Shown: piece by piece, positions 1 to 56,143 of the stretch
How positions within the stretch are numbered: the first letter of the stretch is position 1
Layout of the letters: each line of letters opens with the position of its first letter
Assembly: GCA_021794095.1 (NCBI GenBank)
Contig: JAJYRN010000018.1
Coordinates: forward strand, 1 to 56,143
Reading direction: 5' to 3'
DNA: 56,143 nt
Origin: Acidobacteriota bacterium
Lineage (GTDB): Bacteria; Acidobacteriota; Holophagae; Holophagales; Holophagaceae
Notes under the pieces: model-generated
The model's input: the letters and a program-made list of their open reading frames with translations, nothing else
Told to the model about the DNA's origin: nothing
The model's database searches: none
Position numbers and translations under genes: made by a program

Positions 1-87
1 CATGTTCTGGTCGTTATCTCTGATCCTACGCACCGTCCATTGAACAGCACGCAGAACCCTCAAAGGCTTCCTATTCTCCCTATCCGG

Positions 88-119
88 TTTTCAAAGACGC
101 TCGCAGGTCTCTACCCTGC
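88..119 (-). promoter_or_regulatory. boxB-boxA-like antitermination leader of an rRNA operon
   Basis: On the minus strand a hairpin GCAGG-gtagaga-CCTGC (103-119) is followed three bases later by GCGTCTTTGAAAA (88-100), close to the boxA consensus of rRNA leaders and spacers. Further downstream GGTGCGTAGG (about 21-30) resembles boxC. The order boxB, boxA, boxC is that of Nus-dependent rrn antitermination leaders. The rest of 1-87 carries no coding signal and is best read as rRNA leader. Alternatively this could be a 16S-23S spacer, but the promoter at 146-180 argues for a leader. Confidence 0.55.
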
Positions 120-145
120 CTCGCCCCGCAGCCTCAACTGCGCAG

Positions 146-180
146 GACATTCAGACTACCCCAAGTGGAGCCAAGTGCAA
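146..180 (-). promoter_or_regulatory. Putative rRNA operon promoter, reading out of the left edge
   Basis: Read on the minus strand there is a -35 TTGCAC (175-180), a 16-base spacer and a -10 TAGTCT (153-158). An eight-base T run (A tract 182-189 on plus) lies just upstream like an UP element. Initiation would be near 146. What lies downstream (boxB/boxA-like elements at 88-119) suggests an rrn promoter. The rRNA gene itself is outside the window, so this stays an inference. Confidence 0.55.
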
Positions 181-271
181 CAAAAAAAATCGCCCTACTC
201 CCGCCGGAAGGCCTGCCCTCCGGCTCCGGGCTTGCTTCATCATGGAAGGCTCATCCCCTATCGGAGTCCCC

Positions 272-1144
272 ATGACGATCCTGCGCAAAGCCCTGATTCC
301 TGTGGCCGGCCTGGGGACACGCTTCCTCCCGGCCACCAAAGCCCAACCGAAGGAAATGCTGCCATTAGTGGATACGCCGGTCATCCAGCATGTGGTCGAG
401 GAGGCCATTCGCGCCGGCGTGGAGCACCTCGTTCTGGTGACGGGCCGGGGGAAACAGGCCATCGAGAACCACTTCGACGTCGCCTATGAACTGGAAGATG
501 TGCTGCGCCGCAGAGGGAAGGTGGAGGATCTGGAGCAGGTCCAGGGCATCACCCACCTGGCCCAGTTCGCCTACGTGCGCCAGGGCGAGCCCCTTGGTCT
601 GGGGCATGCCGTGCTTTGCGCCCGTTATGCCATCGGAGATGAGCCCTTCGCCCTGCTGCTGGGCGACGATGTCTTTGACCCGCGGGAATCCGCACTGGAG
701 GGCCTTCTCGCCGCGCACGACGCCACAGGCCTGGCCGTGGTGGGTGTCCAGGAAGTACCAGCGGAACACGTCTCGCGCTACGGGATCGTGAATGCCGGAC
801 CGGCTGGCGCCTCCCACTGGAATGTGACATCCATTGTCGAAAAGCCAGACCCTGCTTGCGCGCCCAGCCGCTGGGCGGTGGTCGGGCGCTACATCCTCAC
901 CCCTGACATCTTCACGCTGCTGGCGGCCCTGGAACCCGGTGCAGGTGGGGAGTACCAACTCACAGACGCCTTGGCCATCCTCGCCGAACAGGGGCGCCTG
1001 ATCGCAGCACCCATCCCCGCCAAGCGCTACGACACCGGTAACAAACTCGACTACCTGAAGGCCAATGTCGAGTTCGCGCTCCAGCGTGACGACCTGCGGG
1101 CGGACTTCACGGCCTACCTCAAGACCCTCGCGGCCACGCTCTGA
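272..1144 (+). CDS. galU: UTP--glucose-1-phosphate uridylyltransferase
   Basis: GalU makes UDP-glucose from UTP and glucose-1-phosphate for cell-envelope and exopolysaccharide synthesis in the cytoplasm. The 290-residue product has the nucleotidyltransferase signature AGLGTRFLPATKAQPKEMLP (residues 12-31), the LLGDDVF metal-binding strand, and the VEKP and DTGNKLDYLKANVEFAL stretches typical of bacterial GalU. Length is normal. An in-frame ATG at 242 exists, but the ATG at 272 has GGAG five bases upstream and begins right before the first β-strand, so it is preferred. The gene diverges from the putative rRNA promoter. Its TGA abuts the stop codon of the convergent copA with no base between, leaving no room for a terminator between them. 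Confidence 0.95.
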   Translation: MTILRKALIPVAGLGTRFLPATKAQPKEMLPLVDTPVIQHVVEEAIRAGVEHLVLVTGRGKQAIENHFDVAYELEDVLRRRGKVEDLEQVQGITHLAQFAYVRQGEPLGLGHAVLCARYAIGDEPFALLLGDDVFDPRESALEGLLAAHDATGLAVVGVQEVPAEHVSRYGIVNAGPAGASHWNVTSIVEKPDPACAPSRWAVVGRYILTPDIFTLLAALEPGAGGEYQLTDALAILAEQGRLIAAPIPAKRYDTGNKLDYLKANVEFALQRDDLRADFTAYLKTLAATL

Positions 1145-3256
1145 TCAGCGGCGCAACCGGAGCGCGTTCAGCACCACGGTGAGCGAACTGAAGCCCATGG
1201 CGAGCCCTGCCAACATGGGCCCGCCGAAGCGTTCCAGTTGGCCGAACGCCGCCAGCGGTACCAGCACTGCGTTGTAGCCGAAGGCCCAGGCCAGGTTCTG
1301 GCGAATGATCCGGCCCATTCGCTCGGCCAGGCGTCGTGCCTCCAGCACGGGCGCCAGGCCGCCCCGCAGCAGCACCATGGGCGCTGCGGCCATGGCGGCA
1401 GCGGTCCCCTGCTGCCCTGCGCCGGACCCCATGGCCAGCCCGCAATCGGCCTGGGCCAGCGCGGGCGCGTCGTTGACGCCATCGCCGACAAAGCCCACCA
1501 CACCTCCCGCAGCCTGGAGCGCCTGGATCCGCCGAAGCTTGTCTTCGGGACTCAGCTCCGCCGCCACGGACACGATGCCTGCGGAGGCTGCCATGGCACG
1601 GGCGGATGCGTCCCGATCCCCCGAGAAGAGGTGGAGGCGGAGTCCCTGCCCGCGCAGGCGCGCGGTGACCTCGGCGGCTTCTTCCCGCAGGCGATCACCA
1701 AGCACCAGCACTCCCAGCAGGCCTTCTGGCCCCGCCAAGCCGACGGCGATGGCATCCGGTTCGGCCCCAGGTAGATCGGCCCCCAGAAAGGCACCACTAC
1801 CGAGGCGGTAGCCCACGCCCTCCACCTCGCCACTGACCCCTCCACCGGGGTGGGCCCGGAAGGCCGAGACCTCCGGAAGCGGACCCTGACAGCCCCCCAC
1901 GATCCCCCGGGCGATGGGATGCTCGGAGTTGCGCTCCAGGCTGGCAGCGACCCGCAAGACTTCGGTTTCAGGCATGGCCCCCAGGGGTCGGACGCTGCGC
2001 AGGCGGGGCCGTCCTTCCGTCAGGGTGCCCGTCTTGTCGAACACCAGATCCGTGGCGCGGCCAAGCGCCTCCAGGGCGGCGGCATCCCGCACCAGGATGC
2101 CGCGGCGCGCGGCTGCCCCAAGCCCGACCATCACCGCCACAGGAGTCGCCAACCCCAGGGCGCACGGGCAGGCGATCACCAGGACGGTGACCGCAGGCCG
2201 CCAAGCCAACTCGATTGAACCGCGGGCCACCCACCACCCGGCCAGGGTCAAGGCCGCCAGAACCAGGATCGTAGGCACGAACACCGCACTGATGCGATCG
2301 GCGAGATCCTGGGCGGGGGCCTTGGACCCCTGGGCCTGGGCCACCAACCGCGCCATCCGGGCCAGCTGGGTGTCCGCACCGATGGCACGCACCTCCATCT
2401 GCAACGCGGACCCATGAACCACGGTCCCGGCCACCAGGCTGTCCCCCGCGCCACGCGGGATGGGCAGCGGTTCGCCGGTGAGCATGCTTTCATCCACTTC
2501 CGCCTGGCCGTCCACGACACAGCCATCGGCGGGCACGGCATGCCCCGGCAGGATCTTCACGCGATCGCCCCGCTGTAGGGCAGCCACGGGCACTTCCGCC
2601 TCCGTCCCATCCGGCGCCAGGCGAAGCGCTGTGGGCGGCGCAAGCGATAGCAATTCTTTCAGGGAGTCCGTCGCCTTCCGTTTGGCGCGGGCTTCGAGGT
2701 ACTTGCCCGTGAGCAGGAACGCCACCAGGGCGGCCGCAGTCTCGAAACTCAGGTGGACAGACCCGCGCAGCCATTCCGCGAAGGCGAACAGCCAGGCCAC
2801 CCCTGAACCCAGCGCGACCAGGGTATCCATGGACGCCTGGCCATGCCGCGCCTGGCGCAGGGCCCGGCGGAAGAAGGCGCCGCCCGCCCAGAACACCACG
2901 GGCGCCGAAAGCAGGGCCTGCAACCAACCCGGGAGGTGGACGCCCACCCCAGGCACCATGCCGGCCAGCAGCGGAGCCGTGAGCACCAGGGCTACGCCCA
3001 TCCGTACGCGGGCCGCATGAAGCTCTCGATCTTCCTCGCCGGCGACGGCAGCCTCGGGCCGGGTCAAGGCGTATCCGGCCTCCGCCACCTGCTGGGCGAG
3101 CTGCTCGAAGGCGGCAGAGCCCTCCACCACGGCCTGGTTGGTCGCCAGATTCACCACCACCGAGGCGACGCCCGGGGTTTCCTTCAGAGCTTTCTCGACA
3201 TGACGGACGCAGCTCGCGCAGGTCATGCCCTCGATGGTGTAGGTCTGGGGGGCCAT
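1145..3256 (-). CDS. copA: Cu(+)-exporting P1B-type ATPase with one N-terminal metal-binding domain
   Basis: Inner-membrane pump that expels monovalent copper using ATP. The 703 residues contain one HMA domain (MTCASC, residues 11-16), transmembrane helices, the actuator TGE (260-262), the CPC metal site in the membrane (363-365), the phosphorylated aspartate in DKTGT (407), the HP pair (about 446) and the GDGVNDAP hinge. YN in the penultimate helix and MGFSS in the last helix match the Cu(+) (P1B-1) subgroup. It is the last gene of merR-copZ-copA, 30 bases after copZ, and should be controlled by the MerR-type promoter at 4010-4040. Its stop codon directly touches that of galU. Confidence 0.95.
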   Translation of the reverse strand: MAPQTYTIEGMTCASCVRHVEKALKETPGVASVVVNLATNQAVVEGSAAFEQLAQQVAEAGYALTRPEAAVAGEEDRELHAARVRMGVALVLTAPLLAGMVPGVGVHLPGWLQALLSAPVVFWAGGAFFRRALRQARHGQASMDTLVALGSGVAWLFAFAEWLRGSVHLSFETAAALVAFLLTGKYLEARAKRKATDSLKELLSLAPPTALRLAPDGTEAEVPVAALQRGDRVKILPGHAVPADGCVVDGQAEVDESMLTGEPLPIPRGAGDSLVAGTVVHGSALQMEVRAIGADTQLARMARLVAQAQGSKAPAQDLADRISAVFVPTILVLAALTLAGWWVARGSIELAWRPAVTVLVIACPCALGLATPVAVMVGLGAAARRGILVRDAAALEALGRATDLVFDKTGTLTEGRPRLRSVRPLGAMPETEVLRVAASLERNSEHPIARGIVGGCQGPLPEVSAFRAHPGGGVSGEVEGVGYRLGSGAFLGADLPGAEPDAIAVGLAGPEGLLGVLVLGDRLREEAAEVTARLRGQGLRLHLFSGDRDASARAMAASAGIVSVAAELSPEDKLRRIQALQAAGGVVGFVGDGVNDAPALAQADCGLAMGSGAGQQGTAAAMAAAPMVLLRGGLAPVLEARRLAERMGRIIRQNLAWAFGYNAVLVPLAAFGQLERFGGPMLAGLAMGFSSLTVVLNALRLRR

Positions 3257-3286
3257 AATCCCGTCCTCCGGCGCGGCGGCCGGACC

Positions 3287-3493
3287 TCAGGCCCCGGGCG
3301 CCATGTCGTAGCCAGCTTCGGCCACCTGGGCCGCCATGGCCTCAAAGGTGGCCGTGCCTTCCACGGTGGCCGTGGCGCTGGCAAGATCCACCGTCACGGC
3401 CGTGACCCCCGGCGTGGCCTTCAGGGCTTTCTCCACGTGGCGGACACAGCCCCCGCAGGTCATGCCCTTCACGGAGTAGGTCTGGCTGGTCAT
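3287..3493 (-). CDS. copZ: Copper chaperone, free HMA domain
   Basis: A 68-residue single heavy-metal-associated domain with the metal loop MTCGGC (residues 11-16), followed by VRHVEKAL, which is identical to the matching stretch of the CopA amino-terminal domain. Such proteins carry Cu(+) through the cytoplasm to the ATPase. The close likeness to the CopA domain suggests duplication of one HMA module. It sits between the regulator and the pump, 26 bases after merR and 30 bases before copA, so all three are probably on one transcript. Confidence 0.92.
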   Translation of the reverse strand: MTSQTYSVKGMTCGGCVRHVEKALKATPGVTAVTVDLASATATVEGTATFEAMAAQVAEAGYDMAPGA

Positions 3494-3519
3494 AGCGGGC
3501 TCCCAGGTGTCGCAGGACG

Positions 3520-3984
3520 TCAGGCGCGGGCCAGGGCGGGCAGCCGCTCGGCCTGGGCGAGCAGAATCTCCATCAGGTTACAGCCGAGATCCTGGCTGGC
3601 CCCATCTGGCGTATTCAGGGTAATCCGCAGAATCTCCACCAACACCTGGATTTCGCCCAGGCGAGCTTCCAGAGCCGCCAGCTTTTGGCCCAGGGCCTGG
3701 CGCACATGCTGGCACGGTACCTTGTCCTCCTGGAGGGCCCGCAGCAGGTGCTCGACCTCCTCCAGGCTGAAGCCGGCCGCCTGCGCCGTCCGGAGCATGC
3801 GGACCCAATGGAGGGCCTCCGGGGGGAACAGCCGGTAGCCCTTGGGCGACCGGGGAAGTTCCCCGAAGACGCCCGAATCCGCGTAGAACCTCAGATTCCG
3901 GGCGGAAATGCCGGTCAGCTTGGCCAGCTGGCCGATCTTGAGGAATCGGACGGGGCGGAGGGCTGGAACCTCGGCAACGGGCAT
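3520..3984 (-). CDS. MerR-family metal-responsive regulator of the copper operon
   Basis: 154-residue activator-repressor with a winged helix (about residues 14-60; IGQLAKLTGISARNLRFYA) and a long dimerisation helix. The longer frame starting at 4053 would read through the promoter itself, so the ATG at 3984, with AGGGAGG six bases upstream, is the likely start. Cysteines are C91 at the start of the dimer helix and C135 near the end. C91 aligns with the Cys of ZntR/MerR-type divalent-metal sensors (CueR has Ser there), and the usual C-terminal CxxxxxxxC loop of CueR is not evident. Its position ahead of copZ and copA makes copper the expected inducer, but the cysteine pattern is atypical. The gene is probably autoregulated. 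Confidence 0.85.
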   Translation of the reverse strand: MPVAEVPALRPVRFLKIGQLAKLTGISARNLRFYADSGVFGELPRSPKGYRLFPPEALHWVRMLRTAQAAGFSLEEVEHLLRALQEDKVPCQHVRQALGQKLAALEARLGEIQVLVEILRITLNTPDGASQDLGCNLMEILLAQAERLPALARA

Positions 3985-4009
3985 GGCGGGCCTCCCTGTG
4001 GGCCCGGCC

Positions 4010-4040
4010 AGCATAAGCTGCCAGTTACATGGAAGGTCAA
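4010..4040 (-). promoter_or_regulatory. MerR/CueR-type promoter and operator
   Basis: On the minus strand TTGACC (-35, 4035-4040) and TATGCT (-10, 4010-4015) are separated by 19 bases, the over-long spacer typical of MerR-family promoters. The spacer carries an imperfect dyad, ACCTTCCA against TGGCAGCT (6 of 8 paired), resembling the ACCTTCC half-site of known copA promoters. It lies between the end of mnmG and the chosen merR start, giving a leader of about 19 bases. Confidence 0.8.
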
Positions 4041-4059
4041 GGACTAAAGTCACACGTAG

Positions 4060-5943
4060 TTATATGCTCTTTGAGCGATGCAACCACAGGTGCATCAAGG
4101 TCACCGCCGCGGGCGTGATCCCGGGGATGCGGCTGGCCTGCCCCAGGGTTTCCGGGTGATGAAGCTTGATCTTTTCCTTCACTTCCGTCGAAAGACCCGG
4201 CAGATGCTCTACCCGGAAATCCGACGGGATGCGGAGATGGTCCCATCCCCGCTGACCTTCCAGCAGACGGGCCTCCCGCTCCCGGTACCCGGCATAGCGG
4301 AGATCGAACAGCAGCAGATCCCGCTCCAGGGCGGCGTCCCATCCCGGCTGGGATTCGCCCCAGCCCTCCAGGAAGGCCAGGCAGGCCCCGGCGGCCTCGG
4401 GCGTCAACTGCTGGCGCCGGAGGAAATCCGACAGGCTCAGGCCCGCATCCAGCCGCAGCCCCGCCGCCTCGGCGATGGGGCCATAGGAGCTGGTGCGGGT
4501 CACCCAGGCCGCGTCGCACTGGGCCCGGAGCCGTTCCCGGCGCTCCAGCTTGGCCTCGACCAGCGCCAGTTCGGCCCCTGAAAGTGCCCCCACCTCCCGG
4601 GCCACGGACAGGAGGCGGGCATCCGCCAGGTCACAGGCCAGCCCCAGCCGATGCTCGGCCCGGGCCGTGAGCATCCGATAGGGCTCATCGGTGCCCTTGG
4701 TTACGAGATCATCCACCATGACGCCCAGGTAGGCCTGATCTCGGCCCAGCACCACCGGCTCCTGCCCCCGCAGCCAGCGGACAGCATTGATGCCGGCCAG
4801 CAGGCCCTGGCCTGCGGCTTCTTCATAGCCCGTGGTGCCGTTGATTTGGCCCGCGAACCAGACCCCCTCCAGCGCCTCCACCCCGAGCCCACGGTTCAAT
4901 TGCAACGGGTCGAAGCTGTCGTACTCGATGGCGTAGCCGGGCCGCACGATCTCGGCCCGCTCGAACCCCGGCAGGCTGCGCACCATGCGGAGCTGCACGT
5001 CCGGAGGCATGGAGGTGGACAGCCCCGCCAGGTAGATCTCCTCGGTCTCCAGGCTCTCCGGCTCCACGAAGATCTGGTGATGGCCTTTGTCTGGGAACTT
5101 CACGAACTTGTCCTCGATGGAGGGACAATACCGGGGGCCGGTGCCCTCGATATGCCCCCCGTAAAGGCTGGAGCGGTGGAGGTTTTCCCGCACGATGGCT
5201 TCGGTTTCCGCCGTGGTGTGGACGATGTGGCAGGCCACCTGGGGCAGGGGAATGCCCGGACTGAAGAAGCTGAAGGGGCGGGGCGGATCATCGCCGGGCT
5301 GGAGCTGGAGACGGGAGAAATCAATGGAGGCGCGGGCCAGGCGGGGGCTGGTGCCGGTCTTCAATCGGCGGTGGCGCAGGCCCAGGCCCTTGAGCTGGTC
5401 GGCCAAGTGGGTGCTGGCGGGCTCGCCGGCGCGCCCGGCCTCCAGGCGGCGGTCCCCGATGAGAACCCGGCCGTTCAGGAATGTCCCGCTGGTGACCACC
5501 ACGGCGTCGCAGGGCAGGACGGAGCCGTCCAGCAGCTCCACCCCCCGCAGCCCCCGTGTGCCGTTCTCCCAGAGCAGGTTGGCCGCCGTACCCTGGCGCA
5601 ACCGCAGGTGGGGCGTGGTTTCCAACAGCCGCCGGGCGGCGATCCGGTATTTCACCTTGTCCGCCTGGGCCCGGGGGCCCCTGACAGCCACGCCCCGGCT
5701 CTCGTTCAGGATGCGGAAGTGGATTCCCGTGGCGTCTATGAGCCGGCCCATGGCCCCGCCCAGAGCATCCAATTCCCGGACCATGTGCCCTTTCCCCACC
5801 CCTCCGATGCTGGGGTTGCAGCTCATCTGGCCGATCTGGTCCAGGTGCATGGTGAGCAGGGTCGTATCCATGCCCATGCGGGCCGCGAGGTAGGCGGCCT
5901 CGATCCCGGCGTGTCCGCCGCCAATGACCACCAGATGCTTCAT
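4060..5943 (-). CDS. mnmG: tRNA uridine-5-carboxymethylaminomethyl(34) synthesis protein MnmG (GidA)
   Basis: FAD-dependent enzyme that, with MnmE, modifies U34 in the wobble position of several tRNAs. The 627-residue protein has the normal length. It begins with the dinucleotide-binding fold VIGGGHAGIEAA, then the MnmG-specific MSCNPSIGGVGKGHMVRELD stretch, the RGPRAQADK segment and the conserved LKTGTSPR and GQINGTTGYEEAAGQG motifs. No mnmE is in the window. The gene lies 75 bases upstream of merR but ends before the merR promoter. Its own upstream region (5944-6063) holds an inverted repeat rather than an obvious promoter. Confidence 0.96.
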   Translation of the reverse strand: MKHLVVIGGGHAGIEAAYLAARMGMDTTLLTMHLDQIGQMSCNPSIGGVGKGHMVRELDALGGAMGRLIDATGIHFRILNESRGVAVRGPRAQADKVKYRIAARRLLETTPHLRLRQGTAANLLWENGTRGLRGVELLDGSVLPCDAVVVTSGTFLNGRVLIGDRRLEAGRAGEPASTHLADQLKGLGLRHRRLKTGTSPRLARASIDFSRLQLQPGDDPPRPFSFFSPGIPLPQVACHIVHTTAETEAIVRENLHRSSLYGGHIEGTGPRYCPSIEDKFVKFPDKGHHQIFVEPESLETEEIYLAGLSTSMPPDVQLRMVRSLPGFERAEIVRPGYAIEYDSFDPLQLNRGLGVEALEGVWFAGQINGTTGYEEAAGQGLLAGINAVRWLRGQEPVVLGRDQAYLGVMVDDLVTKGTDEPYRMLTARAEHRLGLACDLADARLLSVAREVGALSGAELALVEAKLERRERLRAQCDAAWVTRTSSYGPIAEAAGLRLDAGLSLSDFLRRQQLTPEAAGACLAFLEGWGESQPGWDAALERDLLLFDLRYAGYREREARLLEGQRGWDHLRIPSDFRVEHLPGLSTEVKEKIKLHHPETLGQASRIPGITPAAVTLMHLWLHRSKSI

Positions 5944-5977
5944 GTCGGGTTGCTTTCAACGAATAAGCTATGCCTTT

Positions 5978-6063
5978 GAACCACGACGACGAACAGACCG
6001 CGAAGAAAAGCTATGAATCCTGTTTCCAGTTCTGGATTCGTGGTCTTCCTGTCGTCGTGGTGA
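5978..6063. repeat. Imperfect inverted repeat, copy A (CCACGACGAC type)
   Basis: Left arm 5978-6020 begins GAACCACGACGACGAACAG and ends GAATCC; right arm 6031-6063 starts GGATTCGTGGTCTTCC and ends GTCGTCGTGGT. The arms pair over about 30 bases with gaps. It lies between the divergent mnmG and pssA and has no coding potential of note. It looks like a relative of the three other intergenic inverted repeats at 28231, 45403 and 55036. Confidence 0.6.
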
Positions 6064-6086
6064 ATCTTTTGTTCTGATGGCCAGCG

Positions 6087-6165
6087 GGTATCAAGGGGCC
6101 CCCTGGGGGCAAGGATACCGGAGGCCGGGCGCGCCCCCTTCCAGGGCTGCATCCTTGGGGGTGCG
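6087..6165. other. Two hairpins upstream of pssA
   Basis: The first hairpin has outer arms GGTATC (6087-6092) and GATACC (6114-6119) around an inner GCCCCC/GGGGGC palindrome. The second pairs CGCGCCCCC (6130-6138) with GGGGGTGCG (6157-6165), 8 of 9 bases matching. They may form a structured leader of pssA or end read-through from the left. No U tract follows either, so ordinary intrinsic terminators are unlikely. Confidence 0.4.
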
Positions 6166-6187
6166 AGAGATGTGAGAAACTGCCCTC

Positions 6188-7027
6188 ATGCGACCCCACC
6201 TGTCACCCGAGGAACGCCGAGCCCGCCGCGCCCGCGCCGTGCGGCGCTCGATGTTCGTTCTGCCCTCCAGCATCACGATGGCCTCCGTCTTCTGCGGCTT
6301 TTCCAGCGTGGTCATGTCCATCAACGCCGCGGGCGCCACCCCGGAACACTATTTCCTCTGGGCCGCAGGGCTCCTGGTGCTGGCGGGGGTCTTCGACGGC
6401 CTGGACGGGCGCGTGGCGCGGGCCACCAACACCGCCACCGCTTTTGGCGTCCAGTTGGACAGCTTGGCGGATGTGATCAGCTTCGGCATGGCCCCGGCGA
6501 TCCTGGCCTACCGCTATGGCTTCTTCCAGATGGGCATCCATGACCCCCACATCCGGACGGCGGGCTGGGCGGCCTGTTTCGTGTTCACGGCCTGCGGCGC
6601 CCTGCGTCTGGCCCGCTTCAATGTCCAGGTGGGCTCGGTGGATCCCCGCTACTTCGTGGGCCTGCCCATTCCCGCCGGGGCGGCCGTCATCGCCTCCGTG
6701 ATCATCTGGCATCCAGCGCCCCCGGATTCACCCCTGCATGCCTACCTCTTCGCGGCAGAACTCTTCCTGGTGGGCCTGTTGATGGTGTCCACGGTGCGTT
6801 TCCCCAGCTTCAAGAAGCGCGCCGGCAGCCCACGGGCCGCGATGGTGACCAGCCTGGGCATCGTTCTGCTCCTGGCGCTGATGATCCTGTTCCAGGAGCG
6901 GTTTTTCGGGACCTTCTTCGCCACCTACATCCTGCTGGGCCTGGCACTGAACCTGGCCTGGAAGGCCGGCTGGCGCGGCATCCTCCCTCCTCGCGATGGC
7001 GCGGAGGGCATGGACACCGTTCACTGA
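6188..7027 (+). CDS. pssA: CDP-diacylglycerol--serine O-phosphatidyltransferase
   Basis: Integral membrane enzyme that makes phosphatidylserine, precursor of phosphatidylethanolamine. The 279-residue protein has the full CDP-alcohol phosphotransferase signature D70-x2-D73-G-x2-A-R78-x8-G87-x3-D91-x3-D95, followed by about six hydrophobic helices. The arginine-rich first 20 residues are likely cytoplasmic. Length and the GRVARATNTATAFGVQLDSL region match the type II (membrane) PssA, not the CLS-like type I. No psd gene is nearby. The gene is transcribed alone and converges on the minus-strand secreted protein gene 16 bases further on. Confidence 0.92.
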   Translation: MRPHLSPEERRARRARAVRRSMFVLPSSITMASVFCGFSSVVMSINAAGATPEHYFLWAAGLLVLAGVFDGLDGRVARATNTATAFGVQLDSLADVISFGMAPAILAYRYGFFQMGIHDPHIRTAGWAACFVFTACGALRLARFNVQVGSVDPRYFVGLPIPAGAAVIASVIIWHPAPPDSPLHAYLFAAELFLVGLLMVSTVRFPSFKKRAGSPRAAMVTSLGIVLLLALMILFQERFFGTFFATYILLGLALNLAWKAGWRGILPPRDGAEGMDTVH

Positions 7028-7043
7028 ATCCAGCCCGGGAGCC

Positions 7044-7547
7044 CTACAGTGGCGTGGCGTCAGGGGGCAGGGACACGCCCGCCACGGCAGCCACCCGGGG
7101 ATTCGAGTAGAGCTTGCCACCGGTCCCCGGCCCGATGCCAATCGCTGCGCCCTGCTTCACCCCTGCTTGGGTGGTGGCGGCCGTGGGAATCTTCTCGGCG
7201 GCCATGCGCTGGATCAGGAAACCTGCGGCGGCGGAGCCATCCCCGGCCACATGGTCCCCCGCGATCAGCACCAGCGCGGACGGGTGATGCTGGTTGAGGG
7301 TGCCGATGGCCTTGCCCACATCCTGGGGGCCCTTCACATCCACCACCAGCACCCGCATGCCCCCCGCCGCCGCGGTGAGCTCGTTCAGGGCACCCCGGCT
7401 CGCGGTCGCATCGCAGACTACGGCGATGCTGGTGCGGCTCGGCCAGACCTTCTTCATGGCGTTGATGACCGCATCATAGTCCCCGGCATGCAGCAGGGGC
7501 GCCGCGAGCAGCGCCAGGAGCAGACCGGTGAAACGGGGCTTGGACAT
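7044..7547 (-). CDS. Secreted protein of unknown function, ABC-binding-protein-like fold possible
   Basis: 167 residues with a clear signal peptide ending LLHAG (about residue 22). The rest alternates β-strands and helices (SIAVVCDAT, VLVVDVKG, ALVLIAGD), which recalls half of a periplasmic substrate-binding protein of the TrpX/ABC_sub_bind type, but I do not recognise the family with certainty. AAGGAGG precedes the ATG by six bases, so the start is sound. It follows nupC by 70 bases on the same strand and may be co-transcribed, which would fit a role in uptake, but this is only context. Confidence 0.7.
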   Translation of the reverse strand: MSKPRFTGLLLALLAAPLLHAGDYDAVINAMKKVWPSRTSIAVVCDATASRGALNELTAAAGGMRVLVVDVKGPQDVGKAIGTLNQHHPSALVLIAGDHVAGDGSAAAGFLIQRMAAEKIPTAATTQAGVKQGAAIGIGPGTGGKLYSNPRVAAVAGVSLPPDATPL

Positions 7548-7617
7548 GGCAACCTCCTTCCGCCCCTCTATCGGCAGCTCTCACCCAGGCCTGGAGTCTC
7601 GAGCAACTCGCCCTGGC

Positions 7618-8991
7618 TCAGGTCAGCATGCCGGCGATGCAGGCGCTCAGGAAGTTGGCCAGGGTGCCCGCGATCATGGCCCGGACGCCCAGCCGGGCCA
7701 GATCGCCGCGGCGCTCCGGGGCCAGGGCTCCGATGCCGCCCACCTGGATGGCGATGCTGCTGAAGTTGGCGAAGCCGCAGAGGGCGAACGTGGAGATCAA
7801 GCGGGCGTGGGCCGAGAGCTGGGTCATGCGCCCCAGATCCAGGAAGGCCACGAATTCATTGACCACCATGCGCTTGCCCAGCAGCGCGCCGACCTGGCCC
7901 GCCTCGGACCAGGACACGCCCATCAGGAAGGCCGGAACCTTGAAGATCCACCCCAGGACGCCCTCGAGGCTGAAGCCCGGATGGACCGCCCGCATCAGCC
8001 CATTGACGAGGGCGATGAGGGCGATGAAGGCGATCAGCATCACGGCCACGTTGAAGGCCAGTTGGCCGCCCTCGGACGCGCCCCGGGCCGCGGCATCCAG
8101 AACGTTGGCGTCGTGGCAGGGAATGTCCACCTTCACGTCGCCCGCAGTCTCGGGTAGTTCCGTTTCCGGCTCCAGGATCTTGGCCATCATCACGGCCCCC
8201 GGCGCGGTCATGATCACCGCCGTGAGCAGGTGGACGATGTCCACGTGGGCCACCTGGACATAGGCCACCATGATGCTGCCGGACACGTGGGCCATGCCCG
8301 CAGTCATGACGAGCATCAGTTCGCTGCGGGTCATGCGGCTGAGAAACGGCCGGATCGTGAGGGGCGCCTCGGTCTGCCCCATGAGGATGCTCGCGGCCAC
8401 GCTCACGCTTTCGGCCCCCGACACCTTCAGGAAGCGTCCCATGGCGCGGGCCGCGGCACCCACCACCCATTGCATGACGCCCAGGTAGTAGAGGACGGCG
8501 AAGATGCTCGCCACGAAAATGATGGTGGGCAGCACGGCGAACGCGAACACCATGCCCACCTTGCCGGCCGGGCCATCGGACAGGCCCCCGAACACGAAGC
8601 TGGCGCCATCATGGGCGTACTCCATCAGATGCTCGACGACGATGCGCATGCGGTCGAAGGTGGATCCCACCAGGTTTCCCCGCAGCAGGCCCAGCACGAT
8701 GACCCCGAACAGGGTCCAGTTCAGGGGGCGGCTCTCGAAGGCGGCGAACCGGCGCAGGATCGCCGGCAGGAACATCAGGAACAGCACCAGCCACCCCATG
8801 CCCCGCGGGAAGGGGAGGAAGCCCAGCAGGCCCGAGATGGCCTCGCCTTTGAGGATCACCACGGCGAAGATCCACTGGAGGGCAAGCCCCCAGGCCACCG
8901 TGCGCCAATGAATGGCGCTCCGTTTGTGGGACAGGGCGTACGCGAGGGCGATGAAGGCCACGATTCCGGCCAATCCAATGAAGCGGTGCAT
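7618..8991 (-). CDS. nupC: Concentrative nucleoside transporter, NupC/CNT family
   Basis: Inner-membrane importer that couples nucleoside uptake to a proton or sodium gradient. The 457-residue protein shows the CNT pattern: three N-terminal helices, the gate domain from about residue 110, GQTEAPLTIRPFL (205-217), which carries the Q-x-E nucleoside contacts, and GFANFSSIAIQVGGIG near the C-terminus. Length is typical of full-size CNTs. TAGGAG five bases before the ATG overlaps the stop codon of the upstream roadblock gene, so translation of the two is probably linked. Sodium versus proton coupling cannot be decided from sight. Confidence 0.92.
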   Translation of the reverse strand: MHRFIGLAGIVAFIALAYALSHKRSAIHWRTVAWGLALQWIFAVVILKGEAISGLLGFLPFPRGMGWLVLFLMFLPAILRRFAAFESRPLNWTLFGVIVLGLLRGNLVGSTFDRMRIVVEHLMEYAHDGASFVFGGLSDGPAGKVGMVFAFAVLPTIIFVASIFAVLYYLGVMQWVVGAAARAMGRFLKVSGAESVSVAASILMGQTEAPLTIRPFLSRMTRSELMLVMTAGMAHVSGSIMVAYVQVAHVDIVHLLTAVIMTAPGAVMMAKILEPETELPETAGDVKVDIPCHDANVLDAAARGASEGGQLAFNVAVMLIAFIALIALVNGLMRAVHPGFSLEGVLGWIFKVPAFLMGVSWSEAGQVGALLGKRMVVNEFVAFLDLGRMTQLSAHARLISTFALCGFANFSSIAIQVGGIGALAPERRGDLARLGVRAMIAGTLANFLSACIAGMLT

Positions 8992-8999
8992 CGCGGCTC

Positions 9000-9356
9000 C
9001 TACAACTGTTTATTCAGGGCCTCGACGGCCTGCTCCATGAAGAAACGGGCGCGGCCCAGGAGGCCCTCCCGCTGCATCACCATGACCAGGGTGCAGCGTT
9101 CCTGGGCCCCCACCATCAGGATCCAGTGCTGGTCGGTGGCGAACGCCACCTGCTTGATCTCACCCCGGTCAAACTCCTCCACGGCCTGCTGGAGGTGCCG
9201 CTTCACCACATGCTGGTAGGCACCCAGCAACTGCAAGCCCTCGTTCGACACCTGGATGGTCCGGGAACAGATGGGATCGCCATCGCCATCGTTGAACGTG
9301 GCCGCGAGGGATTCGGGCACCTGCTCAATCAACTGATCCAGGATCTGCTGGAACAT
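9000..9356 (-). CDS. Roadblock/LC7-like small protein
   Basis: 118 residues with the likely pattern of a Roadblock/LC7 domain: an N-terminal helix (ILDQLIEQVPESLAATF), a central β-hairpin (VAFATDQHWILMVG, CTLVMVMQ) and the ending LGRARFFMEQAVEAL. Bacterial members such as MglB act on Ras-like GTPases or form dimeric scaffolds. No Mgl-like GTPase gene is in the window, so a partner is unknown. The gene lies directly ahead of nupC with its stop inside the nupC ribosome binding site. The assignment rests on pattern only. Confidence 0.6.
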   Translation of the reverse strand: MFQQILDQLIEQVPESLAATFNDGDGDPICSRTIQVSNEGLQLLGAYQHVVKRHLQQAVEEFDRGEIKQVAFATDQHWILMVGAQERCTLVMVMQREGLLGRARFFMEQAVEALNKQL

Positions 9357-9395
9357 GGTGGGGCTCCCGTTGGACGTGCCCTCAGCATGACCGGA

Positions 9396-9770
9396 CTAGA
9401 TGTGCCGCGCCACTTGCAGGGCCCAGACCCCCAGCAGAAGGCCCAGGGCCAGCAGGCGCCAGCCCAGCGCCGAAGGCAGCGGCGGATAGGGGCGCCCGCG
9501 CCAGGCCCTGGCCAGATCCCAGAGGGCGGCGAAGGGCCACAACACCATCACCACCAGGGCCGCGGGGTACCAATGGAAGGCCACCCGCAGCCGACCCTGC
9601 CCCAGGGCGACGAGACACCGCGTCAGGCCGCAGGTGGCGCAGGGCACACCGGTGAGTGCCTTGAGGGGGCAGGCGGGCAGGACGGGCAGCCAGGGCGCAG
9701 CCCAGCCCAGCAGGCGGATGCCCAGGGCCGCGCACCCTCCAGCCAGCGCGATCCAAGGGACGCGCCTCAT
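9396..9770 (-). CDS. DUF2752 membrane protein
   Basis: 124-residue protein with about three hydrophobic helices and the DUF2752 hallmark CP (34-35) followed by C44-A-T-C47-G-L-T-R51 and an HWYP motif (66-69). The family occurs widely in membranes and has no settled function. The start at 9770 overlaps the stop of the YIP1 gene as ATGA, which decides it over a much longer overlapping frame that would begin at 10349. It is the last gene of a three-gene operon (11151 to 9396). Confidence 0.8.
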   Translation of the reverse strand: MRRVPWIALAGGCAALGIRLLGWAAPWLPVLPACPLKALTGVPCATCGLTRCLVALGQGRLRVAFHWYPAALVVMVLWPFAALWDLARAWRGRPYPPLPSALGWRLLALGLLLGVWALQVARHI

Positions 9771-10465
9771 CCCGCCATCCCCAGCATCCACACCATCAGG
9801 CCCAGCAGCAGCAGGGTAAAGAACCCCAGCAAGGCCGCGTGAACCACGGTGGCCAGTACCCCCTTCCAGGCCGGCAGGCCGTGGACTGCGGCCAGGGCGA
9901 AGCCCCGGAAGACCCAGAGGTAGGCCTCCAGGAGGGCCAGGGGCACAGCCAGCGCCAGACCCGCCCCGGGGATGAACCCGAGCAGCCCGACCCAACTGCC
10001 CACCGCCGCGATCCGGAGGGCCTGGGACTCGGCCAGGAGGGTGGCGCGGAAGCCGCGTTTGGCCTTCAGGGCGCCGAGCATCCAGAGCGCCGTGTGGTCC
10101 CACACCGCATCGTGCAGCCAGATGCCCACGACGCTCAGGGGCACCAGCAGGAGCACCGCGAGGGCGACCGTGCCCGCGGCTGGTGGCGCCGGCAGGCTGC
10201 GCAGGAAGGCAACGCTGGAATCCGGGTCGAGGCCGGGAAGGATCAGATGGCCCAGCCAAGCGGGCAAGTGGCCCGCCCGAAGGGAGGCGTACTCCCCCAG
10301 GGCGTTCCTGGCGGAGAGGGCGCCGTACAGCAGCGCGGGCGGCAGCCACCAGAGCAGCATCCGGCCAAAGGCGCGTCCGGCCCGCGGAGGGACGGTACCC
10401 AGATCCGCAAAGGCCGTCCTCGGCCCAAGCAGCGCACGCAGGGCCTCGCGGAGGGGCTCCATCAT
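9767..10465 (-). CDS. YIP1-family membrane protein
   Basis: 232 residues with about five transmembrane helices separated by short loops, matching the Yip1 domain pattern (LLWWLPPALLYGAL, LLLVPLSVVGIWLHDAVWDHTALWMLG and the terminal LLGLMVWMLG). The WLHDAVWDHTALWMLG segment is the typical conserved loop. Function in bacteria is unknown. Two adjacent ATGs (10465, 10462) follow GAGGAA; the second has the better spacing. The start overlaps the stop of the upstream secreted-protein gene, and the stop overlaps the DUF2752 start, so the three are probably translationally coupled. Confidence 0.75.
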   Translation of the reverse strand: MMEPLREALRALLGPRTAFADLGTVPPRAGRAFGRMLLWWLPPALLYGALSARNALGEYASLRAGHLPAWLGHLILPGLDPDSSVAFLRSLPAPPAAGTVALAVLLLVPLSVVGIWLHDAVWDHTALWMLGALKAKRGFRATLLAESQALRIAAVGSWVGLLGFIPGAGLALAVPLALLEAYLWVFRGFALAAVHGLPAWKGVLATVVHAALLGFFTLLLLGLMVWMLGMAG

Positions 10466-11151
10466 TTCCTCAGGAAGAGCGCCTTGAACTCCCGGAGGGC
10501 CACCGGATCCCCGTCCCGCTTGATGGGGCCGTAGAAATCCCGGGGGTTCAGGTCGGCAAACTCCCCGAAGGTGGCGACATTGCTGTTGATGTAGGCGATG
10601 AACTCATCCTGGCGGCCCTTGATGTAGCCCCGGAAAGGACGGGCGAAAAAGCCCAGCAGGGCCGAATCCAGGGAGGTCCAGGTCTGAAGGTCGCTTTCGA
10701 AGCCGTTCTTCCCTTCCCAGTAGTGATAGGAAGTGAGCATGCGGGCTCCCACGGCAAAGGGTGTCTTCAAACGGCCCTTCTCGGCGCGCCCCTCCACAAG
10801 GTAGACCCGGTGCCCCGGCCGCTGGTACACGAGTCTCAGGGTACCCCGCAGGCCCCGGCCATCATCCAGGCTCCAGGCGCCATCCGGGTGGATGAACGCA
10901 TGGAAAGCGGGCACGAACTGGCAGTTGCGCCACATGGCCGCAGCCAGGCGCGGGTGGTCAAACAGCGTCTCCATGGTCGCCAGGCGAACCTTCCGGGGCG
11001 GCGTGCGGCTTTCGAAAACAAAATCCGCGTGCTGGACGATGTCCTGGGCCTCTGCCCGGGCGGCCGGTGGCAGGTGGCGCATGAAGGAGAGATCCTGAGC
11101 CCCGGCGGTGGCGGCGAAGAAGGTCAGGATCGCGATCGTCAGGGTTCGCAT
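10462..11151 (-). CDS. Secreted protein of unknown function
   Basis: 229 residues with a signal peptide cleaved after about AGAQ (residue 19). The mature part is soluble and mixed α/β, with an aromatic-rich middle (HAFIHPDGAWSLDD, YHYWEGKNGFESDL) and no motif I can assign. It leads the operon with the YIP1 and DUF2752 genes. No ribosome binding site precedes the ATG; instead TAGCGT (11158-11163) lies exactly six bases upstream, as in other possible leaderless genes of this window. Confidence 0.65.
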   Translation of the reverse strand: MRTLTIAILTFFAATAGAQDLSFMRHLPPAARAEAQDIVQHADFVFESRTPPRKVRLATMETLFDHPRLAAAMWRNCQFVPAFHAFIHPDGAWSLDDGRGLRGTLRLVYQRPGHRVYLVEGRAEKGRLKTPFAVGARMLTSYHYWEGKNGFESDLQTWTSLDSALLGFFARPFRGYIKGRQDEFIAYINSNVATFGEFADLNPRDFYGPIKRDGDPVALREFKALFLRK

Positions 11152-11157
11152 GGGGAA

Positions 11158-11163
11158 ACGCTA
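11158..11163 (-). promoter_or_regulatory. Candidate -10 element, leaderless start
   Basis: TAGCGT on the minus strand ends six bases before the ATG at 11151, and no Shine-Dalgarno sequence is present. No convincing -35 was seen. Confidence 0.35.
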
Positions 11164-11224
11164 GCACTTCCCGCGACCATTGTGATTCTTGACTCGACCA
11201 GGAATCTGGCCGATGGAGACAAGG

Positions 11225-13906
11225 ATGGCCACCCCTACCCGGCATGTCCCCATGACCCCGATGGACGAGCTTCGCTCGCTGCTGGGGGTCTACGCGGAAG
11301 GGGATGCGAGCTTCCTGGTCCGCCTCCACCAGCTCATGCAGCAACTCCGCCAGCAGGTCCTGCCGGAACTGGGCGCCCGCCTGCTGAGCCCCACGGCCAG
11401 CCCCGGCCTCAAGCGGGTCATCTATGGCACCACGGGCCGGTACGCCTGGCCCGAATGGGTGCCCCACCTGATCAAGCCCCTGCTCCAGGAGCCGGATCTC
11501 GGCGTTTTCGACGAGGGCTGCGCCGCACTGGGCCGCCTGGAACTGCGTTCGGCACGGGAAGCGCTGCTACGGCTGGCCGCCCAGCGTGCGGATCCCGACC
11601 GCCAGCTCATTTTGCGACGGGAACTGGCGACCCTGGAATCCCAGCAGCCCCTCAGCTTCTACCTGAGCCGCCTGCTGGAAGGCGAAGGCAATCCCCGGCT
11701 CGCCCACCAGGGGGCCCGGGGGCTGGCGGCCCTGGCGGAAGCCGAGGATCTGCCGGCTCTGCTGGAGGCGCTGCCGGGCGCCGATCCCCTGGCCAGCCGC
11801 CTGCTTCTGCGCGCCATCGCGGAGTTGCCAGGCGGCGAGGCGGGGCGTGCCCTGCTGGACCAGTTCCGGGAGACCCGGCGCATCCTGCGGGACTACGAGG
11901 AACTCGAAGCCCTCGGCGACCGCCTGGCCGCACAGCCCCGGGCCGCGGCCCGGACAGACCTGGTGGATACCCTGGACGGCCGCCTGTCCCCACGCGGAGC
12001 CGGAGCTGAGGCCCTGGATGAGCTCAGGCGCGCCCTTGCGGCGGGCGAGGCAGCCCACCCGCTCCGGCCCATGGAACGCCTCCGGCCCCTGGCGGAGGGC
12101 CCCTATGAAACCTTCGCCGCCGAGGCCCTGACCACCCTGCTCGAAGGCAAGATCGCCCGCTTCAGCGCCATGGTGACGGAAACTCAGGAAAGCGCCCGCC
12201 GGGGCCGGGAGCACGCCACTGCGCTCCTCGACCAGATCTGCGAAGGGGCGGCGCATCAGGCCCTCACCGGATACCTGCCCCGGGAGCAGGCCTTCCAGAC
12301 CCTGGCACAGGCCTTCCCAGAGGCCCCGCACACCGAGGGCCTGGATCTGGCCTTCTGCCGCCTCATCCAGCCCGGCGACGGCGCCCTGGAATGGATCCTG
12401 AAGGTGCCGGACCTGCACCGGCGCGGCGCCTGCCTGGATGCCATCGGCGCCCGGGAGGAAGACGCCTTCATGCCCTTCTTTTTGCAGGCCATGCAGGATT
12501 CCATCGTGGAGGTGGGCCAGCGCGCCATCCACCATCTCGGCAAGCTGCCCTCCAGCGTGCCGACGGTGCTCCAGTTGCTCGAATCCGGCCAGCTCGACCA
12601 GGTGCGCACCGCCCTCCTGATCTTCGGGGAGAACGCCACGCCCACCGCCGCCGAACCCCTGATGGCCTTCATCCGGGCCGACGCGCGTGACGACCTCATC
12701 CTTGAAGCCGTGGAGGCCCTCGGCGCCATCCGCCATCCCGGCGCCGCGCCCCTGCTGCTGGAGATGCTCCACGACGGCAAGCCCGCCCGGCTTCAAACGG
12801 CCCTGGTGCAGGCGCTGGCCAAGCTGGCCACCCCGGAGGCTGGCCTGGGCCTGCTCCAGAAGGCCGCGAGCCTCAAACTGTCAACCGTGCTCATCGTGGC
12901 CCTGGAAGGTGCGCTGGCGCCGTTCCCGGGCTTCGACCACCCCTTCCCCGAGGACCAGATCCCCGCGCTGGAACAGCTCATCACGCGCTGCTGCGACGAC
13001 CGGGAAGGCGAGGGCCAGCGACTCCGGGCCATTCTCGCCACCCAGCACCTCTACTGCTTCGATCAGGCCCTCTATGCCCGGCTGAAAGACCAGTTCTCGG
13101 ACTTCCTCTTCGACCTGCGCACCAAGAGCGACTGGGATCGCGAGACCAACGACCGTATCGCCGCCATCCTGAAGGAATTGAGCCGACGGAGCGCCAGCCT
13201 GGGCCACATCGCCTCTAAGGAGGCGATGATTCGGGGCCTCGCCCAGGCCGTCCCCCCCGCGGGACCTGCCCGCATCGAGGCCCTGCTGGCCCTGCGCGAG
13301 TCCATGCAGGATCCCGAGTTCATCCTGAGACCGGAACTGGCGGGCGAACTCACGACCCTGGTGCTGCGGGAACTCGAACGGAAGGGTCAGGATTGGCGCG
13401 AACAGGCCCGCCTCTGCGAGATCGCCGGCCTCACCCACCAGGAAGCCCTCGTCGAGCCCATCCGGGAACTCTACCTTCAGGCCCAGGGCCTCGGCCTCCG
13501 CAGCGCGGCCAAGGGCGCGCTGACCGCGCTGGGCCTGGACGAGCGCGATCTGAACCGCAGACCCCAGATCCGGACCATCCTACTGCTCGAACCCAGCGCC
13601 TTCTTCCGCAAGCGGCTGCTGACGGCCCTGGACGGGCGCTGGCAGGTCCGCGAGGCCGGCACCCACGCGGAGGCCGGGGACCTCCTGGCCGCGCAGTCCG
13701 TGGACCTGCTCCTCTCCGAGCAGATGGAAACGGGCACGGATCTGCGCCCCTGGCTCCAGGCCCAGGTCGAGAGCCGCCGTTGCCGGTGGGTGCTGCTGTC
13801 CACCGCCTCCAGGGATCCGGCTCCCGAGGGCAGCGAGGGCTGGCTGATGGGCATCCTCCACAAGCCCTACCCGCCTGAACAGCTCCTCAAGGCCCTCGAA
13901 CCGTGA
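11225..13906 (+). CDS. HEAT-repeat protein with C-terminal pseudo-receiver domain
   Basis: 893 residues. About residues 20-760 are helical repeats of HEAT type (for example ALEWILKVPDLHRRGACLDA, PTVLQLLESGQLDQVRTALL, EAVEALGAIRHPGAAPLLLE). The last ~115 residues (from about 779) look like a CheY receiver: ILLLEPSAFFRKRL, then VDLLLSEQME and ILHKPYPPEQLL. The phospho-acceptor Asp is replaced by Glu (about E832) and the acidic pair by E-P, while the conserved Lys (about K880) remains. Phosphorylation is therefore unlikely. ATG at 11225 has GGAG six bases upstream; a TTG further up (11189) is possible. No signal peptide. A scaffold or signalling role is an inference. Confidence 0.75.
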   Translation: MATPTRHVPMTPMDELRSLLGVYAEGDASFLVRLHQLMQQLRQQVLPELGARLLSPTASPGLKRVIYGTTGRYAWPEWVPHLIKPLLQEPDLGVFDEGCAALGRLELRSAREALLRLAAQRADPDRQLILRRELATLESQQPLSFYLSRLLEGEGNPRLAHQGARGLAALAEAEDLPALLEALPGADPLASRLLLRAIAELPGGEAGRALLDQFRETRRILRDYEELEALGDRLAAQPRAAARTDLVDTLDGRLSPRGAGAEALDELRRALAAGEAAHPLRPMERLRPLAEGPYETFAAEALTTLLEGKIARFSAMVTETQESARRGREHATALLDQICEGAAHQALTGYLPREQAFQTLAQAFPEAPHTEGLDLAFCRLIQPGDGALEWILKVPDLHRRGACLDAIGAREEDAFMPFFLQAMQDSIVEVGQRAIHHLGKLPSSVPTVLQLLESGQLDQVRTALLIFGENATPTAAEPLMAFIRADARDDLILEAVEALGAIRHPGAAPLLLEMLHDGKPARLQTALVQALAKLATPEAGLGLLQKAASLKLSTVLIVALEGALAPFPGFDHPFPEDQIPALEQLITRCCDDREGEGQRLRAILATQHLYCFDQALYARLKDQFSDFLFDLRTKSDWDRETNDRIAAILKELSRRSASLGHIASKEAMIRGLAQAVPPAGPARIEALLALRESMQDPEFILRPELAGELTTLVLRELERKGQDWREQARLCEIAGLTHQEALVEPIRELYLQAQGLGLRSAAKGALTALGLDERDLNRRPQIRTILLLEPSAFFRKRLLTALDGRWQVREAGTHAEAGDLLAAQSVDLLLSEQMETGTDLRPWLQAQVESRRCRWVLLSTASRDPAPEGSEGWLMGILHKPYPPEQLLKALEP

Positions 13907-13950
13907 GGCTCTTGGCCCGGTTTATGATGGCACTCAGTCCCGAGGCGACC

Positions 13951-15414
13951 ATGACCGCAGCATTTTCCTGGCACCGTCCTGCCGCCCTTCTGCTGCTTTG
14001 TGCCCTCGCCGCCCCGGCCCAGGATGCGGGCCTGGCCGAGCGCCTCTACTACAGCGGGGAACGGGCCTATGCGGCCAAATCCTACCCCGAGGCCCTGGGC
14101 ACCTGGCAGCAGCTGCTCCAGGCGTCGCCGCTCAGCCCCTACGCCCCCAAAGCCCTTCTGCGCATGGCGCGCTACCAGGCGGAGGTGGCCCACCAGCCCG
14201 CTGCCGCTCTGGCCCTCCTGGACCGCCTGAAGACCGACTACCTCAAATCCCCCGTCGCCGCCGAAGGACTGCTGCTGCGCGGCACCCTGCTGGCCGCCCA
14301 GGCGCACCGCCCGGCGGATCTGCAGGAGGCGATGGCTGAGTTCCACCGCGTGGTGGATCTCTTCCCGGACTCCCCCGCCGCTGCTGCTGCCCACGCGGGG
14401 CTCGGCCGGGCCTACCGGGACCAGGGCAAGTGGGGGCCGGCCCTCCAGCACTTCATCGAAGCCTACCGTCTCCACCCCGAAGGCCCCCTGGCGCCGCGCG
14501 CCCTGCTGGAAGCGGGGAAAACCCTCGATCTCATGGGGGATCTGCCTGGCTGCCTCCGGCTGCTCCAGCGCGTCCGCACGGAGTTTCCGAAGAGCCCGCT
14601 GGCCGCCGAAGCCGCCTGGCGCATGGCCGTGCGGGTCAAGCTTCGGATCCTCCGCCCCGCCTTCCGCCTTGAGGGCCCCTGGCCAGAGGGCCGGGAGAAA
14701 TGGCTGAAAACCCCCATCCTGCTGGCCTCCGGCCCTTCCGGGGATCTGTTCCTCTACCAGAACAGCCTGGATCAGGCCTTCCGTCTCATGGGCGGGACGC
14801 TGTCCCCCATTGGCGGCACCGTGTCCGGTGCCCGGGTCCTGGTGCCCACACCTTCGGATGACCTGTGGATCCTGACCCGCAACAGCCTCGTGAAGGGCAC
14901 CGGAAGCCCCACGCCCCTGGGCGCCCTGAGCGCCATCACGGGCGCCCGGCTCGACCGCTGGGGTACGCTCTGGGTCGTGGACAGCAAGACGCCGGCCATC
15001 ACCCTCTTCCCGGCGGACGGCACCCCCCGCGCCCTGCCCTCGCCCACGGCCGTGGCCCTGGCGGCCCTCCCCACGGGCGGCGTGGTGCTGGCTTCGGATG
15101 CGGACCGCAGCCTCCACTTCCTCGATGCCGAAGGCCAGCCGCAGGTGAGCATCCCCTACGGGAAGGGTCTGCCCGCGCCCTTCAAATACGTGCTGGCGCT
15201 GGGCTCGGATCCGGTGGGCGATGTGGCCGCCCTGGTGAAGGGTGGCGACTACGGCGAGGGCGTGGTGGTCTATGGGCCCGATGGCACGGTCCTCCGCCAG
15301 ACCACCCTCAAAGCCCTGGGACTCAGCGGGCGCTTCACCTCCCTCGTCCTGGACCGTTCCGGCGGCGTGATCCTCTGCGACCGTCGGCACGACACCCTGT
15401 ACCGCCTGGACTGA
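13951..15414 (+). CDS. Exported TPR protein with C-terminal β-propeller-like domain
   Basis: 487 residues. A signal peptide (LLLLCALAAPAQ) is followed by several tetratricopeptide repeats up to about residue 230 (AYAAKSYPEALGTWQQLL, AMAEFHRVVDLFPDSP, ALQHFIEAYRLHPEGPL), in the style of BamD/CpoB-like periplasmic proteins. The second half has repeated short β-blade segments (SPTPLGALSAITGARLDRWG, VALAALPTGGVVLASDAD) ending DRSGGVILCDRRHDTLYRLD, as in NHL-type propellers. A GTG at 13903 overlaps the previous stop, but ATG 13951 has GAGG five bases ahead and places the signal peptide correctly. The next gene starts three bases after its stop. Confidence 0.75.
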   Translation: MTAAFSWHRPAALLLLCALAAPAQDAGLAERLYYSGERAYAAKSYPEALGTWQQLLQASPLSPYAPKALLRMARYQAEVAHQPAAALALLDRLKTDYLKSPVAAEGLLLRGTLLAAQAHRPADLQEAMAEFHRVVDLFPDSPAAAAAHAGLGRAYRDQGKWGPALQHFIEAYRLHPEGPLAPRALLEAGKTLDLMGDLPGCLRLLQRVRTEFPKSPLAAEAAWRMAVRVKLRILRPAFRLEGPWPEGREKWLKTPILLASGPSGDLFLYQNSLDQAFRLMGGTLSPIGGTVSGARVLVPTPSDDLWILTRNSLVKGTGSPTPLGALSAITGARLDRWGTLWVVDSKTPAITLFPADGTPRALPSPTAVALAALPTGGVVLASDADRSLHFLDAEGQPQVSIPYGKGLPAPFKYVLALGSDPVGDVAALVKGGDYGEGVVVYGPDGTVLRQTTLKALGLSGRFTSLVLDRSGGVILCDRRHDTLYRLD

Positions 15415-15417
15415 CCC

Positions 15418-17457
15418 ATGCGCTTCCGCCCCCTCCTGCTGCTCTGCCTGCTGACCGCTCCGCTCCTGCGGGCCCAGGATGCCGCCCTGAAGGCCACCTT
15501 CACCCAGGCCAAGGCCCTCTGGGCCACCCAGGGCGACCGGGTGGACGCCACCGCCCGCTTCGAGCAGGTGCTGGCTGCCCTGGCCCCGAAGGCCGCGACC
15601 CTGGATCCAGCCTGGACCAACATCCTCTGCCAGACCTACAACTGGTTGGCCGTCCTGGATGACCGCAACCCCGCCACCAAGGCCCGCGCCATCACCCGCC
15701 TCCAGGCACTCATCGACCTGAACCCGGACTTCGATGTGGACCGGACGCTCACATCCCAGCGGCTGACCGGCATCTTCGACCGCCTGAAGGCCGCGAAACT
15801 GGCCCAGGTGAAACTCACCTGCGTCCCGGACGGAGGCCAACTCCAGGTGGACGGAAAGCCCACCAGCCTGCTGGCCCGGAAGTTCCTCCCCTTCGGCACC
15901 CACGCGCTCACCTACAGCCACCCGGGCTACGCGTCCGCCACCGTGTCGGTGGACCTGGGCCCCCAGGATGTGAAGCCCGTGTCCTTCACCCTCACCCGCA
16001 CCTCCTCCACGGTCACGATCTATGTCCAGCCCAGCGGGGCGGAAGTACTCCTGGATGGCCACAGCCTGGGCCACACCCGAGGCCAGGCCGGGCCCGAGGC
16101 CCTGGCCATCGCCGTGCCCATGGGCCTCCGTCCGGAGGACCTGTCCGCAGGCTTCGTCCTGGACGGCTTGAAGCCGGGCAAGCATGACCTGGAAGTGCGG
16201 GCCCCCTGTTACCGGCCCAAGCGCCTCGCCATGGATCCCTCCTTCGCCACCCCCTTCGCGGACCATGTGCTGGAACCCATCCGGCTCGAGCCTTCCCGGG
16301 CCACGCTGACGGTCACCAGTGCCTGGCCCGGCGGCGAGCTGTTCCTGTCCGGAGAGGATCGCGGGCCCTTGCCCGCCAAGGCCCTCCAGGTCTGTGCGGG
16401 TGCCTACGAACTCCAGGTGCGCTTCCCCTCTGGCGGCTACACCCAATCCATCACCCTGGCCGAAGGCGGCGCCCTCGCGCTGGAGGTCAAGCCGCAGCCC
16501 CGGCTGGCCTTCCTGGGCATGGAGGGTAGCCAGGATTTCCCGGGCCGGGACCGGATCCAAGGCCTGCTCGCCGGCCTGGGGCCCCGCCTGAAGCACCTGG
16601 CCTTCCAGACCGCCCGGCCGGGTGAGTCACCCCAGGTCGCCCTGACGCGCCTCAAGGCCGACCACGACGCGGAACTCTTCCTTCTGGCCACCCCGGTGCC
16701 GGGGCCCGCGATCCATGAAGTGGAGCTCCAGCTTTCCACCCCCGAGGGGGAAACGGAACGCCTGATCGTCAAACCCCTGGAGGATGATCCGCTCGCGAAG
16801 CTTGTCGCCCGCCTCAACGCCCAGCCCACCCTCACCGAGCCCAGTCTGGGGGCCACTCTGCTCGATCTCCCAGGTATGCCAGGACCCTGGGTGCTTTCCG
16901 CCTCCGAAGCCGCCCAGAAGGCTGGCCTGAAGCTCCACGAACCCATCCTCCGGGTGGACGGCCAGCCCGTGGCAGATCGCGCGGCCCTCCACCATCTCCT
17001 GGAGGCCACGGGGCACGAATCGGTCCGCGTCCTCCAGGCGGGCGCCCAGCCCGTGGATCTGCCCATCATCCGCGAGCCCCTGGAACTGCCCCTGGCCTCG
17101 CCGCGCTTCGCCTACCCGGCCGTCCTCGCCCGCCTCCGCTTGCAGTATGTGGGTGCGAAGGGCGACAAGGCCAACCTTCTGAAACTGGAGATCGGCCTGG
17201 CCCTGATGCATTTCCGGGACTACGACCGAGCCATCGAAGAGCTGCGAGATGCCCACCTGGGAACGGCCCCCGGCGTCGGCCAGGGCACCCTGGACTACGA
17301 GACCGGCCGCTGTTTCATGGGCCTGGGTCTGGCCTACCGGACCGAAGCCATCCAAGCCTTCCGTGAAGCCTTGAAGTATCCTCAGGCCACCCTGTTCGGA
17401 CCCGACGGGCCCCGGGTGGCTCCCCTGGCCCAGCAATCCCTGGAGGATCTCAAATGA
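15418..17457 (+). CDS. Exported PEGA, PDZ and TPR domain protein
   Basis: 679 residues with a signal peptide ending LLRAQ. About residues 20-130 are helical. Residues about 130-330 carry PEGA-like β-modules (LTCVPDGGQLQVDGKPTSLL; YVQPSGAEVLLDGHSLG; GELFLSGEDRGPLPAKALQV), which often bind cell-wall or surface structures. A PDZ-like unit follows near residues 480-560 (SEAAQKAGLKLHEPILRVDG), and the end is TPR-like (ALMHFRDYDRAIEELRDA). It follows the TPR/propeller gene by three bases and overlaps the next gene's possible first ATG, so it is part of one operon. An envelope scaffold role is likely but unproven. Confidence 0.78.
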   Translation: MRFRPLLLLCLLTAPLLRAQDAALKATFTQAKALWATQGDRVDATARFEQVLAALAPKAATLDPAWTNILCQTYNWLAVLDDRNPATKARAITRLQALIDLNPDFDVDRTLTSQRLTGIFDRLKAAKLAQVKLTCVPDGGQLQVDGKPTSLLARKFLPFGTHALTYSHPGYASATVSVDLGPQDVKPVSFTLTRTSSTVTIYVQPSGAEVLLDGHSLGHTRGQAGPEALAIAVPMGLRPEDLSAGFVLDGLKPGKHDLEVRAPCYRPKRLAMDPSFATPFADHVLEPIRLEPSRATLTVTSAWPGGELFLSGEDRGPLPAKALQVCAGAYELQVRFPSGGYTQSITLAEGGALALEVKPQPRLAFLGMEGSQDFPGRDRIQGLLAGLGPRLKHLAFQTARPGESPQVALTRLKADHDAELFLLATPVPGPAIHEVELQLSTPEGETERLIVKPLEDDPLAKLVARLNAQPTLTEPSLGATLLDLPGMPGPWVLSASEAAQKAGLKLHEPILRVDGQPVADRAALHHLLEATGHESVRVLQAGAQPVDLPIIREPLELPLASPRFAYPAVLARLRLQYVGAKGDKANLLKLEIGLALMHFRDYDRAIEELRDAHLGTAPGVGQGTLDYETGRCFMGLGLAYRTEAIQAFREALKYPQATLFGPDGPRVAPLAQQSLEDLK

Positions 17458-17471
17458 TCAGGAGCAATCCC

Positions 17472-17870
17472 ATGAAGCGTCAACGCGGCGAAGGCAAAGC
17501 CGGATGCCTGCTCACCCTGCTCGTGTTCGGCATCCTCGTGGCCACGGCCATCAAGGTGGTACCCGCCTACTACGCCAGCAAGGATCTGGCGGATTCCTGC
17601 GCCTTCATCGCCACCAGCGCCAGCCGCCTGCCCCTGGAGCTGGTGGAGAAGCAGGTCCGGGACAAGGCCCGCGACCTCGGCATGCTGGATGTGCTGGCCC
17701 AGAAGGGCGCCATTACGGTGAGCAAGTCCGGAGGCGGAGGGAATGGCGCGCCCGGCACCTGCACCATCCAGTTGAACTACAAACAGACCATTGATCTCTA
17801 CGGCATCTACCAGTTCGACATCCAGACCCACAAGACCATCTCGCAGCCCATCCTCGAAAACATCAGCTAA
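17472..17870 (+). CDS. Small single-pass membrane protein, DUF4845-like
   Basis: 132 residues: a short basic N-terminus (MKRQRGEGKAG), one transmembrane helix (CLLTLLVFGILVATAIKVVPAYY) and a soluble domain with helix LPLELVEKQVRDKARDLGM and β-strands. The KxxPxYY after the helix recalls DUF4845/pilin-like small proteins, but the match is not certain. ATG 17472 has AGGAG seven bases upstream. An ATG at 17454 overlapping the previous stop (ATGA) also has a plausible site and would add six residues. It closes the operon of exported TPR/PEGA proteins. Confidence 0.65.
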   Translation: MKRQRGEGKAGCLLTLLVFGILVATAIKVVPAYYASKDLADSCAFIATSASRLPLELVEKQVRDKARDLGMLDVLAQKGAITVSKSGGGGNGAPGTCTIQLNYKQTIDLYGIYQFDIQTHKTISQPILENIS

Positions 17871-17876
17871 GGACGC

Positions 17877-17905
17877 TTGCAGGCCCAACCCGGAACGGGC
17901 ACCCT
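17877..17905 (+). promoter_or_regulatory. Promoter of aroA, probably giving a leaderless mRNA
   Basis: TTGCAG (17877-17882), a 17-base spacer and CACCCT (17900-17905) end exactly six bases before the aroA ATG. No ribosome binding site precedes that ATG. Spacing fits a σ70 promoter whose transcript begins at or next to the start codon. Confidence 0.5.
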
Positions 17906-17911
17906 GCCCAG

Positions 17912-19173
17912 ATGATCCTGTCGCTTCTGGAGGACACTGCACCGGGCGCAGCCCTGGGCTCGGTGCGGGTGCCGGGCTCCAAATCCGCCACCAACCGGGC
18001 CCTGCTGCTGGCGGCCCTGGCGCCGGGTGCCAGTCAATTGAGCGGTGGCCTCGACGCCGAGGACACCCGCTGGATGCGCGGAGCGTTGAAGGCCCTGGGC
18101 GTGCCCCTGGAGGAAGCAGAGAACGGCGCCTGGAGCCTTACCGGCGGCGCCCGGCCCCGGGCCCAGGGGCCGCTCTGGCTGGGGGCCTCCGGCACCACCC
18201 TGCGCTTCCTGCTGCCCTGGCTCGCCCTGTTTGCGGAAGGGCCGGTGGAACTTCGGGGCGAGGCCCGGCTCTTCCAGCGCCCGCTCGAGCCGCTGCTGCG
18301 TCCGCTGCGGGCCTGCGGCGCCCGCTGGGAACCCGCTGGGCCCGGCGGGTGGCTCCATCCCGCCCCCGGGATTCCCCGGCGGCTGGATGCGGAGGTGGAC
18401 GCCCGCGCCAGCAGCCAGTTCCTGACGGGCCTGGCCCTGGCCGCCGCCGCCCTGCCCGAGGGCGGCCGGCTCACCTGGACGGCCTCCGCCAGCCCCAGTT
18501 ACCTCGCGCTCACCACCCACTGGCTGCGGCACTTCGGTTGCGACGCCCCCTTGGCCCCCGGCCACTGGGACATCCCGGGTGGGCGGCTCCGGGCGGGACG
18601 CCATCTCCTTCCGGGCGACTGGAGCGCCGCCGCCGCCTTCCTGGCCGCCGCCGCCGTCACCGGCCGCCCGATCAACGTGGGCCCGCTGGACGCCGACGAT
18701 CCCCAGGGGGACCGCGTCCTGGCCGGGATTCTGGCGGAAGCCGGCTGCACGATGGCCTGGGGGGCGGATCAGACCCTGGCGGTGGCCGGGCCGCTGCGGC
18801 GCGGCCTGGAAGCCGATCTCACCGACTGCCCGGACCTGGGCCCGGTGCTCGCCGCCGTGGCTGCCCTGGCACCGGGGCCTTCCGTCCTCTGCGGTCTCCA
18901 CACCCTGCCCCTGAAGGAATGCGACCGCCTGGAAGCTTCCGCGGAACTGGTCCGCTGGCTGGGCGGAACGGCCGCCAGCGAGGGCGGCCACACCCTGCGG
19001 ATCCAGCCCGGCCCGCGGCCGGGATCGCGCCTGCCCTTCGATCCCCGGAACGACCACCGCATGGCCTTCGCCGCGGCCGTGGGTGGCCTCGTCTGCGGGG
19101 GCGATCTCCTGGATCCCGGCTGCGTCGCCAAGACCTTCCCGGGCTTCTGGGAGGCCTGGCGCGGAATGCTCGT

Positions 19174-19180
<7 letters not shown>
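17912..19180 (+). CDS. aroA: 3-phosphoshikimate 1-carboxyvinyltransferase (EPSP synthase)
   Basis: Sixth step of the shikimate pathway: joins PEP to shikimate-3-phosphate. The 422-residue protein has normal length and the family motifs GSKSATNRALLLAAL (substrate Lys near residue 24), LGASGTTLRFLLPWLA, the LFQRPLEPLL loop, the DCPDLGPVLAAVAAL segment, LKECDRLEASAELVRWLGG and NDHRMAFAAAVGGL. The LGASGTTLRF motif has Ala-Ser where many enzymes have Asn-Ala-Gly-Thr, so inhibitor class cannot be told by sight. It is followed, with a seven-base overlap, by the σ54 activator gene. Other aro genes are not nearby. Confidence 0.95.
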
Positions 19181-22199
<3,019 letters not shown>

Positions 22200-22221
<22 letters not shown>

Positions 22222-25200
22222 TGGAGGCGGATCCGCAGGGTCGCTTCCTCCGAGAGGAGGTCCACGGCGCTTTCAGGCGTCAGGCGGATGAGGCTGGTGC
22301 ATCGTTCGGCGAACTCCGCGACCTCCTCCGGCCCCTCAATGACCGTAACATCCGCGAAGGTCTCCAGACCCCGCTGAGCGGCCGTCTGGAGCACGAGGGT
22401 CTCCACGTCCTCCCGGGGGAGGTCCCCTCCCGTCCACAGGACGAGGATCACTGGCTCGCCCGCGCGGAAGGCATCCAGGTACGCGAGGAGAGCCCTCAGC
22501 CACGCGTCCCCATTCCGATCGGGACGAAGCAGGAAGCCCAGAAGGCCTTGATGGGGGTTGGGTTGCCTCCGGCGGAAACGCCGAGGTTCCCTCGTGGCGA
22601 GCGCAGCCAACCGGGCCTCCGCAATGGCCACGGCCCTCCCCCAGGTGAAGTCACGCAGGATCCGCTCCCGCCCCAGCCGGGCCTTGGCAGCGGCCTCCTC
22701 GGGATGGGCCACGACCTGCCGCATCAGAGCACCCAGCGCCTCGGAATCCGGCTCCTCCAGCCAGAAACCGGCCGAGCTGGGGAGCAAGGCGTCTACCTTC
22801 TGCAGCGGGATGCGGTGACTCGGGATCAGGTAGCTGTCCTCGGGACCGCAGAAGTCCAGGCACGCCCCCGCGCCGGTGACGATCACGGGGAGTCCGGTCG
22901 CCTTCGCCTCGGCCACCGGAAGCCCGAAGCCCTCGCCCCGGTAGGGATGCACCAGGGCCTGGCAGGCCCGGTAAAGGTCCGCAATGTGGGATTCAGAAAG
23001 GGTCTCCGGGAGGTACTCGACCTCGGGTGCACTTGGATCCCGCCGGAAGACCTTCAGGTTTTCGTCGAGCCCCGATCGCGCGTACACCGAGTCGCCGCCG
23101 AAGCCCTTGATCACCAGGCAGACGTCATCTTCCTTGCGGAACGCCGAGGCGTAGGCGCTCAGCAGGACATCCACGCCCTTGCGGTGGATCGTCCCGCCAA
23201 GGAAGAGAAACTTGAACGCCTTCCGGGTCTTCAGCGGAAACCGCCCCCCCTCTGGCTTGAAGCGATCCCCATCCACGCCGTTCGGGACGACGACCACTTG
23301 ATCCGGGGATAGCCCGCTCTGGACGTAACAGTCCCTCACCCAGGTGGAAGGCACCCAGATCTCGTCCACCTCGTCTCGCATGGGCGCGACCCAGCTTGAG
23401 GGGATCCCCCCGAACTCCCAGGGCTGGACCATGACCCAGGCACCTTCAGGCGGGGCTTCGAATGTCGGGGGCCATTGGTGGCGGACATGCACCACGGCGG
23501 GGCCTGGCAGGGGGCTGTGGACCCGTTGGAGGAGGGGCTTGAGGGCGGGTATTTGGGACGCGTCAAACTGGTCCGGTTCGTAGGGCACCAGGCTAAGATC
23601 CACATGGCCGGACGCCAAAAGGCCCAGGCAGAGCTGTCGATTGACGTGGGCCAAGCTGTGATGGAGGAACTGTGAGCCCTCCCAACGCACGGGTAGGGGG
23701 CCGGTCACGGTTACCTCGGCGGCGTCGTGCCCTGTCCCGGGGACCACAGCCCCTCGGAAGGGTTTCACGGCTCGGAGTACCACCTCAGTGGCCTGGATGA
23801 CGTTGTTGTTCGACCACACCGCCCGATCGAGTTCGGCCTGGGAGATGGCTCCCCTGCGGAGCTGCTGGTCCCAGAAGGGGTCGAGGAAGGAGGTGGCGGA
23901 GACGATCTCGAAATCGAGACCCAAGTACGTAGCCAGGGGCGTACCGGGCAGCCCCCGGGCGCTCCAATCCTCGTTGATGGCCAGAGAGAAGTGCTGGAAC
24001 ATCTCAGCCAGAACCGGCCGTACGTGAGTGGGATCCTGAAGGAAATCCTGATGTCGCGGGTGGGGTACCACGATTCGCACGAGGGCACCGGGCGCGCATA
24101 CCCGGTAGAGTTCCTGGATGATCCTGAGGAACGTGTCACTGTCTCGCCCCAGGTGCTCCAGCACGTGCTTGAGGAGGATCTCCTCGGCGCACCCGTCCGG
24201 AAGGGGCCAGGGAAATTGCTCCAAGTCATGGACGACATCCGGATGAGAGGCCGGAAACTTGTCCACGTTCACCCAGCCGGGAAGGTGCTCACCGCCGCAG
24301 CCCAAGTTCAACTTCAAGGGAGTCCCCTTCAACGGAACGTTCGGAGTAAAGGTCCTCTCAAGCCGAAGCTGAGGCAGGGGCTCCAGCCCCAGCCGCGTCA
24401 AGAGGGTGTCCAAGGAGGCTCCAGGAACCAGCTGGAGATAAGGGCTGTCCGACCAGGCTGCTGTGGCGGGATCCAATCCCCGCTCCGGAGCCCGAAAGGC
24501 TACGGCGGCCGTCGCAGCCGCAGCCGCAGCCAGGATGTCCCAGGCGAGGTTTCGCCCGGGATCCGCATTCACGAACAGATCGGCCTCGAAAGTTCGAAGG
24601 GTATCGCAGCACCGGCCCTGGTAGATCTTGTCCTTGTAGAACCGGTCCAGATCCACCTGTTGCACCTCCAGACCCTGCAGGCCCAGGTCCATCCCCGTCT
24701 TGCAAAGGACCCAGAGATGGCTCCGCTTCCCCAGGGCCGCCAGGAATGCCACCTGCCCGGGGGTCTTGGGGGCTGGCAGGACCACGGCGGTTCTCCGGGA
24801 GCCCCGGGAGATGAACCCCAAATCACCCATCACCAAGCTGCTGGCGTCCAGCCCAGGATGGGCCCCCTTCCTCATGAACAGGAGATCCGCTCCCAACCCC
24901 ACGGCGGCCACCTTGACGGGGTCATATCCGGCTTTCAGCAAAAGGCTTTCGGACTCCCTCCACGACTCCTGGTTCGGCGCTGAAACCCGGTGGAGAGAGA
25001 TCCACCCATCGCCATGGTTCTTCCGCAAGTTGCCCATGAACGCATCGAAGAGGTCAGGACGATCTCCGAAGTAGACGTCCGCGACCCGAAGGAGGCCACG
25101 CAGATCGACCATGGCTCGGTGCCAGCTCGCTTCGCCCGACGCCTCGTTGCTGCAATGGTAGTTCACGAGCGCTTCGGGGATCACGCGCAACCGCCCATGG

Positions 25201-25829
25201 TGCTTCAAATACTCCAGAGACGTGGCGACCTGGGACCAGCCGTTGTGGACGAATTCCCCAGGACGGACGGCGACGGCCGCCAGCCAGCCCTCCCTCCGAA
25301 AAATCAAGACGCTCATGAAGGTGAAGACCGCCGATCCCGAACGGCCGTGTCGCATGTAATCCAGAAGCTCCGAGGGGTCCGACAGGTTCCAATCCAGACG
25401 GGGCAGGTTCTCGAACCATTCCATGCGGCGGAGGTTTGGATCGTTGGAATTCAGCACCACATGCGGCAGGTAGAAGTCTCTCGGTTCCTCCTGGATCAAT
25501 CCCGCCACGCGGCCCACGGCCCCGGGGAGGGGTGCGTCATCGTCCCCCATGAGCCAGGCATACCGTCCCACGGCAGCCCGCACCACGGAATCGAAGTTCT
25601 CCTGTCCGTTGTTCTCCGGATTCCGCTGAATGCGCAAGCAGGGGTGCTCTGCAGCCATGGCCTGAAGGTACGGCCAAGTGTCATCGGGGCTGGCATTGTC
25701 GGAGACCACCACCTCGACCAACCCAGCCGGAAGGGCCTCCGCCTGGGGAAGGGTCGCCTCCAGGCATTTGGCCAGCCAGCCTTTGCGATTGAATGTGGGA
25801 ATGCAAACGGACAGAAGGAGATCTTCCAT
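22200..25829 (-). CDS. Multidomain glycosyltransferase (GT2 - methyltransferase - GT4 fusion)
   Basis: 1209 residues. First comes a GT2 domain (SVCIPTFNRKGWLAKCLEAT; VVVSDNASPDDT; WLMGDDDAPLPG, carrying the DxD). A middle part (about 360-500) may be a degenerate second transferase. A class I methyltransferase follows (LNLGCGGEHLPGWVNVD; LLKHVLEHLGRD). Last is a GT4 domain (FLFLGGTIHRKGVDVLL; ALVHPYRGEGFGLPVAEAKA, with the E-x7-E motif). Such fusions build O-antigen, capsule or flagellin glycans. ATG 25829 has GGAG five bases upstream; the frame opens further, to 25901. GC and codon choice are visibly lower than in neighbours, suggesting transfer. The last ~90 residues are not assigned. Confidence 0.82.
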
Positions 25830-25910
25830 CGGAACTCCGACGCGAAATCCTTTTTTAGCAAGATATGGACCACCCTGCGAAGCGCGGCTCCTCCCGGCCA
25901 TCCGTGCCTA

Positions 25911-27728
25911 CTAGCGCCGCCCAAAACTCCGCTCCAAATCCCCCAGGGTGAGTTTCTTGATGATGGGGCGACCGTGGGGGCAGGTGTTGGGGACTTGGCA
26001 GGCGAGGAGGTCGCGGACGAGGGCCAGGGCGAGGTCGGGGGGCAGGGCGTGGTGTTTCTTGATGGCGGCGCGGCAGGCCAGTTCGGCGTTGAGGTCCCGG
26101 CGGAAGGTGTCCAGGTCCACGCGGCCTTCGCGCTCCAGGCGGGCCAGCAGATCCTCCAGCAGGGCCTGGGGATCACGGTCGGCCAGGAAATCGGGCAACC
26201 CGCGCACCACCAGGGCGTCCTCGCCGAAGGGGTCGGCCTCCACGCCCACGGCGTTCAATTCCTCCAGGAAGGGGGCGAGCCGCGCCAGGGCCTCGGGGCC
26301 GAGGCGCACGGCCTGGGGCGGCAGGAGGGGCTGGATGGCCGGGGCGTGGCGGCGCAGGAAGAGCCGCTCGAAGAGCACCCGCTCGTGGGCCACGTGCTGG
26401 TCCACGATCCAGAGTTCCGGGCCCTGGTCGCTATCCACTTCCACGAGCAGGTAGGTCTGCTGGAAGGAGCCCAGGAAGCGCAGGCCAGCCCCTTCGTCGG
26501 GCTCTGCCACGCGCGGGGCCTCGGCCGCGTAGGCGTAGGGCCGGTCCAGGGGCCGGGTTCCGAAGGCGTCGGCCATGGCCTCCACGGCGCCGAGGGCTCC
26601 GAGAGCACCAAGGGCCCCAAGGGCCCCCCCGGAATGGTCGGACCAGAGGCGGGGATGCTGGGCCTCGCCCCGGCGGGAGGGATCCAGTTCGAACTCGGCC
26701 TCCAGGGGCTTGGGGGGCAGTTCCAGTACCGAGGCCAGGCCGCCGCGGAGCTGGGCCCAGGCCTCCTCCGTGGCGCCGCGCACCCAGGCGAAGAGCCGCT
26801 GGGGATCGCGGAACCGGACCTCCGCCTTGGTGGGATGGACGTTCACGTCCACGGCCTCGGGGGGCAGTTCCAGGAAGAGCACCGCCGCCGGGTACGAGCC
26901 CTTGGCGAAGGTGCCGGACCAGGCCTCAGAGAGCGCCGCCAGCAGGAGCCGGTCCCGCACGGCGCGACCGTTCACGAAGAGGTAGAGGTGGTTGCGGTCC
27001 CGGAAGCTCAGGTCCGGGGGCGAGACGAAGCCCCGCAGGCGCCAGGGGGGCTCGCCATTCACGAAGGGCACCAGGCGCGCCATCTTCTCGCCGAGCAGCG
27101 GCGCCAGCCGCAGGCCCGGATCCGCCACCGGAGGCAGCACCAGGGGCGCGCCGCGGTCCGGGCGCAGGGTCCAGTGGACGCCGGGGGAGGCCAGGGCCAT
27201 GCGGGCGGCCACGCCCCAGAGCTGGGCGTGCTCCGTGTCGGTGGACTTGAGGAAGCGGCGCCGCGCGGGGAGCTGGGCGAAGAGATCGCGCACGGTCACG
27301 GTGGTGCCGCGGCTGCGGGCCAAGGGCGCCACCTCCCGGACCACGCCGAACTCGCAGCGGAGGCGGTGGCCGGCGCCCTCGGCCTCGGCGCTGGCCAGGT
27401 CGAAGCGGCTCACGCTGGCGATGCTGGGCAGGGCCTCGCCCCGGAAGCCGAAGGTGGCGAGGTGGCCCAGGTCGTCTGCCGTCCGCACCTTGCTGGTGGC
27501 GTGGCGCTCGAGGGCCAGGTACAGCTCATCCCGCGCCATGCCCGAGCCGTCATCGGCCACCTCCAGGAGGCGCTTGCCGCCGTCCTCCCAGGCCACCTCG
27601 ATGCGCGTGGCCCCGGCGTCCAGGGCGTTCTCCACCAGCTCCTTGAGCACCGAGGCCGGTCGCTCCACGACCTCCCCGGCGGCGATCTGGTTCGCCACCT
27701 GGTCGGAGAGGATGCGAATCCGGGACAT
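25911..27728 (-). CDS. mutL: DNA mismatch repair protein MutL, endonuclease type
   Basis: 605 residues. The GHKL ATPase half has NQIAAGEVVERPASVLKELV, DAGATRI, DDGSGM and TFGFRGEALPSIASV. The C-terminal half has the metal-dependent nickase motifs DQHVAHERVLFE (near residue 442; Val in place of the usual Ala), ACRAAIKKH, CPHGRP and the terminal RSFGRR. It is therefore probably a nicking MutL, as in bacteria without MutH. The linker holds a Gly-Ala-Leu run (GALGALGALGALGA). No mutS is in the window. TAGCGT lies seven bases before the ATG and no clear ribosome binding site is seen. Confidence 0.95.
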   Translation of the reverse strand: MSRIRILSDQVANQIAAGEVVERPASVLKELVENALDAGATRIEVAWEDGGKRLLEVADDGSGMARDELYLALERHATSKVRTADDLGHLATFGFRGEALPSIASVSRFDLASAEAEGAGHRLRCEFGVVREVAPLARSRGTTVTVRDLFAQLPARRRFLKSTDTEHAQLWGVAARMALASPGVHWTLRPDRGAPLVLPPVADPGLRLAPLLGEKMARLVPFVNGEPPWRLRGFVSPPDLSFRDRNHLYLFVNGRAVRDRLLLAALSEAWSGTFAKGSYPAAVLFLELPPEAVDVNVHPTKAEVRFRDPQRLFAWVRGATEEAWAQLRGGLASVLELPPKPLEAEFELDPSRRGEAQHPRLWSDHSGGALGALGALGALGAVEAMADAFGTRPLDRPYAYAAEAPRVAEPDEGAGLRFLGSFQQTYLLVEVDSDQGPELWIVDQHVAHERVLFERLFLRRHAPAIQPLLPPQAVRLGPEALARLAPFLEELNAVGVEADPFGEDALVVRGLPDFLADRDPQALLEDLLARLEREGRVDLDTFRRDLNAELACRAAIKKHHALPPDLALALVRDLLACQVPNTCPHGRPIIKKLTLGDLERSFGRR

Positions 27729-27735
27729 GGCTTAA

Positions 27736-27741
27736 ACGCTA
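27736..27741 (-). promoter_or_regulatory. Candidate -10 element of mutL, leaderless start
   Basis: TAGCGT on the minus strand ends seven bases before the mutL ATG (27728). The same hexamer stands in front of the gene starting at 11151. The -35 is not clear. Confidence 0.35.
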
Positions 27742-28200
27742 TCAGCTATCAGCCCCCAGCTGTCGCGCGCTGGGCGCCCCCTGCGGGACGAGGAGGGTTC
27801 GCAGCACGTGCCCCCCGTAGGCCGCCAGGAAGAGGCCAGAGCTGAGGCCGTGGGCCCAGGAGAAGGCCGTCCGCCAGGCTGGATCCACGGCCACCTGCAC
27901 GGCGTAGCCCGAGAGCACCATGGGGGCGATGAGCCCGGCCAGGGCGAGGCCCGTGCGCCGCCCCGCCGGCCCCCCCCGCAGGCGGGCCCAGAGATGGCCG
28001 CGCACCAGCACACCCAGGGTGAACACCAACAGGGGCGCCACCAGCACGTGGAGGTGCTGGGCCGTTCCCAGCCAGGGGCTGGGCTCCGGCCCGAACTCGC
28101 CCCTGCGCTGGCCGAACCAGCGCAGGCCGCCGTCCAGAAGCCCCGTAGCCGCCGTCAGCCAGGCCGCGACGTGGAGACTCCAGCGTTCCAGCGGACTCAT
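27742..28200 (-). CDS. Four-helix b-type cytochrome-like membrane protein
   Basis: 152 residues with four hydrophobic helices and histidines placed as in di-heme membrane cytochromes: H10 in helix 1, H49/H51 and H69 at the two ends of helix 2, H117 and H131 at the two ends of helix 4. This resembles cytochrome b561 or DUF4405 proteins that pass electrons across the inner membrane. ATG 28200 follows GGAGG by eight bases; ATGs further up lie in the repeat. It is the last gene of the apbE - porin - FMN-binding cluster, separated by inverted repeat B. A role as electron donor to the flavinylated protein is an inference. Confidence 0.65.
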   Translation of the reverse strand: MSPLERWSLHVAAWLTAATGLLDGGLRWFGQRRGEFGPEPSPWLGTAQHLHVLVAPLLVFTLGVLVRGHLWARLRGGPAGRRTGLALAGLIAPMVLSGYAVQVAVDPAWRTAFSWAHGLSSGLFLAAYGGHVLRTLLVPQGAPSARQLGADS

Positions 28201-28230
28201 TTCAAGCGCCTCCATGCTTGCTGAGGATAA

Positions 28231-28362
28231 AAAGCGGACCGCAGAGGCCACAGAGCGCCACAGAAGGCACAGAGGCAGGCAGCGGTACCGACGCCGATGG
28301 CCATGGGAACCCGCGCTGTTCTCTGTGTCTTCCTTGATCCTCTGTGTCCTCTGTGTTCCAGC
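28231..28362. repeat. Imperfect inverted repeat, copy B (CACAGAGG type)
   Basis: Left arm about 28231-28280 has GCAGAGGCCACAGAG and CACAGAAGGCACAGAGG; right arm about 28315-28362 has TTCTCTGTGTCTTCC and CCTCTGTGTCCTCTGTG. The arms pair imperfectly around a ~35-base centre. It fills most of the gap between the cytochrome gene and the FMN-binding gene and holds no credible frame. Copies C and D share the arm sequences. Confidence 0.75.
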
Positions 28363-28386
28363 CGTGCGTGACCGCCAGGATCGGTC

Positions 28387-28905
28387 TCATTTCGCGCCCC
28401 CGTAGAGCACCTGGTCGAGGGCCAGGCAGCGCCGCGCGGCGTCCGTCATGGCGTGGGCGGTGAGGGTGGCCCCGGAGAGGGGGTGGATCTCGCCCTTCAG
28501 GCTCAGCCGGTCATCGAGGGCCCTCCCCTCGAACTGCTTCACCCAGGCCGGCCGCGCCTGATAGTCCTGGGGCTCGTGGAAGACCACGGTCTCCACGCGG
28601 AGGATGCGGCCCTTCGCCGACACGGCCACCATCAGCGTCTCGTTCAGGGTGCGCACCCGGTGCGAGTCGAAGAAGGCCACCCCCGCCAGGCGCCCCTCTT
28701 TCCGGGCCTCATAGGTCACGAACCACCGCCCCGGCAGGTCACCCTTGGCCAGGGCCCGGACACGCTCGGCCTGGGCGTCGGTGAGGATGTGCTCCACGCG
28801 GGTCAGCTGGGCCCCGGGGAAGGCCAGGGCCATGGCCTCCTGGGGCGTGGGCAGGGCCGCGAAGAGCGGCAGGGTCAAAGCGAGGGGAGCGAGGATGCGG
28901 ATCAT
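28387..28905 (-). CDS. Exported FMN-binding domain protein (flavinylation substrate)
   Basis: 172 residues: signal peptide (about 1-18), then an RnfG/NqrC-type FMN-binding domain with SGATLT at 144-149. In this family ApbE links FMN through a phosphoester to the last Thr (here T149). The rest (VAFFDSHRVRTLNETLMVAVSAKGRILRV as two β-strands) fits the domain. The gene lies in one direction with apbE and the porin (7-base gap), which strengthens the reading as an ApbE substrate. Length suits a single-domain electron carrier in the periplasm. Confidence 0.85.
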   Translation of the reverse strand: MIRILAPLALTLPLFAALPTPQEAMALAFPGAQLTRVEHILTDAQAERVRALAKGDLPGRWFVTYEARKEGRLAGVAFFDSHRVRTLNETLMVAVSAKGRILRVETVVFHEPQDYQARPAWVKQFEGRALDDRLSLKGEIHPLSGATLTAHAMTDAARRCLALDQVLYGGAK

Positions 28906-28912
28906 GGCGGCC

Positions 28913-30193
28913 TCAAAAGGTGTAGCCGAGGGACAGGCTGAACTGGTCGCGGCCCGTGCGGGCGCGGTTCTCGCCGCGGGTCCAATCGGCCTTCACGGCG
29001 ATCTGGGGGATGGGCTTGTAGGCCATCCCGGCCGTCACCAGGCTCTGGTCCTGGGCCCCATCCACGAACACCCCCGACACCACGGCCTGCTGCGCGTCCA
29101 GGCGCTCCCAGCGCGCGTAGGGGATGAGGCCCTGCTTGGAACCCCGCAGCAGGTCGTAGCCCGCCTCCAGGTAGCCGCCCCACTGGCGCACGCCCACGGC
29201 GCGAGCCGGATCCGCAGGAGCCAGGGCCGCGATCCCCCCCTGGCTGAGGGTCGTGCGGGTGTAGAGCCCCCGCGCCTGGAACCCCTCGGCCTTGAATTCC
29301 GTATGGATGTCCCAGAGGGTGGTCTGGATAGCCTCCCCCGTGCCCGTCTGGTTGCTGTTGCCCGTGTAGAAGCTGCCGCCGAGGAGGAGGCCCGGAGCCG
29401 GGGTCCAGTCCAGGCGGCCCGTCCAGGCCGGGCTCTGCGCGTTGGCCTTGTTGCCGTCCTGGCGCCCATCGGCGATGCCCTGGGCGTTGAACCGCGAGGC
29501 TTCCAGTCCGTCCATCAGGTAGACGCGGTAGGTCAGGTGGCCCGGCAGGTCGCCGTGCAGGCCCACGCCGTTCTCGTGCCAGGTGGTGGGGATGAGCACC
29601 TGCTCCACCATGGGCCGGCGGGCCCCCAGGAAGGTGGGCGGCTCGTGGATCTCGTTGATGAAGCCCATGGGCACGAGCATCTGGCCGGCCCTCAGGTTCA
29701 CAGCCTTGGACAGGAGGAAGTCGAGGTAGTAGAACTCCGCGATGGCCTCGCCCTCCGGATGCTTATCGGCGTAGCCGCCGTGCTCAAACTCGATCTCCGA
29801 GTCGAACACGATGCGATCCGTGAACTTGTAGCCCGTGTAGAGGACCATCCGCAGGGCGTCCACGGACTTGTCGGTGCCGACATGGGTGCCATCCTGCAGG
29901 GTGGAGGCCTTCCCCTGGTAGAGGAACTCTCCGTAGCCGCCGATGCTGAGCCCCGCTGGCGCCCCGTAGACCTTGCTGGCGCTGGGGGCCATCCCGTAGC
30001 GGCCCTCCTGGGGCGCCGCAGGCATGGCGGTGCCAGCCATCTGGGATTCCAGCTCCTGGGACATGGCGTCCAGGCGGCGCTCCAGCTCCGCGATGCGCTG
30101 ATCCGCGGTGCGCGAATCCGGGGCGGGGGGGGTCTGGGCCAGGGCCGGCAGGGCCAGCAGCGCGAAGACGAGGGGGGTCAACGGGGGCTTCAT
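28913..30193 (-). CDS. Outer-membrane porin-like β-barrel with N-terminal coiled coil
   Basis: 426 residues: signal peptide ending LPALAQ, a short coiled coil (RIAELERRLDAMSQELESQM, residues about 33-52) and a long barrel of alternating strands ending in Phe (FSLSLGYTF), as needed for Bam insertion. The layout of coiled coil plus barrel resembles trimeric DcaP-type and phosphate-selective (OprO/P) porins. The cargo is unknown; its place between apbE (ATGA overlap) and the FMN-binding gene behind a Fur box suggests iron or an organic chelate, by context only. Confidence 0.8.
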   Translation of the reverse strand: MKPPLTPLVFALLALPALAQTPPAPDSRTADQRIAELERRLDAMSQELESQMAGTAMPAAPQEGRYGMAPSASKVYGAPAGLSIGGYGEFLYQGKASTLQDGTHVGTDKSVDALRMVLYTGYKFTDRIVFDSEIEFEHGGYADKHPEGEAIAEFYYLDFLLSKAVNLRAGQMLVPMGFINEIHEPPTFLGARRPMVEQVLIPTTWHENGVGLHGDLPGHLTYRVYLMDGLEASRFNAQGIADGRQDGNKANAQSPAWTGRLDWTPAPGLLLGGSFYTGNSNQTGTGEAIQTTLWDIHTEFKAEGFQARGLYTRTTLSQGGIAALAPADPARAVGVRQWGGYLEAGYDLLRGSKQGLIPYARWERLDAQQAVVSGVFVDGAQDQSLVTAGMAYKPIPQIAVKADWTRGENRARTGRDQFSLSLGYTF

Positions 30194-31116
30194 CGGAGCT
30201 CCTTGGGGTGCAAGGCACGGAACGCCGGGCTCATCCGGACGGCTCCGTCGTTCAACAGGAAGGCCGCGGCTGCGCCGTGGCGATGGGCCCAGGCCAGGCC
30301 CCGCTCGGGGCCCAGCACGTAGAGGGCGGTGGAGAGGATGTCCGCGGTGAGGCCATCGGACGCCACCACCGCGACGCTGCCCCAGGCCGGGCAGCGCCGT
30401 CCGGTGCGCGGATCGAGGATGTGACGGCCCCGCTCCGAGGTGCCGCTGCTGGAGAGCGAGGCGTCCTTCAGGAGCAGCGTCAAGCGCGGACGCCGCCGGT
30501 CCTGCGGGTCCGCGATGGAGGCCTCCACGGAACGACCCCAGGCCAGCAGCTGCCCGCCGAAATTGAGGAGGCCCGTCGGCGTTCTCGCCGCGGCCCGCAT
30601 CCGGTCCAGGGCGTAGCCCTTGAGGAAGCCGCCTTCCTCGAGGGCCGCCTGGGGATCACGCAGCCGGGCGGTGCCGGCCTTCCGGTCCAGCACCAGGAGC
30701 GCGGAGCCCGAGGCCCGCCGGGCGCGGGCCAGCTCCGCCTCCGAGGGATGGCGATGCCCGCCCTCCCGAATGCCCCAGACCCGCATCAGGGCCCCCAGCA
30801 CGGGTTCGAAGGTCCCATCCGTGCGGGCCTGCCAGGTCTGAGCCTGCGCCAGCAGATCCACCCATTCGGGATCGAGCGCCATCGGGCGGCCCCCGGCAGC
30901 GTTCAACCGGCTCCAGGCCGAGGCCGGATTCCAGGTGGAGCAGGCGACCTCGATCCGGGCCGATTCCCGCAGGGCGGCTTCCGAGGCCGCGTCCAGGTTC
31001 CCCGGGCCCTCCAGGTGAAGGTCGAGACGGGTTCCCATCGCCAGCACGCTGCGATCCAGCCCCTGCGCCGCCACCAGGGCGGGAAGGCAAAGAAGGGAAA
31101 CACCAGACCATTTCAT
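30190..31116 (-). CDS. apbE: FAD:protein FMN transferase
   Basis: ApbE transfers FMN from FAD onto Thr/Ser of exported proteins. The 308-residue product has a signal peptide (LLCLPALVAAQ), AMGTRLDL, WNPASAWSRLNAAGG, TDGTFEPVLGALMRVWG, GGFLKGYALDRM, LLNFGG and the HILDPRTG...ADILSTALYVLG segment with the metal-binding Asp. The usual DLGG is EEGG here. Its target is probably the FMN-binding protein two genes downstream. The ATG at 31116 has no ribosome binding site. An in-frame ATG (31143) and TTG (31152) follow GGAGAGG and would lengthen the signal peptide's basic region, so the start is open. A Fur box overlaps this region. Confidence 0.9.
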   Translation of the reverse strand: MKWSGVSLLCLPALVAAQGLDRSVLAMGTRLDLHLEGPGNLDAASEAALRESARIEVACSTWNPASAWSRLNAAGGRPMALDPEWVDLLAQAQTWQARTDGTFEPVLGALMRVWGIREGGHRHPSEAELARARRASGSALLVLDRKAGTARLRDPQAALEEGGFLKGYALDRMRAAARTPTGLLNFGGQLLAWGRSVEASIADPQDRRRPRLTLLLKDASLSSSGTSERGRHILDPRTGRRCPAWGSVAVVASDGLTADILSTALYVLGPERGLAWAHRHGAAAAFLLNDGAVRMSPAFRALHPKELR

Positions 31117-31119
31117 GAG

Positions 31120-31138
31120 ATTGAGTCTTATTCTAATT
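31120..31138 (-). promoter_or_regulatory. Fur box over the apbE promoter
   Basis: The 19 bases ATTGAGTCTTATTCTAATT (plus strand) match the Fur pattern AATGAGAATNATTCTCATT at 14 of 18 positions. A -10 TAGAAT (minus strand, 31130-31135) lies inside it, so bound Fur would block RNA polymerase. The longer stretch 31119-31150 is also bounded by GATTGA/TCAATC. Local AT richness contrasts with the high-GC surroundings. Control of the apbE-porin-FMN cluster by iron is inferred. Confidence 0.6.
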
Positions 31139-31180
31139 CGCATTTCAATCAAGCCTCTCCGTGAGACGAGATCTCAAAAA

Positions 31181-31194
31181 GTGATCTGCATCAC
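31181..31194. promoter_or_regulatory. CRP/FNR-family-like dyad
   Basis: GTGATCTGCATCAC: perfect five-base arms GTGAT/ATCAC around four bases, close to the CRP core TGTGA-N6-TCACA and to FNR-type half-sites. It sits between the divergent apbE and MA-peptidase genes, about 64 bases upstream of the likely apbE start site (a class I position), and over the -35 region of the plus-strand gene. A second short dyad TGAGA-N5-TCTCA lies at 31162-31176. Confidence 0.45.
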
Positions 31195-31202
31195 GGGTTG
31201 GG

Positions 31203-31208
31203 CACACT
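31203..31208 (+). promoter_or_regulatory. Candidate -10 element, leaderless start
   Basis: CACACT ends six bases before the ATG at 31215. The 11 bases GGCACACTGGA recur at the same distance before the RNase D gene at 35308. Confidence 0.35.
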
Positions 31209-31214
31209 GGAGCC

Positions 31215-33755
31215 ATGCGCCGCTCTGCCCTTCTGCCCGTCCTCTTCGCCCTTCCGGCCCTGGCCGCGCCCCGGGTCCAGGCACCGGATGCGCCCTGGGT
31301 CACCTTCACCACGGCCCACTTCCGCATCCACTGCCCGGTGGCCTTCGAGGCGTTCGGCCGGGAGGTCGCCGCGCGCGCGGAGGGCGTCCAGGCCCGCTAC
31401 CTGGACGTGGTGGGCTATGCCTATCCCAAGCCCATGGACATCCTGATCCTGGATCCGGCCATGACGGCCAATGGCATGGCCTTCCCGCTGCCGAGGCGCC
31501 CCTTCGTGGTGCTGTGGAAGACGCCACCCAAGCGGGATTCCGTCATCGGGCACCTGCGGGACTGGCCCGAGCTGCTGCTCGCCCACGAGCTGACCCACAT
31601 GAACCACCTGCTCTGGCCCGCCCGCAAACCGGGGCTGTGGCAGCGCTGGACGGCGGTGCTGGGGCCCCTGGCGGAGACCTGCCCCCGCTGGGTGACCGAG
31701 GGCTACGCCACCCTGGTGGAGGGCGAACTCACGGGCAGCGGGCGGCCCCATGGCGCCTTCCGCGCGGCGGTGCTCCGGCAGTGGGCGCGGGAAGGCAAGC
31801 TCACGCCCTACGAGGCCCTGAACGGCGGCCAAGGGTTCCTGGGTGGCGCCATGGCCTACCTGGACGGCAGCGCGTACCTGGAATGGCTGGTGCGGCGCTC
31901 GGGCGATCCCAAGGTGCTCCAGGGCCTCTGGAAGCGCCTGGCCAGCCCGGCGCACCCCGAGTTCGACCGCGCCTTCACGGCCACCTTCGGCTTCGCCCCG
32001 AAGGACGGCTATCAGCGCTTCTGCGCCGAAGTGACCCACGACGCCCTCGAACTCGAACGCCGGGCGAAAGCCGCCCACGCGCTCCGGGAAGGCGAGGTCT
32101 TCACCCACCTCAACGGCTGGGCGGACCATCTGGCGGTGAGTCCTGACGGGAGCAAACTGCTGGCCCAGGTGGAGGATCCCAAGCAGCCCGGCATCTACGT
32201 CTGGGATCTGCGCCCCCCGAAACCGGCGCCCAAGGCTCCGAAGGATCCCCTGGATCTGCCGGACCATCCACCCCGGGTGCCCACCGTGGCGCCCACCTGG
32301 CGCATTCCAGCCCTGGATGGAGCCATGCCCCGGGATCCGGTCTGGGAGGGTTCCGGCCGCATCGCCTTCCAGTTGCGCCTGCCCGATGCGGAAGGCGTCC
32401 TCCAGCCCCACGCGCGGACCTGGACCCTGCGGGGCGGCACCCCGGTCCCCGCGGGCCCGAAGCCCGCTCCGGCCCCGGTCCTGCGTTGGGCCGCCCGGGG
32501 CGGCATCTGGAACCTGGAGGACGCCACCGGCAAACCCCTGACACGCACCCTGGCCGCCGCCTGGGATCCCGCCGCCGCGCCGGGGGGAAAGCCCGTCTTC
32601 TATGCCCGCCTGACCGCCACGGGCGTGGAGATCCGCCGCCTGGACAACCCCAAGCCCCTGCCGGAAGCGCCCCTGCCCGCGGATGCCGCCCCCATGGCCC
32701 CGGATACGGTGCTGCCGGAGCCGGATGCGCCGGACACGCTGCCCCCGCCGGGCCCCGCGCCGGAGCCCCATCCCTACCGGGTGGCCGAAAGCCTGAAGGT
32801 CTTCTCCATCGGGGGGTACAGTGTCACGCCCGCGGGCCTGTCCGCCCAGATGGGCGCTGGCTTCAACGACATTCTGGGCCGCCTGAACGGCCAGGTGCTC
32901 GCGGGTATCGGCAATGGGGCAGGGCCCCGAGGCGGCGAGGCGGGCCTCTCCTGGCACGGCTGGCGCTGGGCGCCCTCCTTCCAGGTGTTCTCCGAGCTGG
33001 AGCGCCCCTCCGCCCAACGCTTCGGCCCCGTCACCGGGTTTGACCGGGAGCGGCGTGGCGCGGAGCTGGCCTTCACCCGGCAGGATCTGGGACGGCCGGG
33101 CCTCACCCTCACGCCCTCCGTGGCCTTCGAGCGGGTGGCCTTCGTGGACGGCCCCACCGTGAACCGTCGCGCAGCGGGCATCCGGGGCGCGTGGGATTCC
33201 TACTGGATGGTGGATCGGGAAGGGGCCAGCGTGGGCGCCAGCCTCACCGCCCAGAGCGGCCGTACCGAGGGCCAGAACTGGACCCTGGCCCGGGGCGCCC
33301 TCGCCGCCCGCTGGATCAACCCCTGGGTGCCTGTGACCCTGCGCTGGGAACAGGGTCGCCTTTCGGGCGATCCCACGATCCTGGACCGCTTCCACCTGGG
33401 TGGCGTGGCCACCTCCCTGCTGCCCGCCAGCCTGGATCTCAACCGCGTGGCCCAGCCGGCCCTGCCCGCCGACCAGGCCACGGGAGATCGTTTCCAGCGT
33501 CTCCGGGGCGATCTGGGCTTCGGTCCCCTGTCGGCCTACCTGGAGCACAGCACCGTGTGGGACGCCGCCGATGCCCGGCCCGCCGCCCTGCGGGTGATGG
33601 GCCTGGAACTGGACAGTGCCCACCTGAACCTGCCCATGGACATCCTCCGCCGCGTGGTGGGCAACCTCCAGTTCGCCCTCGGGGTTCACCGGCCGCTGGA
33701 CGGCGTCATGCGGCACCGCACGGTGGTCACCCTGAGCGTGATCCTCAGGCCTTGA
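31215..33755 (+). CDS. MA-type zincin fused to an outer-membrane β-barrel
   Basis: 846 residues. After a signal peptide comes a metallopeptidase domain with the zinc motif HELTH (124-128) and the third ligand in WVTEGYA (E162), a gluzincin layout as in the peptidase MA family. One TolB/WD40-like segment follows (LAVSPDGSKLLAQVEDP, about residue 310), then a Pro/Ala-rich linker (about 330-510). The last ~320 residues are amphipathic β-strands of an outer-membrane barrel, beginning near VFSIGGYSVTPAGLS and ending TVVTLSVILRP. The expected propeller is mostly replaced by linker. This suggests a surface- or periplasm-facing protease anchored by its own barrel. Substrate unknown. It diverges from apbE. 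Confidence 0.75.
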   Translation: MRRSALLPVLFALPALAAPRVQAPDAPWVTFTTAHFRIHCPVAFEAFGREVAARAEGVQARYLDVVGYAYPKPMDILILDPAMTANGMAFPLPRRPFVVLWKTPPKRDSVIGHLRDWPELLLAHELTHMNHLLWPARKPGLWQRWTAVLGPLAETCPRWVTEGYATLVEGELTGSGRPHGAFRAAVLRQWAREGKLTPYEALNGGQGFLGGAMAYLDGSAYLEWLVRRSGDPKVLQGLWKRLASPAHPEFDRAFTATFGFAPKDGYQRFCAEVTHDALELERRAKAAHALREGEVFTHLNGWADHLAVSPDGSKLLAQVEDPKQPGIYVWDLRPPKPAPKAPKDPLDLPDHPPRVPTVAPTWRIPALDGAMPRDPVWEGSGRIAFQLRLPDAEGVLQPHARTWTLRGGTPVPAGPKPAPAPVLRWAARGGIWNLEDATGKPLTRTLAAAWDPAAAPGGKPVFYARLTATGVEIRRLDNPKPLPEAPLPADAAPMAPDTVLPEPDAPDTLPPPGPAPEPHPYRVAESLKVFSIGGYSVTPAGLSAQMGAGFNDILGRLNGQVLAGIGNGAGPRGGEAGLSWHGWRWAPSFQVFSELERPSAQRFGPVTGFDRERRGAELAFTRQDLGRPGLTLTPSVAFERVAFVDGPTVNRRAAGIRGAWDSYWMVDREGASVGASLTAQSGRTEGQNWTLARGALAARWINPWVPVTLRWEQGRLSGDPTILDRFHLGGVATSLLPASLDLNRVAQPALPADQATGDRFQRLRGDLGFGPLSAYLEHSTVWDAADARPAALRVMGLELDSAHLNLPMDILRRVVGNLQFALGVHRPLDGVMRHRTVVTLSVILRP

Positions 33756-33794
33756 TCCCCTTCCCACCCCGGGGCCTGCCATGCTGGAGGGCCC

Positions 33795-35015
33795 ATGGGG
33801 TTCGTGGCTATCATTCTCGTCATCGGGCTGCTGCAGCTGCTGCACCTGCAGTTGCTGCGCCTGGAACTGCCGGAGCGGTCCCACCGCGGGCTGCCCTGGG
33901 CCCTGGCGGCCCTCCATCTGCCCCTGGTGGTCTACGCCGCGGTGCGCTTCCTCGCGCCCGGGGAGGTGCCCCTGCCGGGCGCCTTCCGCTTCCTGGCCCG
34001 CCTGGGGTTCTATTTCCAGGCCCTGACCTTCCTCCACCTCTGCCTGGCCATGGCGGCGGAGGGCCTCTGGCGCCTGTCCCGGCACCCGGAGCCTGAGCCG
34101 GAAGCGGAGAAGGCTGGGGTGGATCCCTCCCGCCGGGCCTTCCTGCGCACGGCCGCCGTCGCCGGGGTGGGCGCGGCCGCGACCCTGGGCTATGGCGGCG
34201 CCCGGGAGGCCTACGGAGATCCGGAGATCACCCGCCAGCAGCTCTTCTTCCCCGACCTGCCGCCGGGCCTGGACGGCCTGCGCCTGGTGCAGCTCAGCGA
34301 CCTCCACGCCGGCCCCCTCGTGGGCCTGTCCCTGCTCCGGCGCTGGCGGGAGCTGGCCGAGCGGGAACACCCGGAATTGCTGCTCTTCACCGGCGATTTC
34401 GTGGACAGCCGGGCGGATGAACTGGGCCCCTTCCTGGAGGCCTTCCACGGGTTCCGCCCGCGTCTCGGAACCTTCGCGGTGCTGGGCAACCACGACTACT
34501 TCGACGACCCCCGGCCGATCTGGCGCGACCTGGCCCGCGCCGGGATCACCAGCCTGGAGAACCGTGCGGCCCTGGTCCAGCGGAACGGCGGCTTCCTCGC
34601 CTTGATCGGCCTCCAGGACCCCATGGCCCGCAATGGGCGCTTCATGCACAAGGTCTTCGGCCCGGGCCCGCGCCCAAACCGGGCCATCCGGGGTGTACCC
34701 GATGCCGCCTTCCGCCTCTGCCTCAACCACCGCCCCAGCGAATGGGCGGCGGCCCGCGAAACCGGCGCCCGGCTCACCCTCTCGGGACACACCCACGGCG
34801 GCCAGATCAACCTGATCCCCGGCGTGAACAGCGCCCGCCTGCTGGGCCCCTACACCGAAGGCCTCTACCGCCAGGATCAGGATCTGCTCTACGTGAGCCG
34901 CGGCCTGGGGGTGGTGGGCCTGCCCATGCGCATCCAGGCCCCGCCCGAGCTGGTGCTCATCGAGCTGCGGCGGGAACTCACCCCTTCGCCAGCACCCACA
35001 CCCCCACGGCGATGA
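33795..35015 (+). CDS. Membrane-anchored metallophosphoesterase, YkuE/YaeI-like
   Basis: 406 residues. About three transmembrane helices (1-95) are followed by a twin-arginine-like motif SRRAFLR (112-118) and a hydrophobic stretch, then a calcineurin-type phosphoesterase with QLSDLHAG, FTGDFVDS, LGNHDYFD, LNHRP and SGHTHGGQ, all metal ligands present. Relatives act on lipid A or UDP-diacylglucosamine-like lipids, or on unknown envelope substrates. GGAGG precedes the ATG by four bases. The last 38 bases overlap the convergent GDT1 gene, and the Pro/Thr/Arg-rich tail encoded there may be unimportant. Confidence 0.85.
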   Translation: MGFVAIILVIGLLQLLHLQLLRLELPERSHRGLPWALAALHLPLVVYAAVRFLAPGEVPLPGAFRFLARLGFYFQALTFLHLCLAMAAEGLWRLSRHPEPEPEAEKAGVDPSRRAFLRTAAVAGVGAAATLGYGGAREAYGDPEITRQQLFFPDLPPGLDGLRLVQLSDLHAGPLVGLSLLRRWRELAEREHPELLLFTGDFVDSRADELGPFLEAFHGFRPRLGTFAVLGNHDYFDDPRPIWRDLARAGITSLENRAALVQRNGGFLALIGLQDPMARNGRFMHKVFGPGPRPNRAIRGVPDAAFRLCLNHRPSEWAAARETGARLTLSGHTHGGQINLIPGVNSARLLGPYTEGLYRQDQDLLYVSRGLGVVGLPMRIQAPPELVLIELRRELTPSPAPTPPRR

Positions 35016-35247
35016 AGGCGGTGCCCGCCAGCCACTTGATGGCTGCCTCGGGAACGGCGCGGAAGAGCGCATCGCCCAGGACCACCCCGATGGCCGTGGC
35101 GCAGACCAGCGCCGCGCTGGCCGCGAAGAAGACCGTCCAGAGCGCGCCGCTGCGCGCGGTGGCGGTCATGGCGGCCAGCTGGGTCTTGTCGCCCACCTCG
35201 GCGAGAAACACCGTGGCGAAGGTGGTCCAGAAGAGTGTGCGGTTCAT
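34978..35247 (-). CDS. Half-size UPF0016/GDT1 family cation exporter
   Basis: 89 residues with three helices and one copy of the family signature E17-V-G-D-K-T22. Standard members (MneA, TMEM165/Gdt1) carry two such repeats in ~190 residues and export Mn(2+) or exchange Ca(2+). A single repeat must pair with itself or with a second gene; none is adjacent in this window. Its 3' end overlaps the phosphoesterase gene in antisense by 38 bases. The short upstream gap to RNase D leaves no room for a full yybP-ykoY manganese riboswitch. Confidence 0.82.
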   Translation of the reverse strand: MNRTLFWTTFATVFLAEVGDKTQLAAMTATARSGALWTVFFAASAALVCATAIGVVLGDALFRAVPEAAIKWLAGTAFIAVGVWVLAKG

Positions 35248-35295
35248 CCCTTGAATCTCCGGTCATCTCCAGCGTACTTGCACGGCGGGATGAGG

Positions 35296-35301
35296 CACAC
35301 T
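35296..35301 (+). promoter_or_regulatory. Candidate -10 element of the RNase D gene
   Basis: CACACT ends six bases before ATG 35308, in the same GGCACACTGGA context as at 31201-31211. It supports the start at 35308 over the ATG at 35290. Confidence 0.35.
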
Positions 35302-35307
35302 GGAAGG

Positions 35308-36255
35308 ATGTCGCCGGACCGCTTTGACCTGCCCACGACCTACGTGGATACCCCCGAGGGGCTCGCGGAAGCCCTGCCCCACTGGTTCCGTGCGGGCCTG
35401 CTGGCCGTGGACATCGAGTGCAGCCTCACGGGTGTCCATCATTGCGTGCTGGCCCTGCTCCAGGTGGCCACCCACGACCAGGCCTGGCTGGTGGATCCCC
35501 TGGCCCTGGACGGCCTCATGAAACCCACCCTGGAGGCCATGGCGCAGGTGCCCTGGATCGTCCACGATTTCTCCGGCGACGGCGTCGTCTTCAAGCGCCT
35601 CTACGACGTGGTGCCCACCAGCATCTTCGACACCATGCTCCTGAGCCGCGCCCTGGGCTATCCCCAGCCCGGCCTCAAGACCATGGCCCGCCTCAAGCTC
35701 GGCATTGACATCCCCAAGGAGGAGCAGGATTCCAACTGGATGCTCCGGCCCCTGCGGGACACCCAGTTCAGCTACGCCAGCCGGGATGCCGCCCTGCTGC
35801 TGCCCCTCCTGCGCACCCTGGCGGATGAAGCCGAGACCCGCCGGGACGATCCCGCCGTGGCTTCCCGCCTGGCGGCCCTCCCCGGCGAACTGCGGCATCT
35901 GATGAAGCGCGTTCGCGCCTACCGGCCCCCGGTCCACGATCCCATCGTGGACAAGGCGCGCCACCTCGGCGAGCTGGCCGTGGCCCGCGCGAAGCAGCTC
36001 AGCGCCTACCGGTGGGCCTGGGGCAACGAAGGCGATGTGGCGGCCGTCATGGAACTGGGCAACCGCTGGATCCTGGCCCGCATCGCCCACCCCCCCGCCA
36101 CCCGCGAAGCCCTGGAGCGCGCCATCCCCAACCCGAGATTCCGCCGCAAGCGGCTCGACGCCCTGTGGGAGGTGTTCCGGGAGGGCGCCCACGAAACTCA
36201 GGGAACCGAAGATCCGGCCGATGACCTGATCTGGAACAACACCGAGCGCCCATGA
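35308..36255 (+). CDS. rnd: Ribonuclease D-like 3'-5' exonuclease
   Basis: 315 residues. The DEDDy exonuclease core shows VDIEC (D35, E37), VHDFSGDGVVFKRLY, FDTMLLSRALG and YASRD (the catalytic Tyr and last Asp). The C-terminal ~100 residues are helical and HRDC-like (LSAYRWAWGNEGDVAA). RNase D trims tRNA and other small RNA 3' ends. ATG 35290 is an alternative that adds six residues. The stop overlaps the fliW ATG (ATGA), an unusual link between RNA processing and flagellar control, possibly only positional. Confidence 0.88.
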   Translation: MSPDRFDLPTTYVDTPEGLAEALPHWFRAGLLAVDIECSLTGVHHCVLALLQVATHDQAWLVDPLALDGLMKPTLEAMAQVPWIVHDFSGDGVVFKRLYDVVPTSIFDTMLLSRALGYPQPGLKTMARLKLGIDIPKEEQDSNWMLRPLRDTQFSYASRDAALLLPLLRTLADEAETRRDDPAVASRLAALPGELRHLMKRVRAYRPPVHDPIVDKARHLGELAVARAKQLSAYRWAWGNEGDVAAVMELGNRWILARIAHPPATREALERAIPNPRFRRKRLDALWEVFREGAHETQGTEDPADDLIWNNTERP

Positions 36256-36659
36256 CCACTCCCGCATCCGACGAAGGCATCCTCCTCAGCTTCCCCCGCG
36301 GGTTGCTGGGCTTCCCCCACCTGACGGCCTACCGCCTCTTCGAGCCCGCGGATGGCTACCCCCTCAAGTTCCTCCAGGCCGTGGACCAGCCCTCCGTCTC
36401 CTTCGTTTGCATGGATCCCGTCGGCCTGAAGCCCGACTACGCGGTCCCCCTGGCAGATGCGGATGCCGAAGCGCTGGCCATCGAGGCACCAAGCGAGGCC
36501 CTGGTGCTGACCCTGGTGGTTATCCCGGCGGATCCCCGGCACATGACCACCAACCTGGCTGGCCCCCTGGTCATCAACACCCGCACCCGGGTGGGCCTGC
36601 AGGTGGCCCTACCCGGAGATCGCTTCCCGCTGAAATTCCCGGTCTTCCCCCAGGCCTGA
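36252..36659 (+). CDS. fliW: Flagellar assembly factor FliW
   Basis: 135-residue β-barrel protein that binds flagellin and, when free, binds CsrA and relieves its repression of flagellin mRNA. Family features are FPRGLLGFPHLTAYRLFE near the N-terminus, FLQAVDQPSVSFVCMDP and NLAGPLVINTRTRVGLQVAL. Its immediate neighbour is csrA (16 bases downstream), the classical pair. It is translationally linked to the RNase D gene by an ATGA overlap. The presence of this switch implies the organism is flagellated; no other flagellar genes are in the window. Confidence 0.93.
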   Translation: MTTPASDEGILLSFPRGLLGFPHLTAYRLFEPADGYPLKFLQAVDQPSVSFVCMDPVGLKPDYAVPLADADAEALAIEAPSEALVLTLVVIPADPRHMTTNLAGPLVINTRTRVGLQVALPGDRFPLKFPVFPQA

Positions 36660-36663
36660 CTGA

Positions 36664-36669
36664 TACCCT
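36664..36669 (+). promoter_or_regulatory. Candidate -10 element of csrA
   Basis: TACCCT ends six bases before the csrA ATG, preceded by TGA, giving a TG-n-like context. No ribosome binding site is seen. The identical hexamer and spacing occur before prmA. Confidence 0.4.
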
Positions 36670-36675
36670 CGGGCC

Positions 36676-36954
36676 ATGCTGGTCATCACCCGGAAACCGG
36701 AGCAGTCCCTCATCATCGGCGGGGAAGTCGAGGTCATCGTCCTGGGCGTCACCCGGGATGGCGTGCGCCTGGGCATCAAGGCCCCCCGGGAAGTCCAGGT
36801 CCACCGCCGCGAAGTCTTCGAGGCCATCGCCGCCGAGAACCGCGCCGCCGCCGAGGCCCAGGTGCCCGTCCAGGATGCGGCGGCCCTGCTGAGGGCCCAG
36901 ATGAACCCGGATCCCGCGCAGCCCACTCAAGTCCGGCGCCCCCGGAACCGATAA
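36676..36954 (+). CDS. csrA: Carbon storage regulator, translational regulator CsrA
   Basis: RNA-binding dimer that blocks or activates translation of target mRNAs, including flagellin. The first ~60 residues are the usual CsrA fold (MLVITRKPEQSLIIGG; VLGVTRDGVRLGIKAPREVQVHRREVFEAI) with the key R near residue 44. With 92 residues it is longer than most; the tail (AAAEAQVPVQDAAALLRAQMNP...) is Ala/Pro-rich, and longer tails are known where FliW binds CsrA. The gene follows fliW by 16 bases. Confidence 0.95.
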   Translation: MLVITRKPEQSLIIGGEVEVIVLGVTRDGVRLGIKAPREVQVHRREVFEAIAAENRAAAEAQVPVQDAAALLRAQMNPDPAQPTQVRRPRNR

Positions 36955-36974
36955 CGCGGCATCGAGGATCCACC

Positions 36975-37154
36975 GTGAACGTCGCGTCCATCGCCGCCAG
37001 CGCCACCATCATGACCCAGGCCCAGACCCAGAGCCAGGCGTCCATGCTGGTCATGCGCAAAGCCCTGGATCTGGCCGGGCAGCAAGGCGCCGATTTCGCC
37101 GCCATGATCGCCCAGGCCGGCGGCGTGGGCCAGAACATGGACGTGCAGGCCTAG
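36975..37154 (+). CDS. Small YjfB-like putative motility protein
   Basis: A 59-residue frame starting with GTG, seven bases after GAGG and 20 bases after csrA. The product has an N-terminal NVASIAASATIM, a Gln-rich helix (TQAQTQSQASMLVMRKALDL, residues 14-33) and then GQQGADFAAMIAQ. This matches the pattern of the small YjfB 'putative motility protein' family (short start, Q-rich helix, KKALDLQ-like core). Location after fliW-csrA supports a flagellar link. It ends six bases before the convergent uvrA stop. Family assignment is by pattern. Confidence 0.7.
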   Translation: MNVASIAASATIMTQAQTQSQASMLVMRKALDLAGQQGADFAAMIAQAGGVGQNMDVQA

Positions 37155-37160
37155 CTTCGT

Positions 37161-39992
<2,832 letters not shown>

Positions 39993-40037
39993 GGGAGCCC
40001 CAGCTTACGCCCTTTTTTCGCCTTCCCGAAAAGCGTC

Positions 40038-40043
40038 TAGAAT
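40038..40043 (+). promoter_or_regulatory. Candidate -10 element of the CHAD gene
   Basis: TAGAAT ends seven bases before the ATG at 40051. A T-rich TTTTTC lies 17-18 bases upstream as a weak -35. The in-frame ATG at 40042 overlaps this element, which favours 40051. Confidence 0.4.
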
Positions 40044-40050
40044 GGCCCTC

Positions 40051-40962
40051 ATGCACCCCGCCGAGCTGGCCATTCTGCTGCACCGCGCCCTTGAGGTGCG
40101 GCTGGCGCGCCTCCAGGAGCTGCTGGCGTCCGGGGACTGGCCCGACGAGGTGGAACCGTTGCACCAGGTGCGCGTCGCGGCCCGCCGGCTCGGGGCCGTG
40201 CTGGATCTGGTGGATCCCGAGGCCTATCCCGCCCACAAATCCCATCGCCGGGCCCTGAAGGATCTCGTGGACGCCCTGAGCTTCACCCGCGAACTGGATG
40301 TCCACGCCGACCGCCTCCAGGCCCATCACGGCACGGCCCGGACCCCCGCCCTGGCCGCGGTCGTCGAGCATGTGCAGGAGCAGGTGGAGCAGGCCCGGAC
40401 CAAGGCGCGCCGGGCGATGCGCCGGGAGCTGGAGCACCTGAAGCTGCCCAGCCTGGCCCGCCTGCTTGAGGTGCCCAGCCTGCCCGATCCCTTCCAGTCC
40501 ACCAGCCTCCAGGAAGCGGCCTGGGAGCTGCTGGCGGCCCGGTCGGCGGCGGCACTCCAGCCCCTGCCGGAGCTCCTGCAACAGGAGGATCCGCCCGCGC
40601 TGCACAAGGGCCGGGTGAGGATCAAGAAGCTGCGCTATGCCCTGGAGGCCCTGGAGAGCGCCTTCGTGGTCCCGCCGGAGGCGATGCTGACCCCCCTGAA
40701 AGCCCTCCAGAGCGCGCTGGGGGAACACCACGACCTGGCCGCCCTGGAAGCCCTGCTCTGGGAAGAGGAGGGGCGTCTGCGCAACCGCCACCGGACCGCG
40801 CTGTGCGATGGCCTCCTCGAGCTGCTCGGCGATGTCGCTGAGGCCCGGCGGGCGGCCTTCGTCCAGGCCGGCACCCTGGCCCCGGCCTGCGCGGAACCCA
40901 CGTTCACCGCCGCCATCCGGCCGGCGCTCGGACTCTCCGGCCCCGGGCGGACGCATCCATGA
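40051..40962 (+). CDS. CHAD domain protein
   Basis: 303 residues of α-helices with the conserved His/Lys/Arg pattern of CHAD: LHQVRVAARRLGAVLDL near residue 33, FTRELDVHADRLQAHHG near 80, KGRVRIKKLRYALEALE near 190 and LGEHHDLAALEALL near 227. CHAD domains bind polyphosphate through a basic channel. It stands alone, without the CYTH triphosphatase domain often fused to it. Its stop overlaps the start of the histidine-kinase gene (ATGA), so the two are made together. Confidence 0.88.
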   Translation: MHPAELAILLHRALEVRLARLQELLASGDWPDEVEPLHQVRVAARRLGAVLDLVDPEAYPAHKSHRRALKDLVDALSFTRELDVHADRLQAHHGTARTPALAAVVEHVQEQVEQARTKARRAMRRELEHLKLPSLARLLEVPSLPDPFQSTSLQEAAWELLAARSAAALQPLPELLQQEDPPALHKGRVRIKKLRYALEALESAFVVPPEAMLTPLKALQSALGEHHDLAALEALLWEEEGRLRNRHRTALCDGLLELLGDVAEARRAAFVQAGTLAPACAEPTFTAAIRPALGLSGPGRTHP

Positions 40963-42581
40963 AATCCCGCCTGCTGGCCTGGCTGCGCAGCCTGCATGCC
41001 AAGCTGTTCATCCTCATCGGCCTCGTCACCAGCTTCCTGACGGTGGGGGTGGCCTACTCGATCATCCGCAACAGCCGCCGGGAGATCGAACGCTACTCCC
41101 GCAACCTCACCATTGACACCGTGCAGACGGTGGAAACGGACATCCTGGAGCGGGATCCCACCTTCAAGGATCCCGACAAGCTGGATCAGCTGCTCGCCAG
41201 CATCGCCGGGCCCGACCGCAGCATCTTCCAGATTGATGTCTTCCGGCGGGTGGGACGGAACGAGGTGGAGCTCCTGCGGTCCTCGGCGGACGAGGACTCG
41301 GTGGATTGGGGACCGGACATCGGCAGCTACCTGACGCTGAAGGGCCCCCAGGCCGAACTGGTGGATCTCACCACCGGCACCAAGGCATGGAAGGTGTACC
41401 TGCCCATCCGCAGCCCCCGGCCCGGCCATCCGCCCCTCGGCCTCATTCGCGCCTACTGCGACCTCGAACGCTGGCAGGTGGTCTGGAATCAGAACTTCAA
41501 GAAGACGATTCACACCCTTCCAGGCGTCCTGCTGGGGGAGTTCATCCTCCTCTGGCTCATCCTGCGCTGGCTCATCAGCGATCCCGTGGAATCCACCGTG
41601 CGGGCCATGCAGCAGCTGGAGCAGGGCGATCCGGCCGCCCGGGTGCCCGTCATCCGCAAGGACGAGCTGGGCCTCATCGCCACGCGCTTCAATGACATGG
41701 CCAGCCGCCTCCAGGGCGCCGCCGAGGAACGCGAGGCGCTCTTCCGCGAGATCCAGGGCCTCAACGCCAACCTGCAGGCGCGCATTGACGCGGCCCTGGC
41801 CGAGCTCCAGGCGAAGAACGCCGAGCTGGCCCAGATGGCCGAGCGCAATGCCCTCCTCCGCGAGGAACTGGGCGCCCAGGAGCGCCTCGCCGTGGCCGGG
41901 CAGCTCACCGCCACCTTCGCCCACGAGGTGGGCACGCCCCTCAACCTGGTGAACGGCCACCTGCAGCTGCTCGAAGGCCAGCCGGAGCTGCCGGAGCGCA
42001 CCCGCGAGCGCCTGGGCGTCATCCGCGCGCAGATCCAGCGCGTGGGCGATATTGTCCGCCGCATGCTGGACATGACCCGGCGGCCCCAACTGCACCGCCA
42101 GCCGGTGTCCATGGGCGAACTGCTGGCGAACCTGCGTCAGCTCTGGGCGCCCATGATGACCGCCCACGGAGTCCGGGTGCGGGCGGAGATCCCGGCGGCG
42201 TGCCGCCTGGAGGTGGACCGCAAGCAGATGGAGCAGCTCTTCCTGAACCTGATGAACAACGCCGTGGATGCCATGGCCGGGGGCGGGACGGTACTCCTGG
42301 AGGCCGAGCCCGCCGCGGGCTCCACGCCCCAAAGCCCCTGGTGGGAGATCGCCTTCCGGGATTCCGGCCAGGGCATCCCCGCCGAGGTGCTGCCTCAGGT
42401 GTTCCGGCCCATGTTCACCACCAAGCCCGAGGGCAAGGGCACCGGCCTGGGCCTCGCCATCTGCCGCGAGATCGTCCGCGGCCACGGCGGCGACATCCGC
42501 ATCGAAAGCGCCGAGGGCCAAGGCACCAGCGTCATCTTCACCCTGCCCGGCGCGGCGGAGGCCGCCGCGCCGGAGGCCTGA
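40959..42581 (+). CDS. Membrane-bound sensor histidine kinase
   Basis: 540 residues. One N-terminal transmembrane helix (LFILIGLVTSFLTVGVAYSI), an extracytoplasmic sensor of ~155 residues, a second helix (GVLLGEFILLWLILRWLI, near 190-207), a HAMP linker, a coiled coil, the H-box FAHEVGTPLN (near 322) and an ATPase domain with N-box NLMNNAVDAM, G1 DSGQGIP and G2 GTGLGLAI. This is an NtrB/AtoS-like kinase whose usual partners are σ54 activators. No receiver gene is adjacent, so it is an orphan; coupling to the CHAD gene hints at a polyphosphate-linked signal. Confidence 0.92.
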   Translation: MKSRLLAWLRSLHAKLFILIGLVTSFLTVGVAYSIIRNSRREIERYSRNLTIDTVQTVETDILERDPTFKDPDKLDQLLASIAGPDRSIFQIDVFRRVGRNEVELLRSSADEDSVDWGPDIGSYLTLKGPQAELVDLTTGTKAWKVYLPIRSPRPGHPPLGLIRAYCDLERWQVVWNQNFKKTIHTLPGVLLGEFILLWLILRWLISDPVESTVRAMQQLEQGDPAARVPVIRKDELGLIATRFNDMASRLQGAAEEREALFREIQGLNANLQARIDAALAELQAKNAELAQMAERNALLREELGAQERLAVAGQLTATFAHEVGTPLNLVNGHLQLLEGQPELPERTRERLGVIRAQIQRVGDIVRRMLDMTRRPQLHRQPVSMGELLANLRQLWAPMMTAHGVRVRAEIPAACRLEVDRKQMEQLFLNLMNNAVDAMAGGGTVLLEAEPAAGSTPQSPWWEIAFRDSGQGIPAEVLPQVFRPMFTTKPEGKGTGLGLAICREIVRGHGGDIRIESAEGQGTSVIFTLPGAAEAAAPEA

Positions 42582-42592
42582 ATCCGTTCCTC

Positions 42593-44503
42593 CTAACGCG
42601 CCTTGAGCAGGTCCGTCAGGGTGTCGGGCCGGGAGGGATCCCGGACCAGGTGGGGGTACTGCAGGCCCTTGTGGTACTCGATGGGGATGGTCTTGAACTC
42701 ATCAAAATCCTTCACGAGCAGCACGATGGCCGCATGGGGATCCCGGGCCGCGGCGGTGACGGCCGCCCGGAGCCCTTCGGCGCTGAAGGCGTGGCCGTTG
42801 ACGGCGACGATGGACATGCCCGGCGCTAAGCCCGCCTTGAAGGCCGGACCATCCCAGAGCACATCCACGAGGGCGCCGGTGGGCTTCACGCTGAGGCCCA
42901 GGGAATAGGTGAGGTCCACGCCATGGCGGGCCGCTTCCATCGCCTTGGCCTCGGCGGAGGGTTTCCCGGTGTAGACGAGCTTCCAGCCGTGGGCCTCGAA
43001 CCCGTTGATCCAGGGCCCGTGCCCATCGAGACGGTCGCGGAGGTAGGCCGCCCAGCCAAAGGGCTCGATGCCATCGAGCGCCTTCACCACATCCGCAAAG
43101 GTGTAGGTGCTCGTGGCCCACACGCCATCGTGTCCGCCGAAGAAGGCCCGGGCAAAGTCGTCAATGGAGCGCCTGCCGTGGCTCAGCTGCCGCAGCTTGG
43201 CATCCACGTCGAGCCAGATCAGCAGGCCCGCCGAATAGTAGTCCTCGCTGGCCTGGTAGTTCCGGTACGGGAGCGGCGCGCGCTGGGCGATGATTGGGTC
43301 GTTGGTGGTGTCCTGCACCGTGCGCCAGCTCGCCAGCCCGGGCCGGCCCTTGTCGTAGGTGGCGGCCAGCATCGCGAGCATGTCGCGGGCCTGCTCCTGG
43401 GTCCACAGGCCTGCGCGCGCAGGCATCACGAAGCCCCAGAACATGGTCTGGCCCTCGTAGACCCACAGCAGGGAATCCTGCATGGGCACGTTGAAGTTGG
43501 GCGTCCACAGATCCGCCGGGCGGCGGTACTTGCCATCCCAGGAATGGTTGAACTCATGGGGCAGCAGGGAGCGATCCATCACGCGCCGGTTCCAGGCGGT
43601 GAAGTAGCCCGGCCCCACACCATCCTCACTGCAACGGTGATGCTCCAGCCCTTCCCGGCCCATCTTGTTGCTGAGCGACAGCAGGAAGTCGTAGTGGTCG
43701 AAGTGGCGCGCCCCGTAAAGCTTGTCCATCTGCTGGACGAGGGCGCGGTGCGCCTGCAGCTGCGCGGGCGTGATGGCCAGATCCTCCGGCGCGTCGGCCA
43801 CGAGGTCCAGATGCACGGGTTTGGTGGCGCCTGGATCCAGATCCAGCCGCTTGAAGTACTTCCCCGCGTAGATCGGGGAATCCGCCAGATCGTTGTAGGC
43901 GATGGGCTTGAAGGTGACCGTGGCGCCCACTCGCGACGCCTCCTCCAGCGCAGTGCCGTACTGCCAGCCCGTCGGGAAGGTCACGCTCGCCTGGGTCGGA
44001 ATGCGACGCGCGTCGTACCCGGCCGGATAGAGCGTGTTGGCGGTCCATTGGAGGTCGAGCATCTCCGGCGTCATCACCACGCGGCCCTCGCGGGGGTTCT
44101 GGGGCGAGAGGTAGTCGAAGGCCACCGCCACCGCCGTCGCGCCGCGCGGAACCTCGACATGGAAGGCATAGACGTTCAGCGGGTCGCGCCGCCAGGGCAG
44201 CACGTGCCCCTGGGCCGACACCACCAGTCCCGCCAGCTTGGAGATGGGACCGCTGGGCGAATGGGTGCCGGGCAGCCAGCGCGGGTAGAGGAGGGTCAGC
44301 GGCCCGGGCTTGACCGGGAGCGTCTCCTGGACCCGGAAGATCCGGTGCGCCACATCGGTGGCGTCCACATGGATCGCCAGGGTGCCCGGATAGGGGACAT
44401 CCTTCGGGGCGGGCACCTCGGCCCGGACAGCCAGGCAGGCCCATCCGAGGGCGGAGGCCGCAAGCACTGAGGCGAGGCGGGAGATCGTCAAGGGAGCCTC
44501 CAT
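42593..44503 (-). CDS. M61-family glycyl aminopeptidase-like metallopeptidase with PDZ domain
   Basis: 636 residues with a signal peptide (SVLAASALGWACLAVRA). An N-terminal β-domain is followed by a thermolysin-like catalytic domain with HEFNHSW (near 314) and the third zinc ligand in the following WVYEGQTMFWG segment, then a C-terminal PDZ (GLAPGMSIVAVNGHAFSAEGL). M61 enzymes remove N-terminal Gly/Ala. The ATG at 44503 gives a full signal peptide, but GGAGG lies inside the frame six bases before an in-frame TTG (44491), which may be the true start. A longer open frame to 44596 has no support. It lies downstream of murI on the same strand, 89 bases apart. Confidence 0.88.
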   Translation of the reverse strand: MEAPLTISRLASVLAASALGWACLAVRAEVPAPKDVPYPGTLAIHVDATDVAHRIFRVQETLPVKPGPLTLLYPRWLPGTHSPSGPISKLAGLVVSAQGHVLPWRRDPLNVYAFHVEVPRGATAVAVAFDYLSPQNPREGRVVMTPEMLDLQWTANTLYPAGYDARRIPTQASVTFPTGWQYGTALEEASRVGATVTFKPIAYNDLADSPIYAGKYFKRLDLDPGATKPVHLDLVADAPEDLAITPAQLQAHRALVQQMDKLYGARHFDHYDFLLSLSNKMGREGLEHHRCSEDGVGPGYFTAWNRRVMDRSLLPHEFNHSWDGKYRRPADLWTPNFNVPMQDSLLWVYEGQTMFWGFVMPARAGLWTQEQARDMLAMLAATYDKGRPGLASWRTVQDTTNDPIIAQRAPLPYRNYQASEDYYSAGLLIWLDVDAKLRQLSHGRRSIDDFARAFFGGHDGVWATSTYTFADVVKALDGIEPFGWAAYLRDRLDGHGPWINGFEAHGWKLVYTGKPSAEAKAMEAARHGVDLTYSLGLSVKPTGALVDVLWDGPAFKAGLAPGMSIVAVNGHAFSAEGLRAAVTAAARDPHAAIVLLVKDFDEFKTIPIEYHKGLQYPHLVRDPSRPDTLTDLLKAR

Positions 44504-44592
44504 GTAGAATGAGATTCCATCCAGATTAGCCGGAAACATCGCCATGCGATGCCTTAATTCGGCCTCGGTGCCGCCTCTTCCCGAAGGCGGGT

Positions 44593-45384
44593 TCAAATCT
44601 CCACGACCTCGACCTCGCCGAGGGCCTCTTCCAGGAAGCGACTGCCCACTTCCTTCAGACGGCTGCTGGCGTCGGTGAGCTGGACGCGGAGGCTGCCGCG
44701 GGCGCTGGCGATGCGGTAGCCCAGGGTGCCCTGGAGGAGGCGATCCACCGCCTGGGCCGTGACCCGGCCGCTGTCAATCCAGCGGGTGCCGGGGCGGCTG
44801 CGCTCCAGGCTGGTCATGAGCGTGGGGTAATGGGTGCACCCCAGCACCACCGTCTTCACCTCGAACGGCAACTGGTTCAGGTAGCGGCGGCAGATGGTGT
44901 CGGTGACGGGATCGTCGAACCAGCCCTCCTCCGCCAGGGGCACCAGCAGGGGACAGGCCACGCTGTGGATGACCTTGGCCGGGTCGCGGCGGTGGATGGC
45001 CGTCTCGTAGGCGGCGCTGCTCACGGTGGCGAGGGTGCCGAGGATGCCCACGGAGCCGGGCTGCGCCGCCGCCGCCTCGGCCCCGGGTTCGATCACGCCG
45101 ATGACCGGGCAGGGGCTCGCGGCCTGCAGCGCCGGCAGGCCGTGGGCGCTGGCGGTGTTGCAGGCGATGACGAGCAGCTTGGGATCGTGGCGCAGGAGCA
45201 GTTCGCCCATCTGGAGGGTGTAGCGCTCGATGGTGCGGTGGCTCTTGGTGCCGTAGGGCAGGCGGGCCGTATCGCCCAGGTAGACCAGATCCTCCTGGGG
45301 CAGCAGCTGGCGCAGGGCGTGGATGACCGTGAGGCCCCCGATGCCCGAGTCGAACACCCCGATGGGACGGTCCGCCCGGCTCAT
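44593..45384 (-). CDS. murI: Glutamate racemase
   Basis: Makes D-glutamate for peptidoglycan. The 263-residue enzyme shows IGVFDSGIGGLTV (residues 8-20), YLGDTARLPYGTKS, the first catalytic Cys in IACNTASAHG and the second in LGCTHYPTL, with the usual DSG motif near the end. Length is standard. Inverted repeat C begins about 20 bases upstream of its start, and prmA lies beyond it on the same strand. No other mur gene is in the window. Confidence 0.96.
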   Translation of the reverse strand: MSRADRPIGVFDSGIGGLTVIHALRQLLPQEDLVYLGDTARLPYGTKSHRTIERYTLQMGELLLRHDPKLLVIACNTASAHGLPALQAASPCPVIGVIEPGAEAAAAQPGSVGILGTLATVSSAAYETAIHRRDPAKVIHSVACPLLVPLAEEGWFDDPVTDTICRRYLNQLPFEVKTVVLGCTHYPTLMTSLERSRPGTRWIDSGRVTAQAVDRLLQGTLGYRIASARGSLRVQLTDASSRLKEVGSRFLEEALGEVEVVEI

Positions 45385-45402
45385 GCAGCGTTCCGATCAA
45401 AC

Positions 45403-45585
45403 GGGAAAAGCCGGAACACGGAGGACGCGGAAATCCACGGAGGACGCAGAGGAAAAATTTCTGACATGAACGCGGTACCCCGGCCAAGCCGGAATACCAC
45501 GTTTGATTTCAGAGTGGGTTCCATGGCTGTCTTCCTCTGTGTTCTCTGTGGCACGCTCTGCGTCCTCTGCGTTCCGCTTTTTATC
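45403..45585. repeat. Imperfect inverted repeat, copy C (ACGGAGGACGC type)
   Basis: Left arm 45403-45459 has GGGAAAAGCCGGAACACGG and CACGGAGGACGCAGAGG; right arm about 45525-45585 has TCCTCTGTGTTCTCTGTGG and CTCTGCGTCCTCTGCG. The ~65-base centre is unpaired. The right arm overlaps the prmA stop codon. Left arms of copies C and D share GGAAAAGC-GGAACAC-GAGGACGC. Confidence 0.75.
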
Positions 45586-46453
45586 TTTCCGGTTCTCGGA
45601 CGGCCAGCACGGCGATCCATTCGCCTTCCGTCAGCACCTTCTCGGGCTTGAAGCCGTGGGTGGCGAGGCTCACCAGGGCCTCGTCCGTGCGCTCGGCCAG
45701 GATGCCGCTGGCGATGAGCCAACCCCCGGGGGCCGCGCGTTCCGCCATGCGGGGCAGCAGGTCCTGGATGGTTTCCAGCAGGATGTTGGCCAGCAGGCCC
45801 GCGTAGGGGCCCGTGACCCGCGGATCCTCGAGGGTGCCCACGAAGCTCGTGTAGGGGGTCGCGCCCTTCAGCAGGTGGGTATTCAGGGTGATCAGCTCGT
45901 CCATGGCCGGGCCGCAGTCGGGATCCAGATCGAAGGCCGTGAGGCCCCGGGCGCCCAGGAGGAAGGCTGCCAGGGAGAGGATCCCGGTGCCGGCGCCGAT
46001 ATCCAGGATGGGGCCCTGGAGCCGCCCCGCCTCGGCCCGTTCCTCCAGCAGTTCCATGCACAGGCGGGTTGTCTCGTGGCCGCCGGTGCCGAAGGCCAGG
46101 CCCGGATTCACCACCAGATCCAGCCGGTCGGCCGGACCGGGGGTCGCATCCCAGAGGGGCCGCACATGGAACCGGCGCCCCACCTCAAAGGCGCCGAAGC
46201 CCTCGCGGCTCTTGGCCAGCCAGTCTTCGTCCGCAAAGGCCTCGGCTTCCAGCAGGCGCACCCCGGGAAACCCGGCAAGTCCCGCCGGGTCCGGCAACAT
46301 CTGATCCGGAGGGAAGTAGGCGTAGCAGGCCCGGGGCGGATCCGCCTCCCGATAGAAGGCCGAAGAGCCCCGGGCGTCCAGCCAGGCGCACAGGGCCTCT
46401 TCCTGGGGATCCGGAACCTCCAGCCGCCACCGCCGATGCACCGTGTTCGTCAT
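45581..46453 (-). CDS. prmA: Ribosomal protein L11 methyltransferase
   Basis: SAM-dependent trimethylation of L11. The 290-residue protein has the L11-binding N-terminal domain (RWRLEVPDPQEEALCAWL), a linker, and the methyltransferase core with NPGLAFGTGGHETT (the family hallmark), ILDIGAGTGILSLAAFLLGA and LLANILLETI (the PrmA NI motif). The ATG at 46453 is preferred because TACCCT lies exactly six bases before it, as in csrA. An upstream in-frame ATG (46474) would put this hexamer inside the gene. Confidence 0.93.
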   Translation of the reverse strand: MTNTVHRRWRLEVPDPQEEALCAWLDARGSSAFYREADPPRACYAYFPPDQMLPDPAGLAGFPGVRLLEAEAFADEDWLAKSREGFGAFEVGRRFHVRPLWDATPGPADRLDLVVNPGLAFGTGGHETTRLCMELLEERAEAGRLQGPILDIGAGTGILSLAAFLLGARGLTAFDLDPDCGPAMDELITLNTHLLKGATPYTSFVGTLEDPRVTGPYAGLLANILLETIQDLLPRMAERAAPGGWLIASGILAERTDEALVSLATHGFKPEKVLTEGEWIAVLAVREPER

Positions 46454-46459
46454 GGGCCC

Positions 46460-46465
46460 AGGGTA
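46460..46465 (-). promoter_or_regulatory. Candidate -10 element of prmA
   Basis: TACCCT on the minus strand ends six bases before the prmA ATG with no ribosome binding site between. Confidence 0.4.
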
Positions 46466-46543
46466 GCAGGGCACCCCGGGAACTTTCTCCGCGGCCCTGG
46501 CATTCAGGAAGTGCGGCGGGCTTCAGCCGTGATGTGCGGGAAA

Positions 46544-46582
46544 CGTTCCGGGGGGAACGGCGGGGGGATCGGATCCCCCCGC
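46544..46582. terminator. Two adjacent hairpins between prmA and the secreted-protein operon
   Basis: CGTTCC/GGAACG (46544-46559) is directly followed by a perfect 11-base stem GCGGGGGGATC/GATCCCCCCGC with one-base loop (46560-46582). They lie just after the stop codon of the minus-strand gene ending at 46602 and may end its transcript. The only T-rich tail (TCTTGTGT) is on the plus side, so the mechanism is unclear. Confidence 0.45.
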
Positions 46583-46601
46583 TCTTGTGTACCGGCCGCC
46601 C

Positions 46602-47036
46602 TCAGCGGGGCGCCAAGCCCAGCCAGTGCCTCGCGGTGGACCCCGCCGCCTCCAGGGCGACGCCCTGGAACACGGGGTGGCGGGTCCGGATCAGCTCCAG
46701 CAGCTGACGCCGGGGTGCCGGCAGATGATCCGCGGCCAGGAACAGGATCCGGCCTCCGAGGCGCGACAGGGGGAGATGGTGGACGATTTCGCCCGCCTCC
46801 TCTCCCCCCTCGGCCTCCGGGTCCGGCGCGCGACGATCCACCTCCAGAGCCTCCAGGCGCCGCTCGGGCATCCGGTAAACGAACAGGAACTGGTGCTTCC
46901 CCTCGATCCGGTAGAACACCACGTGAGTCGTTCCCGGGGCCACCTGATCAAAAGGCAGGCCGCCGGGCGCCCCCGCCTGGAGGGCCCCCGCCACCGCCAT
47001 CAGCGGGGCCAGGCAGAGTCGGCTAGTACCAGCCAT
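46602..47036 (-). CDS. Secreted protein of unknown function
   Basis: 144 residues with a short signal peptide (LCLAPLMAVAGALQAG) and a mature part of mixed strands (THVVFYRIEGKHQFLFVYRM, RRLEALEVDRRAP) with an acidic loop (PEAEGGEEAGE). I do not recognise the family. Its start overlaps the end of the upstream secreted-protein gene by 14 bases, so both are probably one unit, ended by the hairpins at 46544-46582. Confidence 0.6.
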   Translation of the reverse strand: MAGTSRLCLAPLMAVAGALQAGAPGGLPFDQVAPGTTHVVFYRIEGKHQFLFVYRMPERRLEALEVDRRAPDPEAEGGEEAGEIVHHLPLSRLGGRILFLAADHLPAPRRQLLELIRTRHPVFQGVALEAAGSTARHWLGLAPR

Positions 47037-47736
47037 CCCCGTCCGGGTTCAGGATGGCCGCCGTCAGGGCCTGTTCCGCCGCACGGGCGGTGGCCTCGAC
47101 CGAGCTGCCGAAAGGCACCACCACGTAGCGGACGAGCCCGGCCTCATCGTGATAGGCCGAGTGGTAGGCCAGGAAGGCCTCGCCCGCGGCCTTGCCCCCC
47201 AGGGTGAGTTTCTGGCCCGGCGCCAGGAACACCATCGTCACCGCATCGGACGTGGGCGGTGCGAGACGGCCCAGGCGGAGCGCGTTGTGGAGGAAATGCT
47301 GGAGGGCCAAATCCGAGAGCGCGGGGGCCTGGGACAGAAGGGGCAGGACGCCTTCCTCGGCCACCGGGAAGCTGTAGGCGCTGAGCCCCTGGGGCTTCAG
47401 CGCGGCGAAGCGCTCCGATACACCGAAGGCCACGACGCTGGCACCCAGCCGCTTCATGAGGGCGGCGTGGGCGGGGGTGGACCAGGCGGTCCCCAGAAAG
47501 AGGGTCGAGACCCGGGGCGCGGCCACCACCAGCCCGCCATGGAAGTGGCGAACCGGCAGGGGGGCGGTGACGGACGCGGGGGGGATGATCTCGACCCGCC
47601 CATCGTCGTCATCCACCAAGACCGTCTGGATCGGAGCGTCCTGGAGGGGCATCCGCGGCGGGGATTGGACCGCCCCTGCCAAGGGCCGCGCGAGTACCGC
47701 GGGAAGAAGGATCAGGGCTTTCAGCAGAACAGTCAT
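47023..47736 (-). CDS. Secreted protein, distantly EXORDIUM-like
   Basis: 237 residues with a signal peptide (LLKALILLPAVLARPLAGA). The segment HFHGGLVVAAPRVSTLFLGT followed by AW (about 64-85) recalls the 'HGGPV...IFWG.W' start of plant-type EXORDIUM/PHI-1 proteins that also occur in bacteria, and the ending with GDGWY recalls their C-terminal region. The match is weak and the function is unknown. It lies ahead of the small secreted-protein gene in one operon. Confidence 0.5.
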   Translation of the reverse strand: MTVLLKALILLPAVLARPLAGAVQSPPRMPLQDAPIQTVLVDDDDGRVEIIPPASVTAPLPVRHFHGGLVVAAPRVSTLFLGTAWSTPAHAALMKRLGASVVAFGVSERFAALKPQGLSAYSFPVAEEGVLPLLSQAPALSDLALQHFLHNALRLGRLAPPTSDAVTMVFLAPGQKLTLGGKAAGEAFLAYHSAYHDEAGLVRYVVVPFGSSVEATARAAEQALTAAILNPDGDGWY

Positions 47737-47765
47737 GGGGCATCCGTGGGGGCAGGAGGTTGATT

Positions 47766-49901
47766 CTACTGGACGATCAGGCTCAGGTCGTCGAGGACGA
47801 AGGAAGTCTGCTGGGAGGCGTCTTCGGTGCCTTTGAAGTAGATCTGCACCGTCTGCCCCTTGTAGGCCGAGAGGTCGAAAGTCTTCTGCACATAGCCGGA
47901 CCCCGCATCCAGGTTGGAGTAGGTGGCCAGGGTGCCCAGCACCGCGCCGGAGCTGTTCCGAACCTGCACTATCAGCGTGTCGTAGGCCGAGGTGGTGCTG
48001 GTCTCCGCCGTGTCCACGTGCAGCCAGAAGGCCAGGGTGGCCGTGGTGGCGGACGCCGGGAGGCTCACGGCCTGGTAGAGCGTGTCCGTGTGGCTGCTGC
48101 CGTAGCCGTCCAGCCAGGCATCCCAGGTGCCGGTGTGGGCCGGCTCGCTGGTGCCGTTCTGGGCGATGACCCCGGACGTTTCCGTCCAGCCCGTGGCACC
48201 GCTCTCGAAGCCACCGTTGCTGATGAGATCCGTGGGTGTGCTGCTGCTGTTGTTCACACTGAAGCTCACGGCGGAGGAACTGCCCACGTTGCCCGCGGCG
48301 TCATAGGCCTTGGCGGTCAGCGAGTGGCCGCCGTTGGCCAGGGTCGCGCTGTCCAGCGTCAGCGTGTAGGGGCTGGCCGTGTCCGTGCCCGCGAGGGCGC
48401 CGTCCACGTAGAACTCCACCTTCGTGACGCCCACATTGTCCGTGGCCGTGGCGTTGAAGGTGATCGTGCCGGTGGAGCCGCTTTCCGCGACGGAGACGGT
48501 GGGCGGGGTGGTGTCGGACCCGCTGCCGCCGCCCGCGGTGGTGACGTTCAGGGCGAAGTCGTCCACCACGAAGGAGGTCTGGTTGGAGGCGTTCTCCGTG
48601 CCCACCAGGTACACCTGGATCGTCTGGCCCTTGTAGGCGGACAGGTCGTAGCTCTCCTGCGTGAAGCCGCTATTGGCATCCAGGTTGGAGTAGGTCGCCA
48701 GCGTGGCCAGAACGGTGCCGGAGCTGTTTCGGATCTGGAGGCTCAGCGTGTCGTTGGCGGCCGTGGTCGTGGTCTCGGCGGTGTCAATGTGGAGCCAGAA
48801 GGTGAGGGTGGCGGCGGTCGTCGTGGGATCGAGGGCCACCTGCTGGTAGAGCGTGTCCGTGTGGCTGCTGCCGTAGCCGTCCAGCCACGCCTTCCAGCTG
48901 CCGCCGTGGGCCGCTTCGGAGCTGCTGTTGTCAATCACTCCCGAGGACGCCACCCAGGGACTCGCCGTTCCCGTCTCGAAGCCGGGATTCCCCAACACCT
49001 GCGTCGTCGTACCCCCGCCGCCCGTGCCACCGCCTCCGGAGCTGGCTGGCGTGACCGTCACGGTGCGCGTGGCGCTCCCGCTGGCGCCCGTGCCATCCGT
49101 GGCCGTGAAGGTGGTGGTGTAGGTCGCATTCGAGGGGCCGGCGTTCGTAAAGGTGTGGCTGGCGGTGGCCCCAGTGGCCGTCGCGCCATCCCCGAAGGCC
49201 CAGACATCGCTCAGACTGGCCGAGCTGCTGCTGTCCGTGGCGCTGCCGGTGAAGGACACGGCTGTTCCGCTGGCCACGGTGAGGTTGGAGGAGGGTGCCG
49301 TGATGCTGGCCGAGACGGTGTTCTGTGACCCGGGGTTGAACTGGATATCAATGACCGGGTGCAGCTCGATGCCGTTGGGCGCCACGCCCGTCTGGCCGTG
49401 GAGGAAGTCGAACATGCCCACCCCCGTGACGCGCACCGGCACGTTCACGGTCTGGAAGCTCGTGGTGGGGGTGTACACCGCCTGGAACTGGGCGCGGGCG
49501 TTGGAAATCCCGGCGGACAGGGGGCTGGAGGAGCCCACACAGGCCGGCGAGGGGATCTCCGCAATCATCGTCAGCCCGCTGGCGTCCTGGAGGACGAGGT
49601 GGATGTCAGAGTCATTCTCCAGCTTGAACTGGGTGAGGGTCGCATTGAGCACCCACACCGTGGTCTCGTAGGGGGCCACGCGGTTGTTGGCCGGGATGGG
49701 GCTCGGGGCGGTCCAGCTCCGCATCGTGGCGATGGTGTTGGGTTGGGTGGCCGACAGGCTGATGAGGCCGGCGTCCGCATCCGTGCCCGTCTTCACGGAC
49801 CAGCGCTCCACCCCGCAGGATTGGGCCCGCACCCCGACCGGGGCCAGGACCATCCATGCCATCAACAGGCCGGTGACACTCCGCAGACGCATGCGCACCA
49901 T
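47766..49901 (-). CDS. Secreted multi-domain adhesin-like protein (PKD, Ig-like and repeated jelly-roll domains)
   Basis: 711 residues with a signal peptide ending VGVRAQ. Next come an N-terminal domain with two Cys, a PKD domain (SDVWAFGDGATATGATASHT), a Gly-rich linker, a first jelly-roll/CBM-like domain (NPGFETGTASPWVASSGV), a bacterial Ig-like domain (VTKVEFYVDGALAGTDTASP) and a second jelly-roll copy (NGGFESGATGWTETSGV) ending the protein. The two jelly rolls share nearly identical DNA (48072-48116 and 48843-48887). Rich in Thr/Ser. Likely surface or matrix binding; sugar or protein ligand unknown. GGGAGG precedes the ATG by five bases, and TATAAA lies close upstream (49916-49921). Confidence 0.8.
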   Translation of the reverse strand: MVRMRLRSVTGLLMAWMVLAPVGVRAQSCGVERWSVKTGTDADAGLISLSATQPNTIATMRSWTAPSPIPANNRVAPYETTVWVLNATLTQFKLENDSDIHLVLQDASGLTMIAEIPSPACVGSSSPLSAGISNARAQFQAVYTPTTSFQTVNVPVRVTGVGMFDFLHGQTGVAPNGIELHPVIDIQFNPGSQNTVSASITAPSSNLTVASGTAVSFTGSATDSSSSASLSDVWAFGDGATATGATASHTFTNAGPSNATYTTTFTATDGTGASGSATRTVTVTPASSGGGGTGGGGTTTQVLGNPGFETGTASPWVASSGVIDNSSSEAAHGGSWKAWLDGYGSSHTDTLYQQVALDPTTTAATLTFWLHIDTAETTTTAANDTLSLQIRNSSGTVLATLATYSNLDANSGFTQESYDLSAYKGQTIQVYLVGTENASNQTSFVVDDFALNVTTAGGGSGSDTTPPTVSVAESGSTGTITFNATATDNVGVTKVEFYVDGALAGTDTASPYTLTLDSATLANGGHSLTAKAYDAAGNVGSSSAVSFSVNNSSSTPTDLISNGGFESGATGWTETSGVIAQNGTSEPAHTGTWDAWLDGYGSSHTDTLYQAVSLPASATTATLAFWLHVDTAETSTTSAYDTLIVQVRNSSGAVLGTLATYSNLDAGSGYVQKTFDLSAYKGQTVQIYFKGTEDASQQTSFVLDDLSLIVQ
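48072..48116 (-). repeat. Intragenic duplication, copy 2 (C-terminal domain)
   Basis: 45 bases identical to 48843-48887, 771 bases (257 codons) apart and in the same frame. They encode AWLDGYGSSHTDTLYQ in both jelly-roll domains. Confidence 0.9.
48843..48887 (-). repeat. Intragenic duplication, copy 1 (central domain)
   Basis: Partner of 48072-48116. Identity at third codon positions shows a recent duplication or gene conversion between the two domains. Confidence 0.9.
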
Positions 49902-50085
49902 CGGTGCCTCCCATATTTATAGGGCGAGACTCAGTCCCAGAAACATGGATTCACTCTAGGCGCGCGGCATGAAGCCGCTTGTTAATTGTTGTTAATTTAT
50001 CAATTCAGGTACAAACGAACGCCCACCTGGCTCTGGAACCGGGGGACTTCTGCGGACAGACCTGGATGGGCGCGGGCCGGCGGGC

Positions 50086-51516
50086 CTACTCGGTGGCTTC
50101 CACGCTCTCGCCGTCTTCCAGATCCAGTCGCTTCATTTTCTCCAGGAAGGTCGTCCGCTTCAGGCCCAGCAGGTCGGCGGCCCGCTTCTTGTTGCCGCGG
50201 GTGATGGCCAGGCTCTGGAGCATGAGGGTCTTTTCCATATCGGAAACCACCTGGTTCAGGTCAAGGCCTTCGGCCGGAAGGTCCAGGCTGAACCCGGCGG
50301 TCGAGGGCGACGGTTCGAAGGCGGATGGGGCGGAGAAGGCGGGCGCTGGGGCCGGATGGCCTGCCGGGGATTCCTCCATCCGCTCGGCCAGGAAGGCGAA
50401 ATCCTCCCGGGTGAGCACGGGCCGGGTGCTGGACAGCACGATGGCCCGCTCGATGGCGTTCTCCAGCTGGCGCACGTTGCCCGGCCAGGGCTGGGCCATC
50501 AGCACCGGATCCACGCTGGGATGCAGGGCTTTCGGGTAGAGACCGTGCTCCCGGGCCTTGCGGTTGAGGAAGTGCTGGGCCAGGAAGGGGATCTCCTCGC
50601 GGCGGGCGCGGAGGGGCGGCAGGGTGATGGGCACCACCTCCAGCCGGTAGAAGAGATCCTCGCGGAAGCTGCCGTCCTGCACCTTCTTCCAGAGATCCAC
50701 ATTGGAGGCCGTCACCACCCGCACCTCCACCTTCACCGGCGCGCCGCCGCCGAGGGGCTGGACTTCCCGTTCCTGGAGCACCCGCAGCAGCCGCACCTGG
50801 GCGCCCAGGGGCATGGTGCCGACTTCATCCAGGAAGATCGTCCCGCCGTGGGCTTCGCGGAACTTGCCGGGCGTATCCTTCCGGGCGTCCGTGAAGGCGC
50901 CCTTGTTGTAGCCGAAGAGCTCGGACTCCAGGAGGTTCTCGGGGATGGCGCCGCAGTGCACCGCCACGAAGGGCTGGGCGGCCTCGGCGCTCATGCGGTG
51001 GATGGCCCGGGCGATGACCTCCTTGCCCGTGCCGCTCTCCCCCAGCAGCAGCACCGTGGCCCGGGTGGCCGCGGCGGCCCGGGCCCGGGCCAGCACCTCC
51101 TGCATGGCGAAGCTGGCGCCCACGAGGCCGAAGGCGAGGGCCTGTGAGGCGCTGAGCTGGGTGGTGGTGCCCGAGCGCGGGCGGAGACCGGGCATGGGCG
51201 GTTCGGGACCGAGGAGGCCCCAGCGCACGCTGCCCAGGGAGCCCCACTCCGCCAGGGCCTTGGGATCCAGGGGCGCGTCGCCGGGCTGCAGGCCCAGCAG
51301 GATGGGCAGGGCGCCCACCTCGGCCATCATCCGGTTCAGCTCCGGCGGCGGCCAGGCGCCCTTGGCGCGGATGACCCACAGGTCCACGTCCCGCGGCGCC
51401 AGCGCCGGCGAAGCGCTGCGATCCACGGTCACATCCCAGAGAGAAGCCCACCGATGTTCCAGCCCCCCCGTGTCGTCCCCGAGGGTGGACCAGTGAAGGC
51501 GTGGCAGGGTCGTCAT
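50086..51516 (-). CDS. σ54-type (NtrC family) transcriptional activator with degenerate N-terminal domain
   Basis: 476 residues. The N-terminal ~130 have no phosphorylatable receiver (no D in a DLxLxD context is evident). The AAA+ domain has [41 protein letters not shown] and [11 protein letters not shown]. The σ54 loop reads GAFTDA instead of GAFTGA. A Pro/Ala-rich linker leads to a Fis-type helix-turn-helix ([19 protein letters not shown]). It may regulate the adhesin downstream, but no -24/-12 site was found in 49902-50085. That gap holds only a GCGGC/GCCGC hairpin and an AT-rich stretch with TTAATT repeats. Confidence 0.9.
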
Positions 51517-51636
51517 AAGCTCCTGGATTGGAACCAGTCTGGAGACAGGAGGGTCCGGGTCAAGTCAAAAAAATGACTGAGAAAAAATTCAGGTTGCTCC
51601 CGGGCGTACGATGGAGGGAGCCCTCCTGGAGATCCC

Positions 51637-52185
51637 ATGGCCCTGATGGAATCCACCATGGTCCCGCTCGGAACCCCTTGCCCCCCGTTCACCCTGCCGG
51701 GCGTGGATGGCCGCCTCTGGTCCCGGGACGACTTCCACACACCCGCCCTGCTGCTGGTCATCATGTGCAACCACTGCCCCTATGTGCAGGCGGTGGAGGG
51801 GCGCCTCGACACCCTGGCGAGGGCCTATGCCGGCCGTTGCGGCGTCGTCGGCATCAATCCCAACGACGCCGTGGCCTATCCAGAGGACAGCTTCGAGGCC
51901 ATGCGGCAGCGGGCCAAAACCCGGGGCTACGCCTTCCCCTACCTCTGGGATGAGGATCAGACCGTGGCCCTGGCCCTCGGCGCGGTGTGCACACCGGATT
52001 TCTTCCTCTACGACGCCCACCGGCATCTGGTCTATCGCGGGCGCCTGGATGACAACTGGAAGGACGCGGCGAATGTGACCCGCCAGGAGCTGAAGGAGGC
52101 CCTGGATGCGGTGCTGGCCGGCGATCCGGCCCCCGAGGTGCAGCATCCGAGCATGGGCTGCAGCATCAAGTGGGCGGCGCGCTGA
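51637..52185 (+). CDS. Thioredoxin-fold peroxiredoxin-like protein with CNHC site
   Basis: 182 residues, AhpC/TSA-like, with the active-site motif C44-N-H-C47 followed by PYV, and the later cis-Pro segment CTPDFFLYD. The CNHCP(Y/F)V subgroup is common in bacteria and is annotated as thioredoxin family; its substrate is not known. No signal peptide. TACGAT (about 51605) and GGAG seven bases before the ATG give normal expression signals. The gene's end overlaps the start of thpR by 16 bases. Confidence 0.88.
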   Translation: MALMESTMVPLGTPCPPFTLPGVDGRLWSRDDFHTPALLLVIMCNHCPYVQAVEGRLDTLARAYAGRCGVVGINPNDAVAYPEDSFEAMRQRAKTRGYAFPYLWDEDQTVALALGAVCTPDFFLYDAHRHLVYRGRLDDNWKDAANVTRQELKEALDAVLAGDPAPEVQHPSMGCSIKWAAR

Positions 52186-52703
52186 GGCTCTTCTTCGCCC
52201 TGCCCCTGCCGGCGGACCTGCGCGGGGCTCTGGGGCGTTGGCAGCGGGCCCAGCCCGGGATCGGAGGCTGGTCCCGCCCCGAAGGGCTCCACCTCACCCT
52301 GGCTTTCCTGGGGGCCCGCGCCCCGGAAGGCCTGGCACAGCTCGAAGCCATCGGCGAGGCCGTGGCGGCGGGGCACCGGGCCTTCGAATTGCGCACGGCC
52401 GCCCTCGGCGCCTTCCCCGACCCGGGGCGAGCCCGGGTGCTCTGGCTGGGCCTGGCGCCCTGTCCGGACCTGGAGCGGCTCTCGGCGAACCTGCGCGAAG
52501 TCCTGGCCACCGCGGGGGAAGCCTTTGATCCCAAACCCTTCCGTCCCCATCTCACCCTGGCCCGGTTCCGCCGGGCCAGCCCCGTGGACATGCTCCTTCC
52601 ACCCGCGCCCGCCGGATTCACGGCCGCAGCCCTGGTGCTCTTCGAGAGCCAGCCCCAGGGATGTTACAGACCCGTCCGGACCTGGAATCTGGACCGGACC
52701 TGA
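52170..52703 (+). CDS. thpR: RNA 2',3'-cyclic phosphodiesterase (2'-5' RNA ligase family)
   Basis: 177 residues from a GTG start inside the previous gene. The 2H phosphoesterase motifs are both present: HLTL (41-44) and HLTL (near 138), as HxT(x) pairs, with FFALPLP near the start. The enzyme opens 2',3'-cyclic phosphates on RNA ends. Length is typical. The overlap of 16 bases with the thioredoxin-like gene suggests coupled translation. Confidence 0.9.
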   Translation: MGGALRLFFALPLPADLRGALGRWQRAQPGIGGWSRPEGLHLTLAFLGARAPEGLAQLEAIGEAVAAGHRAFELRTAALGAFPDPGRARVLWLGLAPCPDLERLSANLREVLATAGEAFDPKPFRPHLTLARFRRASPVDMLLPPAPAGFTAAALVLFESQPQGCYRPVRTWNLDRT

Positions 52704-52738
52704 ACGGGAGGTATGATCGGACTTTTTGTGGAGCCTCC

Positions 52739-53395
52739 ATGCGTCCCGTTCTTCTCACTGCGGGCCTCGCGGCCCTCCTGCTTGGCGCCACCCCCCTGCG
52801 CGCCCAGTGGGATCTGCGCCTGGAGGTGCCGCGTCCCAGCGGCCAGAGCCTGCCTCAGACCCTCCTCACCGGCACGGGCCAGCTGGCCTCCGGGAGCCTG
52901 GACACCGGCCGCGGCGCCATCGCCTCGGTCTACCGCCAGCTCTTCCAGATCGGCCCCCTCTTCCGTGTGCAGGCGGGTCTCGAATACTCCCAGTGGAAGG
53001 CGGACGGCGCCCTGGCCCAGGGCGGCGCCCTCCAGGCCACGGCCCTGAAGCAGCAGGGGGCGGGCGTGGGCCTGAATGCCCAGCTCTGGGTGCCCTTCGT
53101 GGGGCTGGCGGGTGAAATCGGCGTGATCCAGCGCTTCCAGCGGTACACCTTCGACACCAACGGCCTCTCCAACCGCCAGGATCTCAGCCGCACCTGGCTG
53201 CGCGTGGGCGCCCGCTGGCGCCTGCCGCTGCCCGTGCTGCATCCCTACCTGGCCGCCAGCTACCAGCAGCCCATCACCAGGGATCATCCCGTGCAGCTCC
53301 ACAGCGCCTCCGATCTGGCCAGCTACTTCACGGCCCAGGGCAACGGCCAGGAATTCGAGCGGATGTGGACCTTCGGTGTGGGCGTGGCCTTCTGA
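52739..53395 (+). CDS. Outer-membrane β-barrel protein
   Basis: 218 residues: signal peptide ending PLRAQ, then amphipathic strands (FRVQAGLEYSQWKA, GVGLNAQLWVPFVGLAGEIG, TWLRVGARWRLPLP) with terminal Phe (TFGVGVAF), the size of an eight-stranded barrel. Similar to many uncharacterised Acidobacteriota surface proteins; no ligand is suggested. ATG 52739 has GGAG five bases upstream; the frame opens earlier (52661) but without a signal peptide. Its stop overlaps the ATG of the phosphatase gene (TGATG). Confidence 0.75.
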   Translation: MRPVLLTAGLAALLLGATPLRAQWDLRLEVPRPSGQSLPQTLLTGTGQLASGSLDTGRGAIASVYRQLFQIGPLFRVQAGLEYSQWKADGALAQGGALQATALKQQGAGVGLNAQLWVPFVGLAGEIGVIQRFQRYTFDTNGLSNRQDLSRTWLRVGARWRLPLPVLHPYLAASYQQPITRDHPVQLHSASDLASYFTAQGNGQEFERMWTFGVGVAF

Positions 53396-55023
53396 TGCGA
53401 GCCCGGACCCTGCTTTCCTGCCTCCTTCCCGCCCTGGCCATGGCCGCGGTCCCGGCCCGGCCCCGGCTCGTGGTGGTCATCGCCATTGACCAGTGCTCCG
53501 CGGAGCTCATCCAGACCTACGGACCGGAACTCACCGGTGGATTCCATCAACTCTTGACCCAGGGTGTCCAGTTCACCGAGGCCTACCAGGACCACGGCTT
53601 CACGGAGACGGGGCCGGGGCACTCGGTGCTGTTGAGCGGCCGTTTCCCGGCGCACACAGGCATCGTTGAGAATGAATGGGTGGACCGCGCCACCGGCAAG
53701 GTCACCTATTGCGTGGCCGATCCCACGGTCCGGGCCCTCGATCCCGATACGGCCCACGCCGCCTCCAACGCCACCTTCCTGGGAGACACCCTCGGAGACT
53801 GGCTCCAGGCCCAGGTGCCCGGCAGCCGCGCCTTCTCCATCTCCGGCAAGGACCGGGCGGCGATCCTCATGGCGGGCCGCCACCCGAGCGGGGTGTTCTG
53901 GTTCACCGGCCCCTCGGGCTTCAGCAGTTCCACCGCCTACATGGCCAAACTGCCGGACTGGCTGGTGCGGTACGATCATGCGTTGTCCCGGCGCTTCGCC
54001 ACCCAGAGCTGGCTCTGGACGAAGGAGCCCGGCACGCCTGAGGGCCGCGTGGCCTCCTGGACCTACGGCGCGACCGTGGTGCGCAACGGCGCCCTGCCGC
54101 GGCTCATCCAGGGCGCGGGCATGCCGCTGGGCCCGGGCTTCACCGCGCGGTTCGACAAATCCCCGTTCCTCGACCAGGTCACCGAGGAGGGCGCGGAGGC
54201 CCTGGTGCGCGGCGAACACCTGGGCAGGGGCCCTGCCACGGATCTGCTCACGGTGAGCTTCTCCGCCACGGACTACATCGGCCACGCCTATGGCAACCTG
54301 GGCACCGAGATGCGTGATCAGATCCACCGGCTGGATCAGACCCTGGGCCGCTTCCTCGATGTCCTGAAGCGGCACGATCCGGATGTGTGGGTGGTGCTCA
54401 GCGCCGACCACGGCGGCATGGATGTGGTGGAGGCCCTCCAGGCGGAGGGCTTCCCCGCCCGCCGGGTGGACGGCGCGGCCTTCCTCGGCGCGCTGAACGC
54501 CGCCATGAAGGCCCGGTTCAAGGTCGCCGCGGATCTGTTCATGGCGCCGCCGGAACCCACCATGTTCTACCTGAAAGCGGCCCCCCTGAAGGCCGCGGGC
54601 TTGGACCGGACCCAGGTGCTGGGCGCGGCCGAGGCCTGGCTGCGGGCCCGGCCCGAAGTGGCCCGGGCCTTCACCGCGACGGAACTGGCCGCGGTGGATC
54701 CCGCCGCCACCGGCAGCCCCCGCGACAGCCGCCTCTCCGTGCTCCTGCGGCGCAGCTTCCGGGCAAGTCGAAGCGGGGACCTGCTGGTGGCCTTCCAGCC
54801 GCTGACCCTGTTCAACGCGCCGCCCAGGGGTTCCGCGGCCGGGCATGGCTCGCCCTGGGCCTACGACCGCCGTGTGCCCCTGGTCTTCTGGGGGCCCTGG
54901 AAGGCCGCCGAGCGGACCGATCCCGTCCGCACCGTGGACCTGGCCCCCACCCTCGCCCGGGAACTGGGGATCAAGCCCGGCGCGGTGGACGGCAAGGCCC
55001 TGGACCTGGGACCCTTGAAATGA
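53395..55023 (+). CDS. Alkaline phosphatase superfamily enzyme, PafA-like
   Basis: 542 residues with a signal peptide. The metal and nucleophile motifs are AIDQ (D32), ETGPGHSVLLSGRFPAH (catalytic Thr about 72), SATDYIGHAYG and LSADHGGMD. This fits the Thr-nucleophile phosphatases such as PafA, which release phosphate from many monoesters in the periplasm. It directly follows the barrel gene with a one-base overlap, so the two probably act in phosphate or organophosphate handling together. No Pho box was identified. Inverted repeat D follows 12 bases after the stop. Confidence 0.88.
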   Translation: MRARTLLSCLLPALAMAAVPARPRLVVVIAIDQCSAELIQTYGPELTGGFHQLLTQGVQFTEAYQDHGFTETGPGHSVLLSGRFPAHTGIVENEWVDRATGKVTYCVADPTVRALDPDTAHAASNATFLGDTLGDWLQAQVPGSRAFSISGKDRAAILMAGRHPSGVFWFTGPSGFSSSTAYMAKLPDWLVRYDHALSRRFATQSWLWTKEPGTPEGRVASWTYGATVVRNGALPRLIQGAGMPLGPGFTARFDKSPFLDQVTEEGAEALVRGEHLGRGPATDLLTVSFSATDYIGHAYGNLGTEMRDQIHRLDQTLGRFLDVLKRHDPDVWVVLSADHGGMDVVEALQAEGFPARRVDGAAFLGALNAAMKARFKVAADLFMAPPEPTMFYLKAAPLKAAGLDRTQVLGAAEAWLRARPEVARAFTATELAAVDPAATGSPRDSRLSVLLRRSFRASRSGDLLVAFQPLTLFNAPPRGSAAGHGSPWAYDRRVPLVFWGPWKAAERTDPVRTVDLAPTLARELGIKPGAVDGKALDLGPLK

Positions 55024-55035
55024 GGCGTTGACGCC

Positions 55036-55186
55036 GTTCCGGAAAAGCGGGAACACAGAGGACGCAGACTTCCCGCAGAGGGCGCAGAGGAGGACTCCGC
55101 CATGGAAAGCGCAGGCCTCCATCTCCAACTGCGGGGGGGCTTGACCCGTTCCCTGCGTCCTACCCGGGCCTCTGTGTACCGCTGTT
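55036..55186. repeat. Imperfect inverted repeat, copy D (ACACAGAGGACGC type)
   Basis: Left arm about 55036-55090 has GGAAAAGCGGGAACACAG, GAGGACGCAGA and GGGCGCAGAGG; right arm about 55148-55186 has GTTCCCTGCGTCCTAC and GCCTCTGTGTACCGCT. It fills most of the gap between the phosphatase and sirtuin genes and carries no credible coding frame. Confidence 0.7.
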
Positions 55187-55214
55187 AGCGCCCCTCATCC
55201 TGAAGGGACCTCCC

Positions 55215-55919
55215 ATGAGAATCCCCCGCGAGGCCGGCCTCGTGATCCTCACCGGAGCCGGCATCTCGGCGGAGAGCGGGCTGAGGACGTTCCGGGATGC
55301 GGATGGGCTCTGGGAGAACCATCGTGTGGTGGATGTGGCCACGCCCGAGGGTTTCCTGCGCAAGCCGGCGCTCGTGTACCGTTTCTACAACGAGCGGCGC
55401 CGGGGCCTGTCCGCCGTCCAGCCCAACGCCGCCCACGCGGCCCTGGCGCATCTGGAAGCCGCCTGGCCCGGGGACTTCCTGCTGGTGACCCAGAACGTGG
55501 ACGACCTCCACGAGCGGGCGGGGTCCAAGAACCTCCTCCACATGCACGGCGAGCTGCTGAAGGCCCGCTGCCTGGCCTGCCGGAAGGTGGTCTCCTGGCC
55601 GGGCGACCTGGATGCCGACAGTGTTTGTCCATTCTGCCCGAAGGGGCGCCTGCGGCCCCACATCGTGTGGTTCGGGGAGCGGCCGCTCGAGCTGGAGCGC
55701 ATCTACCCCGCCCTGGACCGCTGTTTCCTCTTCGCGGCCATCGGCACCAGCGGCCACGTCTACCCGGCGGCGGGCTTCGTGGAGTCCGTCCAGCCCTGGT
55801 GCCACACCGTGGAACTCAACCTGGAGCCCAGCAAGGTCGTGGACAGCTTCCTGGAGCACCGCTCCGGCAAGGCCACCGATCTGGTGCCAGCCTTTGTGGA
55901 TGAGCTTCTGGGGGCGTAG
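55215..55919 (+). CDS. cobB: NAD-dependent protein deacylase, sirtuin class III
   Basis: 234 residues with [15 protein letters not shown] (NAD binding), [12 protein letters not shown], the catalytic His in HMHGEL, and a zinc site CLAC...CPFC. The segment FYNERR supplies the Tyr-x-x-Arg pair that in CobB/SIRT5 recognises succinyl/malonyl lysine, so it may desuccinylate as well as deacetylate. Length is normal. TAATG-type RBS is weak; GGAC-CTCCC precedes the ATG. The 3' side to the window edge has no gene. Confidence 0.93.
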
Positions 55920-56143
55920 CCTTAGGAGCTGGAACGGAATAATCGTTGCCATCGTTGACGCCCAGCCGCGATGCATCCGCAAGGAAGGGCCCGCAGGGCC
56001 ATGTGGTTCATGGTTAAAGGGCCCTGACGCCGCGGGGCGCGCGGATGGGCGTCCCCGCCCACGCAGGCGTGGGCGGGGATCTAAGGTCAACCCTCCGGGC
56101 GCGGGGTGGCGGGGAGGCTCCGACTCCGCGAGCTTGCGAGCGG
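55920..56143. other. Non-coding tail of the window with a strong hairpin
   Basis: 224 bases without a credible gene. A perfect stem of 13 base pairs, TCCCCGCCCACGC/GCGTGGGCGGGGA with a two-base loop, lies at 56052-56079. A further partial dyad (CCGCGAGCTTGCGAGCGG) runs to the right edge and may be cut by it. No U tract follows the stem, and only one copy is seen, so it is neither a clear terminator nor a CRISPR repeat. Confidence 0.5.

Follow-up and report, generated by a model that had tools for sequence, protein, structure and literature searches.

A conserved gene set of ApbE, a porin, an FMN_bind protein and a small cytochrome behind Fur-type promoter boxes in Holophagaceae and beyond: a probable iron-acquisition module

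The window analysed here is the whole 56,143-nucleotide stretch of contig JAJYRN010000018.1 from an Acidobacteriota bacterium of the Holophagaceae. An initial annotation of this DNA had placed four minus-strand genes between positions 27,742 and 31,138, and open reading frames for all four were found there. Together with the elements around them, they are as follows.

27742..28200 (alternative starts 28212 and 28251), minus strand: small four-helix b-type cytochrome, probably di-haem (AlphaFold2 model and conserved His)
28240..28355, no strand assigned: interspersed repeats of the CACAGAGG type, between the FMN_bind and cytochrome genes
28387..28905, minus strand: exported FMN_bind protein (PF04205, above the Pfam cut-off), predicted flavinylation at Thr147 (SGAT)
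28913..30193, minus strand: predicted 16-strand outer-membrane porin with an N-terminal helix and no TonB plug (AlphaFold2 model and Foldseek)
30190..31116, minus strand: apbE, exported FAD:protein FMN transferase (PF02424); ATG at 31116 is the likely start, from the promoter alignment
31116..31130, no strand assigned: Fur-type box 2, TAAGACTCAATCTCA; its final base doubles as the A of the apbE ATG
31147..31152, minus strand: -35-like TTGATT, function inferred
31162..31176, no strand assigned: Fur-type box 1, with the minus-strand reading TGAGATCTCGTCTCA; no other exact TGAGA-N5-TCTCA occurs in its own genome
31181..31194, no strand assigned: Crp/Fnr-family-like site GTGATGCAGATCAC, lying 18 nt to the 5' side of box 1

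A Fur box had been proposed over the apbE promoter, and the palindrome proved to be real and above chance, but there are two boxes instead of one. TGAGA-N5-TCTCA with at most one mismatch was found in 41 of 43 orthologous apbE promoters (that of the window included) versus 0.4% of mononucleotide-shuffled promoters, and 36 of the 43 have two Fur-type palindromes spaced by 43-47 nt, neither with more than two mismatches. These 36 paired promoters share TTGA as the consensus at a constant spacing from box 2, and in 31 of 42 promoters the Crp/Fnr-family-like site recurs at its exact offset with no more than one mismatch. TGAGAATNATTCTCA is a Fur-like 7-1-7 form. Because box 2 ends on the A of the likely ATG, the longest listed reading frame start, TTG at 31152, falls within the -35-like element.

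The apbE product (PF02424 at E 3.4e-49, above the Pfam cut-off) matches 13 distinct ApbE-family PDB sequences and carries a Sec-type export signal, read by eye. The FMN_bind protein (PF04205 at E 3.4e-6) yields a profile that matches RnfG structures at E 1.4e-12, and the SGATLT stretch reported earlier is indeed present in it, SGAT being residues 144-147. As FMN is attached to the last residue of [S/T]GA[S/T] according to PMC12052999 and section 7 of PMC8238504, the predicted acceptor is Thr147, and the earlier assignment to Thr149 has to be corrected. Residue 147 is Thr in all 25 sequences of alignment A2, and in the wider alignment A4 (n=26) it is Thr, with Ser in 3 of the 26. Some homologues have Gly or Ala at position 144 and Cys or Ser at position 146, and the aspartate of DxxSGAT is replaced by His141 in the window protein. 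Two features of extracytosolic flavinylation by ApbE, an ApbE with an export signal and a substrate with [S/T]GA[S/T], are present, and covalent FMN on Thr147 is predicted.

The window porin matched no Pfam family at E <= 0.001, and a PDB profile search with the porin alignment gave nothing meaningful (best E 0.44). Its alignment-based AlphaFold2 model has 16 strands and no plug (pLDDT 85.8), and the top Foldseek matches are OmpT/OmpU of Vibrio, OmpC, PorB, Omp32 and OprP, the best PDB matches being trimeric porins. Porin_O_P was hit by 14 of 28 porin homologues at E <= 1 (best 2e-7), and the conserved stretches include GGYGE, HEP and PTTWRENG. Two other kinds of barrel were considered and rejected: a TonB receptor (22-strand barrel with plug) because of the 16 strands and the lack of a plug, a receptor barrel being matched weakly by 2 of the 28 homologues (best 0.0036), and a DUF3570-type flavinylated barrel because DUF3570 was found in none of the 28 at E <= 1.

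The last of the four genes encodes a protein modelled by AlphaFold2 as four long helices (pLDDT 89.8). His51, His69 and His117 are invariant among 34 sequences and His131 is kept in at least 90%. A four-helix b-type cytochrome with His pairs had been described at the outset; the protein is probably di-haem and a putative transmembrane electron carrier. The window cytochrome matched no Pfam family at E <= 0.001. DUF4405 (PF14358) was matched by 3 of the 34 homologues (best 1.2e-4), the window protein not being among them, and a PDB profile search with the alignment returned nothing meaningful. The fold resembles Hyd-1 cytochrome b, FdnI and superoxide oxidase. The best Foldseek match, at E 0.25, falls short of the 0.001 threshold, the VIA-align Z values of up to 11.8 are of a size that unrelated helical bundles also attain, and PsbQ and chemoreceptor domains, which are unrelated bundles, rank among the haem proteins; the comparison therefore supports the shape of a haem bundle only.

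Conservation of the neighbourhood had been named beforehand as a check, and the quartet does recur, both within Holophagaceae and at distant loci. From 53 regions fetched through FMN or cytochrome matches, seven more distant arrangements (L136, L138-L142, L144) were excluded, two of which (L138, L139) have all four families. All four genes are present in 38 of the remaining 46 Holophagaceae regions, where L131 was counted despite a cut apbE and L123, L143 and L145, cut by contig ends, were scored as incomplete; L137 is without the porin and FMN genes. Because four further loci (L127, L133, L134, L135) keep apbE, the FMN gene and the cytochrome without the porin, the linkage of the porin is not constant. 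For distant loci, the first set comprised 40 of the 76 places, in 39 of the 75 genomes, that lie outside the class, chosen non-randomly by score and family, and the second the 42 least similar of 75 loci (FMN identity <=57%), the 33 Holophagaceae-like ones being set aside as repeats; these 82 loci, less 8 duplicates, left 74 distinct ones. ORFs antisense to the module itself were ignored among the neighbours as gene-calling artefacts. The quartet is present in 51 of the 74, on contigs with labels that include Planctomycetota, Gemmatimonadota, Myxococcota and Bdellovibrionota, and the porin, which was never a bait, in 70. The second-type loci L138 and L139, which carry a di-haem peroxidase, lie outside the 82 loci, and it is on these 82 that CxxCH motifs were counted. 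The four genes are real and form one set. Among the literature matches listed, judged on titles and the starts of abstracts, a description of the quartet was not found; the supplementary tables of PMC8238504 were outside this scope, and the cluster could sit there.

The proposed iron control and link to iron uptake gained support from promoter conservation, from the recurrence of the box beside tonB and receptor genes, and from fur and FTR1 on some loci. As the module's own genome has a single exact box, a search there could not separate Fur from a private regulator, and the genus-wide search was more telling: 47 Geothrix genomes hold 103 exact boxes (the module's own included) versus 9 for the reversed pattern. 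Among 37 off-module boxes listed, 28 were fetched separately and 6 were left out. With neighbours assigned by reading, 18 of the 28 are by iron genes (tonB 8, TonB receptors 5, near HemS/ChuX-like genes 5) and 10 have no clear iron gene adjoining; Pfam was run on one tonB, two TonB receptors and one HemS-like gene. The HemS-like genes (L187, L191, L195, L197, L203) begin at a distance of 87-239 nt from the box, which is more than for tonB. At distant loci, 25 of 72 upstream regions share at least 10 of the 12 positions of the Fur consensus, versus 0.5% of shuffles, while 32 of the 72 score 8/12 or less. As raw counts, a fur-family gene is on 13 of the 74 distant loci (7 Pfam-confirmed) and an FTR1 iron permease on 4 (all Pfam-confirmed), and in L335 and L344 the gene row reads fur, FTR1, apbE, porin, FMN, cytochrome. 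The module's own genome was found to lack FTR1; it has FeoB, with a Fur-family gene at a distance of about 5 kb, and TGAGATTATGACTCA, a box with one mismatch, overlaps the start of a feoA-like ORF. Fur-type control of the module, as read from these promoters, is well supported.

The most probable reading, in which we have reasonable confidence, is that of a Fur-repressed iron-acquisition module, in which electrons would pass from the cytochrome through covalent FMN to ferric iron in the periplasm, iron entering via the porin. When iron is short, Fur would leave the two boxes and transcription of the operon would begin at a promoter with both the -10 region and the start codon inside the second box; the apbE mRNA is predicted to be leaderless. 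ApbE would attach FMN to Thr147 of the exported FMN_bind protein, and the cytochrome, through its presumed haems, would move electrons across the inner membrane, probably from quinol, to this FMN. The flavin may then reduce ferric iron, or a small ferric chelate admitted by the dedicated porin, and ferrous iron might be taken in by FeoB here and by an FTR1-type permease in some relatives.

The same genes could, on one hand, provide a Fur-controlled periplasmic reductase for a non-ferric target (copper, peroxide, quinones or an oxidised protein), made under iron shortage to stand in for iron enzymes or to shield them. As PMC8238504 describes, the acceptors served by FMN_bind domains are many, and other metals or peroxide may be served, since a multicopper oxidase gene lies between the porin and FMN genes in L117 (Pfam; similar ORFs in L121 and L125) and a di-haem peroxidase is the first gene in L138 (Pfam; a similar protein in L139). 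However, distant loci repeatedly have fur and FTR1 as neighbours with regulatory and transport roles, and the box is common to tonB, TonB receptors and HemS-like genes; we find this option rather improbable. On the other hand, the module may perform the reductive step for ferric siderophores or haem that enter through a separate TonB-dependent receptor, the porin serving small solutes only. PepSY-type reductases are reported in PMC12424826 to reduce ferric siderophores or haem so imported in Pseudomonas and Caulobacter, and the Fur-type box is common to TonB receptors in the genus. Yet the conserved set is without a TonB receptor, and a Fur-boxed tonB (at an identity cut of 49%, set after seeing the matches) is present in 9 of 14 Geothrix genomes without the window-type FMN gene versus 2 of 33 with it (Fisher p 6e-5, which ignores kinship); module and Fur-boxed tonB are rarely together in Geothrix, and 46 of the 47 genomes have other TonB proteins of a more distant kind. 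We regard the siderophore or haem role as unlikely.

A role in extracellular electron transfer, raised in the initial annotation, is unlikely. Porins are part of known porin-cytochrome conduits and the genus includes named Geothrix isolates, which would suit a branch in which cytochrome and flavoprotein pass electrons via the porin to flavin shuttles or to acceptors outside the cell. Against it, CxxCH was found in no frame between 25 and 36 kb of the window, and two or more copies occur in 1 of 760 predicted genes of the 82 distant loci, module genes included; a porin-cytochrome conduit was rejected because multihaem c-type cytochromes do not accompany the porin in that 25-36 kb span. Moreover, the module is missing from G018 and G028, two Geothrix genomes with a listed completeness of 100%, it occurs on contigs that bear the labels Planctomycetota, Gemmatimonadota and Bdellovibrionota, and Fur-type control suggests assimilation. 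We would give such a branch very little weight.

Beyond the Fur-repressed iron-acquisition module itself, one may tentatively imagine a TonB-independent iron uptake in several phyla, in which a passive porin admits ferric chelates and a cytochrome-FMN wire reduces them, replacing in many Geothrix the Fur-controlled TonB route; we consider this broader idea possible, though rather doubtful. Extracytosolic flavin-linked electron transfer is a young field, where several membrane carriers have been catalogued and few have a function. The module adds to it a family of small cytochromes that has no clear counterpart in Pfam, a co-travelling porin and a control of the iron-sensor type visible from sequence, and it suggests, in a form open to test, how some diderm bacteria of soil or sediment may obtain iron without relying on TonB receptors.

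Each part of the module has relatives among known systems. The modelled porin shares the 16-strand barrel fold with OmpF/OmpC, Omp32 and OprP-type porins, but is by sequence a family of its own. RnfG/NqrC FMN subunits contain the FMN_bind domain and are the closest solved relatives, whereas here FMN_bind is a separate exported protein, and Rnf or Nqr genes were not found among the eight window proteins scanned. The P19-FTR1-FMN_bind iron assimilation clusters, mostly Gram-positive as published, likewise combine an FMN_bind protein with an FTR1 permease (PMC8238504); our module adds a porin and a cytochrome, FTR1 accompanies it on no more than 4 of the 74 distant loci, and P19 (PF10634) was absent among the same eight proteins. 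DUF4405 and FezC cytochromes, the latter compared by description only, are also small flavinylation-associated membrane cytochromes with four central His (PMC11334425); published DUF4405 proteins, however, have six helices and flavodoxin-like substrates, the main text of that paper does not mention a porin, and only 3 of the 34 module cytochrome homologues match this family. In the PepSY-like systems (FoxB-type ferrisiderophore reductases), which have Fur-repressed members and for which ferric reduction for assimilation was proposed (Meheust et al. 2021, PMC8238504), a membrane cytochrome, ApbE and an exported flavoprotein are combined as is predicted here. The module differs in its four-helix cytochrome family, where PepSY_TM was matched by 1 of 34 homologues at E 0.7 only, in its FMN_bind substrate where theirs is DUF2271, and in a conserved porin where theirs is a TonB receptor (PMC8238504).

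The four genes that the initial annotation had read as a Fur-controlled flavinylation cluster are all present on the minus strand, running from 31116 to 27742 in the order apbE, porin, exported FMN_bind protein and small membrane cytochrome, followed by mutL; Geothrix fermentans is one of several named Geothrix species in the genus of this genome. The apbE and porin genes overlap by 4 bases and 7 bases separate the porin gene from the FMN gene, while the gap before the cytochrome gene, closed in many relatives, holds interspersed CACAGAGG-type repeats. Repeats of this type lie at 28240-28355, 45436-45571 and 55054-55089 of the window (8 matches vs 0.23 expected). The likely apbE start, judged from the sequence, is the ATG at 31116; the TTG at 31152, taken as start by a mechanical ORF call, falls inside a conserved -35-like TTGA. 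A second ApbE gene is carried elsewhere in the same genome (L001, C28:35289). The promoter features are as follows.

31181-31194: GTGA-N6-TCAC, putative Crp/Fnr-type site at a fixed offset from Fur box 1
31162-31176: Fur-type box 1, of the TGAGA-N5-TCTCA type
31116-31130: Fur-type box 2, of the same pattern

The Fur box previously proposed at the apbE promoter is borne out by conservation, as TGAGA-N5-TCTCA with at most one mismatch occurs in 41 of 43 apbE promoters, vs 0.4% of shuffled promoters. Pairs of boxes 43-47 nt apart (at most two mismatches per box) are found in 36/43, and in 26 of these 36 paired promoters the second box ends on the first base of an ATG or GTG. This position of the start codon, together with that of the -35 element, suggests a leaderless apbE mRNA. 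GTGA-N6-TCAC (at most one mismatch) lies exactly 18 nt before box 1 in 31/42 promoters, vs 0.1% at other offsets, and this putative site could add oxygen or other control.

Among 93 genomes of the class, the FMN protein is present in 50, the cytochrome in 49 and the porin in 51, distant matches included. The four-family neighbourhood is indeed conserved in Holophagaceae: 53 regions were fetched, 46 of them of the window-type arrangement, and 38 of the 46 have all four genes, mostly adjoining mutL. Four of the 46 (L127, L133, L134, L135) are without the porin and three end at contig edges. In one more of the 46 (L137, genome G042), apbE and cytochrome stand with a Fur-type box and the porin and FMN gene are absent between them, a separate porin-FMN locus (L136) being also present in that genome. 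Downstream of mutL, L097, L110 and L113 repeat the final 21-22 codons of that gene in short extra copies.

The cytochrome profile matches 103/396 Acidobacteriota genomes (55/210 genera). We fetched 40 of the 76 places that this profile matched outside the class and used 42 of the 75 loci from the FMN-protein search, namely those at no more than 57% identity; removal of 8 duplicates left 74 distinct distant loci. All four genes occur in 51 of them, three in 21 and two in 2. The porin is found on 70, ApbE on 56, the cytochrome on 71 and the FMN gene on 74, the first two counts being the informative ones because cytochrome and FMN protein served as bait. Contigs that carry the full quartet include ones labelled Planctomycetota, Gemmatimonadota, Myxococcota and Bdellovibrionota (Oligoflexia, Bacteriovorax), though nearly all distant loci come from metagenome bins and titles may mislead; L359, titled Deltaproteobacteria, has the same gene set as L264, whose genome is placed in the window's phylum. 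Upstream regions of the distant loci match the Fur consensus at 10 or more of 12 positions in 25/72 (0.5% of shuffles), at 9 or more in 40/72 (4.3% of shuffles) and at 8 or fewer in 32/72.

Iron genes accompany some of these loci. Within the roughly 10-12 kb fetched, a fur-family gene lies on 13/74 (seven Pfam-confirmed) and FTR1 on 4/74 (all four Pfam-confirmed); L335 and L344 share the order fur, FTR1, apbE, porin, FMN, cytochrome. A second-type locus (L138 in G040, L139 in G026) opens with a di-haem peroxidase gene preceded by the module's Fur-type box, and distant porin, FMN_bind, ApbE and cytochrome genes are held there too; the L138 peroxidase is CCP/MauG and that of L139 is similar. In L117 a multicopper oxidase (Pfam) sits between porin and FMN gene, where L121 and L125 have ORFs resembling it. 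The start of the inserted oxidase reads as lipobox-like.

Across 47 Geothrix genomes, exact boxes number 103 when those of the module are counted in, vs 9 for the reversed pattern, and 42 of the 47 genomes have one. Among the sites listed, 37 lie away from the window-type module, of which 31 were examined, 28 fetched separately and 3 within L138/L139. By reading, with Pfam on four representatives, eight of the 28 fetched boxes stand at tonB, five at genes resembling TonB receptors and five in the vicinity of HemS/ChuX-like genes, while ten have no clear iron link. The window's own genome encodes two Fur-family proteins, and the gene for one of them is some 5 kb away from feoB. A feoA-like ORF of this genome, recognised by reading the sequence, has TGAGATTATGACTCA at its start, one mismatch from the box. 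An orthologue of the Fur-boxed tonB (at least 49% identity, a cut picked after the hits were inspected) is present in 9/14 Geothrix genomes without the window-type FMN gene vs 2/33 with it (Fisher p 6e-5), and in 7/9 vs 2/22 (p 4e-4) when completeness is 90% or more, p values which overstate the exclusion because genomes are related. Any TonB-like match is found in 46/47.

ApbE is a clear member of its family. The FMN_bind protein, whose closest solved structure is RnfG, has the SGATLT motif as annotated; the predicted acceptor is residue 147 and not Thr149, as first proposed, because flavin is attached to the last residue of [S/T]GA[S/T] (PMC12052999; PMC8238504). Residue 147 is Thr in 25/25 homologues of a first alignment and, in a wider one, Thr or (3/26) Ser. 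The usual aspartate six residues ahead is His141 here; replacing the aspartate is reported to have had minor effects (PMC12052999). The porin is modelled with 16 barrel strands and a helix at its N terminus, similar to general trimeric porins, and Porin_O_P matches 14/28 homologues at E <= 1 (best 2e-7). For the cytochrome, the annotated four helices reappear in the model, with conserved His51 and His69 in helix 2 and His117 and His131 in helix 4. These fit two predicted b haems, one close to each face, with a putative pairing of the ligands. Hydrogenase-1 cytochrome b of E. coli, FdnI and superoxide oxidase are similarly folded, with scores within the helical-bundle chance range; weak Pfam matches (E <= 5) among 34 homologues are to cytochrome b561 (9/34) and DUF4405 (3/34).

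The module is most simply read as a Fur-controlled assimilatory ferric reductase that has a porin to itself. We regard Fur control as very probable and a role in iron acquisition as likely; that the flavin reduces ferric iron is somewhat favoured, and whether ferric chelates are the porin's cargo is an even call. The module had also been suggested as a possible feed for extracellular electron transfer in a metal reducer, which seems unlikely: CxxCH is absent from every frame of window 25-36 kb, two or more such motifs occur in just 1 of 760 predicted genes on 82 distant loci, and some Geothrix genomes (G018, G028) lack the module.

Searches of the non-subscription literature, judged by titles and the openings of abstracts, turned up no description of the porin-containing set, and the word "porin" does not appear in the main text of PMC8238504 or PMC11334425. 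The former catalogues NapH-, MsrQ-, PepSY-, DsbD- and NQR/RNF-like flavinylation systems and P19 clusters, and the latter adds DUF4405 and FezC as flavinylation cytochromes. A Fur-regulated operon described in PMC12424826 joins a TonB receptor to a PepSY reductase.
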